This document shows, piece after piece, positions 1 to 43,168 of a stretch of DNA of 43,168 nucleotides; position 1 is the stretch's first letter, and each line of letters begins with the position of its first letter. The notes under the pieces are model-generated. The model was not told the origin of the DNA and did no database searches. It saw only the letters and a list, made by a program, of their open reading frames with translations. Made by a program: the position numbers and the translations under genes. Location: the IMG/VR virus record IMGVR_UViG_3300020420_000029, positions 1 through 43,168 of that record. One strand, written 5' to 3'. The DNA is from a virus.

Positions 1-3000
1 CCATAGGGTCCATGTTGGCTTCAATAGCAGCTCTTCGTGTCAACACCGTCATAGCCATGTATCCGGGGCTTTTCCCGGGACGCACTGTACCTGCTTGGCT
101 AAATACTTGCTGGTCTAAGAAAGCCCAGTTTGCCATCCATGCATCGTTAGTAACCTCATTCTCAAAACCTTGTAGGTTCAAGCTGAATGAATTAACTTTA
201 GGACCAGACAACGTAATAGCATTGTCTGGTGTAGTCAGTGCTATAAGAGTGTTGTTTACCCATGCTTTTAATACACTAGCATCGCCTTTATCGCCTTGGA
301 CGTTTTTACCCATAATGCTTTTAATGCTTGGTATGTCAGTCGGTCTGCCAGCAGCTACCCATGCAGTCCAAACTTGTAACGCATTTTGTAAATTACTTTC
401 TACGCTACACTGTGGTGACAGAGCAGCTAGCAGTGCTGTAAATCTTGGTGCGTCTTCTTTAAAGACAACATCTATAGCTGCTTTGCTTCGTCTGTACCAA
501 CCTAGCTTCGCTCTACCAGCTCTAGCACTAGCAGCAGTTTCCGATATGCTAGGTAGTTGCTTGTAAAGAGTAACCAACTTTTTTGCTGATTGTATTGTTA
601 ATAATTCTATTTCATCAGGCTGCAAAAATTTTGCAATGGTGGTGAACCCCGGTATCTCTTTTCTAAATCGGGCTAAATTCTTTTTGCCTTTTGCAGATAG
701 AGTTTGGTCAGGAGGAAAAACCACCGGGGTTCCCTTATTTCCAATTTCAAGATTATTCTGGTCTACTTGGAATTTTTGTTCTGCTTCGTCTTGAGCTGCA
801 TTATTAAGTTGCGTAATAATTTCTTGGTCGGTCCAGTTAGCAAACTCAATACCGTTCTTGCTCATCTCTTGTAGTATTTGTCTACGTCTTTTAGTACGCA
901 GCGCTACGCTGCCATCGTCTTCAAATCTGTTTTTTAGTTCGATAGGTGTGTCTACTAAAATAACCCCATTGTCTTTAGCAGTGCTTTTTAGATTACCGTT
1001 TACACCTGCTGTTATATTTAACGTAGACATATCTACAGGCACTGAATTTTCGTGAAGCGGTTTATATGTTAAGTTAATAGAATTATGATAACCTTCGTTT
1101 ACCCCGGTCTCATCATTAGGCGCTGTGATAACGTCAGGCGCTATATCAGTACTCTGAATGGGATTGTAATACATAATTCTAGGAATTGGCTTAGTAGCTA
1201 CACCTACGGAGTTAGCAGTAGGGTCTGAAACTGTTACATCAATTGTCTGACTAGACGCAGCCTCTAGAGCCGTCTCTGTAGCCTCTGTAGCTGTAGTCGT
1301 ACCCTGTTGGTTAGCTTCTAGCTCTCTTAGCTCTGCTACGGTTCCTAAGTCCTCTGACGTATATACAGGTGCAGCATTAGATATTCTTTGCACTTCTGTA
1401 GGCGTTTGGTTGCCAGCTATAACTAAATTATCTTCATTAAATAAACTAAGAGGGCTGATATAACTGCCTGTTTCTTCAGAAGCTCTAGCTGCTCTAACCG
1501 CATATCTTTTTGCTGTTAACAGCGCTAGCAGCTCTGCTTGCTTTGTATCAAAATTACCTGTTCTGATAATTTGTTCTTTTACGTTTTGTGCTATTTGCTC
1601 TGTTTCATTTACGGATGCAGCTACCTCTGTTTCATTCATAGACGCAAGCTGGTCACCGTTGTCTACAGCGTCAATCATATCTTGTAGTTCTTGCTGCTCA
1701 TTATTAGACAGCTCTTCTAGCTCAGCCCCGGTAAGACCATCAGGTGAGGTAGAAGAAAACTTACTATGCAGCTCCATAAACCCGTCAACACCAAGTATGT
1801 GCCGCACATAAGCGTCTGTGTTCACCTCAATCTTTTGTCCAGCGTTAGCAGCTTCGTTTACTTCGTTTTGGTCCAAGCCAAGTGATTTAATTACGCTGTC
1901 AGCGTCTGGTCTGTCTTGGTCAAAGTTTTTAAGTTCGTTAGCTTCTATGTATACCTTTTCTACGCCTTTCTCTTTTAGGTCTTCAGCAATTACTGTAGAG
2001 CTGTCAATCAGGCTTTGACCTTCGGTGCTTAATTTAGCTTTTTGTTTTTCGATAATCTCGCCAGTTTTTAGCCAACCTTTTATGGCTTGTTTTTGTTTTC
2101 TGCGTCCGTTCCATGTCCCGGTAGCTGTAACAATATCCAGCGGTGTAGTGATAGCACCACCTGCTACCTCTAAGACCACTTCGTTCCAGTCTATTTTTCC
2201 TGTGGAAAACTTTTGCGCTAACGCTTCGCCAGCTCCTTCAGAAGTTAAACTTGTGCCTATTTGAGCCGCTGTGTTTAGCCCGATACTTTTCCCAGAAAAT
2301 TTAGATATAAGCCCAAACTGAACAAGTTGGGTCATACTGATAACAGTACCTCTAGTTCTGCCTACGCTGATAGCGTAGTCGATTGCTTCCGGGCTGTTGA
2401 TAAACTGTTGAAAACCGTCTTCGGTAACTAAATCAAAACCGTATTTTTTCTGTACTGCGTTAGCTACCTCGCCGCCTACGGTACTCTCAGATATAAATGT
2501 ACCACCAGCCGCCAGTGTAGTTCCTAGCAACGGGTTCTTAAATACAATAGTAGTTAGTGCTGACGTACCAATAACAGGTGCAAATTCAATACCTACTTCT
2601 GACAGAAAAGCGCTAGCCCCTACCGGGTCTTTTATAACAGCGTCTAGAAAGTCGCTTGTAGCTTCTGCCAAAGTAGCTTCTGAATTATTCTTTAATAGTT
2701 TTTGAAAATCCTGCGCCTGTGTAGAAAATTTTGCATTCTTTCTATCTTCTTTAGCAATAAGAGCAGCTTTTTCAAATAGTTTATATGAGCTATCTAATAA
2801 CTGTGTTTTTTGTAAATCAGGGTCACTATCTGCTTCTGTCCCAAACAGTAATTCACCTATCCATGTGTTCAATGTTATTCTTGGCAAGCTGTTTATTACA
2901 GACATCGTTCCAGCGGTTTCCATAATACTACCATAACCATATGGACCCACTGCATTTTGGTATTTCTCTAACTCTAAAAGTTCTTGTAAGGCTTTATCCA

Positions 3001-3784
3001 AATCATCTTTGTTGTTTGGGTCTAAGTTCATAGCCTTAGCCATGGCTCTTAATGTAGAATTTTCGTAAAAGTTTTTTGTAAGAGTTTCTGGAATACTTAA
3101 ATCAGTTTCTTCAGCTAGACGAGCTTTTAGACCAGCGGCAATACTATATAACCCACCTTCTAATCTGCCTACGCCTCTGTCCAAAGCGTTAATCGTACCT
3201 TCGCCATACCCTATATAACTATCTTTACCACCTATATTTAACCCCGGTACTGAAGCTAACTGGTTCTCAAGAGATGATAGCGTATGGATGTTGCTGCTTT
3301 GCGTATTCAGCAACTCTGGTTTAGCAGTCAACGTATTTGTCAGCACAGGAGCATTGTTTAAATCCTCTACAATATTGTAGCGGTCCATTTGTGCTTTTAA
3401 AATTTTAGGGTCAATAGTTTGTAAAATTTCTTTGGGTACGTTTAGTACCTTTTCTGCTTTAGTGTATAAGGCTTCCATTTCTGGGTTGGGTAATACATCA
3501 GCATTGTCCGTCAACACATTCACACTGTCGCTAACAGAAGACACTTTTTCGTTAACTGGCTTAGCTGTTATAAATGTTTCGTTACTGCTGCCAAGCTCAG
3601 GACTTCCTATAGTGCTGGTATTTGTTACGGCATCTTTTTTGGTGTCCGTGCCAATTATCTCAGGTATATTAATTACACCGTCTGCGTCTGTAAGCGCAGA
3701 GTTATCAATTTGCACAATGTCTTTTTTGTCGCCTAAAAGACTACCTTCTTCTTTATCTTGAAATATAGACGAAACTGTTCCCAT
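1..3784 (-). CDS. Giant virion/ejection protein, N-terminal 1,261 residues (continues at 43085)
   Basis: The frame is open on the minus strand from ATG at 3784 to base 1. Because the contig is circular, it continues without a stop at 43085 down to 37228. The joined length, 9,642 nt, is divisible by three and gives 3,213 residues. The start overlaps the stop of the upstream gene by one base (TAATG), a junction type used repeatedly in this operon. This part begins MGTVSSIFQDKEEG. It contains long stretches rich in Asp, Glu, Asn and Thr, and glycine/alanine-rich hydrophobic segments around residues 390-430 and 510-540 that could insert in membrane. Its place after a T7 gp14-like gene and an 849-residue core protein corresponds to T7 gp16, the largest ejected protein. 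I infer that it is packaged and ejected with the DNA. I recognise no catalytic motif in this N-terminal part. Confidence 0.85.
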   Translation of the reverse strand, partial: MGTVSSIFQDKEEGSLLGDKKDIVQIDNSALTDADGVINIPEIIGTDTKKDAVTNTSTIGSPELGSSNETFITAKPVNEKVSSVSDSVNVLTDNADVLPNPEMEALYTKAEKVLNVPKEILQTIDPKILKAQMDRYNIVEDLNNAPVLTNTLTAKPELLNTQSSNIHTLSSLENQLASVPGLNIGGKDSYIGYGEGTINALDRGVGRLEGGLYSIAAGLKARLAEETDLSIPETLTKNFYENSTLRAMAKAMNLDPNNKDDLDKALQELLELEKYQNAVGPYGYGSIMETAGTMSVINSLPRITLNTWIGELLFGTEADSDPDLQKTQLLDSSYKLFEKAALIAKEDRKNAKFSTQAQDFQKLLKNNSEATLAEATSDFLDAVIKDPVGASAFLSEVGIEFAPVIGTSALTTIVFKNPLLGTTLAAGGTFISESTVGGEVANAVQKKYGFDLVTEDGFQQFINSPEAIDYAISVGRTRGTVISMTQLVQFGLISKFSGKSIGLNTAAQIGTSLTSEGAGEALAQKFSTGKIDWNEVVLEVAGGAITTPLDIVTATGTWNGRRKQKQAIKGWLKTGEIIEKQKAKLSTEGQSLIDSSTVIAEDLKEKGVEKVYIEANELKNFDQDRPDADSVIKSLGLDQNEVNEAANAGQKIEVNTDAYVRHILGVDGFMELHSKFSSTSPDGLTGAELEELSNNEQQELQDMIDAVDNGDQLASMNETEVAASVNETEQIAQNVKEQIIRTGNFDTKQAELLALLTAKRYAVRAARASEETGSYISPLSLFNEDNLVIAGNQTPTEVQRISNAAPVYTSEDLGTVAELRELEANQQGTTTATEATETALEAASSQTIDVTVSDPTANSVGVATKPIPRIMYYNPIQSTDIAPDVITAPNDETGVNEGYHNSINLTYKPLHENSVPVDMSTLNITAGVNGNLKSTAKDNGVILVDTPIELKNRFEDDGSVALRTKRRRQILQEMSKNGIEFANWTDQEIITQLNNAAQDEAEQKFQVDQNNLEIGNKGTPVVFPPDQTLSAKGKKNLARFRKEIPGFTTIAKFLQPDEIELLTIQSAKKLVTLYKQLPSISETAASARAGRAKLGWYRRSKAAIDVVFKEDAPRFTALLAALSPQCSVESNLQNALQVWTAWVAAGRPTDIPSIKSIMGKNVQGDKGDASVLKAWVNNTLIALTTPDNAITLSGPKVNSFSLNLQGFENEVTNDAWMANWAFLDQQVFSQAGTVRPGKSPGYMAMTVLTRRAAIEANMDPM

Positions 3785-6333
3785 TAATTATCACCATCAG
3801 CAGCAGGTAACTGCAATTCAGCAGCGTACCCAGAATTATATTTTACGTCTCTAAGATATTTAACATCTACATTACTGAATAAAGTTTTGCCTGTTGCAAG
3901 TGTACCAAGCATATTAGCTATTGAAGCTCGATTACCCGGGGCTGAAAAAACAGCATTAACTTTTTTCATATATTCTTTAAAAGCAACAGAAGCTTGCTTG
4001 TTACCGTCAGGTATACCGTTAATGATATCTTCAGTAATTGGTGGGAGTTTTAAATTACTACCTGCGTCTGCCTGACTTAACCGTTCCAAAAGAAACAAAG
4101 CCCCTTTTACTTGTGCAGCAGTACCTGTGCCATTTGGACCCGGCAAATAAGCTTTAATGCCACTTTGTTCTACAAACGTAAGTAAACCCCTGTCTGTATT
4201 TCCAAACCCTACAGCTAAATTGTAGGTATCTTCACTCATAAGAGCTAACGGATTAATAAGCCTATCCTCAGCATTTCTATTTCCTATTTCTAGTAACGCT
4301 TGATTTAAGTTACCTAAATTAACTACTCTAACGCTGTCATCATCTCCTGCTCTGCTTTTCACTATTTCAATTGCTTTTTCAAGATTATCTGGTGTCGTTC
4401 CTAAGACCATAGCCAATATGTTTTTGCTTCTAGTCTTACCAACATCAACACGTTGTATATCAATACTTGTTGCAATTTCACTGTCTGTCCTACCACTAAA
4501 GTAGCCAAACTCATTCGGCTGATTAATTAGGTTTGTACCTGTAACTAGACGAACAACATAAGGCGCTATGAATTTTTTAATAGTTTGGCTATCAGGAGCT
4601 ACTCCATTCTTTTTTGCATAGCGCACATAAAAAGCATCTAGCTCTGCCCTTAGTACAGGGCTGTTGTGTATTTTAACTCGTAATGCTTGGCTAGATATAT
4701 TCAGCTCGTCTTTAAGAATTTTTTCTATTTTTGGAAATTGAATGCCTGATTTTTCTAAAGCGTCTTTTTCTATCTTAGCTCGTTTCTGTGCAATCTTTGC
4801 GGAAACTGTTTCGTAAGCATCAGCGCTAAGAAGAGACCGCAAGTCTCTATCGTTTTCGTCTGAGCCAGAATAGTTAGCAATAACATACGCAGCTCCGCTG
4901 TCGCTTTCTAACATCTGTAACAATACTTGGTCGTATGCTTTTCCGTTAGCTGTAGTCAGCGTTGTGGGAGAGCCGTTATTTTGTGCGTGAATAGACATAT
5001 CTGTTGTAGTTTCTACGTTACCAGACGCAGATGCTATTCTTGAAGATACATTGTAGTTAGCTGGTAATCTAGCTAGCAGCTCAGGCGGCGGTGTTTTGTT
5101 TTCTGAGATGAGCTTGTTAAACTCTCTGATAGCTTCTTTCTCGTCTACGACTACTCGTTCCTGATTTATTTTTGCCAGACCAGCAATGTAAGAGTTTGCT
5201 GCTTTAAGCATCTCTGGGTTTTTACCAGCGTATTTTTTTCTAACCTCTTCGTACAAACCAGCAATGTCATATAATTGTAGTTGACCGCCAGCTACACTAG
5301 TTATGTATTGTTTGTCAGTGCTATTTGGTTTTACTTGGTCAAGTAACTCGTTAACAAAATTTTGCCCACCTGCAATATCGCCATTCTTTCTGACCAGCTC
5401 TGTTAGCGTTGTAAGTTTTTCGCCTTGCAACACAGCTTTGCCTGTAGGGTTAGCAGAGCTTCTATAAGCATCTAAAAGTTTTTGTGCAGCGGCTGTATCG
5501 CCTACCGCCATAGCTTGTTTAATAGCACCCTCTACAACTAACGCTTGGTTTTCTTGTACAAGCTGGTCTTTTATTGCCGGGTCAGTAATACCTTTTTGAG
5601 CAGCTATACCTATATCGCTATCTAGCACTAATGATTTTACATTAGATAGAGTAGCCCCTAACGCAGTCTCGTTATTAAACTGAAGAGAACCTACTTCAGT
5701 GTAGTCAGTCAGCTTACCTGTAAACAGCAGCTCGTTCTTAGCCTTATAAGCTACGTCTTGAAATTTGTTTACGTTATTAACAAAAGCGTTTGTAGTTTTG
5801 TTTATGTAGTCATCAGCAGAAGCTGTACCCACACCCCCCATTTTAGTGGTGTGCAGTTCTTTAAGCCGTTTTATATTTTCTTGGTAATTGTCAGCTAAAC
5901 TTTTACTATCATCATAAACAAAACCAGCGTCCTCAAATTCTTTTCGTGCAATAGCGTATTTAGTTGCTACGACTGCACCGCTAGGGTCTTTGCTATCCAT
6001 CTCCCGGGACCAACCACCATTTATTCTTTTTAGTGCATCGTCACCTTTTAAAGTACCTACGCCGCCAAAGTCTGGGTCTTCTAGTAAGTAAGATTGCAGC
6101 TTGGTTATTTTACCTTCTAAGGCAACCAGCTCACGTTTGTCATTACCTTCTTGCCATTTACTTGCACCAGCAGCAACACCGTCTAACGCTTTTACCCAAA
6201 TATCTCTTTGTTCCCGTGTCCCGGCATCAACGTCCACTTGCTGCACGTTCATAAAACGAGTTTGCCCGTCAGACATATTTACGCTCTGATACGCTTTAGC
6301 TCCTTGGTTTCTAGGGGTAGGTATTCTTGCCAT
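3784..6333 (-). CDS. Internal virion (core) protein, 849 aa
   Basis: Large, mainly helical, Ala/Lys/Glu/Asp-rich protein with no enzymatic motif that I can see. A GTG at 6345 is possible, but ATG at 6333 (MARIPTPRNQ) is preferred because it gives the one-base TAATG overlap with the upstream stop, the same junction as at its own 3' end with the giant gene. It lies between a gp14-like core gene and the giant ejection protein, which is the position of gp15 in T7. I infer that it is part of the ejected core/channel assembly. No clear sequence similarity to T7 gp15 is visible, so the assignment rests on size, composition and gene order. Confidence 0.7.
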   Translation of the reverse strand: MARIPTPRNQGAKAYQSVNMSDGQTRFMNVQQVDVDAGTREQRDIWVKALDGVAAGASKWQEGNDKRELVALEGKITKLQSYLLEDPDFGGVGTLKGDDALKRINGGWSREMDSKDPSGAVVATKYAIARKEFEDAGFVYDDSKSLADNYQENIKRLKELHTTKMGGVGTASADDYINKTTNAFVNNVNKFQDVAYKAKNELLFTGKLTDYTEVGSLQFNNETALGATLSNVKSLVLDSDIGIAAQKGITDPAIKDQLVQENQALVVEGAIKQAMAVGDTAAAQKLLDAYRSSANPTGKAVLQGEKLTTLTELVRKNGDIAGGQNFVNELLDQVKPNSTDKQYITSVAGGQLQLYDIAGLYEEVRKKYAGKNPEMLKAANSYIAGLAKINQERVVVDEKEAIREFNKLISENKTPPPELLARLPANYNVSSRIASASGNVETTTDMSIHAQNNGSPTTLTTANGKAYDQVLLQMLESDSGAAYVIANYSGSDENDRDLRSLLSADAYETVSAKIAQKRAKIEKDALEKSGIQFPKIEKILKDELNISSQALRVKIHNSPVLRAELDAFYVRYAKKNGVAPDSQTIKKFIAPYVVRLVTGTNLINQPNEFGYFSGRTDSEIATSIDIQRVDVGKTRSKNILAMVLGTTPDNLEKAIEIVKSRAGDDDSVRVVNLGNLNQALLEIGNRNAEDRLINPLALMSEDTYNLAVGFGNTDRGLLTFVEQSGIKAYLPGPNGTGTAAQVKGALFLLERLSQADAGSNLKLPPITEDIINGIPDGNKQASVAFKEYMKKVNAVFSAPGNRASIANMLGTLATGKTLFSNVDVKYLRDVKYNSGYAAELQLPAADGDN

Positions 6334-6848
6334 TATGACCACCACTTCGCATTTTGTCCGGCGCTATAAACATCACCAGATGAACCTAACAATGTTCCAG
6401 CAGCAGCCATTGCCGGGTTGTAGCTACTTGCCTTAGCAGAAAATAAGTCTGCTTTTGCCTGATACTCCATGCCTTGTATTTTGGCGTTTCTAATTTCATT
6501 TTCTCTGGTGTCTCTTATTTTTAAAATATCGTATGCACCCTCAGCATTCGCATCAGCTAACAAGCCCTGTACAGTGCTGTCTTGTGTGTCATCTACAAGT
6601 AAACCAGAGCCAGCAGCACTTGCTCTAATAGCACCTTTAAACTGGCTAGTCCTACGCCTTTGCTCAGCCTCTGCTTCATCTGCTTGTTGCTTAATTCTAA
6701 TTTGATTATGTTTTGCAATAATTACATTGTTACGAGCAACGGCAGCTTGATAGTTTGCCTGTTGCTTAGCAGCTTTTTGTTGCTGATAAGATGAATAGGC
6801 GCTAAGACCTGCGCTAGCTACTGTAGCTACTGCTGCCGCTACTGCCAT
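6333..6848 (-). CDS. T7 gp14-like internal virion core protein, 171 aa
   Basis: The N-terminus is an Ala-rich hydrophobic helix (residues 1-20). A long Gln/Ala/Lys coiled coil follows (about 22-80), with QQQKAAKQQANYQAA, then the motif RASAAGSGLLVDD and a second helical region. This organisation is typical of the gp14 family of podovirus core proteins: a small membrane-active protein ejected first, which forms a pore in the outer membrane. The start overlaps the GNAT gene stop by one base (TGATG), and its stop overlaps the next start (TAATG). This tight coupling suggests stoichiometric translation of the core genes. Confidence 0.8.
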   Translation of the reverse strand: MAVAAAVATVASAGLSAYSSYQQQKAAKQQANYQAAVARNNVIIAKHNQIRIKQQADEAEAEQRRRTSQFKGAIRASAAGSGLLVDDTQDSTVQGLLADANAEGAYDILKIRDTRENEIRNAKIQGMEYQAKADLFSAKASSYNPAMAAAGTLLGSSGDVYSAGQNAKWWS

Positions 6849-7300
6849 CAGTTAACCCCTTTCGCATACACTCGTTCAATAGGGGTATAGCCTAAGCGTT
6901 CAAATACTTTGCCTACGTCCTTATGCAGCTTGACCTTATTAAAGATTTTCTGCACACCCCGTGCTTTTAAAAACTCTTCTGACTTTCTAAGAAGTTTAAA
7001 CCCTGTCAGTCCTTTTCTATGGTCTGGATGTAACCAAAATACGTCACCATCAGCTACTGACAATTGCTTATAATGAAGCGCTTGTGTCAAAATAAATATA
7101 GCGTAGCCTACCAGTTTAGTTCCGTGACGAGCTGTAGTGACGTGCATCTTATCCCCGTCTGCCAACACCTCGTATGTAGCCCAATCAGGTTGTAAATCTA
7201 TTTTGCTTTTATCCAGCGCAATCTCTTCCCAATGCTGCACAAGTAGTGGTCCCACCTCTAGTACAAAATCTTTAAAATTTTCTTCTTGTATTGTTATCAT
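6848..7300 (-). CDS. GNAT-family N-acetyltransferase embedded in the virion operon, 150 aa
   Basis: The sequence GDVFWLHPDHRKGLTGFKLLRKSEEFLK is a GNAT motif A: the strand VFWLHP, then an acetyl-CoA pyrophosphate loop of R-K-G-L-T-G type and a helix. The C-terminal VGKVFERLGYTPIERVYAK matches the usual Y/F-x-x-x-G-F/Y region of motif B. ATG at 7300 overlaps the stop of tail tubular protein B (TGATG). An in-frame TTG one codon upstream is less likely. The substrate is unknown. Its position between tail and core genes, co-translated with both, suggests that it acts on a virion or host protein late in infection. This is one of two GNAT genes in the structural operon. Confidence 0.8.
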   Translation of the reverse strand: MITIQEENFKDFVLEVGPLLVQHWEEIALDKSKIDLQPDWATYEVLADGDKMHVTTARHGTKLVGYAIFILTQALHYKQLSVADGDVFWLHPDHRKGLTGFKLLRKSEEFLKARGVQKIFNKVKLHKDVGKVFERLGYTPIERVYAKGVN

Positions 7301-10107
7301 CAATTTCCCCCCGGTACTACGTCAGGAATAATTGAGAGAACAGTTAGTGGCAACGGGTCACGTTGCTGTATGATTACTCGCCCGTCTTTATTCCATGACG
7401 GTGATAGTGTTAAGTCTTTATCGCCTTGCAGCATATCTAGCGGCTGTCCGTACAGCGCTGGCATACCAAACTTGGCTTCTTTTAGATGGTCTCTGTCTGG
7501 TCCAGTAAACATACCCAGACTACGTTCAGCTCGTACAGTGAGCCTACCTATCTTTTTTGCTGCGCCTTGAATGGCGCTTGCCCCTTCTTGACCTGCTACG
7601 TTTAACCGTAGGGTTTCTAATTCTGAAATGTAATTAATACCGACATGAACCCGGCTAGCTGGTGTAGTTAATGTAATGCTGCCGTTAGTCACTGTAGTGG
7701 ACGGTATGACGTATCCGTTAGCAACGCCTGTTATAGCTTCCCCTTCTAAATGCCACAAACCTGTCAACGTGGTTACAGCTTCCCTGACTGTGCCACCATT
7801 GTGGTATTTCCCAAACTTCGTACCGTCTACGTTAGCACCATTAAGTTGAAGCTCAAAAGTAGTACTAGTAATATTATTAACAGTATAGCCGTTTCCCCTA
7901 ACTTCATCTGATAACGAAAACCCCTCTGTCGTTGTGCTGTCGTGTTTGTATACATCCCAAATATCAACAGTGTCACCATTGGTTAATCCATGTGCTGAGG
8001 CTGTAGTAATTACAACCGGGTTAGCTTGAGTATACCCACTAATGTTAATAGGGTTGTCTAAGGTAGCCCCTGCATCTACAAAAAACCCATCTTGTATAGT
8101 TTTAAAATCTCTTTCTTTCATACGCTCAATGTAGCGTACCGTCTTACCATCAATAACCCGTTCTACTAAACAATAGGTAGCATCAATATCGTTTTCTTTT
8201 ACAGAGGCAACAGATTTAAATTTTCCTTTTGTTGTGTGCCTATGCCAAGCAAAGACCTCTTGCTCTCGCAGATAAGTCAGCCCCAGCATCATCCCGTCAT
8301 CACGCACACACCACACAATAGAGTAAGGCGCTGGGGCATAGGTCCAGTCATCTATACGGTTATAATCTAGCAAGTGCCTAGCTAAGATGGATACGTCATT
8401 ACCACTATAGCTATCCACCTCGTATCGATAACCCAAGTCTCTGACGTTTTGTCCCGGCTGCATAAACAAAGCAACGTCACCAGAGAGCAGCGGCGGTAAA
8501 GTGGTAGAGCCAAAAAATGACTGTGGTGTAATTTGTATTCCTGATGGTGTAATCACATTGTCAACACCCTCTACCAGCCACTCACCCCCTGATGTTAGTA
8601 CCACTAAGTCCGACATAGGGACCAAGTGTCTAATCTCGTTAACCTTCGTGCTTGCAATTGTTGCAATGATAGCGTCATCGTCTCTAGCTGGTGACGATGT
8701 AGCAAAGTTATTTTGGTTACCTGTTTGCGTCATAAACAAACGCTGTGGATGTTTGTTGCTGTTTGCAAATACTCTACGCTGCTGAAAATAAGCTACAGCA
8801 GACGGATATTCGTTTGTTGCAGCAAAAGGGTCTCTAGTCTTAGGCGGTGTATCGTCTAAGTCAGGAGCCATGTTACTATCTGTAAAAGTAGTATCTTCAG
8901 TACGTCCTATAAAACCGTAAATACCATTCTTCTCACGGTAAATATTATAAGTCTGCGCTTGAGCTACAGAGGTCCAGTTTATTGTATTATCAATCGTGCT
9001 ATTACCGTTGGTGATTTTTATAAAGCCGACAAGCAAAGAACCACCAGAACCATAACCTGTGTAACCAGAGCTATCGACTGAGTTGTAGTTAACATCTTCT
9101 AGTTCGATAGTAGTGCTTGTAACTGTGCCAGCTCTAAAACGTCTGTCATTCAACTCAACCATACCTGTAATATTTTCCAAATGAAAAGTATCACCTGTAC
9201 TTAATCCATGAGCTGCTGTCGTTGTTAAAATCGCTGGGTTAGCTTGGGTCACAAACTGCACACTAAACGTACCTGCTGTCCCGGTCAGGCTTTCTTCTGA
9301 CGTATCAGCGTTAACAGCAGTTACGGCATACTTGTGTGTTTCAGACCCCGTAGTGTTTGCTGTTACGCTAACGCTTCTAGGAAACGCTTGCGCTGGAGCA
9401 AAAGTAATATCTGCTAGCGTCCATGCATCATGGTCCGTTCTAAAAATTTCTTTTGGTGGATATGTAGGATGCACAATTGTCATTGTATCCGCTGACTGCA
9501 CATAATTTAATTCGTACAAGACAGTTTGTGGATATGGTGTAGTCAGCTCAAAAACTTTTGATACTGTGCCACCAGAGGTGTAGGTCGTAAAATTTGTGCT
9601 GTTTATATTTGCTGTTGTACTGTGTTCTAATTCTTTAATAGAAAAAGTGGTGGTCGTTAAAACAGTAACTTGAAATGTCCTGTTGTTAAGCTCTGTCATA
9701 CCGCCAATGCTTTGCAAGTATACGCTGTCACCTGTAGTCAGCCCATGCGTAGCAGATGTAGTTATGACGGCTGGGTTAGCCTTAGTAATAGCAGATATGT
9801 TTTTTACTGTTGCGCTTTCTAATACCTGCCCCCCATCTTTAAAGACACGCATATAGTAATCGCCAAATTCTAGGATGTACGTTTGCTCTGTATTAAAAGC
9901 AAACGGGATAAGACGCACAGTCTTAGTGCTGTCTTTTACTTGCCCTATAAACTGTAATCCTGACCGTGTCGCAACACCACCATGCACCTGTACAAAAAAG
10001 TTCTCACATTTAGCCAGTGAGCTTTTGTATTTGCTGATGTCTACTCTAGCTCCTATTGCTTCGGATACTTCACCCCCAGCTAAGCTAGATTGAATTACTT
10101 TTGTCAT
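7300..10107 (-). CDS. Tail tubular protein B-like (gp12), nozzle, 935 aa, with repeated beta modules
   Basis: It follows tail tubular protein A as in T7. The N-terminus (QSSLAGGEVSEAIGARVD, then FFVQVHGGVATRSGLQFIG and ending at FGDYYMRVF near residue 88) is the classic start of the podovirus gp12 nozzle family. Three copies of a module reading (T/K)QANPxxxTTxxxHGLxxGDxxxL lie at about residues 106-160, 286-338 and 686-760. This module is what profile searches often call E1-FCCH-like in phages. A fibronectin-like strand segment sits at about 240-285. The protein is longer than T7 gp12 (about 794 aa), and the inserted modules account for this. The conserved FQQRRVFANSNKHPQRLFMT region typical of the family lies near residues 445-465. 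Confidence 0.88.
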   Translation of the reverse strand: MTKVIQSSLAGGEVSEAIGARVDISKYKSSLAKCENFFVQVHGGVATRSGLQFIGQVKDSTKTVRLIPFAFNTEQTYILEFGDYYMRVFKDGGQVLESATVKNISAITKANPAVITTSATHGLTTGDSVYLQSIGGMTELNNRTFQVTVLTTTTFSIKELEHSTTANINSTNFTTYTSGGTVSKVFELTTPYPQTVLYELNYVQSADTMTIVHPTYPPKEIFRTDHDAWTLADITFAPAQAFPRSVSVTANTTGSETHKYAVTAVNADTSEESLTGTAGTFSVQFVTQANPAILTTTAAHGLSTGDTFHLENITGMVELNDRRFRAGTVTSTTIELEDVNYNSVDSSGYTGYGSGGSLLVGFIKITNGNSTIDNTINWTSVAQAQTYNIYREKNGIYGFIGRTEDTTFTDSNMAPDLDDTPPKTRDPFAATNEYPSAVAYFQQRRVFANSNKHPQRLFMTQTGNQNNFATSSPARDDDAIIATIASTKVNEIRHLVPMSDLVVLTSGGEWLVEGVDNVITPSGIQITPQSFFGSTTLPPLLSGDVALFMQPGQNVRDLGYRYEVDSYSGNDVSILARHLLDYNRIDDWTYAPAPYSIVWCVRDDGMMLGLTYLREQEVFAWHRHTTKGKFKSVASVKENDIDATYCLVERVIDGKTVRYIERMKERDFKTIQDGFFVDAGATLDNPINISGYTQANPVVITTASAHGLTNGDTVDIWDVYKHDSTTTEGFSLSDEVRGNGYTVNNITSTTFELQLNGANVDGTKFGKYHNGGTVREAVTTLTGLWHLEGEAITGVANGYVIPSTTVTNGSITLTTPASRVHVGINYISELETLRLNVAGQEGASAIQGAAKKIGRLTVRAERSLGMFTGPDRDHLKEAKFGMPALYGQPLDMLQGDKDLTLSPSWNKDGRVIIQQRDPLPLTVLSIIPDVVPGGN

Positions 10108-10119
10108 AGTACCTACCCA

Positions 10120-10734
10120 TCAGACACTGTCTACCGTTTGCACACCAAGCCTAGCAGTAATCCAATCTGCTTCGGGTTTAGCTGGTTCAATACCTTCGCT
10201 GGCATCAGTCTCCCACGCACTATTACAATAAATAGTGGCTAACTTTTCTAATTCCCCAGCGATACCCCTGTCTCCAGTAAGCGGCATAGCAAGTTTTGCA
10301 GCTAGCTGATAACTAAGCGCCATAACAAACTCTGGGTCAAAATCTTCTGTCGTTGTTATTCTAGATGTATAAATAAGCTCTGCGTCTTCTTGGTCCGTCA
10401 ACACCACCCTGTTAGTGCTATACCTAGCTACTTCAAATTCTATTGGTGTCATCCCACGTCCTAACGGATTTGTAATACCTAAAATCCTAACTGCGTCTGT
10501 CGGATATAAATACATAAACGTCCAGCCACCCGGGACTGTTCCAGTAAGCGTGGCAGGTGATACAAATTTTTTAGCAAAGTTCCATGGATGCTGCCTAAGT
10601 AGCGCATCTCTTGTGTCGTTAAAAATAAGATTAACTTGTTCAGCCTCTGGCGTAACTTCCGTTAATGACGATATGTCAAAACGGTCACCAACGTGCTGAA
10701 GCGCAAGCTTTGCTATTTGTACCTGTGATGCCAT
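10120..10734 (-). CDS. Tail tubular protein A-like (gp11), 204 aa
   Basis: It has family hallmarks of the podovirus gatekeeper/adaptor: an N-terminal QIAKLALQHVGDRFDI, then ARDALLRQHPW-type sequence (here RDALLRQHPWNFAKKF), a YLYPTDAVRILGI segment, and a C-terminal FDPEFVMALSYQLAAKLAMPLTGD helix. It forms the ring below the portal and connects to the nozzle protein encoded just downstream. It is preceded by a tiny basic gene that ends two bases before this start. Confidence 0.88.
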   Translation of the reverse strand: MASQVQIAKLALQHVGDRFDISSLTEVTPEAEQVNLIFNDTRDALLRQHPWNFAKKFVSPATLTGTVPGGWTFMYLYPTDAVRILGITNPLGRGMTPIEFEVARYSTNRVVLTDQEDAELIYTSRITTTEDFDPEFVMALSYQLAAKLAMPLTGDRGIAGELEKLATIYCNSAWETDASEGIEPAKPEADWITARLGVQTVDSV

Positions 10735-10735
10735 A

Positions 10736-10912
10736 TTATGCCTTTTTCTTTCTAACCTTTACTTTAGGTTTTTTAGCTGTCTTAGCAGCTTCTTTAAAAT
10801 TTTTAGCAGATGGCGCACCCGGGCTTCCCGGCTTACGCATTTTTTCTCCAGAACCTGCTTTTATTCTGGCTCTTTTTTTCCTGATGTTTTCATACAAACC
10901 CGGTTTAGCCAT
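10736..10912 (-). CDS. Small basic protein with KVKVRKK tag, 58 aa
   Basis: Short frame starting MAKPGLYENIRKKRARIKAG and ending KKPKVKVRKKKA. The start overlaps the upstream stop by eight bases, and its stop lies two bases before the tail tubular A start, so it is firmly inside the late operon. The N-terminal pattern (GLY-x-NI-x-KKR-x-R-x-x-AGSGE-K-M-R-KPG) is familiar from many marine and podovirus genomes, but its function is unknown to me. The C-terminal K-V-K-V-R-K-K recurs in four other small proteins of this genome. It could bind DNA or RNA, or be a virion-associated peptide. Confidence 0.75.
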   Translation of the reverse strand: MAKPGLYENIRKKRARIKAGSGEKMRKPGSPGAPSAKNFKEAAKTAKKPKVKVRKKKA

Positions 10913-11189
10913 TTTCTTCCTCTACCATTTTTTTAGCGTCAGCCTTAGTCAGGTTATCGCCAATGACTTTACCTGCTTTGTAAACGTCATACTTGCCTCT
11001 GCCTTTATGAACAGCGTGAGCTTCTACCTCTGGGTCTGGCTCAGGCTTTTCTTCTGAAACACCTTCCACAATGACTGCATCGCTAGGGAGCTTACCCGGT
11101 TGCAGATAACTATCGTCCAACGTGTGGACTATACCTTTTTCCAGTAACCCATCCGGGCTGAAAAAATTCTCTTTAAATTTTACTTTCAT
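10905..11189 (-). CDS. Hypothetical structural-operon protein, 94 aa
   Basis: Begins MKVKFKENFFSPDGLLEKGI, with an acidic Pro/Glu middle (EEKPEPDPEVEA), and ends with a compact KGRGKYDVYKAGKVIGDNLTKADAKKMVEEENG segment that looks like a small helix-hairpin fold. GGAGAAGGAT just upstream is a strong ribosome binding site. It lies between the cement gene (separated by a GC-rich hairpin) and the tail adaptor. Function unknown; a head-completion or tail-assembly role is suggested only by position. Confidence 0.7.
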   Translation of the reverse strand: MKVKFKENFFSPDGLLEKGIVHTLDDSYLQPGKLPSDAVIVEGVSEEKPEPDPEVEAHAVHKGRGKYDVYKAGKVIGDNLTKADAKKMVEEENG

Positions 11190-11207
11190 ATCCTTCTCCA
11201 GTTAGAG

Positions 11208-11229
11208 GAAGGGGGGACAAGCCCCCCAA
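11208..11229 (-). terminator. GC-rich hairpin downstream of the cement gene
   Basis: Plus-strand GGGGGG (11211-11216), loop ACAAG, CCCCCC (11222-11227). It sits a few bases after the cement stop, in the leftward direction of transcription. The T tract that follows on the minus strand is weak (TTCCTCT). A partial terminator is plausible, lowering expression of tail genes relative to capsid and cement, and it would also protect the 3' end of the abundant head mRNA. Confidence 0.6.
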
Positions 11230-11234
11230 CCAGT

Positions 11235-11690
11235 TTAGTTAGTAGCGTCTGGATATGCTCTCCAGCCCATTGGGTCTTTCGATATAAAGGCATCGACAGC
11301 CCCAGCAGTAAGAGCTGCTGTACCGACATCTTGAATGATACCGATATAACGCTCGTACTGTGTTGTGCCGCTGGATAGAGGCATAACAATCCTATGACCA
11401 GCAGTTAGTGTTGCCTTTGGAATGTCAGCAGTCACATTGTGTACTGTTGCAGTTCCATCGACAGCAATTGCTGCTTGTGCATCGGACGCTAGTTTAAAGT
11501 TAACAGTAGCACTACCGCCACTGGTAACCGCAGTTGTTACTTGAATGATGAGATACAAAGGCTCACCCATGCCAAGGTCTGAAGATGTAGACGTGTTGTC
11601 TACAACGTCCCCAACAAGAGCTAACCCTGTGCCAGACGTGCTGAGCGCAGTTGCATCACAAAATTCAAGTCTTTCGTCAATTATCGCCAT
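11235..11690 (-). CDS. Capsid cement (decoration) protein, Bbp16-like, 151 aa
   Basis: Beta-rich protein with a MAIIDERLEFCDATAL start, a VGDVVD segment, GEPLYLIIQV, and a C-terminal YERYIGIIQDVGTAALTAGAVDAFISKD. This matches my memory of the BPP-1 cement protein (Bbp16), a jelly-roll trimer that locks capsid subunits. Gene order (capsid then cement) and length (BPP-1 about 140 aa) agree. AAGGAAGGAG before the ATG gives strong translation, as expected for a protein needed in hundreds of copies. A hairpin follows the gene. Confidence 0.82.
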   Translation of the reverse strand: MAIIDERLEFCDATALSTSGTGLALVGDVVDNTSTSSDLGMGEPLYLIIQVTTAVTSGGSATVNFKLASDAQAAIAVDGTATVHNVTADIPKATLTAGHRIVMPLSSGTTQYERYIGIIQDVGTAALTAGAVDAFISKDPMGWRAYPDATN

Positions 11691-11712
11691 GATATTTGCT
11701 CCTTCCTTGACA

Positions 11713-12714
11713 TTAAGTGATTTGTGCTTCGTTGGTCTTTAGTGCGTCCACCCTACGGATTGGATAACCACCCCATGAGGTTTGGAACGTACCCCCGACA
11801 TTATCAAATGTAAGTGTAGAATTTTTCACTCCATTCGATGTCTGCCTACGGATAAAGCCCAGCATTTGACGGTCCATATACCACACGCAACGTCCCATTC
11901 CCAAGGTTGGGAGCTGAGAGTATGCTTGGTGCATAAGGTCGTTCAAATCAGCAGAGCTACCCGAAAGGTCAGCAGTCAGGTTAGACCTATCGATGTTAGC
12001 AATCCTCACAATATAACGCCAGTCACGGACACTCATGCCCACGTCCCAGCGATAGTGAGTTCTGTATGCTTGCATACGCCCGTTTGCCCCATCGATATTT
12101 TCGATGGTAACCTCACCAAGGTCACGCTGCTGAATACCAGCAGTTGAGCCTTTAGGGATAATCCCATGGCAAGTTTGTGGGGACCAACACACAAGCCAGA
12201 TACTACCATTGTCACTTCCTGTACCACCTGCATCGATGATGTTCTCACCGTTGTCGGCTGTCAGAGAGTTAAAACGAGGTGCAAAACCAGTGAAACGCTC
12301 TGCGTTCACAGCTTCATCCCCGTAGAACAAGGTAGTCGCTACCTGTTGGTTTAAGCCTTCAATATGAGGCTTGTCTTCTTGCAGACGGAATTTAGCTGGG
12401 TCTCCTGCCATATCGACAAGAGCCTTATCTACCTCTGCATAATCTTCCAACATACCGCAGTTGTCAGTGACTTGTACTGCCTTACTTTTAGTAGGCTGCA
12501 CACCACCGTACAATTTACGCCATGTCGGAGTTGGTAAACCAGACCTGATTGTGGTTCTATGACCAGTCGTGAGGTTACCCTCAAGCCAAGTCATATCAGC
12601 CAAAATCTCATTCGTCTGATTTAGGATTTCGACAACGTCAGCAATAGAGCCGTCCGGGTCGGTGACCTTCGCTAAGTCAGCGAGGGTCGGGTTTGTTACG
12701 CTAAGTGTTGCCAT
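11713..12714 (-). CDS. Major capsid protein, BPP-1 type HK97 fold, 333 aa
   Basis: The length and sequence pattern match the BPP-1-like capsid family: an N-terminal ITNPT/VTNPTLADLAK, TWLEGNLTTGHRTTIRSGLP, then WLVCWSPQTCHGIIPKGS and a conserved MQAYRTHYRWDVGMSVRDWRY. No delta domain or protease cleavage site is obvious. A strong ribosome binding site (GGAAGGAG) precedes the ATG. Flanked by the scaffold upstream and cement downstream, the standard order. Confidence 0.92.
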   Translation of the reverse strand: MATLSVTNPTLADLAKVTDPDGSIADVVEILNQTNEILADMTWLEGNLTTGHRTTIRSGLPTPTWRKLYGGVQPTKSKAVQVTDNCGMLEDYAEVDKALVDMAGDPAKFRLQEDKPHIEGLNQQVATTLFYGDEAVNAERFTGFAPRFNSLTADNGENIIDAGGTGSDNGSIWLVCWSPQTCHGIIPKGSTAGIQQRDLGEVTIENIDGANGRMQAYRTHYRWDVGMSVRDWRYIVRIANIDRSNLTADLSGSSADLNDLMHQAYSQLPTLGMGRCVWYMDRQMLGFIRRQTSNGVKNSTLTFDNVGGTFQTSWGGYPIRRVDALKTNEAQIT

Positions 12715-12732
12715 AACGGTTTACTCCTTCCA

Positions 12733-13380
12733 CTAGCTGTTTTGATTAAACATAGTCGGGTACATACGAGATAGCGCATTTTCGTCAGAGGCTTTTGCAT
12801 CGCCTACAACTAAACTACTATCTTGCATCGCCTTACCTATGCGATAAAACAATCGAACAACCTCTGGATGATTACCCAGTCCCATGCCCATCGGATTTTC
12901 CTCAGACGGCATACCAAGCATCTGACCCATGCTTGGAGACATAAACTGCTGCATTGCATTTTTGGCAATCGCTATATTTTCTTGTAGCTTCTCGCCGCCA
13001 AGCTCTGCATCGTTTTGAGTATCAGTAGCCCATGAATTTGCTCTGTCTGCATATTCAGCAGAGACAGCTTCCATGCCATTGGCTAGTCGATTTTGTTGAT
13101 AATCTATTAGACTTTGAAACTGCTCTTGGCTAATGCCTTGAGACTGTGCAAAATCTGCAAAATCATCTAGTTGTTGCTGGACTTCTTCGGTCACCTCAAA
13201 GTCCTCTGGTGCGTCATAAAAATACTCACCAGCTCCATCACCCTCGTCATCCGACAGCAAGGTGGTCTTCTCTACCTCAGCTTCAGCAGTTGCAACTTCT
13301 TGCGGCTGGGCTTCAGTAGGCGAATTTGTTTGTGTAGTTTCTTCAACTACAGTTTCTTCAGTGTTTTGTTCTTCACTCAT
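12733..13380 (-). CDS. Scaffolding protein, 215 aa
   Basis: Highly acidic, Gln/Glu/Thr-rich N-terminus (MSEEQNTEETVVEETTQ), predicted helices in the middle (FADFAQSQGISQEQFQSLI), and the C-terminal GNHPEVVRLFYRIGKAMQDSSLVVGD that podovirus scaffold proteins share. ATG at 13380 is chosen over one six codons upstream because GAGGAG lies about ten bases before it. The gene overlaps the previous stop by eight bases. Position immediately before the capsid gene supports the role. Confidence 0.85.
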   Translation of the reverse strand: MSEEQNTEETVVEETTQTNSPTEAQPQEVATAEAEVEKTTLLSDDEGDGAGEYFYDAPEDFEVTEEVQQQLDDFADFAQSQGISQEQFQSLIDYQQNRLANGMEAVSAEYADRANSWATDTQNDAELGGEKLQENIAIAKNAMQQFMSPSMGQMLGMPSEENPMGMGLGNHPEVVRLFYRIGKAMQDSSLVVGDAKASDENALSRMYPTMFNQNS

Positions 13381-13681
13381 CGAAATGGTTCTCCTCAAGC
13401 ATTGTTAATGTATGCGACTTGCTAGCTTCTTTGCATCTGTTAAACAGAGCAATGCCCACTTGCCTAGCACCCTCGTTGTAAGCGCTACTGTCGCTGGACG
13501 CTGGTACATGGCTGTTAGCCATCATATGACAATCATTAAAAATAATTTCATACAGGAACCTACGTCCTCGTTCTTCTTTAAGGACAAACATAAGGTCTCT
13601 ATCTTTGTCCTCTTGCAGCGCCTGAGCTTTTTTAACTTGTTGCTCATCGCTACTATCATGCACTACAAAATTGTTACTCAA
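13373..13681 (-). CDS. Bbp19-like head protein, 102 aa
   Basis: The core RGRRFLYEIIFNDCHMMANS, followed about 10 residues later by AYNEGARQVGIALFNRCKEA, matches the small Bbp19-like phage domain (G-R-x-F-L-x-x-I/L ... N-E-G-x-R-x-V-G). In BPP-1 relatives it is encoded between portal and scaffold, exactly as here. Its role is not established; an association with head assembly is inferred. It overlaps the portal stop by eight bases. Confidence 0.75.
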   Translation of the reverse strand: MSNNFVVHDSSDEQQVKKAQALQEDKDRDLMFVLKEERGRRFLYEIIFNDCHMMANSHVPASSDSSAYNEGARQVGIALFNRCKEASKSHTLTMLEENHFDE

Positions 13682-15407
13682 CGGATGCCCCCCCTTGTAA
13701 TAACTGGGTCAAAGCATTTGGTCTTTGAGTATCAGTTTGTGATAGTACTTTTGCATTCTGGGCAGTTTGCGCTTGCTGCATTTGTTGCATCTGCTGCATC
13801 TCCTGAGCTTGGCGGTCAGCTCTTATTTTGTCTACCTGTTCTTGGTCTACAAGCAAGTTAGCTGCGTTGCCCATTATTTCACTGTACTCTCGTATCGCCT
13901 TATCCGCATCGATGTTATCTACAATCTGTGGGAAGACGGCTACAAGATTACCTGCAAAACCTAGTGTACGTTCCATAGATGACGCAGCTACTGCTTGCTG
14001 CGCTTGAGCCAGTAATGACACATATTCAACACGCAGGTCTTGCCCTGCAATGCTCTCTGGTGGCTCTGGTATAATATTTTGTTCCGTTGCAAACGTGAAT
14101 ACATCGTCCATTAGTGGGTCCAGTAGTTCTACGTTTACTCTTTGCAGCACGGGTCCAAGCAGCACTAGCTTCTCTTCGTGCCTTTCGACAACCTCTGTTG
14201 CTGTCATCTGTCTACGGTCTGACTGTATCATCATTGCAAACAAGTCAGCGTAGAACCCTCGTTGTATTCTGTCCTGTACCTCTCGTATGTCCACCATCAT
14301 TTCTTGTAGTCGTGGTGTAACTTGATAGGCAGGTATAAATCCTTGACCGCCTTGTGTAGCGTCTACATATGTCGTACCGCCCGGGATGACCGTTGTTGGT
14401 CTACCCCTCAAGCTAGCAGGTGCTACCATGGGTGGGTTAACCATTTTATCGATTGCCTGAGCTTTACGCTTTTGCTGGTGTTGTAATTGCTTCACGTCAC
14501 CAAGGTAGTCCATTCCGGGAGAACGTCCGTAAACATCACCCGGCAACACGTCCCATCTAGCAATGTAAGCCGGGAAAGTATCGTAGCCACCTTCCTCTAG
14601 CACTTCATCATTGTCTGCGCCTTTTTCAAAGTAGCAGCTCATAAATGGTTTATTTTTCTTATCAGACTTAGTTGGGTCTATACCAAAGCGTGGCTGTATC
14701 ATATGCATGACAGTAACTAAACTGTCATAGTTTTTATTATTCCATAATCGTTTTGTAGCTGAGCTGACACCAGTCCAGTCTATGTTTCCTGTTTCTGGGT
14801 CTATACAGAATTTTTCTACAAGCTGTGCAACAGTCATAGTAAACTCACGCCCCAGCGTATCAATTCTACCCTGAGCGTTTTCTGCTACAACATACTCACC
14901 AGCGGTAAATGGTCGGAACCTAATAACATCATCAAAATTTCGTTGACGATATAACGGAGCTGTACCGAAAGCGCCTAGCTCTCCGTACACGTTGTATATC
15001 GTGTTATAGAAATTGCTTCGATGTAAAATATTACGACAAACTTTTTCTGACATCGCTAGCCAATTTTTAACGTCTGGCAGGTCCATCATATCAGGGTCAG
15101 ACAAAGCAAACCTAAACCAAGGACGGGCAGGGCTAGTCATTCCTGACATAAGCCCTGCCGCTAAGGTTCTCAGCGCCTGTGTTCCTGTGCTGTCAATTAT
15201 TTTGTTATTACGTCTACGCCCTCTGTTATTCTGACTATCAAGCAGAAAACGCCCCCGTCTAGGATACAGATAATCACTTATCTCCATCCAGTGACTACGC
15301 CAAGATGAGCGATAGTCTTCTAGCTGCTTGTACCTTTTGTGAAGGTTACCCCTCTTAGTTCCAGACACAGAGCTGCTGTACATATTTTCGGGTGAGAGCG
15401 CTACCAT
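13674..15407 (-). CDS. Portal (head-to-tail connector) protein, 577 aa
   Basis: Typical podovirus connector family: N-terminal RYKQLEDYRSSWRSHWMEISDYLYPRRGRFL, QALRTLAAGLMSGMTSPARPWFRF, a central YGRSPGMDYLGDVKQLQHQQKRKAQAIDKMVNPPM, and TATEVVERHEEKLVLLGPVLQRVNVELLDPL. The C-terminus is rich in Gln and Met (QEMQQMQQMQQAQTAQ), the barrel/tail region reaching into the capsid. It forms the dodecameric DNA entry ring and is the docking site of the terminase encoded upstream. Confidence 0.93.
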   Translation of the reverse strand: MVALSPENMYSSSVSGTKRGNLHKRYKQLEDYRSSWRSHWMEISDYLYPRRGRFLLDSQNNRGRRRNNKIIDSTGTQALRTLAAGLMSGMTSPARPWFRFALSDPDMMDLPDVKNWLAMSEKVCRNILHRSNFYNTIYNVYGELGAFGTAPLYRQRNFDDVIRFRPFTAGEYVVAENAQGRIDTLGREFTMTVAQLVEKFCIDPETGNIDWTGVSSATKRLWNNKNYDSLVTVMHMIQPRFGIDPTKSDKKNKPFMSCYFEKGADNDEVLEEGGYDTFPAYIARWDVLPGDVYGRSPGMDYLGDVKQLQHQQKRKAQAIDKMVNPPMVAPASLRGRPTTVIPGGTTYVDATQGGQGFIPAYQVTPRLQEMMVDIREVQDRIQRGFYADLFAMMIQSDRRQMTATEVVERHEEKLVLLGPVLQRVNVELLDPLMDDVFTFATEQNIIPEPPESIAGQDLRVEYVSLLAQAQQAVAASSMERTLGFAGNLVAVFPQIVDNIDADKAIREYSEIMGNAANLLVDQEQVDKIRADRQAQEMQQMQQMQQAQTAQNAKVLSQTDTQRPNALTQLLQGGASVE

Positions 15408-15410
15408 ATT

Positions 15411-15626
15411 TTACTGTCCTAACAATGTAGGTGAGCTGGTATAAGCGTTCTTCAAAACACCTTGTCCAGATGTTTTTTGAGTACCTGCCATTCCACCTTG
15501 TAGTTTAGCCCGTCTTTTCTGGTTACGTCTTGATTGAGTAACCGCTCCGTCAACCTTTGTTGGGGCTGCTGCTGGAGCTGGCGGTGGTGGAGGTGGTGGC
15601 GGCATTTTTGGCGCTGAGAAACACAT
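15411..15626 (-). CDS. Proline-rich small protein, 71 aa
   Basis: Starts MCFSAPKM, then a run of eight prolines, then APAAAPTKVDGAV and a basic RRNQKRRAK segment. Short proteins with an N-terminal Cys-Phe/Gly and a poly-proline stretch are common next to podovirus portal genes, but their role is not known. The following portal start is three bases past the stop. A role as a linker peptide or portal-associated protein is possible. Confidence 0.7.
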   Translation of the reverse strand: MCFSAPKMPPPPPPPPAPAAAPTKVDGAVTQSRRNQKRRAKLQGGMAGTQKTSGQGVLKNAYTSSPTLLGQ

Positions 15627-15628
15627 AG

Positions 15629-16114
15629 CTATATCTCCTTCCTTAATCCGATTGCATTGCGTTTATAGCCAAGCTTTTCATAAAACCTAGCTACTTTTTC
15701 GGTTTCCACGTCCGTTGAAATTCCAACGGAAATTTCCACACAGTTAAGCATTGTTGCCCATCGTTCAAATGCCCGGACGAGTAACAATGCTGCTCTAGTC
15801 TTCCTTTCTTTAGGTACGACATAGAACATGAGGTCAGAAGCATACACATCGTCAGTAAAATAATGTGCAACCGCAATCCCTGCAAATAAACCAATGCACT
15901 CCTCATCCTTCCACAGTAAGAAGCAACATTGATTTTTATTTTGCAAAGTGTCGTCAAACAACCTCTCTACTTTTTCTATAGAAAGTTTGCTATCTCTGTA
16001 TCGGCTTTCGGAGTGTATCGCTGGAACCATAGCTTTGACATGGACCCAATCTTGCGTCCCTATCTGCCGCAGCTCATACGGGTTACTCTTCTTTGTCGAT
16101 ACCTTCAATGGCAT
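15629..16114 (-). CDS. GNAT-family N-acetyltransferase, 161 aa
   Basis: SDLMFYVVPKERKTRAALLLVRAFERWA is GNAT motif A (beta strand, R-K-T-R-A-A loop, helix), and VARFYEKLGYKRNAIGLRKEI is the C-terminal motif B. ATG at 16114 is preferred over a GTG at 16138 because AAAGGA precedes it at normal distance. It resembles the acetyltransferase genes often placed between terminase and portal in podoviruses (T7 5.7/13-type positional neighbours aside, the target is unknown). Only weak resemblance to the other GNAT at 6848-7300 is visible, so it is not an obvious duplication. Confidence 0.8.
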   Translation of the reverse strand: MPLKVSTKKSNPYELRQIGTQDWVHVKAMVPAIHSESRYRDSKLSIEKVERLFDDTLQNKNQCCFLLWKDEECIGLFAGIAVAHYFTDDVYASDLMFYVVPKERKTRAALLLVRAFERWATMLNCVEISVGISTDVETEKVARFYEKLGYKRNAIGLRKEI

Positions 16115-16174
16115 TTTTCTATAATCCTTTTCTGCCACCTTATATTATTTTTTGTGTTGCGTCTAGTCGCTTGA

Positions 16175-17662
16175 TTAAAAAGGGTCATACTCATGCACTG
16201 CCTCGCCATAGATAGGAGTACCCTTATAACCCTGTCGGGTAGGCGCTACCGGGAATGCAAAGGTCAAAGCCAGTGCGTCTGCAAGGTCAGGTGATGATAA
16301 TCCCCTTTTCTTCATATCTTCTTTTTTCTCAAGCTGTATTTGGTTTCTAGTATTATAGCCATATTCTACGGATGTCAGGTCAGCTCTGATGTCCGGGTCA
16401 TCGTCCAGCATAATACCGCTGGTCATAGCGTCACGCAGGTTGCCCCAGCATTGCGCTCGTAAATTAGCGTAGCCAGAAACGGTAGCCTTGGACCCGAAAT
16501 TTACCTCTACTATCTCAAGCCCAAGTTGTCGGCATCGGTCTATTACACCGCCGCCAACACCACCGCCGTCTATAAAAATTGTATTTGGATTTTTCTTTGA
16601 TGCTATTGCTGCTACCTCTGCTGCCAGCGTCATGGTATCTACGCCCCGATATTTTTTAATACCTTGTGATACACAGTCCCTGCCTTGACGTAGCCAGATA
16701 ACAGACTGGTCATCCCCGAACCGGGCAACGTCTACGCCCATAACAAGTGGCTCATGTGGTTCAACAGCTATGTCTTGGTTCATGCAGTTATCCACAACCT
16801 CGCTGGGGATAAATTGCATAGATGCAGCGCTAGGGAATACGCCTCGTACCCTAACCTTAACAAAATCGCTGTCTTCCCCGTAATCTTCTACCCACTGAGC
16901 TAGTAGCTGTTTGTTAGTTATTGCTACGTCTCTGCTGTCTATAAAGCGCCTGATGAAACGATGTTTGTGTCTACCTATCATGTTTTGGTAAAAACGCCCG
17001 GAGTTTCTGGTCGGGTTGCCAAAGTCAAATGTCATTGGCTCACCATCTGTAAGACCACCCTCACGAACCTCGAAAATTTTTTCTGGGATAGCAGAAGCTT
17101 CGTCAAATATATAGAACGGTGTACTGTTGGCTGCGTGAAGACCAGCGAATGCTTCAGAGTTCTCTTCCCGGCTAGTCTGTGCATCAACACGCCAAGTTTC
17201 TCTGTGCATTTTATGATATAAGTTCATTGACCCACCCCCACTATTGAGATGATACCAATGTTTTGTAATGGACATATTGTGCCACTTTGCAAGCTCTGCC
17301 CACGTTTTTGTCCGTAGCTGCTCCGCAGTGTTGGCTGTCACTACACCTTTTGCAAAAGGTCTGGTGTCCATCACCCATTTTACCAGCCAAGCCGTCAGTG
17401 TCGACTTACCTATTCCATGCCCGGAGGCGCACGTCACTCTCAGGGGTGGGACTGGGTCAGTGCCATTGAAGTTACGGCTGGAGACCTCATTACCTATCAT
17501 CGTCAGGTACTCTTGCTGCCAGTCAAGCGGTCCGGCTCTTCCATTTAGGATACCGCTGCCCCACGGATAAGACAGCATGACATGACGCAATGGGTTGGCG
17601 TAGCATTCTGCCATTGCATCTGCTAGCTGCATATCGATGTCGATGTGGTTAGGTTGGTTCAT
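16175..17662 (-). CDS. terL: Terminase large subunit, 495 aa
   Basis: ATPase domain: Walker A CASGHGIGKST at about residues 79-89, and Walker B FYIFDEAS at about 184-191. Nuclease domain: GVDVARFGDDQS (about 308), IFIDGGGVGGGVID (about 365), and SPDLADALALTF near the C-terminus supply the RNase H-fold acidic residues. ATG at 17662 is chosen over a GTG two codons upstream. It packages DNA through the portal, together with the unusual small subunit encoded at 18124. The nuclease domain cuts concatemers. Confidence 0.95.
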   Translation of the reverse strand: MNQPNHIDIDMQLADAMAECYANPLRHVMLSYPWGSGILNGRAGPLDWQQEYLTMIGNEVSSRNFNGTDPVPPLRVTCASGHGIGKSTLTAWLVKWVMDTRPFAKGVVTANTAEQLRTKTWAELAKWHNMSITKHWYHLNSGGGSMNLYHKMHRETWRVDAQTSREENSEAFAGLHAANSTPFYIFDEASAIPEKIFEVREGGLTDGEPMTFDFGNPTRNSGRFYQNMIGRHKHRFIRRFIDSRDVAITNKQLLAQWVEDYGEDSDFVKVRVRGVFPSAASMQFIPSEVVDNCMNQDIAVEPHEPLVMGVDVARFGDDQSVIWLRQGRDCVSQGIKKYRGVDTMTLAAEVAAIASKKNPNTIFIDGGGVGGGVIDRCRQLGLEIVEVNFGSKATVSGYANLRAQCWGNLRDAMTSGIMLDDDPDIRADLTSVEYGYNTRNQIQLEKKEDMKKRGLSSPDLADALALTFAFPVAPTRQGYKGTPIYGEAVHEYDPF

Positions 17663-17855
17663 AGTCACTCTTCGTCTTCATCTCTGCGACTAGACTATGT
17701 CCTGTGCTGCACGGCATGGAATTGTACGGGGCAATGTCACGCTGCCCACAATACTTACATACCTGCGCTGAACCGAACCCGGGCGGTGGTGCTACCCACT
17801 CATGCCCAGTCGAGTTCAATGATGTTATCTTCTCTATGTCTGTACCAATTGCCAT
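17649..17855 (-). CDS. Small zinc-ribbon-like protein, 68 aa
   Basis: Contains H-E-W-V-A-P-P-P-G-F-G then CKYCGQRD and a later C (NSMPC), plausible metal ligands. It overlaps the upstream 17800-18018 gene by 56 bases in another frame. If translation starts at an internal TTG (about 17819), the overlap falls to about 20 bases. The 3' end overlaps the terL start. The CxxC core makes it look real, but start and function are uncertain. Confidence 0.5.
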   Translation of the reverse strand: MAIGTDIEKITSLNSTGHEWVAPPPGFGSAQVCKYCGQRDIAPYNSMPCSTGHSLVAEMKTKSDYEPT

Positions 17856-18018
17856 TCTTAGTCACCATCCAGCCGTCACCGTCTAGACATATGTGGTCAC
17901 CGTCCTCTAGGTCTGCCATGTCTATCAAGGTGACCCCGGGACCAAGCGCTTGTTCTAACAGCGTGTCAGGTATGTCTGTGAGTTTACGACTAGTCATAAT
18001 TATATACAGGTAGTCCAC
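17800..18018 (-). CDS. Hypothetical acidic protein, 72 aa (or 65 aa)
   Basis: Two starts are possible: GTG at 18018 (MDYLYIIMTSRKL) or ATG at 17997 (MTSRKLTDIPD). Neither has a strong ribosome binding site. The body LTDIPDTLLEQALGPGVTLIDMADLEDGDHICLDGDGWMVTKNGNWYRH ends in a compact beta-like GDGWMVTKNGNWYRH motif. Unknown function. It lies between the small basic gene and terL in the packaging cluster. Confidence 0.5.
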   Translation of the reverse strand: MDYLYIIMTSRKLTDIPDTLLEQALGPGVTLIDMADLEDGDHICLDGDGWMVTKNGNWYRHREDNIIELDWA

Positions 18019-18019
18019 A

Positions 18020-18121
18020 TTACTGCTTCTTCTTCGGTGCAGCCTTTGCTTTCTTCCTGACCTTTACCTTTGCCTTGGGCTTGCTCTTTGGCATAGCCTT
18101 ACCGTATCCATATCCGGGCAT
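18020..18121 (-). CDS. Very small basic protein with KVKVRKK tag, 33 aa
   Basis: MPGYGYGKAMPKSKPKAKVKVRKK followed by AKAAPKKKQ. The start is two bases after the stop of the GIY-YIG/TerS gene, and translation is probably coupled. It is almost entirely Lys, Pro, Ala and Val after residue 9. It shares the K-V-K-V-R-K-K string with the 10736-10912 protein. Its place next to terminase suggests nucleic acid or packaging-related contact, but that is inference. Confidence 0.65.
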   Translation of the reverse strand: MPGYGYGKAMPKSKPKAKVKVRKKAKAAPKKKQ

Positions 18122-18123
18122 AG

Positions 18124-18894
18124 TTAACCTTCCTTCCTGTGTTGGTTGATGTCGATGACCTCAGCAGCTTTCATGCGTCCACGTTGCAATCTCTCAACGA
18201 TGTCATCAGTCATTGTGATTTCTTTACGCTCAGCAGGGTATGCATCGATGAGCTTACCCAGCTCTCTGAATGCAGAGACCATTGCTCCAGCTTGTGCAGT
18301 TTGGTCAGCAAGCTCAGCAGCTTTCTGTAGACCTGTAATGATGTCAGCAAAGTTTAACTGGGATTTAGCTATAACTGGGGCTTTTATCTCTGCCACCCTT
18401 TGGGTAATCTTTGGGTGACTACCAAGCTTGCTTGCCTCTTCATTTATCTGCTTGTCGTTCATCCTGCTAGTATCGTAAGCAGCTCTGTAACAATCAGACA
18501 ATGACTGCTGCCCCTCAGCAACGAGCTGGGCAAACTGCTCTTGCTTTGGTGTCAGTTTGTAGCGTTTGCCGTCACCAGCTTTGGTCATCTCTGACCTGTC
18601 ACCGCCACCACCTGCAAGACTGTTCAACAAGTTTGGTGTCTGTTCAATAAGCTTTGCCTCATACTGATACGCTTCGTCCTCATCGCTAAACCGCTTCAGT
18701 ATATTTACAATGACCTCTTCCCCTGCATCGATAACCTCACGCACACGTCTAGCCTTTGGGCTAGCGTCAGTGTCTCTGATATCAAGTCGATGAGTGTGTG
18801 CATATCCTCTGGACGCTGTGCCTTTGCCAACGTAAAAGACCTGCAAGTCACGGGGGTCGGTCAATGTGTATACATAAAATTTTTGTACTGCCAT
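18124..18894 (-). CDS. terS: GIY-YIG endonuclease fused to terminase small subunit, 256 aa
   Basis: Residues 6-95 form a GIY-YIG nuclease: FYVYTL (GIY strand, Y7/Y9), VFYVGKG (YIG strand, Y21), R29 in GKGTASRGYAH at the place of the catalytic arginine, and E79 in QYEAKLIE for the metal ligand, ending NLLNSLAGGGG. A glycine-rich linker leads at residue 114 to LTPKQEQFAQLVAEGQ, then DCYRAAYDTSRM, INEEASKLGSHPKI and RVAEIK, the helix-turn-helix pattern of Terminase_2-type small subunits. terL is the next large gene. The two domains are in one uninterrupted frame. A normal TerS recognises the packaging site; here recognition and site-specific cutting may be joined. The fused nuclease could alternatively be a domesticated homing enzyme. 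Confidence 0.88.
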   Translation of the reverse strand: MAVQKFYVYTLTDPRDLQVFYVGKGTASRGYAHTHRLDIRDTDASPKARRVREVIDAGEEVIVNILKRFSDEDEAYQYEAKLIEQTPNLLNSLAGGGGDRSEMTKAGDGKRYKLTPKQEQFAQLVAEGQQSLSDCYRAAYDTSRMNDKQINEEASKLGSHPKITQRVAEIKAPVIAKSQLNFADIITGLQKAAELADQTAQAGAMVSAFRELGKLIDAYPAERKEITMTDDIVERLQRGRMKAAEVIDINQHRKEG

Positions 18895-18903
18895 GCGACT
18901 AGA

Positions 18904-19380
18904 CTAATCTATTTGTTTCATTTTGTCTATTAGATATAAACAAAGTAGCGCAGCTTCGGCAATCCCATCATTTGCTTTGACGTTCCAAATATCTTTTCTG
19001 CCAAACTTTAACTTAGCCATATCCAGACTGGCTTGCTTTTCTGCTGTCAGTCCCATTGCCTTTTTCCATGTCGCTGGCGTTACATACTCAATGCGTTCAG
19101 CTACCTGTTGTATGACAGCCTCAACAGCTCCGTAGCTCCGTCCAAACTGAAAGCTACTACTGACACCCTGCCTTGGCATTGCATGGACCTGTTCAATAAT
19201 AGCTATGTCAATCTTTACCTCTTCCAGCTCTTGCAATATAGCAACCGTATCAATCATTTTCTTTTTACGGACGTGTAACACAGGCATTCTAAACGCTTTA
19301 ACTATCTTACCCAATTGACCATAAGCTTTTACAACTGCAATTCCACCAGCTTGTCCCGGGTCTACGCCAATCACAAACAT
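18904..19380 (-). CDS. RuvC-like Holliday junction resolvase, 158 aa
   Basis: RNase H-fold resolvase: FVIGVDPGQAGGIAVV with D7, then IAIIEQVHAM with E63, and a C-terminal NDGIAEAALLCLYL with D138 and E142. These are the four acidic metal ligands of the RuvC family. VTPATWKKAMGL is also family-typical. It cuts branched replication and recombination intermediates so that the concatemer can be packaged. It is the first substantial gene after the repeat and leader region at 19381-19551 and precedes the packaging genes. Confidence 0.92.
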   Translation of the reverse strand: MFVIGVDPGQAGGIAVVKAYGQLGKIVKAFRMPVLHVRKKKMIDTVAILQELEEVKIDIAIIEQVHAMPRQGVSSSFQFGRSYGAVEAVIQQVAERIEYVTPATWKKAMGLTAEKQASLDMAKLKFGRKDIWNVKANDGIAEAALLCLYLIDKMKQID

Positions 19381-19457
19381 GACCAGCCCCAGAGGGGACT
19401 ACGTCCCTCATCGCTAGTCCCCTTTAGGGGGAACAAGTTCATCAAGTTTCTAACCAT
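19371..19457 (-). CDS. Possible leader peptide, 28 aa
   Basis: Small frame MVRNLMNLFPLKGTSDEGRS ending PLWGWSCL. AAGGAAACACA precedes the ATG, an acceptable ribosome binding site. It overlaps the RuvC start by ten bases and covers the mutually exclusive hairpins described separately. Length alone would not support it; the ribosome binding site, overlap and RNA structure together make a leader peptide plausible. Confidence 0.4.
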   Translation of the reverse strand: MVRNLMNLFPLKGTSDEGRSPLWGWSCL

Positions 19458-19551
19458 TGTGTTTCCTTACCTTTCTCTACTTGATAACAACTTGAGCATC
19501 AACTTGAGCGCTCAAGTTTACTATCGTTGCTACATATGACTTTCACGTTGC
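19381..19551. other. Non-coding gap between replication and late genes
   Basis: About 170 bases with no substantial gene. It holds most of the iteron-like array, the possible 28-residue leader frame and the attenuator-like hairpins. I see no convincing sigma70 promoter here; any late promoter may need an activator that binds the repeats. Confidence 0.7.
19387..19431 (-). promoter_or_regulatory. Attenuator-like RNA structure before the resolvase gene
   Basis: Read on the minus strand, four complementary blocks follow each other: CCCCC (19431-19427), GGGGACTA (19422-19415), TAGTCCCC (19401-19394), GGGG (19390-19387). Blocks 1:2, 2:3 and 3:4 can each pair but exclude one another. Block 4 lies about six bases before the resolvase ATG and is the only G-rich sequence there, so the 3:4 stem would hide the ribosome binding site while 2:3 would free it. 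Confidence 0.5.
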
Positions 19552-19581
19552 TCAAGTTACAAACTTGCTCTCAACTTGAGC
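19489..19581. repeat. Iteron-like array, five copies of AACTTGAGC
   Basis: The 9-mer AACTTGAGC occurs at 19489-19497, 19501-19509 and 19573-19581, and inverted (GCTCAAGTT) at 19510-19518 and 19550-19558. The copies at 19501 and 19510 form an 18-bp perfect palindrome. A degenerate AACTTGCTC lies at 19562. The array covers the 3' end of the primase-helicase gene and the non-coding gap before the resolvase. Clustered 9-bp repeats next to a replication gene suggest an origin or a regulator binding site. Confidence 0.7.
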
Positions 19582-21702
19582 AATGATAAAAGTCCACCTG
19601 CCGTTAGTCTTCTTGTTATTGTCCAAGACTAACTGCACTGTACCCCCGGACCAATGCACAGGCTCTTCATACATCATGTGCAATTTCTCAGCGTCCCGGG
19701 TAAACATCCTGTCACCAGTCACCGTCCAGATATCTACGTCCTTCATCTTGTCATGTATCTCAGACAGCTTAGTAAACGAACCGTAGCCCAGCTTATCGCC
19801 AAGCCGCTCTGCCAGCTCAGATGCAAACAGCTTATCGATTGCACCGTCCAACAAAACATTGGCAGCAGTTTGCTCATCGGTCAGCTCACATACTCCGATA
19901 GCACTACCTTCGCCCTCTTCCATTTCCTGACCCACCAATTGATACATGACTGGTGGTAATGGCTCACCCTCTCTGATTTTGCCTGTGTCCAATACAACGT
20001 ATCGTGATAAACCAAGCTCAAGTTTCTTTTGCTTCCATGCTTTGCGTTGTTCAGAATTGCGTGGCATCCAATGGCTAAGAGTGTAACCACAATCAAGAGC
20101 AGAATAAATTGCACCAGAACCACGCCAAGCACTAGCGTCACCCCTGTACCAATCATCGTCCTTGTTCCTGTCTTTCGGTGTGTGGTGTGCATGGATAACA
20201 GCAGCTCCAGTCATAGACGATATTAAAATAAATGCTTTGGTCAACATACCTGCACTGACTGCGCTGTTCTCATCGACAGCTTCAGACAATGTTATGTAAG
20301 GGTCTAGGATAATAATCGCTGCGTCAACACGCCGGGCTTGGGCAACAATAGAGGCTATACTTTTCTGGTCCAGCTCAGGTGTACCTATCTCATTCAGAGC
20401 TATCAGCCTTGCCGTTCCTTTGTCCTTGCCACGCACTACAATGTCTGCACTCTTCTTGTCATCGTGTTGCAGCATGACTGCTTTTAATCGCCGTTTGATA
20501 TCGTCAGCACGTTCTTCGTTGGCAATCCACAAAGTCGGATGAGCCGTGTCTATTGGCGGTAGACCCATCCGCTTCGTGTTACCAACGGAGAGCGAGACAG
20601 CCAGAGCAGCTAGCCATCTCGTCTTCCCTACATTCGATGTACCGCCTAAAGACACTGTCGAACATCGGGGAACCATGCCGGGTATCACCCAGTCAATCGG
20701 TTGTAACCTTTCTTGACGTAAGCCCTGAGCATTCATTACCTGATACTCATCATCTACAAGAGCTTCAGCAACGTGGGCTTCAATGTCGTCTATCGTAGTT
20801 TCACGTTGCACTCCTATCGGGCGTTGGGGTGCGTCCTTAAAAAATGCCTCGCCATCGCCTGTAATTTTATCAACTGCAATCTGTGGTACTTGCAGCTCTA
20901 CTTTTCTGTTTGCACTTTCGACAAGGTCATCAATCTTGTTAAACCTGTCGAGCCAATCATCATGCCGCCTGTGTCCTGTCTTTCTTGCCAGTGATGTCAG
21001 CATAATGTTCTTCAGTATTGCAACCTGCTCTGCCTTGCTAAAACTGGACCCATCATCATTACGTCTAGTCGGTAGCCGATAAGACAGTGTACGCAGCGCT
21101 GGGTACAGGTCAGTGGCTGATGCTATGCGACTGATAAGGTCATCGTCTGTAGCCTCGTTAAAACTCGATGTAGGCAATGCACCATTTGTGTAAGGTTTAT
21201 TGTTGTTCAGCACACTGATGGGAAACTCAAGCACCTTGTTATGCTTGTGGACCTCGTAACCTTTTGTCGGTGGAAAGCATATGTAACCAGAGCCATTGGC
21301 TTTGATATCCACACCGTCACGCAATGTAGCCGGGAAACGATAACCATTACCGGGATGCTTAAATATAAAATGCAAACCGCCAGACCGTGTCTTGTGGACT
21401 AACGTGCCATGCAGCCAGTCTTGTTGTTTAACCCAGTCAAGCAGCTCAGGGTTCTTGTATGTGTCTACGTCAACACACAACAACCCGGACATCTCGCCCA
21501 TGGGTACAGCAATCTCTTTTGCCAGCTTATGGCTAAATAATTTTTTAATCTCTCTTTTGTTTTGTGTGGCTACTTTGTAACCACCTTCCCCACGTCCTAC
21601 GCCCAGCTCAGCATTTGACCAGCAAGGTTTTTTATTGTTCGTGGGAAATACGGGATACTGTCTTGCGACTAGCTCCGCATCTAGTACGATGTCTTTGCTC
21701 AT
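19552..21702 (-). CDS. Primase-polymerase / replicative helicase fusion, 716 aa
   Basis: The N-terminal prim-pol (archaeo-eukaryotic primase) domain has VDVDTY with D78 and D80, SGGLHF with H111, and GVDIKANG with D132, the family's catalytic triad pattern. The C-terminal RecA-like helicase (RepA/AAA_25 type) has Walker A GGTSNVGKT at about 354-362, Walker B IIILDPY, and HAHHTPKD further on. The start at 21702 is chosen over ATG 21741 because ACAACGGAGAAAAATCT precedes it, the leader shared by early genes. The start lies 71 bases inside the upstream gene. It makes primers and unwinds the fork for the polymerase encoded at 26485. Confidence 0.92.
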   Translation of the reverse strand: MSKDIVLDAELVARQYPVFPTNNKKPCWSNAELGVGRGEGGYKVATQNKREIKKLFSHKLAKEIAVPMGEMSGLLCVDVDTYKNPELLDWVKQQDWLHGTLVHKTRSGGLHFIFKHPGNGYRFPATLRDGVDIKANGSGYICFPPTKGYEVHKHNKVLEFPISVLNNNKPYTNGALPTSSFNEATDDDLISRIASATDLYPALRTLSYRLPTRRNDDGSSFSKAEQVAILKNIMLTSLARKTGHRRHDDWLDRFNKIDDLVESANRKVELQVPQIAVDKITGDGEAFFKDAPQRPIGVQRETTIDDIEAHVAEALVDDEYQVMNAQGLRQERLQPIDWVIPGMVPRCSTVSLGGTSNVGKTRWLAALAVSLSVGNTKRMGLPPIDTAHPTLWIANEERADDIKRRLKAVMLQHDDKKSADIVVRGKDKGTARLIALNEIGTPELDQKSIASIVAQARRVDAAIIILDPYITLSEAVDENSAVSAGMLTKAFILISSMTGAAVIHAHHTPKDRNKDDDWYRGDASAWRGSGAIYSALDCGYTLSHWMPRNSEQRKAWKQKKLELGLSRYVVLDTGKIREGEPLPPVMYQLVGQEMEEGEGSAIGVCELTDEQTAANVLLDGAIDKLFASELAERLGDKLGYGSFTKLSEIHDKMKDVDIWTVTGDRMFTRDAEKLHMMYEEPVHWSGGTVQLVLDNNKKTNGRWTFIIAQVESKFVT

Positions 21703-21904
21703 AGATTTTTCTCCGTTGTTTGTACCGCTCGTAATATTCACGGTTGTTCATCTGCAACAGAGGTATCTTGATTTCCCATACAGCATCAACATCCAGACCA
21801 CTGCCGTCACCCTTATAACATTGCTGCTGCTCAGGTGGTAACTTGGCAATCATGGATAGCCGCTGTTCTTTTTTGTCAGGCAAAAATAGTTTCAGAAAAT
21901 TCAT
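21632..21904 (-). CDS. Hypothetical early leftward protein, 90 aa
   Basis: MNFLKLFLPDKKEQRLSMIA then LPPEQQQCYKGDGSGLDVDAVWEI and a basic C-terminus (YERYKQRRKIYEQRHRTRC). The start at 21904 is fixed by AACGGAGAGGAG upstream. It is the first gene of the leftward early transcript, and its 3' end overlaps the primase-helicase start by 71 bases, which is unusually long. Function unknown. Confidence 0.65.
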   Translation of the reverse strand: MNFLKLFLPDKKEQRLSMIAKLPPEQQQCYKGDGSGLDVDAVWEIKIPLLQMNNREYYERYKQRRKIYEQRHRTRCGASRKTVSRISHEQ

Positions 21905-21934
21905 CGTAGCTCCTCTCCGTTGCATTTGTACGAG

Positions 21935-21969
21935 ACTATAGGAAAAAATAATTAAGTCAAACACTGATT
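21935..21969 (-). promoter_or_regulatory. Leftward early promoter with operator half-match
   Basis: Minus strand reads ATCAGTGTTTGACT, then TAATTATTTTTTCC, then TATAGT. The first part matches the operator of the rightward promoters in 11 of 15 positions, with -35 TTGACT (21960-21955) and -10 TATAGT (21940-21935). The spacer of 14 is short, so the -10 assignment is tentative. It faces the rightward promoter eight bases or so away, forming a divergent control region. Confidence 0.55.
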
Positions 21970-21976
21970 AAATTAC

Positions 21977-22013
21977 TATCAGTGCTTGATAATTATGAAA
22001 TAATGCTTATATT
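21977..22013 (+). promoter_or_regulatory. Early promoter 1 with palindromic operator
   Basis: TATCAGTGCTTGATA (21977-21991) is a perfect TATCA-N5-TGATA palindrome, and its last six bases are the -35 box TTGATA. After a 16-base spacer, -10 TATATT is at 22008-22013, followed by AATAGTGTAA. The same arrangement with identical spacing occurs at 28275 and 30060. Confidence 0.8.
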
Positions 22014-22046
22014 AATAGTGTAAGCAATTAATCAACGGAGAAAATA

Positions 22047-22358
22047 ATGATTTATGAAGTTCTACAAAACGTGAAGCCAGAGACAAAAGGCACTAGCGAT
22101 TACTTTGCGGCTACCTTTGACGGTTGCCTCGACAAAGACTTTTTCTTTTTTAACTACGGTGTTGTTTGTGAGATTGAAGCTGACAGCATCGATGATGTTT
22201 TTCGGATTGGCAACATTGGTCCAGAAGAAAACATCAAGCGCATTGCAGACCGTATGCACAGCATTTCTGTTGGTGACGTTATCCGGGTCAAGGGTGACTT
22301 AGCCAGCAGCGTTGTGGTCGCAAGCTTTGGGTTTAACAAAATTGGAGAGGTGGCGTAA
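22047..22358 (+). CDS. Small early protein with SVGD motif, 103 aa
   Basis: First gene of the rightward operon, preceded by AACGGAGAAAATA. Sequence elements: FAATFDGCLDKDFFFFNYG, VFRIGNIGPEENIKRIADR, and MHSISVGDVIRVKG followed by ASFGFNKIGEVA. The S-x-S-V-G-D-V ... S-x-G-F pattern resembles small YodL-like or antirestriction-associated phage domains, but I cannot assign a family with certainty. As the first early product it is a candidate host-takeover or defence-related protein. Confidence 0.75.
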   Translation: MIYEVLQNVKPETKGTSDYFAATFDGCLDKDFFFFNYGVVCEIEADSIDDVFRIGNIGPEENIKRIADRMHSISVGDVIRVKGDLASSVVVASFGFNKIGEVA

Positions 22359-22398
22359 GCCACCCCTCTTTTCCTATTAACTACCAACGGAGAAAAAT

Positions 22399-23241
22399 AT
22401 GACCGATTTAATTGTATCATCAGTACGCCCCTTCAAGGTTCGTCCTGTTAATCATGGGTCCACCAAGCGTGATAAGAACCGCTACTGTGGTCCTGCTGTC
22501 CTGTCTATCATGTCAGGCATTACTACTGGTCAGGCTTCACGTCTGATACGTCACCTTCATCCATATGTTCATGCTGTCCGGGGTACAAGCTCTGGTCAGA
22601 TATCTAGAGCATTCGATGCCTTGGATATTGGTATGTATAAAATTGCCTACCGCAATGCTGAAGGTCGTAACCCTACGCTTGCTGGTTGGCTGAAGCAGAC
22701 TGTCGAGGAACGTACACCGGGCAGGGTGTTTCTCATTGTAGCTGGTAACCATTGGCAGATTGTCACTGGCAGACGTTACGTCTGTGGCATTGTCAAAGAG
22801 CTGGTCAGCATCAAAGACAAACGGGTCAAGCGCCGTGCCAGAGTGACTGAAGTGTACGAGCTGGAACCAAGGCAGCCTGATGGTAAGGTGCGTGTGCCAT
22901 CTCATTTGATACAGCCGCCTCAGTCACGCAACAGCCACCATGCTTATAACCGGGTCAAAAACAAAAAAGCCAAGTACGTTAACCTTGGTTTGGACTATGA
23001 CCTTGACCGCACTGGTTATGGCAACGAGACACAGAAGTGGGTGTACTGTGATGACGATTGGGAAAGTTTTATTCATCATTGCCACAGCACTAAAGACCAC
23101 CCAGCGCATGATGATGCCTACGAGCTGTCTGATGGTCGTTGTTGTTACGACTGGTCAGAGGTGGATGATGTCATGGAGAGCATGATTAAGTTCGCCAGCA
23201 AGTGGTACGCCCACAAAACTGAATGGGAGCAAAACCAGTAA
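22399..23241 (+). CDS. Early papain-like cysteine peptidase-like protein, 280 aa
   Basis: The N-terminal half has DKNRYCGPAVLSIMSG (C30) and FLIVAGNHWQIVTG (H118), the Cys...His order and context of papain-fold / C39-like peptidases and related amidases. The C-terminal half (about 165-280) is acidic with several Cys, His and Trp and has no motif I know. CCAACGGAGAAAAAT precedes the ATG. It is followed by a strong hairpin terminator. Position second in the early operon suggests action on host proteins; processing of a phage protein is the alternative. Confidence 0.65.
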   Translation: MTDLIVSSVRPFKVRPVNHGSTKRDKNRYCGPAVLSIMSGITTGQASRLIRHLHPYVHAVRGTSSGQISRAFDALDIGMYKIAYRNAEGRNPTLAGWLKQTVEERTPGRVFLIVAGNHWQIVTGRRYVCGIVKELVSIKDKRVKRRARVTEVYELEPRQPDGKVRVPSHLIQPPQSRNSHHAYNRVKNKKAKYVNLGLDYDLDRTGYGNETQKWVYCDDDWESFIHHCHSTKDHPAHDDAYELSDGRCCYDWSEVDDVMESMIKFASKWYAHKTEWEQNQ

Positions 23242-23246
23242 GAACC

Positions 23247-23276
23247 GGGGGGCAGCAGCCCCCCAAATCTTTTTGC
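23247..23276 (+). terminator. Rho-independent-like terminator
   Basis: Stem GGGGGGC (23247-23253), loop AGCA, GCCCCCC (23258-23264), then AAATCTTTTT. It lies a few bases after the stop at 23241 and separates the first two early genes from the recombination/replication set. Confidence 0.8.
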
Positions 23277-23330
23277 TTGCATCAGACACTGAAATAAATA
23301 TACTGACGATAACAACGGAGAATTGAATAC

Positions 23331-24668
23331 ATGAAAAACTTATTACCACATCAAATCGCAGATGCCGATTTCCTAGCATCTAAATCTTTCGCAGGTAACT
23401 TTAGTGGCATGGGGTCTGGTAAGACCTTGTCTGCAATTGCTGCTATGCAGAAGGTACACCCCTTGGTCAACACGCAGACCGGGGTAACATCAATCAACAT
23501 TATTATAGCGCCGCCGATAGCATTAGCTATGTGGGCTGCTGAATTACAAGAGGCAGGTTTTATATCTTGCATTTTGCGTACAGCAAAAAAGAAACCAGAG
23601 CCAGCCGCTAGCGTGTTGCTTATGTCTTATGACATTGCAACTAAACGTGCTGCTGAGTTTGATAACGTCAACGTCTTGATATGTGATGAGAGCCATGCGC
23701 TTAAATCTGTAAAGGCAAAGCGCACCAAAGCTATTTTAGGTAAAGGTGGTTTATGTGAGAGAGCTGCACATAGCTGGATGCTGACAGGTACACCAGTCAC
23801 AAGATGGAACGATGACCTGTTCCCTTTCCTATGTCGTGCTGGGTTCGATACTCTCAAGGATGACATTGGTGGTATGAGCATGGAAAAATTTCAGCTTAAA
23901 TATTGTATCACTCAAAAGCGTACTTTCCCGGGAGCTAGGTTCCCTACCAAGATGGTAGTCGGGTCACGCAATACTGACCAGCTCAACGAAATGATATTCG
24001 ATGGTATGGCTGTCAGACATGAGCTGGCTGACGTGTGGAAAAATATGCCGCCACTGACGCACAACAGATTACATATTGAATTGAGTAAATCGTCTGAGCT
24101 GAAAGAGGTGTTAGACTTTTTAGACAATACAGCAATGCGTGATATTGAAGAGGCAATGCGTAAACAGGATGAGAGCATTAGCTCTGCTAGACGTATCATT
24201 GGTCTTGCCAAAGTCGATGCCGCTGCTGATGAAATCATCGAAAGAGTAAATGCCGGGAACCATCCGATATTGGTAGGTGCATGGCACAGGCAAGTTATCG
24301 ATGGTCTTGTCGAGGCTATCTCTGACGCAGGTATATCTGTTTCGTCATTGGATGGTCGTACCAGCGCTAAATGGAAAGACGTACTGACCCAAGAGTTTAA
24401 CGACAAACAGCTCAAGGTTTTAGTAGGTCAGATATCTGCCATGGGTGTAAGCCTCAACCTACAGCGTGGCAGCTCACATATAATTGTTGTTGAGGAAGAT
24501 TGGTCACCATCAATCATGGACCAGTTTTATGCAAGGCTGCATCGTATGGGTCAGCAGCATGGGGTCCATGTCGATACGTTTATAGCTGAAACAAAGTTAG
24601 ACCGGGCTGTCGAAAGAATTAATAAAGCCAAGCGTCAACACCATGGCAAACTATTGGAGACAGACTAA
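23331..24668 (+). CDS. SNF2-type DEAD/DEAH-box helicase, 445 aa
   Basis: Superfamily 2 motifs in order: LLPHQIADADFL (Q-like), GMGSGKT at residues 26-32 (Walker A), LICDESHALKS near 118 (motif II, DESH), MLTGTPVTR (motif III), and a C-terminal LVGQISAMGVSLNLQ and DQFYARLHRMGQQ (motifs V and VI, with the R-x-x-R-x-G-Q signature of SNF2). It translocates on duplex DNA, probably helping recombination or replication fork restart. Its stop overlaps the nuclease start (TAATG), so the two are likely partners. Confidence 0.92.
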   Translation: MKNLLPHQIADADFLASKSFAGNFSGMGSGKTLSAIAAMQKVHPLVNTQTGVTSINIIIAPPIALAMWAAELQEAGFISCILRTAKKKPEPAASVLLMSYDIATKRAAEFDNVNVLICDESHALKSVKAKRTKAILGKGGLCERAAHSWMLTGTPVTRWNDDLFPFLCRAGFDTLKDDIGGMSMEKFQLKYCITQKRTFPGARFPTKMVVGSRNTDQLNEMIFDGMAVRHELADVWKNMPPLTHNRLHIELSKSSELKEVLDFLDNTAMRDIEEAMRKQDESISSARRIIGLAKVDAAADEIIERVNAGNHPILVGAWHRQVIDGLVEAISDAGISVSSLDGRTSAKWKDVLTQEFNDKQLKVLVGQISAMGVSLNLQRGSSHIIVVEEDWSPSIMDQFYARLHRMGQQHGVHVDTFIAETKLDRAVERINKAKRQHHGKLLETD

Positions 24669-25669
24669 TGATAACTAATAAAGATTTTATAAAAGAGCAG
24701 GTAGACTTTGGACGTACTGCAATTGAGAACAGACACGTCTGGGATGTAGACCGTTCTAAATACATGAATGCGTCTGAGGCTGATAGCTGCATCAGACGGC
24801 AGTGGTATGACAAACGTGATACACCAAAAGATGCTATCGATTGGGGTTACGCAAGACGTGGTTCTCATGGCGAAAAATATATAGTCGAGAGCTTGAGGGC
24901 ATCTAACCTGCCGTTAGAGTTTGCGGGCGAAGACCAGAAATCATTTGCAGACAGAGAGACCATGATATCAGCTACGCCTGATGGCGTGGCGCTGCTGGAT
25001 GATGAGCGTTACCAGTTTGAGTTTAAGACTATTGACCCCCGGACTAACCGGGACAAGCTGCCAAGGTCTAACCATGTAACGCAGCTACGTCTTGGTATGG
25101 CGCTGTTAAATAAATTGTATTACCGCAAGAAGCCAATCAAAGCAGGTGTATTGGTTTATATGGATGCTAGCAACTACAACGATATTACGCAGCATATTAT
25201 TACACCTGAGCCAAAAATTCTTGAGCGATATGCACAACGGGCTAAGAGCATACTGAAGATACGTTCTGCTGATACGCTGGACCGTGAAGGTAAAGCGACA
25301 GGTGAATGTAAGCTGTGTCCGTTTAAGCAGGTATGCGGAGTAGACTTTGCACCCCGTCCAACACAACAGTCCCGGGGCAACAGAGGCTCTGCGTTAGATA
25401 CCTTTGTACAAAATTATCAGACTGCGAAAGATGCTGAGGATTTAGCTAAGCAGCAAAAGTCAGCAGCAGGTGAAGCTATTAAACAAGAGCTTATTAACCG
25501 CAGCACAACCAGTTTAATTGTCGGACCTTATCAGATTGAGGTGAAGACAGTTAAAGGTCGGCGTTCTTTAAATAAGAAGCTGGTCCAACAGGCAGGTATT
25601 GACCTGTCACCGTTTGAAACTGAAGGCGCACCTAGTGAACGTCTTGAGGTCAAGCGAATAGCAACGTAG
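24668..25669 (+). CDS. Cas4/RecB-like PD-(D/E)XK exonuclease with iron-sulfur cysteines, 333 aa
   Basis: Nuclease motifs: GEKYIVES (E69), SATPDGVAL (D105), and FEFKT (E118-x-K120), the PD-(D/E)XK core, followed by a Q in HVTQLRLGMA (motif IV). Four cysteines C41, C214, C217 and C223 have the spacing of the Cas4/AddB iron-staple. It probably resects DNA ends for recombination, alongside the SNF2 helicase with which it is translationally coupled. The C-terminus has a coiled region and a small basic domain. A role as the phage's 5' or 3' exonuclease cannot be separated from sequence alone. Confidence 0.9.
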   Translation: MITNKDFIKEQVDFGRTAIENRHVWDVDRSKYMNASEADSCIRRQWYDKRDTPKDAIDWGYARRGSHGEKYIVESLRASNLPLEFAGEDQKSFADRETMISATPDGVALLDDERYQFEFKTIDPRTNRDKLPRSNHVTQLRLGMALLNKLYYRKKPIKAGVLVYMDASNYNDITQHIITPEPKILERYAQRAKSILKIRSADTLDREGKATGECKLCPFKQVCGVDFAPRPTQQSRGNRGSALDTFVQNYQTAKDAEDLAKQQKSAAGEAIKQELINRSTTSLIVGPYQIEVKTVKGRRSLNKKLVQQAGIDLSPFETEGAPSERLEVKRIAT

Positions 25670-25688
25670 CAATGTAAAGGAGTAAATT

Positions 25689-26369
25689 ATGAGTAAATCA
25701 TTAGCTGCATTTGTACAGACTTCAGAGCTGCCAGCTCTGTCGGAAAATCAAATCTCAGATGCCCTGTCTGAGGTTACTGGGGACAGTGTACAGTCCAATG
25801 TCCAGTATATGTCTTTCTCAGGTAAGACTGGGAATTACGCAATGGGGCGTGACCGGGATGAGCCGGGTGAGGAGCTGTTCATTGTCGAACCGCAATCAGT
25901 CGTAGAGGGCTGGGTATGCTGGAAAGGTCAGCGTCCAGTCGATAGGATTGAGTGGTCCGTCTATGAAAGGGCAAAGGCTAAAGTAGACCAAGAGCAATTG
26001 CCTGACCACAGTCCGTACCGGGAAAGTGCTGGTGAGGGCTGGAACCGTCTATTAGGTTTTGGTTCAGTCGGCACTGAGAGTGATGACGTACACGTTAAGT
26101 TTACGACTACATCAACATCAGGTAGGAATGCAGTACAGGATTTGCTGTCAGCAATTTCTGATAGAGCTGCTTCTGGTGAGCCACACATTCCTGTAATCGA
26201 ATACTCTCAAGAACAGTTTGAAGCTCAAGAGCAGAAAAACTGGAAGCCCAAGTTTGAAATTAAAGCTTGGATTGAGAGAGCGTCAGGTGAGGCTTTCATG
26301 GATGGCAAGCTGTCGATAGATGACTTGCTGGCTGGTAAGAAGCCAAAGAAAAACGGCAAACGTAAGTAG
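25689..26369 (+). CDS. Probable single-stranded DNA-binding protein, 226 aa
   Basis: No motif is diagnostic. It lies between nuclease and DNA polymerase, the usual place for a phage SSB, and has a beta-rich middle (VSGYMSF-like, EELFIVEPQSVVEGWVCWKG) and a Lys-rich tail (AGKKPKKNGKRK) instead of the acidic tail common in SSBs. AAAGGAG precedes the ATG. The 3' hairpin at 26381 isolates it from the polymerase. The function is inferred from position; a recombination mediator is the main alternative. Confidence 0.55.
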   Translation: MSKSLAAFVQTSELPALSENQISDALSEVTGDSVQSNVQYMSFSGKTGNYAMGRDRDEPGEELFIVEPQSVVEGWVCWKGQRPVDRIEWSVYERAKAKVDQEQLPDHSPYRESAGEGWNRLLGFGSVGTESDDVHVKFTTTSTSGRNAVQDLLSAISDRAASGEPHIPVIEYSQEQFEAQEQKNWKPKFEIKAWIERASGEAFMDGKLSIDDLLAGKKPKKNGKRK

Positions 26370-26380
26370 CCAGAAAGAAT

Positions 26381-26410
26381 TAACCCCGGTTGCTTTCGCT
26401 TCCGGGGTTA
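26381..26410 (+). terminator. Hairpin after the putative SSB gene
   Basis: TAACCCCGG (26381-26389), a 12-base loop, CCGGGGTTA (26402-26410): a nine-pair perfect stem. GTTCTTC follows rather than a clean T tract, so termination is probably partial, letting some transcripts reach the polymerase. Confidence 0.65.
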
Positions 26411-26484
26411 GTTCTTCAAGTGTGTTGCTACGTTGCTTCTTCGTGGTGTAACCAACGGAGATTGTCTACACAAAGGATATATTA

Positions 26485-28269
26485 ATGGATTATCAGAAAA
26501 TTACAAGCTATCAGTCGCTGAAAAGTATTTGCCGACAATGTGCAGAGATAGGACCAACAGCGCTAGACTTTGAGACAACCAGCCTGTCCCCCCGGGACGG
26601 TAAGGTAAGGCTCGTCAGCTTGTGCAATAAAAAAGTAAAAGTGGTTGTGGATTTTGATGCTATCGGTGGTGGTTTCAGAAACTGCGCCAAGCTGTTTAGC
26701 AAAGGCAAATGGGTAGTATTTAACGTAGGTTTTGAAGCTAGGTGGTTTTTAGATGCTAAGCAGCAACCAGAGCTGCTGGATGTTGGGAACCTGCGCCGTG
26801 CAATTATTGGCGGTGGCAGTTTTAGTTTAGCCAATCTGGTCCAGTGGGATTTAAAAAAAGAGATGAGCAAAGAGCAGCAAGCCAGTAACTGGTCTGCGCC
26901 AACACTGTCGCAAGAGCAGCTCGACTACGCTTATAAAGATGCAGAGTTGACATATGAATTGTGGAAGCACTGGGAAGCTGAGGCTGATGAGGGACGCTGG
27001 GCTGGGTTTAGATTATTAAATGATATGCACCAAGCCGTCATTGAAATGGAAGATGCCGGGATGCTGGTGGATAAACAGACCCACCGTAAATTGATAGAGC
27101 TATGGCATCAGGAAAAACAGAACCGGGTAAAAGCTATTCGTGAGCTGGTGACCCAAGCTGAGGTTAGCAACATAAATTCAGACAGCCAGTGGTCAGATTA
27201 TTTTTCTAAAACCATGCCCGATAAATTTTTGAGAGGCTGGACCAAAACAGAAAAGACCGGGCAGCTCAGCATGACAACAGAGACACTAAAAAGACTGGCA
27301 GGTATGGTTCCCGGTACGCCGCTGGAAACTTTCTTTGATGCGCTAAGCGAATACAAGACCATAAATAAATATATAAATTCGTTTGGTGAAAACATCATCA
27401 ATGCTGCAAACTTGAACGGCGGTAGAATACAAGCGAGGTTTAATATTGGTTATGCGAGAACAGGTAGATTTTCATCATCGGGTCCAAACCTACAGCAGAT
27501 ACCCCGGGACAAAGAACTGCTGGGCAAAGAGACTAGCGTCAGAAGCTCGTTTGTTGCTGGTGTTGGTCGCAAGCTTGTTAGCCTTGATTATTCTGGAATT
27601 GAGCTTCGTGTTCTTGCTCTCTTGTCTGGTGACGAACAACTGCTGGACGATGTTGTAAATGGTGATGTCCATTCTGAAGTAGCCTCTGTCATGGCTGGTC
27701 GCAAGATTGATAAAGCTAAACCAGCAGACAAAGCGCTGCGGTCCAAAGCTAAAGGCGTAAGCTTTGGTATTATCTATGGCAGTGGTGCTAACGGGCTGTC
27801 AGCTACTATGCGTGTCCCTACAGACAAAGCGCAAGACTACATAGACTACTGGTCAACACGCTATGCCAAGGCGTTTAACTACCGTTTCCAAATGATGGAA
27901 GAGGCAACTAAAACCCGGTTTATCCGTATGGTTGATGGCGGCACTATCTACATGGGTAAAAACCCGGACCTGCCTAAGTGCGCTAATTATCCTGTCCAAC
28001 GTGCAGCATTGTCAATTATGGCTAGGGCTTTAATACGCCATAGAACGTCACTGGTAGCCGAAAGGTCTTCTGGTGGGCAACGTATGTCCAGAATGCTTGC
28101 CACCATCCATGACGCTATTATAGATGAAGCGTCTAGTCGTGACGCAGCTAATTTACTGGAGATTATGCATAACGACATGATTAAAGGGTATCTGGACGTG
28201 TTTCCCGGGACACCAACAAACAATCTAGTTGAGGGTGGTTTTGGTGATAACTGGGGTGAATTAGGATAA
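26485..28269 (+). CDS. Family A DNA polymerase with 3'-5' exonuclease, 594 aa
   Basis: Exonuclease: LDFETTS (D28, E30), FNVGFEARWFLD, and YAYKDAELT (Exo III). Polymerase: motif A VSLDYSGIELRVLAL at about 365, motif B RSKAKGVSFGIIYG at about 417, motif C TIHDAIIDEAS at about 540. Two substitutions stand out: Gly for the usual Gln in DYSQIE, and Ala for Glu in HDE. The residue equivalent to E. coli Pol I F762 is Phe, which in phage surveys goes with virulent lifestyles. There is no 5'-3' exonuclease domain. AAAGGATATATTA precedes the ATG. It copies the genome together with the primase-helicase. Confidence 0.95.
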   Translation: MDYQKITSYQSLKSICRQCAEIGPTALDFETTSLSPRDGKVRLVSLCNKKVKVVVDFDAIGGGFRNCAKLFSKGKWVVFNVGFEARWFLDAKQQPELLDVGNLRRAIIGGGSFSLANLVQWDLKKEMSKEQQASNWSAPTLSQEQLDYAYKDAELTYELWKHWEAEADEGRWAGFRLLNDMHQAVIEMEDAGMLVDKQTHRKLIELWHQEKQNRVKAIRELVTQAEVSNINSDSQWSDYFSKTMPDKFLRGWTKTEKTGQLSMTTETLKRLAGMVPGTPLETFFDALSEYKTINKYINSFGENIINAANLNGGRIQARFNIGYARTGRFSSSGPNLQQIPRDKELLGKETSVRSSFVAGVGRKLVSLDYSGIELRVLALLSGDEQLLDDVVNGDVHSEVASVMAGRKIDKAKPADKALRSKAKGVSFGIIYGSGANGLSATMRVPTDKAQDYIDYWSTRYAKAFNYRFQMMEEATKTRFIRMVDGGTIYMGKNPDLPKCANYPVQRAALSIMARALIRHRTSLVAERSSGGQRMSRMLATIHDAIIDEASSRDAANLLEIMHNDMIKGYLDVFPGTPTNNLVEGGFGDNWGELG

Positions 28270-28274
28270 TTTAA

Positions 28275-28311
28275 TATCAGTGCTTGATATCTTCGTAAAA
28301 ATGCTTATATT
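28275..28311 (+). promoter_or_regulatory. Early promoter 2 with palindromic operator
   Basis: TATCAGTGCTTGATA (28275-28289), 16-base spacer ending AATGCT, -10 TATATT (28306-28311), then AATAATATAA. It is nearly identical to promoters 1 and 3 and drives the small-gene cluster after the polymerase. Confidence 0.8.
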
Positions 28312-28338
28312 AATAATATAACCATTACGGAGATGATT

Positions 28339-28776
28339 ATGAACAAATTTGAAACAGCAGCAGATGCCAAAACTTTTATCCTTGGCGGTAGCGCAGTGTT
28401 CACTATTACCAGCCTTAAAACTGGTAAGCACTTTACCTTCAAGGTTAAAGAGAAAAAAGAGGAAGAGCTTAACGGTCCTAATATGAGGTTCGTTAATGTT
28501 CTTGCTGGTCCAGATAACCAGTCTTTCGAGGATAGCGTCTACATTGGTTTTATCCCGTCTGACGGTAGCAAGCTTGTCGCTGGTAAGAAGGGCAGACCTG
28601 ATGCCCCTAGCTTCAAAGCATTGAGCTGGGTTCTTGCCCACCTTAATAACGACAACCTACCTGAGCAGGTAAAGATACAGCATGAGGGTAGGTGCTGTCG
28701 TTGTAACCGGGTACTGACCCACCCGGAAAGCCTCGACAGAGGTATCGGTCCAGAGTGCGAAAAGCACTTTGGTTAA
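28339..28776 (+). CDS. DUF6011-like zinc-binding protein, 145 aa
   Basis: ATG at 28339 is preferred over 28333, because TACGGAGA overlaps the first ATG and gives normal spacing only to the second. The C-terminus HEGRCCRCNRVLTHPESLDRGIGPECEKHFG has C119/C122 and C140 with a final H, the signature of the small DUF6011 zinc module found in many phage and plasmid proteins. The N-terminal 100 residues (FTITSLKTGKHFTFKV) look like a small beta domain. Function unknown; it may bind nucleic acid. Confidence 0.75.
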   Translation: MNKFETAADAKTFILGGSAVFTITSLKTGKHFTFKVKEKKEEELNGPNMRFVNVLAGPDNQSFEDSVYIGFIPSDGSKLVAGKKGRPDAPSFKALSWVLAHLNNDNLPEQVKIQHEGRCCRCNRVLTHPESLDRGIGPECEKHFG

Positions 28777-28786
28777 TACTAACCCC

Positions 28787-28815
28787 GGGGGGCTTTGCCC
28801 CCCACAACTTTTAGG
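28787..28815 (+). terminator. GC-rich hairpin terminator
   Basis: GGGGGGC (28787-28793), loop TTT, GCCCCCC (28797-28803), then ACAACTTTT. It follows the stop at 28776 directly, and the next gene's ribosome binding site comes right after. The short T stretch suggests partial termination. Confidence 0.7.
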
Positions 28816-28824
28816 GAGATGCAT

Positions 28825-29184
28825 ATGCATACATTAAACAGCAACATGGACCATTCTATTAAGGATAGTCCCCGGGATTGGGATTTGACTAACATCATGT
28901 TCCAGCACGGTAAGCAGAACGACTGGCTTTATGACGTTTTGCAAGAGCTGCAAGGTTTGCGTAACGAGCGCAAAGATTTGCAGAACGAGCTTGAGAGAGC
29001 TAACAAAGCTGCAAAGATAGCTGAAGAAGATTTGGAAGCTATCAAAGCAGGACTGTTCAAGTCATATGGCTTGTTACAGAACGAGCTGCAAAATACCTAC
29101 AATACTTTAGGTAAGCATATCAGCAGCGTTAGAGCTGAGGTCGTTGATATTTCTCAAACTGTTGAGAATATCGAAAATGACTAA
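28825..29184 (+). CDS. Coiled-coil hypothetical protein, 119 aa
   Basis: GGGAG at 28814-28818 fits ATG 28825 best (the ATG at 28819 is too close). After MHTLNSNMDHSIKDSPRDWD, heptad-like QELQGLRNERKDLQNELERA and further helices run to the C-terminus, so it is probably an elongated helical bundle. No homologue recognised. Its end overlaps the next start by eight bases. Confidence 0.65.
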   Translation: MHTLNSNMDHSIKDSPRDWDLTNIMFQHGKQNDWLYDVLQELQGLRNERKDLQNELERANKAAKIAEEDLEAIKAGLFKSYGLLQNELQNTYNTLGKHISSVRAEVVDISQTVENIEND

Positions 29185-29503
29185 GCGTGTCGCAAAAAAC
29201 ATGGGCAGCTATGTCGTTGAAGAATTTAACGAGAAGCTGTCCACAGTTGTCGATGAGAGGGGGGCTGACTATGGTCACCCCTCTGATGATTTTGGCAGAG
29301 CTGATAAATTAATCTCAGTAATCAATGAATGCCGTGACCCAGAGATGCGTCACGCATTGCGAATGGTAGCAGTCAAGATTGCCAGACTGATACATAGCCC
29401 TGAGCATTTAGACAGTATTGTCGATATTGCCGGGTACGCAAAAACTATGGCATTAATTTTAGACAGGAGAAGAAATGAAAACCGAAACGAGCAAAGCTGT
29501 TAA
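29177..29503 (+). CDS. DUF6378-like protein, 108 aa
   Basis: Start at ATG 29177 (MTKRVAKNM). The core ERGADYGHPSDDFGRADKLI followed by MRHALRMVAVKIARL and HLDSIVDIAGYA is a pattern common in phage genomes (DUF6378 as I recall it), related in appearance to all-alpha nucleotide pyrophosphohydrolase (MazG-like) folds: an alpha-helical domain with Asp/His-rich loops. A role in nucleotide metabolism is possible but unproven. Confidence 0.7.
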   Translation: MTKRVAKNMGSYVVEEFNEKLSTVVDERGADYGHPSDDFGRADKLISVINECRDPEMRHALRMVAVKIARLIHSPEHLDSIVDIAGYAKTMALILDRRRNENRNEQSC

Positions 29504-29651
29504 GCACGCTATGGCACAGAAGCGCTATACTCTTAAACAGCAAGAGCGTGGCTCTAAAAGAATGTGCGTGTGGGTTCCAGAAGGTAGAGAAGTAGAATTT
29601 AACTTAGCTATAAAAAAATTAAAACGTGGCTGGACATCACGCACTGATTAG
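29475..29651 (+). CDS. Small ribbon-helix-helix-like protein, 58 aa
   Basis: MKTETSKAVKHAMAQKRYTL then SKRMCVWVPEGREVEFNLAI. The pattern R-x-x-V-W-V-P-E-x-R-x-x-x-F resembles the beta strand and first helix of small phage/plasmid ribbon-helix-helix proteins. ACAGGAGAAGAA precedes the ATG. It overlaps the upstream gene by 29 bases. It is one candidate for the factor that binds the TATCA-N5-TGATA operators. Confidence 0.6.
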   Translation: MKTETSKAVKHAMAQKRYTLKQQERGSKRMCVWVPEGREVEFNLAIKKLKRGWTSRTD

Positions 29652-29692
29652 TCCATACTGAGACTAGTCGCAATACACCAACGGAGAAAACG

Positions 29693-30028
29693 ATGTCTAA
29701 ACTTAAAAAACATTGCCACGAATGTGGCGCAGAATATTTGACTGTTAAGCACGATGCTAGGTTCTGTGGGACTAAGTGTCGTAAGTCATATAACAACCGT
29801 AGAGCTGTGCGTGGTGCAGAGCTGTACGACTTATTCATGGCTAGCCGCTACGACAGAGAGTGGGCTGACCAACACAAAATACGTTCTAAGATGGCGGCAC
29901 TAGCTTGCATCTGGAACCAACAGGACCAGCATAAAGGTTTTAGAAGCTGGCAGCGTCCAGTGGCTTGGCTGCGTGATAATGGATGTAGGCTAGCCGCCCA
30001 GATAATGGTCCCTTCAAAGAGGCGCTGA
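29693..30028 (+). CDS. Zinc-finger regulator-like protein, 111 aa
   Basis: C8-x2-C11 and C25-x3-C29 (CHECGAEY ... RFCGTKCRKSYNNRR) form a treble-clef-like zinc site followed by a basic helix; RGAELYDLFMASRYDR follows. The C-terminal half is basic with WNQQ and AWLRDNGCRLA. Such proteins occur in early regions of many phages of Alphaproteobacteria and are thought to be DNA-binding. CCAACGGAGAAAACG gives the start. The stop codon lies in the loop of the terminator hairpin. Confidence 0.7.
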   Translation: MSKLKKHCHECGAEYLTVKHDARFCGTKCRKSYNNRRAVRGAELYDLFMASRYDREWADQHKIRSKMAALACIWNQQDQHKGFRSWQRPVAWLRDNGCRLAAQIMVPSKRR

Positions 30029-30044
30029 TGCGCCTCTTTTTTTA
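30016..30044 (+). terminator. Rho-independent terminator containing the stop codon in its loop
   Basis: AAAGAGGCGC (30016-30025), loop TGAT, GCGCCTCTTT (30030-30039) followed by TTTTATT. TGA at 30026-30028 ends the preceding gene. Promoter 3 begins 16 bases after the T tract. Confidence 0.85.
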
Positions 30045-30059
30045 TTTAAATTATTTTAT

Positions 30060-30096
30060 TATCAGTGCTTGATAATTTTGATAGAATGATTATATT
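30060..30096 (+). promoter_or_regulatory. Early promoter 3 with palindromic operator
   Basis: TATCAGTGCTTGATA (30060-30074), 16-base spacer, -10 TATATT (30091-30096), then AATAGAGTAA. It drives the single ArdC-like gene between its own terminators. Confidence 0.8.
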
Positions 30097-30124
30097 AATA
30101 GAGTAACAACTAACGGAGAAATAA

Positions 30125-31024
30125 ATGCCTAACAAAAATGAAAAAATCCAAAAGGAAGTAACCGCTCATATTATCGCCAAGCTTGAAGCTGGTGTACGCC
30201 CATGGTCTCAGCCATGGCAGGGTGGTCTTGGTATTCCTTATCCTACTCGCCATGAAGGTTCTAAGTATCAGGGTATTAATGTCCTGTTGCTTTGGATAGC
30301 TGCCATGGAGAAAGGTTTTAGCGGTCAGTACTGGATGACTTACAATCAAGCTAAGCAGTACGGCGGTCAGGTCCGTGGCGGCGAGAAAGGCAACATGATT
30401 GTGTTTGCCAAGCCTATCAAGGTCAAAGACCTTAACAATGATGACCCAGACGCTAAGAAAGATATCTTCTTCTACAAGACTAGCAAGGTCTTTAACGTGT
30501 CACAGATTGATGGTCTGCCTGAGCGTTTCTATCCTAAGCCTGTAGTCGAGATTGTTAACCCTGACCAGCGTGTAGCTGCTGTAGATGCATACGTTGCCAA
30601 CACAGGCGCTAACATCTCAGAAGACGGTAACAAAGCTTTTTATGCGCCGGGTCCAGATAAGATTGTAATGCCAGCTTTTGACAAGTTTAAATCTGCTTTA
30701 GATTTTTACTCTACTGAGCTGCATGAGCTGGTTCACTGGACTGGTCATAAGAGCCGTGTCAATCGTGACTTTAAAGTTGGTGAAGGTCGTAAAGACTACG
30801 CCAAGGAAGAGCTGGTAGCTGAGATGGGTGCAGCGTTCTTATGTGCCGCCCTTGGCTTAGAAAGCACTGTGCGTGATGACCACGCTGAGTACCTTGCTAG
30901 CTGGCTCAAGGCTCTTAAAGATGACCATAAGTATATCTTCCAAGCTTCGTCTGCTGCATCTAAGGCAGTAGCATTCCTAGACAACTTGCAACCTGTAGAG
31001 GATGAGGTCTCTAAGGTAGCCTAA
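30125..31024 (+). CDS. ardC: ArdC-like antirestriction protein with zincin domain, 299 aa
   Basis: The N-terminal ArdC ssDNA-binding domain has the family pattern IIAKLEAGVRPWSQPW, GSKYQGINVLLL and YWMTYNQAKQYGGQVRGGEKG. The C-terminal zincin metallopeptidase-like domain has HELVHWTGH (H200-x3-H204) and KEELVAEMGAAFL (E near 237) as a third ligand. In plasmids ArdC protects entering single-stranded DNA from restriction. Here the gene has its own promoter, ribosome leader (CTAACGGAGAAATAA) and terminator, so it can be expressed independently. Its presence fits the strong loss of restriction-type palindromes from this genome. Confidence 0.9.
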   Translation: MPNKNEKIQKEVTAHIIAKLEAGVRPWSQPWQGGLGIPYPTRHEGSKYQGINVLLLWIAAMEKGFSGQYWMTYNQAKQYGGQVRGGEKGNMIVFAKPIKVKDLNNDDPDAKKDIFFYKTSKVFNVSQIDGLPERFYPKPVVEIVNPDQRVAAVDAYVANTGANISEDGNKAFYAPGPDKIVMPAFDKFKSALDFYSTELHELVHWTGHKSRVNRDFKVGEGRKDYAKEELVAEMGAAFLCAALGLESTVRDDHAEYLASWLKALKDDHKYIFQASSAASKAVAFLDNLQPVEDEVSKVA

Positions 31025-31050
31025 AGTTTTGTTACAAAATGTTACAAAAG

Positions 31051-31077
31051 AAAGCCCCGGATTTACCGGGGCTTTTT
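31051..31077 (+). terminator. Terminator of the ArdC transcript
   Basis: AAAGCCCCGG (31051-31060), loop ATTTA, CCGGGGCTTT (31066-31075), and T tract to 31077. This is the end of the rightward early region. Confidence 0.88.
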
Positions 31078-31092
31078 AGTTAGGGAGAAACA

Positions 31093-31128
31093 ATGAACGT
31101 CTGGTTGGCGCTAGGTGTTCGGAATTAA
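31093..31128 (+). CDS. Possible 11-residue micro-ORF before the convergent junction
   Basis: TTAGGGAGAAACA then ATG AAC GTC TGG TTG GCG CTA GGT GTT CGG AAT TAA: MNVWLALGVRN. The ribosome binding site is as strong as those of neighbouring genes, but the frame lies downstream of a terminator and inside a hairpin. Coding is doubtful; its ribosome binding site could be a remnant of a deleted gene. Confidence 0.25.
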   Translation: MNVWLALGVRN

Positions 31129-31141
31129 CCTAGCGCCAATC
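31103..31141. terminator. Long hairpin at the convergence of early and late operons
   Basis: TTGGCGCTAGG (31105-31115), 13-base loop, CCTAGCGCCAA (31129-31139): eleven perfect pairs, extendable. The leftward late operon stops at 31160 and the rightward early operon at 31024, so it can act on both strands. There is no clean T tract, so it may mainly stabilise 3' ends. Confidence 0.6.
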
Positions 31142-31159
31142 TTGATAGTATCTGAAAAA

Positions 31160-31474
31160 TTATTTTTTGCCAAGCATACTTGCACCCATGTATGCGCCGA
31201 CAATACCAGCTCCACTCAGGTAGAAAAGATTACTAATGTCTGCTAGTGCTTCAACACGCTCAATCGGCACAAAAAACATAGCTGCTGTAAATGCACCCAT
31301 GGCTACTAGCGTGTATCTTGCCATGCGTAGCTGTGCTAGATGCTTACGCAGCTCTGTCTCTGTTTCTTTTATTTCTCTAATGTGTGCCAGCTCCTCATCG
31401 CTGACAATGCCGTCACCGTCTTCGTCATACTCTGCATATTTACTTTGTTTCTGTAGTTTCTTTTGTTCTGCCAT
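31160..31474 (-). CDS. EF-hand membrane protein, candidate holin or lysis regulator, 104 aa
   Basis: Residues 17-28 are a canonical EF-hand loop: D17, D19, D21, G22, S25, E28 (DEDGDGIVSDEE). A charged helix (HIREIKETETELRKHLAQLRM) is followed by two membrane segments at about 53-69 and 82-101. It is the last gene of the late operon, right after the endolysin and a small basic gene. Calcium-binding phage membrane proteins of this layout occur in marine phages. A role in lysis timing is inferred, not established. Confidence 0.7.
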   Translation of the reverse strand: MAEQKKLQKQSKYAEYDEDGDGIVSDEELAHIREIKETETELRKHLAQLRMARYTLVAMGAFTAAMFFVPIERVEALADISNLFYLSGAGIVGAYMGASMLGKK

Positions 31475-31647
31475 TAAGACTTTTGGACCTTGACGTTTTT
31501 GGTCTTGCTTTCGCTAGTCTGATTTTTCTTTTTTACTTTTACTCGCTTAACTGCCGTGCCGCCGCTGTTTTTATTCTTTTGGCTTTTGGCGTATTCTGAT
31601 ATGACGCTTAGCGCAGCAGAAGATTGTAGTAATGATTTAAATCCCAT
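31474..31647 (-). CDS. Small basic protein with KVKVKKK tag, 57 aa
   Basis: MGFKSLLQSSAALSVISEYA followed by KSQKNKNSGGTAVKRVKVKK and a second NVKVQKS at the end. The stop overlaps the EF-hand gene start (TAATG). It is one of five small proteins with the K-V-K-V-(R/K)-K string. Function unknown. Confidence 0.65.
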   Translation of the reverse strand: MGFKSLLQSSAALSVISEYAKSQKNKNSGGTAVKRVKVKKKNQTSESKTKNVKVQKS

Positions 31648-32103
31648 TTAGTTCCCCATCAATTCAAAATGTGGCGCATCGATAAATGGACGTTTGCCCT
31701 CTGACCTACGCAGGTCCACATACTCGCTCATAGCTTCTTCCATGGTCCCTTCGTATGCTGCTAGGTCATGTATATGCCAAGCAGCTCCCCAGCGAATACG
31801 AGCGCCGTTATAACGTGCGGCTAGTCGCATGGCATCTGCTATGTCATCGTATAGGTTCAGCTCCCAGCTACCCCTGCTGCCTACATATGCCATTAAATCG
31901 ACAGCCCTGCCCTCTAGATGCTTGCTCTTTAGTGTTTGGCTAGCACCACTATCATACAGAGCCTTTTGCTCTTCAGCGGTCCTTAAACCGCAAATAACGC
32001 CAAAGTCTACCCCGGTATGCTGGATGGCATTCTCTACCGTCAGCACTAATTGTTTTTCTACGCCCTCTAGCCGGGATAATGACCTTGTACTTAATTCAAA
32101 CAT
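31648..32103 (-). CDS. Endolysin, M15-family peptidase, 151 aa
   Basis: SKHLEGRAVDL supplies H62 and D69, and DAPHFEL supplies H145: the zinc ligands of VanY / L-Ala-D-Glu peptidases (M15). FGVICGLRTAEEQKALYDSG is the N-terminal signature. RWGAAWHIHD is the usual WG segment. There is no signal peptide, so it depends on the holin encoded upstream (32383-32778) for access to the peptidoglycan. Confidence 0.92.
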   Translation of the reverse strand: MFELSTRSLSRLEGVEKQLVLTVENAIQHTGVDFGVICGLRTAEEQKALYDSGASQTLKSKHLEGRAVDLMAYVGSRGSWELNLYDDIADAMRLAARYNGARIRWGAAWHIHDLAAYEGTMEEAMSEYVDLRRSEGKRPFIDAPHFELMGN

Positions 32104-32381
32104 TACTTGCCTTTCCTTGACCGTTTGCCACTACACTTCCATCTTTTACGAGATAGTCGCAATGGGCTGTTCGGGTCTTTAGCTGCTTTCGGGCTACGCT
32201 TCATTTGTCCGTAGCTTCTAGCGCAGTAGGCATCCCCTTTTGATGTCCCGGGCTTTACCCTTGGTCCACCACCTTTAGCCTTGCCAGCTTGCCCGTAAGA
32301 GACCTTCTTACCGCTGGCTGTAATCTTTACTTTTGCCTTACCTTTTGCTGGCTTAGATTTTTTGACCTTAACCTTAGCCAT
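32103..32381 (-). CDS. Lys-rich basic protein with cysteine motif, 92 aa
   Basis: N-terminus MAKVKVKKSKPAKGKAKVKI, then VKPGTSKGDAYCARSYGQMK and LRLSRKRWKCSGKRSRKGK. The middle GTSKGDAYCARS...LSRKRWKCSG pattern recurs in small marine phage proteins of unknown function (DUF6321-like, from memory). It lies between holin and endolysin. Possibly DNA-binding. Confidence 0.65.
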   Translation of the reverse strand: MAKVKVKKSKPAKGKAKVKITASGKKVSYGQAGKAKGGGPRVKPGTSKGDAYCARSYGQMKRSPKAAKDPNSPLRLSRKRWKCSGKRSRKGK

Positions 32382-32382
32382 A

Positions 32383-32778
32383 TCACTTGGTTAGTCCCTT
32401 TTGTTTTTCGTAGGTTCTGAGTGAGCCAATTCCAAGCATTCCCCCAAGAACCGTTAAAAGTGTACCCATGTCAAATTCGGGCAGCTCTGGTACGTCAACA
32501 CCAGCAACTGCACAGGCAAATACAATTAAATCTTTAATGATAAAATGATAAGCAAAAGCGACAGCGCACACCCAGCCCACGCAGGGTCTCCAGCCGGATT
32601 TAAATAGGCTGCTTGAGGCGGCTTCGACTTTATTTAATTCTATATTAGCAAGCGCCAGCTCCTGAGCGTGTTTCTCTGACATGGTAGCCAGCTCATGTGC
32701 GATACGAGCCTTTTCGTCAGCGTCAGGAATAAATTTATCTAAGAGTGATGTGACTGGTCCAATGAGAGCTGTAAGCAT
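32383..32778 (-). CDS. 3TM-type holin (gene-transfer-agent family), 131 aa
   Basis: SSSLFKSGWRPCVGWVCAVAFAY is the hallmark of the 3TM holin family described from the Rhodobacter gene transfer agent. Membrane segments lie at about 66-80, 81-94 and 105-120. An N-terminal cytoplasmic helix precedes them. It permeabilises the inner membrane for the M15 endolysin two genes downstream. The family is widespread in Alphaproteobacteria and their phages, which fits the host guess. Confidence 0.88.
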   Translation of the reverse strand: MLTALIGPVTSLLDKFIPDADEKARIAHELATMSEKHAQELALANIELNKVEAASSSLFKSGWRPCVGWVCAVAFAYHFIIKDLIVFACAVAGVDVPELPEFDMGTLLTVLGGMLGIGSLRTYEKQKGLTK

Positions 32779-33002
32779 TATGCGTACCTCACTGTAACCT
32801 TAGTCGTTACCGTCTCTTCTTTCTTCTTACCTTTCGTAAGACTTTTAGGTAACGGCTTCTGATTTTGTTTTTTAACTTTTACTTTTTTAGGCTTGTTTAC
32901 CTTAACGTCAGATTTGTTTGAGCTGGTTTTCTGCACGTTAGTTTTTTTGTAGTCATCGGTGTTCTGACTATTCATATTTGTTTTTACAGGTATCCTTGCC
33001 AT
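32778..33002 (-). CDS. Lys-rich basic protein with KVKVKK tag, 74 aa
   Basis: MARIPVKTNMNSQNTDDYKK, then VKVNKPKKVKVKKQNQKPLP and KGKKKEETVTTKVTVRYA. The sequence is low-complexity, almost without hydrophobic core residues, so probably disordered. Its start overlaps the upstream stop and its stop overlaps the holin start. One of five such proteins in this genome. Confidence 0.6.
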   Translation of the reverse strand: MARIPVKTNMNSQNTDDYKKTNVQKTSSNKSDVKVNKPKKVKVKKQNQKPLPKSLTKGKKKEETVTTKVTVRYA

Positions 33003-33472
33003 TATATCATTCCTTTATTTTTTAAGCCCCAGACAATACCAATTACAATAGCTGATATAACGCCTATACCTAATAACCACAGTATCCCCAGCAATATATT
33101 TTCTTGTAATTTTTCCCATGCCTGTTCTCTTTCTTTTTTGGCGTGTTCCCGGGACTTCCGTGCTTCAACACAAAATCTAACGTAGTCACCGTGCAGTCCG
33201 GGTCTGCCATAATATATCATCGCTTCCTTGAGCTGCTGTTCTTGCTCTTTGATTTTTTCAAGAGCCATGAAGCTTTCAAGGTCGCTATCTTCTTTTCCAG
33301 CCACTTTAGCCCAGAAAGAATTTTTGTCTTTATGAGCTTTATTACGCAAGTCATCTTGTGCATGAGTAAATTGAGCAATCGCTTTACCACAACTACTAAG
33401 CTCCTTCCCGTTGGCAATGGCGGTACGGATGATGGCGTATGCGCTGTTCGCCGCAGCAATAATTTCCAGCAT
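33002..33472 (-). CDS. Hypothetical lysis-cassette protein with C-terminal membrane helix, 156 aa
   Basis: Helical cytoplasmic domain (residues 1-120) with GKELSSCGKAIAQF, then LKEAMIYYGRPGLHGDYVRF, a motif conserved in many marine phage proteins, and a charged EARKSREHAKKEREQAWE helix followed by a membrane anchor (about 128-148) with a short tail. It lies next to the 79-residue membrane/coiled-coil gene. A spanin-like or lysis-helper role is possible but not shown. Confidence 0.6.
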   Translation of the reverse strand: MLEIIAAANSAYAIIRTAIANGKELSSCGKAIAQFTHAQDDLRNKAHKDKNSFWAKVAGKEDSDLESFMALEKIKEQEQQLKEAMIYYGRPGLHGDYVRFCVEARKSREHAKKEREQAWEKLQENILLGILWLLGIGVISAIVIGIVWGLKNKGMI

Positions 33473-33478
33473 CTTTCC

Positions 33479-33718
33479 TCATTCCAACTTTAAGTTTCCA
33501 ATTACCTTTATTAGTAATCCTTCCAGTTTATCCAACTTCTTATCAATAGCCGCCAAGTCAGATTGTAAATCTTTCTTGCTGACATATTGTTCTCTAGTTT
33601 GCCGCAAGAGGTCTTTGGTCTCTTTCAGCTCGTTAGTCACGCTACGAAAGACCCAAGCCATCGGACCTACGACTACGGTTAGGATTGCAGACCATATGAT
33701 GCCAGCATCCATATCCAT
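33479..33718 (-). CDS. Small membrane-anchored coiled-coil protein, 79 aa
   Basis: MDMDAGIIWSAILTVVVGPMAW is one transmembrane segment, followed by charged heptads (TNELKETKDLLRQTREQYVS, then LQSDLAAIDKKLDKLEGLL). Length and architecture resemble inner-membrane spanin-like or holin-accessory proteins. It heads the lysis block after the fibre genes. Confidence 0.6.
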   Translation of the reverse strand: MDMDAGIIWSAILTVVVGPMAWVFRSVTNELKETKDLLRQTREQYVSKKDLQSDLAAIDKKLDKLEGLLIKVIGNLKLE

Positions 33719-34135
33719 TTAGCTTATATCCCATAGCTCGTCATATTCAGCTTGCACCTCTGCTTGTATAGCAGTTATGTCTGACTTAATCGCATCTGTA
33801 GGATTAGCCAATTCCATTTCATTGTACTTGTCTGTGACCAGCTTATTTTGTTTCGCCCTAATAATATCTGTGTACAAAGCTTTGACCTCAGCAACACCGT
33901 CACTGTCGGTCTTTGTAAACTTATTTGAATTTGATGCATTGTAAGCGGTAAGGTAATCGCCCCACATTGTTGCGTATACCTTGCCGTTTTCTAGATAATG
34001 CCATGTAACAGGATTTACAAAGTCTTGATTTTCTCCCGGTCCACCTTGTGACGGTAGTTTGACGGGGTGGACAATCTGGTCTTGAGTTAAGCTGCATTCA
34101 TACAGCTTTCTATCTAAGTGTGGTGTGTATGCCAT
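33719..34135 (-). CDS. Hypothetical tail-fibre-associated protein, 138 aa
   Basis: MAYTPHLDRKLYECSLTQDQ then HPVKLPSQGGPGENQDFVNPVTWHYLENGK with helical C-terminus (AIQAEVQAEYDELWDIS). It follows the fibre gene directly (13-base gap), as fibre chaperones do, but no chaperone motif is visible. GGAGAAAATGAATA precedes the start. Confidence 0.5.
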   Translation of the reverse strand: MAYTPHLDRKLYECSLTQDQIVHPVKLPSQGGPGENQDFVNPVTWHYLENGKVYATMWGDYLTAYNASNSNKFTKTDSDGVAEVKALYTDIIRAKQNKLVTDKYNEMELANPTDAIKSDITAIQAEVQAEYDELWDIS

Positions 34136-34148
34136 TATTCATTTTCTC

Positions 34149-36221
34149 CTATGGGTTCATTTGATGCCAGTGCTGGTAGTTTGTGTTTTCACGGCTACCA
34201 TGCTGATAATAATAGTTGTTACCAATCATCCAAATACTATTGTCTGACATTCTTGCAAAATGGGTCCAGTAGCCACTGTAGTAGTGACCTACCGAATAAA
34301 GGTCTTCGATGGCAATATCATTCTCGCCAGCCCACCATCCTTGTTGCCCAGTTAGTGTATGCGTCCACGGTCCCGGGTACATGAAAGCGCTAGTAAAGTT
34401 AATTGCTGACGTGTTGTTCTGATAATGGTAACACGCTGAAGCAGCCATATATCCCCAAATCCAAAGACGGTTCTGGTTATCCAGTCCATACCACCCCGGT
34501 GAGTTATATCCGTTAGTACGCATTGGAAAGAGTTGTTTTATAGTGTCTCTTGGGAAAGTAATATTGGCTGTAGTCAGTGAGCCATCTGCTGATGCCGTCA
34601 CTGTCTTCATGTAGTTAGTACCAAAAGTTGTAGTGATTGGCTGATTGACGGCTTGGTTAGCAGTCGTGTTGCCTTGTATCAATTGACCTTGGCTGTTGTG
34701 ACCCATCGTCCTTAGAGGCAAGCCCGTGTTTGCAGCAACATTATATGTGTATGCGTCCCCCGGTCCGTCTTGCCCTGATGCATTACCTAGCAAAGCACAC
34801 ACAGACAAAGTGGACGTGTTGCCAGCGCAATGAACAGCAGCAAAGTTAGCAGAACCACCGATTTGGGTCCATGCACTCAGGTCGGTAGTGTTACCCTGAC
34901 CAAGCTGTCCTGACCCATTCTCGCCAATGCCGTACATATCGCCATCAGTCTGAATAGCATAACATGATGCCAAGATGCCGCCACTGTAGTAATAGGTATC
35001 CATACACAAAATTTGCGCTACGTTATCAATACTGGTCATTTGTGCAAATGATGTTCTTGCGCTTCCTAGTGAAGAACAACTGCTGGTATTAGCACCAGTG
35101 TGATACGCTCTACCTGCACTGTCTACAGCATAGGTATCGTTATACCCTAGCGATAGCTGAGTAATATTAGTTAGACCTGATACTAGTGTCGGTACGGTTC
35201 TGTTAGTGGTGTCACCGTGTCCACCTCTACCGTTGCCATTCCAGCCCCATGAGAATACACGCCCATCATGCGTGATTGCCATGTAGCCTGTATTACCCAT
35301 GCCTTGATATCCTCTAGCATCGTTAGTTGCGATAGCGGATACCTCACAAGTAATACTGTTGTTAGTAGCGTCAGGACCAAGGTATGGATTTCTTACAAGC
35401 TGATATCTGTCAGTCGTGTCTCCTAGCCCCAATTGTCCAGAGGCGTTTTCGCCCATAACCCAGACGTTTCCTTTGTTAGTCAGCATCACTAAAGAATGTT
35501 GGTTGTACCAAAGACGAACAAAATACTCGTCTGCTGCCATACCGCCAAATTCTGCGCTGAGCTGTATCATGCTGTGTGGCTGTTCATCATATGACCCAGT
35601 AGTCTTTGGTCCCATACCTTGATAGTGGTAGCCAGCAATCATCGGCTCATGGTTAGTGTTAATCCACTTCACACAAGTGTAGTTAGTGCCGTAGTCGTTC
35701 CTGTCACGTTTAACAGGACCACAAGCGCCGTTTGGCATACCATCGTATGGTATCCAATCTGCACTAGCTCCAGACTTACCATTGTATTGAGCAAGCCACG
35801 GGTACTTACCATCTGTGCCAAATAGTGTTGAATTAGTCGTGTTAGCATAGGCAGGTATGTTACTGCCTAAAATCTGGTGTGAGTTAAATCCAGTCACATT
35901 GCCAAAACCTAACGTGCCTGACGATACAACCTTTAGACCTTGTCCCACCGTCCCGGCAGCTAGTCTAATGCTGCTAGAACCATCGTGGGTCATCACGTCC
36001 CCGGCTGTAGTCAATGGGGATGCCCCATCAGCCATTAAGTTCCAGTGTGTTGAATTTGATGATGAAGGTGCGCCAGCAGCAGTCCCTGTTTTTGCCGTTG
36101 CGTTCACATATACCCAGCTAGAACCTGAGTAGCTCACCACATCATTAAGACTGTATGTCGTTCCAGTAGCAAACGCCCCAGTCCAATTAAAGCGAATTTT
36201 GCCTACATCAATCGTTGCCAT
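34149..36221 (-). CDS. Tail fibre/receptor-binding protein with RCC1-like propeller repeats, 690 aa
   Basis: The N-terminus IDVGKIRFNWTGAFATGTTY, then DVVSYSGSSWVYV, is the marine-phage fibre attachment module. From about residue 235, RCC1-like blades follow: VWVMGENASGQLGLGDTT (about 255), VFSWGWNGNGRGGHGDTT (about 320), MYGIGENGSGQLGQGNTT (about 425), and a degenerate C-terminal set (LWIWGYMAASACYHYQNN; SIWMIGNNYYYQHGSRENTN). The last blades are unusually rich in Tyr, His, Trp and Asn, residues of carbohydrate binding sites. It probably forms the host-binding tip, carried by the 36249 adaptor. Confidence 0.78.
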   Translation of the reverse strand: MATIDVGKIRFNWTGAFATGTTYSLNDVVSYSGSSWVYVNATAKTGTAAGAPSSSNSTHWNLMADGASPLTTAGDVMTHDGSSSIRLAAGTVGQGLKVVSSGTLGFGNVTGFNSHQILGSNIPAYANTTNSTLFGTDGKYPWLAQYNGKSGASADWIPYDGMPNGACGPVKRDRNDYGTNYTCVKWINTNHEPMIAGYHYQGMGPKTTGSYDEQPHSMIQLSAEFGGMAADEYFVRLWYNQHSLVMLTNKGNVWVMGENASGQLGLGDTTDRYQLVRNPYLGPDATNNSITCEVSAIATNDARGYQGMGNTGYMAITHDGRVFSWGWNGNGRGGHGDTTNRTVPTLVSGLTNITQLSLGYNDTYAVDSAGRAYHTGANTSSCSSLGSARTSFAQMTSIDNVAQILCMDTYYYSGGILASCYAIQTDGDMYGIGENGSGQLGQGNTTDLSAWTQIGGSANFAAVHCAGNTSTLSVCALLGNASGQDGPGDAYTYNVAANTGLPLRTMGHNSQGQLIQGNTTANQAVNQPITTTFGTNYMKTVTASADGSLTTANITFPRDTIKQLFPMRTNGYNSPGWYGLDNQNRLWIWGYMAASACYHYQNNTSAINFTSAFMYPGPWTHTLTGQQGWWAGENDIAIEDLYSVGHYYSGYWTHFARMSDNSIWMIGNNYYYQHGSRENTNYQHWHQMNP

Positions 36222-36248
36222 ATGAGTATACTCCTTCCATAACTATCC

Positions 36249-37175
36249 CTACGGTGTAGTCACAATTAAATTGCCAGATGCGTTAATAGAAAATGTCATA
36301 CCTAACGATGCGTATTGTACATCGTCATAGTCGCTCTGAGTGAATGCCTCAGAACCACCAGCGGTAGTGACATCTACCAAGAGGCTAGCGCCATTAGTGC
36401 GAAAGCCGTAGAAACAAGCATTATTAACAGTCCCGGCATTTGCTGATATTGCTTGCTGCACCCGTAGGGGTGTCATTCCTTTTGTGTTGTCTGTTCCTGT
36501 CGTTGCCTCTGTTTGAGATGCAATGGCAGAAAAAATTCCGTTGGACCCGGCTGGTCCAGTCGCTCCTGTCTGACCATCAGGTATCCCTAATGTAAAAGTA
36601 AGGTCTCCTGATGCTGGTGTAAAAGTAACAGCAGCCGTAGGACTAGCCCCGGCTGATAAAGCTGATGCAGATGCGTTGGCGGTCAACACCCTGCCTGTCG
36701 TAGCTTCTGGCTCACCTGTAGAAGTAAACCCTAAAATCTTATCTGCTCTAGCTGCTGCTGTTGGGATAGTTGTAGATAACGTACTACTATCAGACAGCGG
36801 AACCTTTAGAGCTTGGTCGGATGTCCCAGAATTATCTTGTACAATTTGTGTTAACTTATCCAGCGCACCTTCTAAAACTTCTGGCTGTACGCCACCAAGG
36901 TTTGCTAAATCTACAAGCTGCGTTCTAGGTACGTTTCTAGTAAGCGTGATAAATTGTCCAGACGCAGGTGCAGATGTAAAAGTTACTGTGCCACCTGATG
37001 AGTTACCCACACCTGTAACAGTGTAGTCACCAGACGATACGGTACTATCTACGCCAGCCGCATCCGTTAGCGTTACTACTAGATGGTCAGCGTCTTGTAT
37101 CTGGAACGTATAATCAAAACTAGCTGGTCCAGAGTTATACGGTCCTGTCCTTGCATTGGTTGTACTTATCGTCAT
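36249..37175 (-). CDS. T7-type tail fibre adaptor with short collagen-like segment, 308 aa
   Basis: The N-terminal 110 residues (FDYTFQIQDADHLVVTLTD; SSGDYTVTGVGNSSGGTVTF; RNVPRTQLVDLANLGG; ALDKLTQIVQD) match the T7 gp17 N-terminal tail-attachment domain. GIPDGQTGATGPAGSNG near residue 205 is a short Gly-X-Y stretch. The C-terminal part is beta-rich (ASLGMTFSINASGNLIV) and short compared with T7 gp17. It therefore probably anchors the larger RCC1 fibre encoded next. Confidence 0.85.
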   Translation of the reverse strand: MTISTTNARTGPYNSGPASFDYTFQIQDADHLVVTLTDAAGVDSTVSSGDYTVTGVGNSSGGTVTFTSAPASGQFITLTRNVPRTQLVDLANLGGVQPEVLEGALDKLTQIVQDNSGTSDQALKVPLSDSSTLSTTIPTAAARADKILGFTSTGEPEATTGRVLTANASASALSAGASPTAAVTFTPASGDLTFTLGIPDGQTGATGPAGSNGIFSAIASQTEATTGTDNTKGMTPLRVQQAISANAGTVNNACFYGFRTNGASLLVDVTTAGGSEAFTQSDYDDVQYASLGMTFSINASGNLIVTTP

Positions 37176-37227
37176 ATTTTTACTCTCCGACTAGTCACAC
37201 ATTACATTAAAAATTTAAGCTTGTCCA

Positions 37228-40200
37228 TCACTCTACTCTTTTCTTAGCTTTTTCCTTATTGTAGCCAGCGATATAATCAAACCAGCTTGGCTTTAAATCT
37301 TCGTCTAATTCTTCGTCATTATCTGCAATCCAAGCGCTTAAAGTACGGTTAACCTGTATCGCTCCGGGTAAACCAAAGATAGTTCCTAGCGTTGTAATTA
37401 GCGGTCTTATGCGCTGCAATTCTGGGTCATCTTCTGGGTCAGCATCAACGTCCGTAACATAGTCATATTTATCTGTTAAGTAGTCAGCAGCCCGGATTAA
37501 GTTTTCCCCAAAACTTTCCACAGGTGACATAGAGTACCCATAATCGCTAACAAACCCACCTACTATGTCTCTGACAAACGGCACAGTTCCACCTAATGTA
37601 TTTACCGTTCTTGTCAGCAACCATTTTTCTACAGTAGTCTTTTTTTCGCCTGTTTCATCATCTTCCTCGTCAAAGTCAGGAACTTTATCGGTCAGCAATG
37701 CTTGAGCCGCTTCAGCTACTGTTATTAAAACAAATATTCTTGCTGCTGCTTTAGCTACAGTTAACGGCTGTTTAAGACGTACCTCACCAGTAATCTGTCT
37801 AGTTAGCCCATATAACAAAGCAAAGAAGCTGTAGAACATTGTGAATATTTTCATAATGCCAGCTTTACGCTGTACTTCGTTAAGGTCTTTTAAACCACCT
37901 GCTGTTTGCGATATACGGACTACCCTGTCTGCATATTTTACTGCCCCTTCTACGTTATTAGGCTCAGCTCGTAGCGCCCGGTTATAAGCTGCTAGCCATG
38001 TCGGTACATCAACACCATACATCTGTATACCAGCAATAGCTAACATAGCCATTTCAGACACCCTTGCTCGTATACCTTGTTTTCCTTTAAATGTTCTTAA
38101 TGCTGTTCTAACCTCACGGTCAGTGCTTTCTAATCTGTTACGCATCTCACCAGAAAGGTCAAAAACCATCTTTCTAGTTTTCGGGTCAATAGCTTGTTTT
38201 ACACCCAGCAAAATATCTTTAGTAACTACAGCAGCGCTAATAGGACCGTAAGTCGTGTCTGCCATCAGTCTGTCTACTGTAGCAGTGTAACCAAGCAACT
38301 GAGCTGCCATGGTGCTGTAAGATAAACCTAGCACAGCTACTGTGACGTTGTTACGCACTCCTAGCGCTAATGTTTCCCATGCGTTAGTAGGCGGCTGGTT
38401 TTCGTTGTTAGCCGCAATTGCTCCTACCCAGTTTTGTAATTCTCTTAAATATGCTGCCCCTACTTTTTCTGTAACAACGTCTACTATCTCTGGTGAGTTT
38501 AAAATTTTCTTAGCGTTCCTGACTGCTTCGTAGTGCGTAATAAAATGCACTGGTCGGTCAAAAACATTTAACAGCCGTTCTATTCTAAAATCGATGGGTG
38601 CAGCAAACGCTTCGCTACGCTCTTTAGTCATAGAGCTGTTTAATGATGCTTTTACAGTAGAGGACTGGAACGCTTGCAGCGCATCCATGTTATCAATATC
38701 CTCACCTTTTTTGCTGCGACTGCCGTCATACAGCATAGGAAAATAACCACCAGTCCATGTGCCATGCTGGTTAGTTATGCTTCTAGGTTCAATCTTTGCT
38801 GGTGACCTGCCGTTTTCATTTCTGTAAATTTGGTCAACTGCTGGGTATATTTCTTCAGATATATTCCAGATGTCTTGAATAAGCTCCCACTCTTCTTTAG
38901 TCAGCGCTGATAGAGCTTTATCAATTAATTCTTCATTTATGTTTCGCCCGTACTCACGCTCACCATTAATTAGTTTTTGTAAATTACTTTCGTTACCTGT
39001 GTTCAGCGCTAACATTAACAAAGAGCCACGGTCCCACTTTTCTCCCGGTAGCGCCAGCTCACCTACGTCAACACGCTTGCCCAGCTTCTTCCTTACGTCT
39101 TTAGGTAAGGCGTTAAGCTTAGCGTTAATCCTTGCGCTTATTTTGCCCAGCATATCTTGTTCTGCTGCTGATGCGTCAGCAAACGGCTGGTATATAGTTT
39201 GATGCCAGATACCGTTAGGCTCGTTGTTGTCCATCATTTCTAGCAACAGCTCTACTTTTAGCAGCGCTGCGTCTAAGTAAGATAATCGTATTGCACCTTT
39301 ATCCAGTAAGCTCTGGTCTGTTGTAGTAATATTTTTCTTTCTGGCTTTTGTAGCTTTAGCTGTTGGGCGAGACTGTAGCTTTGATACTAGCTGTGCAATT
39401 AGCGTAGCTCTGTCCCGGCGTTCCTTACCGACTAATAATTTTTTCTTTAGCCGTCCTTGTTTTACGATTGTCTCTATTGAGTTATATAAATCTTCAAAAT
39501 CAGCTACTGACAATTCGTTAAAATTCTTTACCCGGTCAGCTTCTGCCAAGACTGCCGGGTACTCAAAAATAGCCCCGTCATTTTCTTCAGCCGCTGCCAT
39601 CCACCTAGCCAAAGCTTGCAGCTCTAGTTTAGCCCTACGCTGCTCAGACATTCTTGGTCCTAGACTATACAAGTCTAGTATGCTTCTGACCCTGTCCATA
39701 TAATCAGCATCTATATTAGGAAACTTTTTTCTGTCCCCTTTGTATTTAACTAATGTCGTTCTTTGCTTAGCAATTTGTTTTTGTAACCGAATAGCTTCTT
39801 TTGCCATTTCGTAATTTACAAGCTGTTGAAATTTGTGCCTGTACGCTGATATTTTGTCGCCTTTGCGTAATGCTTTCCCGGCTTCTCTAGCGTGTTTCTT
39901 TTCTGCTGCTAGAAACTTAGTCGGATTAATCTCACGCACTGTTTTTGCTAACAGGCGCTGCTTTGCCATAGCTTTAATAAATTTTATTTTGAATGCTGGC
40001 TCAGATGAACGTAATGCGTCTAGTTCTGCTTGTAATACTTCAGACCGCAAGTCTGTCTCATGTACACTAGCAATTGCTTCAGACGTTGCACCTTCTTCTA
40101 CTACTGGACCTTCGTCTAACAGCGCAGCAGATAGCTGCTGGTTCACACCTTGCTCAAACGGGATGAAAACATTTAAAGCGTTCATCATTTCTTCAAAAGT

Positions 40201-43168
40201 CTGGAAACCAAAATAATTAGCAACCGCTCCCGGCGATACAGTGTCTTTGCCTGTACCGTAAATAACAGCCGTGCCTATCTTAGGTAACTTAGCCAGTCCG
40301 TCTTCGCCAATTAGCTCTACCAGCAATTTTCTATTAATCTTGCCTACGTCTAGCTCTACTTTGTTTCCTAATGCGTCTGTGCCTTTTGTTAGCCCGTACA
40401 TTAGTTTGTATATAGGCTTTTGGTTTAGCTCTGCTTCAACACCGGGTCGTAGCTCTTCTGCCCTAGCGTCACGCTCTTCTAGTTGACCTTTTTCAATATC
40501 TTTTAATTTTTTAGCAACGTGTTTCGCTTTAGCTTGTGCCTTTGCCCGGTCTACCTTCTGCCGATATTCGTTATATTCTTTTTGGGTCATGCCAGCTTCT
40601 TGAGCTGTATTAAACATAGCAGATAACTTGTATTGGTCTTGCATGGTGGCTAGCTCACTATCAGTAGCCAGCATACGGTCCATAACTGCTTTGACCTCTA
40701 GACTATATTCTACATCTAGCCCGTTGTAGCCGCCCATTCGTTTAATAGCTCTGTAGACACTAGTCATCCACGCTGCAAACCGTGTAAAGGCATCCAGCAA
40801 TGTAAATGACGGGGCTTCGCCTTTTTGCAAATAATTTTCAAAACCTCTGGCAAATTGCTCATGCATAGCTATTGCCACATACCGGGTAGTACTATCCCCT
40901 CTTAGGTCACCACTCATTATAAACTTTTTGAGTTGGTTCTCTGACATATTTTGTATCTTAGCAGCAGCTTCTTTGTTCTTATCTTTGTTCGCTCGTTTAA
41001 CTGCTTCTTCTCTAATTGGTCCTGTGCGGCTAGCCCACCAGCGTTTCACTGTGGTCCAATCTTTATCTAGTTTGCCGCCAAACTCTGACGCATCTTCTTT
41101 GAGCTGCTCTAACCAGAAATGTCCGGCTTCGTGCAAAAACGTACTACGGTCTGCACTTTCAAAAATTTGAATTAATGTTACTGGCTTACCGTTCTGGTCT
41201 ATAATTTGGTCTTTTGGTGTAAACGTACCCCCAGTGTTTGTTTCTCTAGTTTGCTCTAATGTTAGACCTTCAGAACCCGGCAATTGACTTAACGTAGTGT
41301 CTACTGCTGGCTCACCTGTCGTTACATATTGTAACGGAAGTAAGTCTACTTTCTGGTCAGCAAACGGTCTTTCAGATAACGGCTTGCCCTTAGCTTCTGG
41401 ATTAAAGTTTACCCAGCTATTCTGTCCTCTGGTTTCAGATGTTAATGCCCATCTAGCCCACGGGCTTTTAGTCATTAACATATGATTACGCCACGCAGCT
41501 TCTTCGCCTAGCGGTCCAAAACCTACCGTACTCATTGTATGAGCAAAGTAATCGTGTACCGCTCGTAGCAGGTCGTTATACAGCAACGGCACACCGTTGA
41601 TATCAACACGCCCACTGTCACGCAATAACGGGTGGTCTTCGTATACTACACCCGGTGGACCAAACTGGTCTGGAATTGTCTGGAATATAAACAGGTGATT
41701 GTTTGCGTTTACATCGTTACGCATTTCCTCAGACATTTTCTTGCCTGAGTACGGTTCGCCTTTACCTGTAAAAATTTCTACTTTGATAGGTAGCGTGTCA
41801 AATTGTTCTAGCAGCTCTACGCTTAATTCTTCGTATGCTCGTCTGACATCTGGGTTGTCTAAATTATTTAAGCCCATATCGTTATAGGCTTCCATAATTT
41901 CTGTCTGAGTATCTATCTGGTCTTGCGTCAGTTCACCAGCTTGCTCAGTAGGTGTCACGGTTCGTTTAGCTAACCGTGACGATAACCTTATTGCTGTTTT
42001 GTTTGCTTCGTCTGTTTTCGGGGAACGAAACTCACCTTTGACTTCCCGGTAGCTATTTGTGGCTCCGTATCCACTACCGTAAGCCCATAGGCGCTCAATC
42101 GTTCTGGTAACCTGTTGTGCATTGCTTCCAATAAGCTCTGCGGCTCTTCCGATTGCGGTGTCAAATTCTTCGATTGCTTTTGCGTCATTTGGGTCTCCTA
42201 AGTAATACGCAAGCAGACTGCCGTCCTCACCTACGGTGAAGCCGACTAGACCACTTTCGTCTATTATTTTTGTCAGCTCTTGTTCACTGAGCTGCTCTTT
42301 CATTTGGAATGTTACCACAGAAGTATTAAAACTTCCATCAGTATATTGATAACCTACTCTTTTTTTATTTTTAGAGGGTTTTTCTCTAACGTGAAATTGC
42401 TCTTGGTTAAACATTTCTGCAAACCTAACCAAAGCAGCTAACGCTCTTGGGCGGTCTTCGTTCCGCATTTCTATTTCTAAAGCAAGAGACGGTTCAGCTT
42501 CCCCACCATAAAATCCGTAACTAGGTACTTTAGTTATGGTGAGGGCTGGCTTTTTCTTTTTGCCTGTGCCTGTCATTATACCTTGCGTATGATAGACTAA
42601 GGCGTTGTACGCTATTTCCTGTAGCGCAACAAAAGCGTCCCGGTCTCCGTTGACTGCCGCTTTATGTAAATTGTTTAGACCCGGTATTGTCCCGGTAGCA
42701 GATGACAAGCCTATTCGTATCTTGCCTGTTTCCGCTTCCCATTTTCTCTGCTTACGCAGCTCCATTAATCTTTTAGCTGTACGCTTCAGATGGTCCACGT
42801 CAGCTTTGCTCATACCTTTAGTTACATCACCTTTTTCTGTAGACCGCCCTGCAAACTCTTTTCTAGGCTGGCTCAGTTCTTGTAACTGTGATTGATAACC
42901 ACCTTCTTTTAGTACTTGTTGATAGACCCCTGTATTTAGCAACGTGCTAAAATCAGGAACGTCACCTATCATTTCATGTGTCAGGTCACCGTCTTCTAAT
43001 ATCTGTAGCTCTGTTCTAGTCTCGCCTTTAGCGCTAGTTTTTTCGTACAAAGCTTTTGCCATAGACCAGATAGTCTCTTGTACTTCCATAGGGTCCATGT
43101 TGGCTTCAATAGCAGCTCTTCGTGTCAACACCGTCATAGCCATGTATCCGGGGCTTTTCCCAAAACAC
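37228..43168 (-). CDS. Giant polyvalent-type virion protein, C-terminal 1,971+ residues, with zincin motif
   Basis: Continuation of the frame that starts at 3784. In full-length numbering, residues about 1240-1275 hold a GYMAMTVLTRRAAI segment. Residues about 1765-1830 hold a block containing HDYFAH, FGPLGEEAAWRNH and ETRGQNSWVNF, which I know from large phage polyvalent proteins. Residues 1913-1917 are HEAGH, a zincin metallopeptidase motif (HExxH) within TFLHEAGHFWLEQL. Long charged, probably coiled-coil helices cover roughly 2050-2500. The C-terminus has two hydrophobic segments (about 3006-3030 and 3045-3065) and resembles the large-polyvalent-associated C-terminal domains (LPD38-like; from memory). 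Known family behaviour is packaging in the virion and entry into the host with DNA. A protease or host-targeting activity is inferred from the motif. At the very contig end (43162-43168) the sequence departs from bases 77-83, so the last two codons there are unreliable. Confidence 0.85.
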   Translation of the reverse strand, partial: CFGKSPGYMAMTVLTRRAAIEANMDPMEVQETIWSMAKALYEKTSAKGETRTELQILEDGDLTHEMIGDVPDFSTLLNTGVYQQVLKEGGYQSQLQELSQPRKEFAGRSTEKGDVTKGMSKADVDHLKRTAKRLMELRKQRKWEAETGKIRIGLSSATGTIPGLNNLHKAAVNGDRDAFVALQEIAYNALVYHTQGIMTGTGKKKKPALTITKVPSYGFYGGEAEPSLALEIEMRNEDRPRALAALVRFAEMFNQEQFHVREKPSKNKKRVGYQYTDGSFNTSVVTFQMKEQLSEQELTKIIDESGLVGFTVGEDGSLLAYYLGDPNDAKAIEEFDTAIGRAAELIGSNAQQVTRTIERLWAYGSGYGATNSYREVKGEFRSPKTDEANKTAIRLSSRLAKRTVTPTEQAGELTQDQIDTQTEIMEAYNDMGLNNLDNPDVRRAYEELSVELLEQFDTLPIKVEIFTGKGEPYSGKKMSEEMRNDVNANNHLFIFQTIPDQFGPPGVVYEDHPLLRDSGRVDINGVPLLYNDLLRAVHDYFAHTMSTVGFGPLGEEAAWRNHMLMTKSPWARWALTSETRGQNSWVNFNPEAKGKPLSERPFADQKVDLLPLQYVTTGEPAVDTTLSQLPGSEGLTLEQTRETNTGGTFTPKDQIIDQNGKPVTLIQIFESADRSTFLHEAGHFWLEQLKEDASEFGGKLDKDWTTVKRWWASRTGPIREEAVKRANKDKNKEAAAKIQNMSENQLKKFIMSGDLRGDSTTRYVAIAMHEQFARGFENYLQKGEAPSFTLLDAFTRFAAWMTSVYRAIKRMGGYNGLDVEYSLEVKAVMDRMLATDSELATMQDQYKLSAMFNTAQEAGMTQKEYNEYRQKVDRAKAQAKAKHVAKKLKDIEKGQLEERDARAEELRPGVEAELNQKPIYKLMYGLTKGTDALGNKVELDVGKINRKLLVELIGEDGLAKLPKIGTAVIYGTGKDTVSPGAVANYFGFQTFEEMMNALNVFIPFEQGVNQQLSAALLDEGPVVEEGATSEAIASVHETDLRSEVLQAELDALRSSEPAFKIKFIKAMAKQRLLAKTVREINPTKFLAAEKKHAREAGKALRKGDKISAYRHKFQQLVNYEMAKEAIRLQKQIAKQRTTLVKYKGDRKKFPNIDADYMDRVRSILDLYSLGPRMSEQRRAKLELQALARWMAAAEENDGAIFEYPAVLAEADRVKNFNELSVADFEDLYNSIETIVKQGRLKKKLLVGKERRDRATLIAQLVSKLQSRPTAKATKARKKNITTTDQSLLDKGAIRLSYLDAALLKVELLLEMMDNNEPNGIWHQTIYQPFADASAAEQDMLGKISARINAKLNALPKDVRKKLGKRVDVGELALPGEKWDRGSLLMLALNTGNESNLQKLINGEREYGRNINEELIDKALSALTKEEWELIQDIWNISEEIYPAVDQIYRNENGRSPAKIEPRSITNQHGTWTGGYFPMLYDGSRSKKGEDIDNMDALQAFQSSTVKASLNSSMTKERSEAFAAPIDFRIERLLNVFDRPVHFITHYEAVRNAKKILNSPEIVDVVTEKVGAAYLRELQNWVGAIAANNENQPPTNAWETLALGVRNNVTVAVLGLSYSTMAAQLLGYTATVDRLMADTTYGPISAAVVTKDILLGVKQAIDPKTRKMVFDLSGEMRNRLESTDREVRTALRTFKGKQGIRARVSEMAMLAIAGIQMYGVDVPTWLAAYNRALRAEPNNVEGAVKYADRVVRISQTAGGLKDLNEVQRKAGIMKIFTMFYSFFALLYGLTRQITGEVRLKQPLTVAKAAARIFVLITVAEAAQALLTDKVPDFDEEDDETGEKKTTVEKWLLTRTVNTLGGTVPFVRDIVGGFVSDYGYSMSPVESFGENLIRAADYLTDKYDYVTDVDADPEDDPELQRIRPLITTLGTIFGLPGAIQVNRTLSAWIADNDEELDEDLKPSWFDYIAGYNKEKAKKRVE
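43086..43161. repeat. Terminal repeat of the contig (copy of bases 1-76)
   Basis: Bases 43086-43161 are identical to 1-76. This marks circular closure of the assembly at 43,085 bp. It is an assembly overlap, not evidence of short terminal repeats in the virion. The seven bases after it (43162-43168, AAAACAC) differ from bases 77-83 (GGGACGC) at four positions, all G to A. Confidence 0.9.

Follow-up and report, generated by a model that had tools for sequence, protein, structure and literature searches.

Why would the DNA-recognition subunit of a phage packaging machine carry a nuclease of its own? This question is raised by one gene in the window, by which we mean the whole stretch of DNA analysed here, positions 1 to 43,168 of the IMG/VR virus record IMGVR_UViG_3300020420_000029 (43,168 nucleotides). 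The small terminase, TerS, counts as a recognition factor without catalytic activity, and the placement of the first packaging cut is still debated. An earlier note, made from the sequence alone, had proposed that a single frame at this locus joins a GIY-YIG nuclease to a Terminase_2-type TerS. Our analysis confirms this, since the 256-aa frame on the minus strand is uninterrupted and profiles match both halves. The gene and its parts are as follows.

18124..18894, minus strand: GIY-YIG-TerS fusion gene, an uninterrupted open frame of 256 aa plus stop, with complete homologues on other contigs
18601..18885, minus strand: GIY-YIG nuclease domain, residues 4-98 (profiles, structure matches, family alignment)
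18556..18600, minus strand: flexible linker, residues 99-113 (pLDDT < 50 at residues 98-110; swap boundary in loci L041/L042)
18127..18555, minus strand: TerS part, residues 114-256 (phrog_51; 4zc3 by Foldseek; Pam5 TerS 21di by profile)

That the N-terminal half is a GIY-YIG nuclease is certain. As a single sequence it matches Pfam PF22945 (LEM-3_GIY-YIG) above the cut-off (1.2e-9), and it also matches PHROG 5356 (8.5e-23), PADLOC PD-T4-3 (7e-17) and the solved structure 9u75 (1.6e-13). The earlier note correctly named Y7, Y21, R29 and E79 as catalytic residues; Y9, H33 and N91 belong to the set too, which in the window protein comprises Y7, Y9, Y21, G23-K24-G25, R29, H33, E79 and N91. The C-terminal half is identified as a small terminase less firmly from the single sequence and clearly with the family. 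The window sequence alone falls below the cut-off against Pfam Terminase_2 (0.0066) and matches the phrog_51 TerS at 2.5e-9, while Terminase_2 (PF03592) is matched by 20 of 32 members of the fusion family (best 1.6e-11) and the family profile matches the Pam5 small terminase structure 21di at 7e-14. This part consists of N-terminal helix-turn-helix (HTH) helices, a central helical hairpin and a C-terminal tail, as do the Terminase_2 TerS proteins of SF6 phage (3zqp/4zc3), cyanophage Pam5 (21di) and epsilon15 (gp1). Known Terminase_2 TerS proteins are likewise encoded upstream of terL, but they are about 130-200 aa long and have no catalytic domain.

Structure prediction, a check that the earlier note had proposed, agrees with this division. 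Two AlphaFold2 models (mean pLDDT 71 and 75, pTM 0.37-0.38) contain two folded parts joined by a linker disordered at about residues 98-110, the mutual placement of the parts being left unpredicted. The nuclease part has strands at 6-12, 19-26 and 62-69 and helices at 46-56 and 72-85, and Foldseek matches it to CMoRE/PD-T4-3 (9u75/9u7u) in both models. The TerS part of the first model resembles the DNA-binding domain of SF6 TerS (4zc3; prob 0.97, TM-score by target 0.75, E-value 0.66), and that of the second model gave no TerS match, so that the TerS assignment rests mainly on the sequence profiles.

The closest solved relative of the nuclease is thus CMoRE/PD-T4-3, a type IV 5hmC restriction endonuclease of E. 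coli (PDB 9U75, 9U7U), with which it shares 40 of 92 aligned residues (43%). The third tyrosine of the CMoRE GIYxY-YIG signature corresponds to Y9, which every fused row covering that position and all 19 comparison rows contain. CMoRE is built of an N-terminal GIY-YIG domain, a linker and a C-terminal site-choosing domain, cuts as a dimer or higher assembly, and acts on modified duplex DNA (PMC12923530). The window protein repeats this layout of nuclease, flexible linker and separate C-terminal specificity domain. The window nuclease is of the CMoRE/PD-T4-3 defence type and not of the I-TevI/NUMOD type, and a Pfam scan of the fused proteins detected GIY-YIG and Terminase_2 domains alone, with no NUMOD-type DNA-binding module.

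The fusion is not confined to the window. The same protein occurs on seven further IMG/VR contigs at 84-99% identity, a TerL-based search found the fusion in nine more distinct loci with TerLs 50-69% identical to that of the window, and with a family search the number of distinct fused proteins rose to 36, the 37th alignment row (L317) having a different arrangement. The domain pair therefore recurs in other phages, where the earlier note had suggested looking for it, and the 31 other fused proteins that were aligned are 31-99% identical to the window protein. An assembly join of two genes, which the earlier note had named as a possible refutation, is ruled out by the presence of the complete fusion on many independent contigs. 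Its second concern, loss of catalytic residues in homologues, was likewise looked for, and no catalytically dead or degraded copy was seen among the 36 fused proteins. Y9, Y21, G23-K24-G25, R29, E79 and N91 are invariant in every row with the position present; of the 37 rows that include L317, 35 have Tyr and one has Phe at position 7, and 33 have His and three have Ser at position 33. The dN/dS values, estimated among the window, L005, L006 and L008, are about 0.07-0.13 in the nuclease domain and 0.07-0.2 in the TerS part. Both domains are under purifying selection, which together with the invariant catalytic residues rules out a decaying nuclease domain and bears out the view that this is a stable fusion. 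Two jumbo phages, Erwinia pEa_SNUABM_22 and Vibrio phi-ST2, were rejected as full-length relatives, having the GIY-YIG domain alone in common.

Such conservation also bears on the idea that TerS retains the nuclease fold solely for DNA binding or as a structural extension. Extra N-terminal TerS domains without nuclease function do exist, as in the FtsK-gamma-TerS fusion of Bacillus phages Sam46 and Sam112 (PMC8190038), where, as in the window, an added N-terminal domain is followed by a Terminase_2 domain. However, the domain added in those phages only binds DNA, whereas the one added here has a GIY-YIG nuclease fold whose catalytic residues are all invariant in fused and unfused relatives, and we consider a purely structural role highly improbable.

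The position of the gene was described in the earlier note as directly upstream of terL. It does lie upstream of an intact TerL, but 459 bp with three small ORFs intervene. On the minus strand the order is primase-helicase, RuvC-like resolvase, fusion gene, three small ORFs, TerL, GNAT acetyltransferase, small ORF and portal. The features that concern us are listed below, together with an anti-restriction gene elsewhere in the window.

18904..19380, minus strand: RuvC-like Holliday-junction resolvase (phrog_1770, 4.6e-27), directly upstream of the fusion gene
18020..18121, minus strand: 33-aa highly basic ORF, read off the sequence, immediately downstream of the fusion gene
17800..18018, minus strand: 72-aa small ORF in the TerS-TerL interval, with a 75-aa counterpart at the same position in L006
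17649..17855, minus strand: 68-aa ORF directly preceding TerL, with a Cys-x2-Cys-Gly motif (zinc-ribbon-like)
16175..17668, minus strand: TerL large terminase (phrog_2, 1.3e-42), with Walker A/B and nuclease aspartates D313, D367 and D464 intact
15629-16138, minus strand: GNAT acetyltransferase in the TerL-portal interval
13674..15407, minus strand: portal (head-to-tail connector) protein (PF12236, 1.4e-171)
30125-31024, plus strand: anti-restriction protein (phrog_7245, 4.6e-98)

Almost every fused locus with enough sequence has TerL downstream, and the order resolvase, GIY-TerS, small ORFs, TerL is preserved across TerLs that are merely about 50% identical. None of the small ORFs that separate the fusion gene from TerL matched a TerS family where tested, and in relatives a standalone TerS occupies the slot of the fusion gene. 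The 68-aa protein, which has no family match, follows the pattern HxW..PPPG.G....CxxCG, and its counterparts precede TerL in fused and unfused relatives. A GNAT acetyltransferase is annotated right after TerL in Pseudomonas phage HU1 as well. The Walker motifs and the three nuclease aspartates of TerL are kept in all 22 fused-lineage TerLs checked, and the GIY-YIG domain is therefore ruled out as a substitute for a lost TerL nuclease.

The resolvase next to the fusion brings up a further possibility, namely that the GIY-YIG domain is a debranching nuclease mounted on the packaging complex, trimming branched DNA ahead of the motor. LEM-3 relatives, after which the matching Pfam domain is named, cut branched DNA, and the fusion is encoded beside a junction resolvase. 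T4 and T7 assign debranching to separate endonucleases. In the window, too, a separate resolvase already adjoins the fusion gene, and a RuvC-like or Hjc-like nuclease fills this slot in many relatives, fused and unfused. Moreover, the substrate of the closest solved relative is modified duplex DNA and not junctions, and we hold a debranching role to be very unlikely. The use of an Hjc-like nuclease by some relatives suggests that interchangeable resolvases are tied to packaging.

The genome ends say little about the mode of packaging. The window is a complete circular map, with bases 1-76 repeated at 43086-43161, and in close relatives the end and start of the window are contiguous while their contigs open elsewhere, so that nothing points to fixed terminal repeats. 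On this sequence evidence pac and cos packaging are indistinguishable in the window and its close relatives. A direct repeat of about 60-80 bp, 78-81% identical, occurs at 21967-22049, 28267-28333 and 30050-30127; its three copies lie in gaps near the starts of rightward genes and are perhaps a shared promoter or regulatory element.

Does the nuclease keep company with the terminase genes where the two are not fused? Among 72 free-standing viral relatives of the nuclease, 15 are followed within 500 bp by a TerL on the same strand, a count whose TerL profiles were seeded partly from those same loci, and none has a nearby TerL on the opposite strand; no bacterial relative out of 79 is followed by TerL in this way. 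An independent search with phrog_2 gave TerL matches in 21 of 50 such contigs, and by coordinate arithmetic nine of these have it no more than about 450 bp downstream of the nuclease. The ORF between nuclease and TerL was identified through PHROG as a small terminase of one of four families in L107, L109, L113, L114 and L126, and is TerS by position only in L111, L112, L122, L180 and L184. The order nuclease, TerS-sized ORF, terL is found in the isolates Rhizobium phage RHph_Y1_10 (L180) and Sulfitobacter phage pCB2047-C and also in the metagenomic genome ctHz2215, and the catalytic residues are conserved in the unfused terS-neighbour nucleases too. Jumbo phages and a number of other large phages have their relatives of the nuclease at other positions. 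The packaging module of RHph_Y1_10 holds two GIY-YIG nucleases, the second being an ORF at 4347-4961, annotated as a homing endonuclease, between the TerS-sized ORF and terL.

A pair of proteins that is fused in one lineage and encoded by neighbouring genes in others usually has a joint function. TerS rings bind the packaging site via N-terminal HTH domains (PMC9611059), and in phage HK97 a separate HNH protein, gp74, stimulates TerL cleavage at cos (PMC9410871). The HNH-terS-terL module of HK97 resembles the fusion in having an extra phage nuclease in the terminase module, but gp74 is a separate protein of unrelated fold, whereas the window protein has a GIY-YIG fold joined to TerS. With the architecture of CMoRE, this precedent favours a TerS-guided packaging nuclease, a GIY-YIG counterpart of gp74, a reading that in our judgement is about evenly balanced between right and wrong. 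The gene would then encode a two-part small terminase with a CMoRE-type GIY-YIG domain, a flexible linker and a complete TerS, whose subunits would assemble as a ring on viral DNA. As the nuclease is on the N-terminal side of the HTH, several nuclease domains would be placed next to the TerS-bound DNA, most likely cutting at or near the packaging (pac/cos) site and acting together with TerL, as gp74 does in HK97, to the presumed benefit of packaging. The wider proposal, in which there is a family of packaging machines with a nuclease-bearing recognition subunit, GIY-YIG-TerS cuts the packaging site and the unfused strings are its two-gene form, seems to us a little short of an even chance.

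For a packaging role speak the 36 conserved fusions, intact residues, low dN/dS, packaging-module context and unfused nuclease-terS-terL strings, which at the sequence level suggest it. Against it, an extra nuclease is not obviously needed where TerL keeps its own, and many relatives of the same TerL clade manage without one, using a short TerS-like protein of about 100 aa. In addition, no reproducible packaging site came out of a synonymous-constraint scan, in which codons 145-168 showed a dip when the window was compared with L006 but not when L272 was used, and comparable dips appeared elsewhere.

The bearers of the fusion are a lineage of mostly uncultured small phages, and in the TerL tree all fusions known at that stage fall within one supported clade, interspersed with relatives that have the short TerS-like protein in the same slot, which requires six changes. 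This short protein (GGRKKGTPNKTT type) replaces the fusion in L028, L029, L031, L033, L036, L038, L039, L045 and L050, and in some of these, as when L045 is compared with the fused L047, its C-terminal tail looks common to both kinds of TerS. The later-found fusions L276, L281, L285 and L302 adjoin TerLs that are only distantly related, which means that the fused gene is also passed from one lineage to another. The nuclease tree, which is built on few columns and weakly supported, places the fused domains in what is essentially a single clade (two changes), apart from the free-standing terS-neighbour nucleases and the bacterial CMoRE group; that fused and free-standing forms are separate branches, if on a weakly resolved tree, is a further point against the packaging reading.

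Movement is also seen within the gene. Between L041 and L042 the flanking DNA is 87-91% identical and the TerS protein 96%, but the nuclease halves only 48%, and the unmatched stretch (L041 2506-2841, L042 1490-1860) extends from the start codon to residue 108, which is the domain boundary in the linker. Other pairs have halves shuffled in both directions: the window and L276 are 67% identical in the nuclease and 28% in TerS, L296 and L300 92% and 59%. Such independent exchange need not be shown by a tightly matched packaging nuclease. Furthermore, the TerS N-terminal motif LTxKQ stands ahead of the nuclease in three viral ORFs, abutting it directly in L113 and L320 and as part of about 29 TerS residues in L317, with a further TerS-sized or TerS-like ORF and then TerL downstream in all three; it precedes the nuclease in none of 81 bacterial homologues. 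In L317 these residues (MALTAKQQCFVAEYLIDLNATQAATRAGY) are joined to the GIY-YIG domain at 3791-4486, followed by a second TerS-like ORF at 4470-4898 and then TerL, an arrangement that looks like a nuclease inserted into an old terS. The swaps and TerS remnants mark the 5' end of terS as a repeated joint for the nuclease, which fits homing as the origin of the fusion, whatever its present role.

These are the observations on which the strongest alternative draws, in which a homing or allele-exclusion nuclease, with the conserved 5' end of rival phages' terS as its target, settled at that site. Being fused to terS, it could not be lost without losing terS, and it would cut co-infecting phages with another terS allele and be copied by recombination. 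The L041/L042 swap with its boundaries at the start codon and linker, the other shuffled pairs, the TerS motifs before viral nucleases and the unfused alleles among relatives all accord with it, as does the report that T5orf172 (GIY-YIG) homing genes are found most often near terminases (PMC10448857), a locus at the boundary of genetic exchange. T5orf172 homing genes, however, are free-standing, whereas the window nuclease is in frame with an essential packaging protein and its residues are intact in all copies. Homing genes usually decay, and the fused family contains no dead member; a group I intron search gave no Rfam match and thus no intron, no NUMOD-type domain accompanies the nuclease, the resident TerS is whole in the fused proteins, and the fused nuclease remains essentially one clade over deep TerL divergence. 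We think homing or allele exclusion unlikely, though a serious contender and second to the packaging reading.

A nuclease half that differs between near-identical phages is also what an arms race would produce, and the GIY-YIG domain might be a weapon that cuts host or rival phage DNA, with its specificity coming from TerS or from a modification mark. That its closest solved relative is a defence enzyme and that the window also bears an anti-restriction gene would agree with this. CMoRE, however, serves bacterial defence and the fusion sits in a phage packaging locus, where its constant position beside terS and terL suggests a late packaging-linked role and not an early attack gene. The C-terminal domain by which CMoRE senses 5hmC is absent from the window protein, replaced by TerS at residues 114-256, and the run of four acidic residues in the CMoRE autoinhibitory loop is missing, the loop being gapped and holding scattered Asp. 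A weapon against foreign DNA is accordingly a rather remote prospect in our estimate.

The components of a TerS-guided packaging nuclease are already known singly: the GIY-YIG domain, TerS, nucleases in terminase modules and extra N-terminal TerS domains. A literature search covering few subscription papers found no published description of a GIY-YIG-TerS fusion and no report of a CMoRE-type nuclease as a recurring neighbour of terS. Our results extend the CMoRE nuclease subfamily from bacterial defence to phage packaging loci and suggest, from sequence comparison, that a phage DNA-recognition subunit may also cut DNA. A conserved TerS with its own nuclease would offer a single-protein test of recognition and cutting as one step. 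If the nuclease is one of homing or exclusion, it shows a selfish cutter locked into an essential gene; if the packaging reading is true, GIY-YIG nucleases would be a second widespread class of packaging nucleases beside the HNH proteins.
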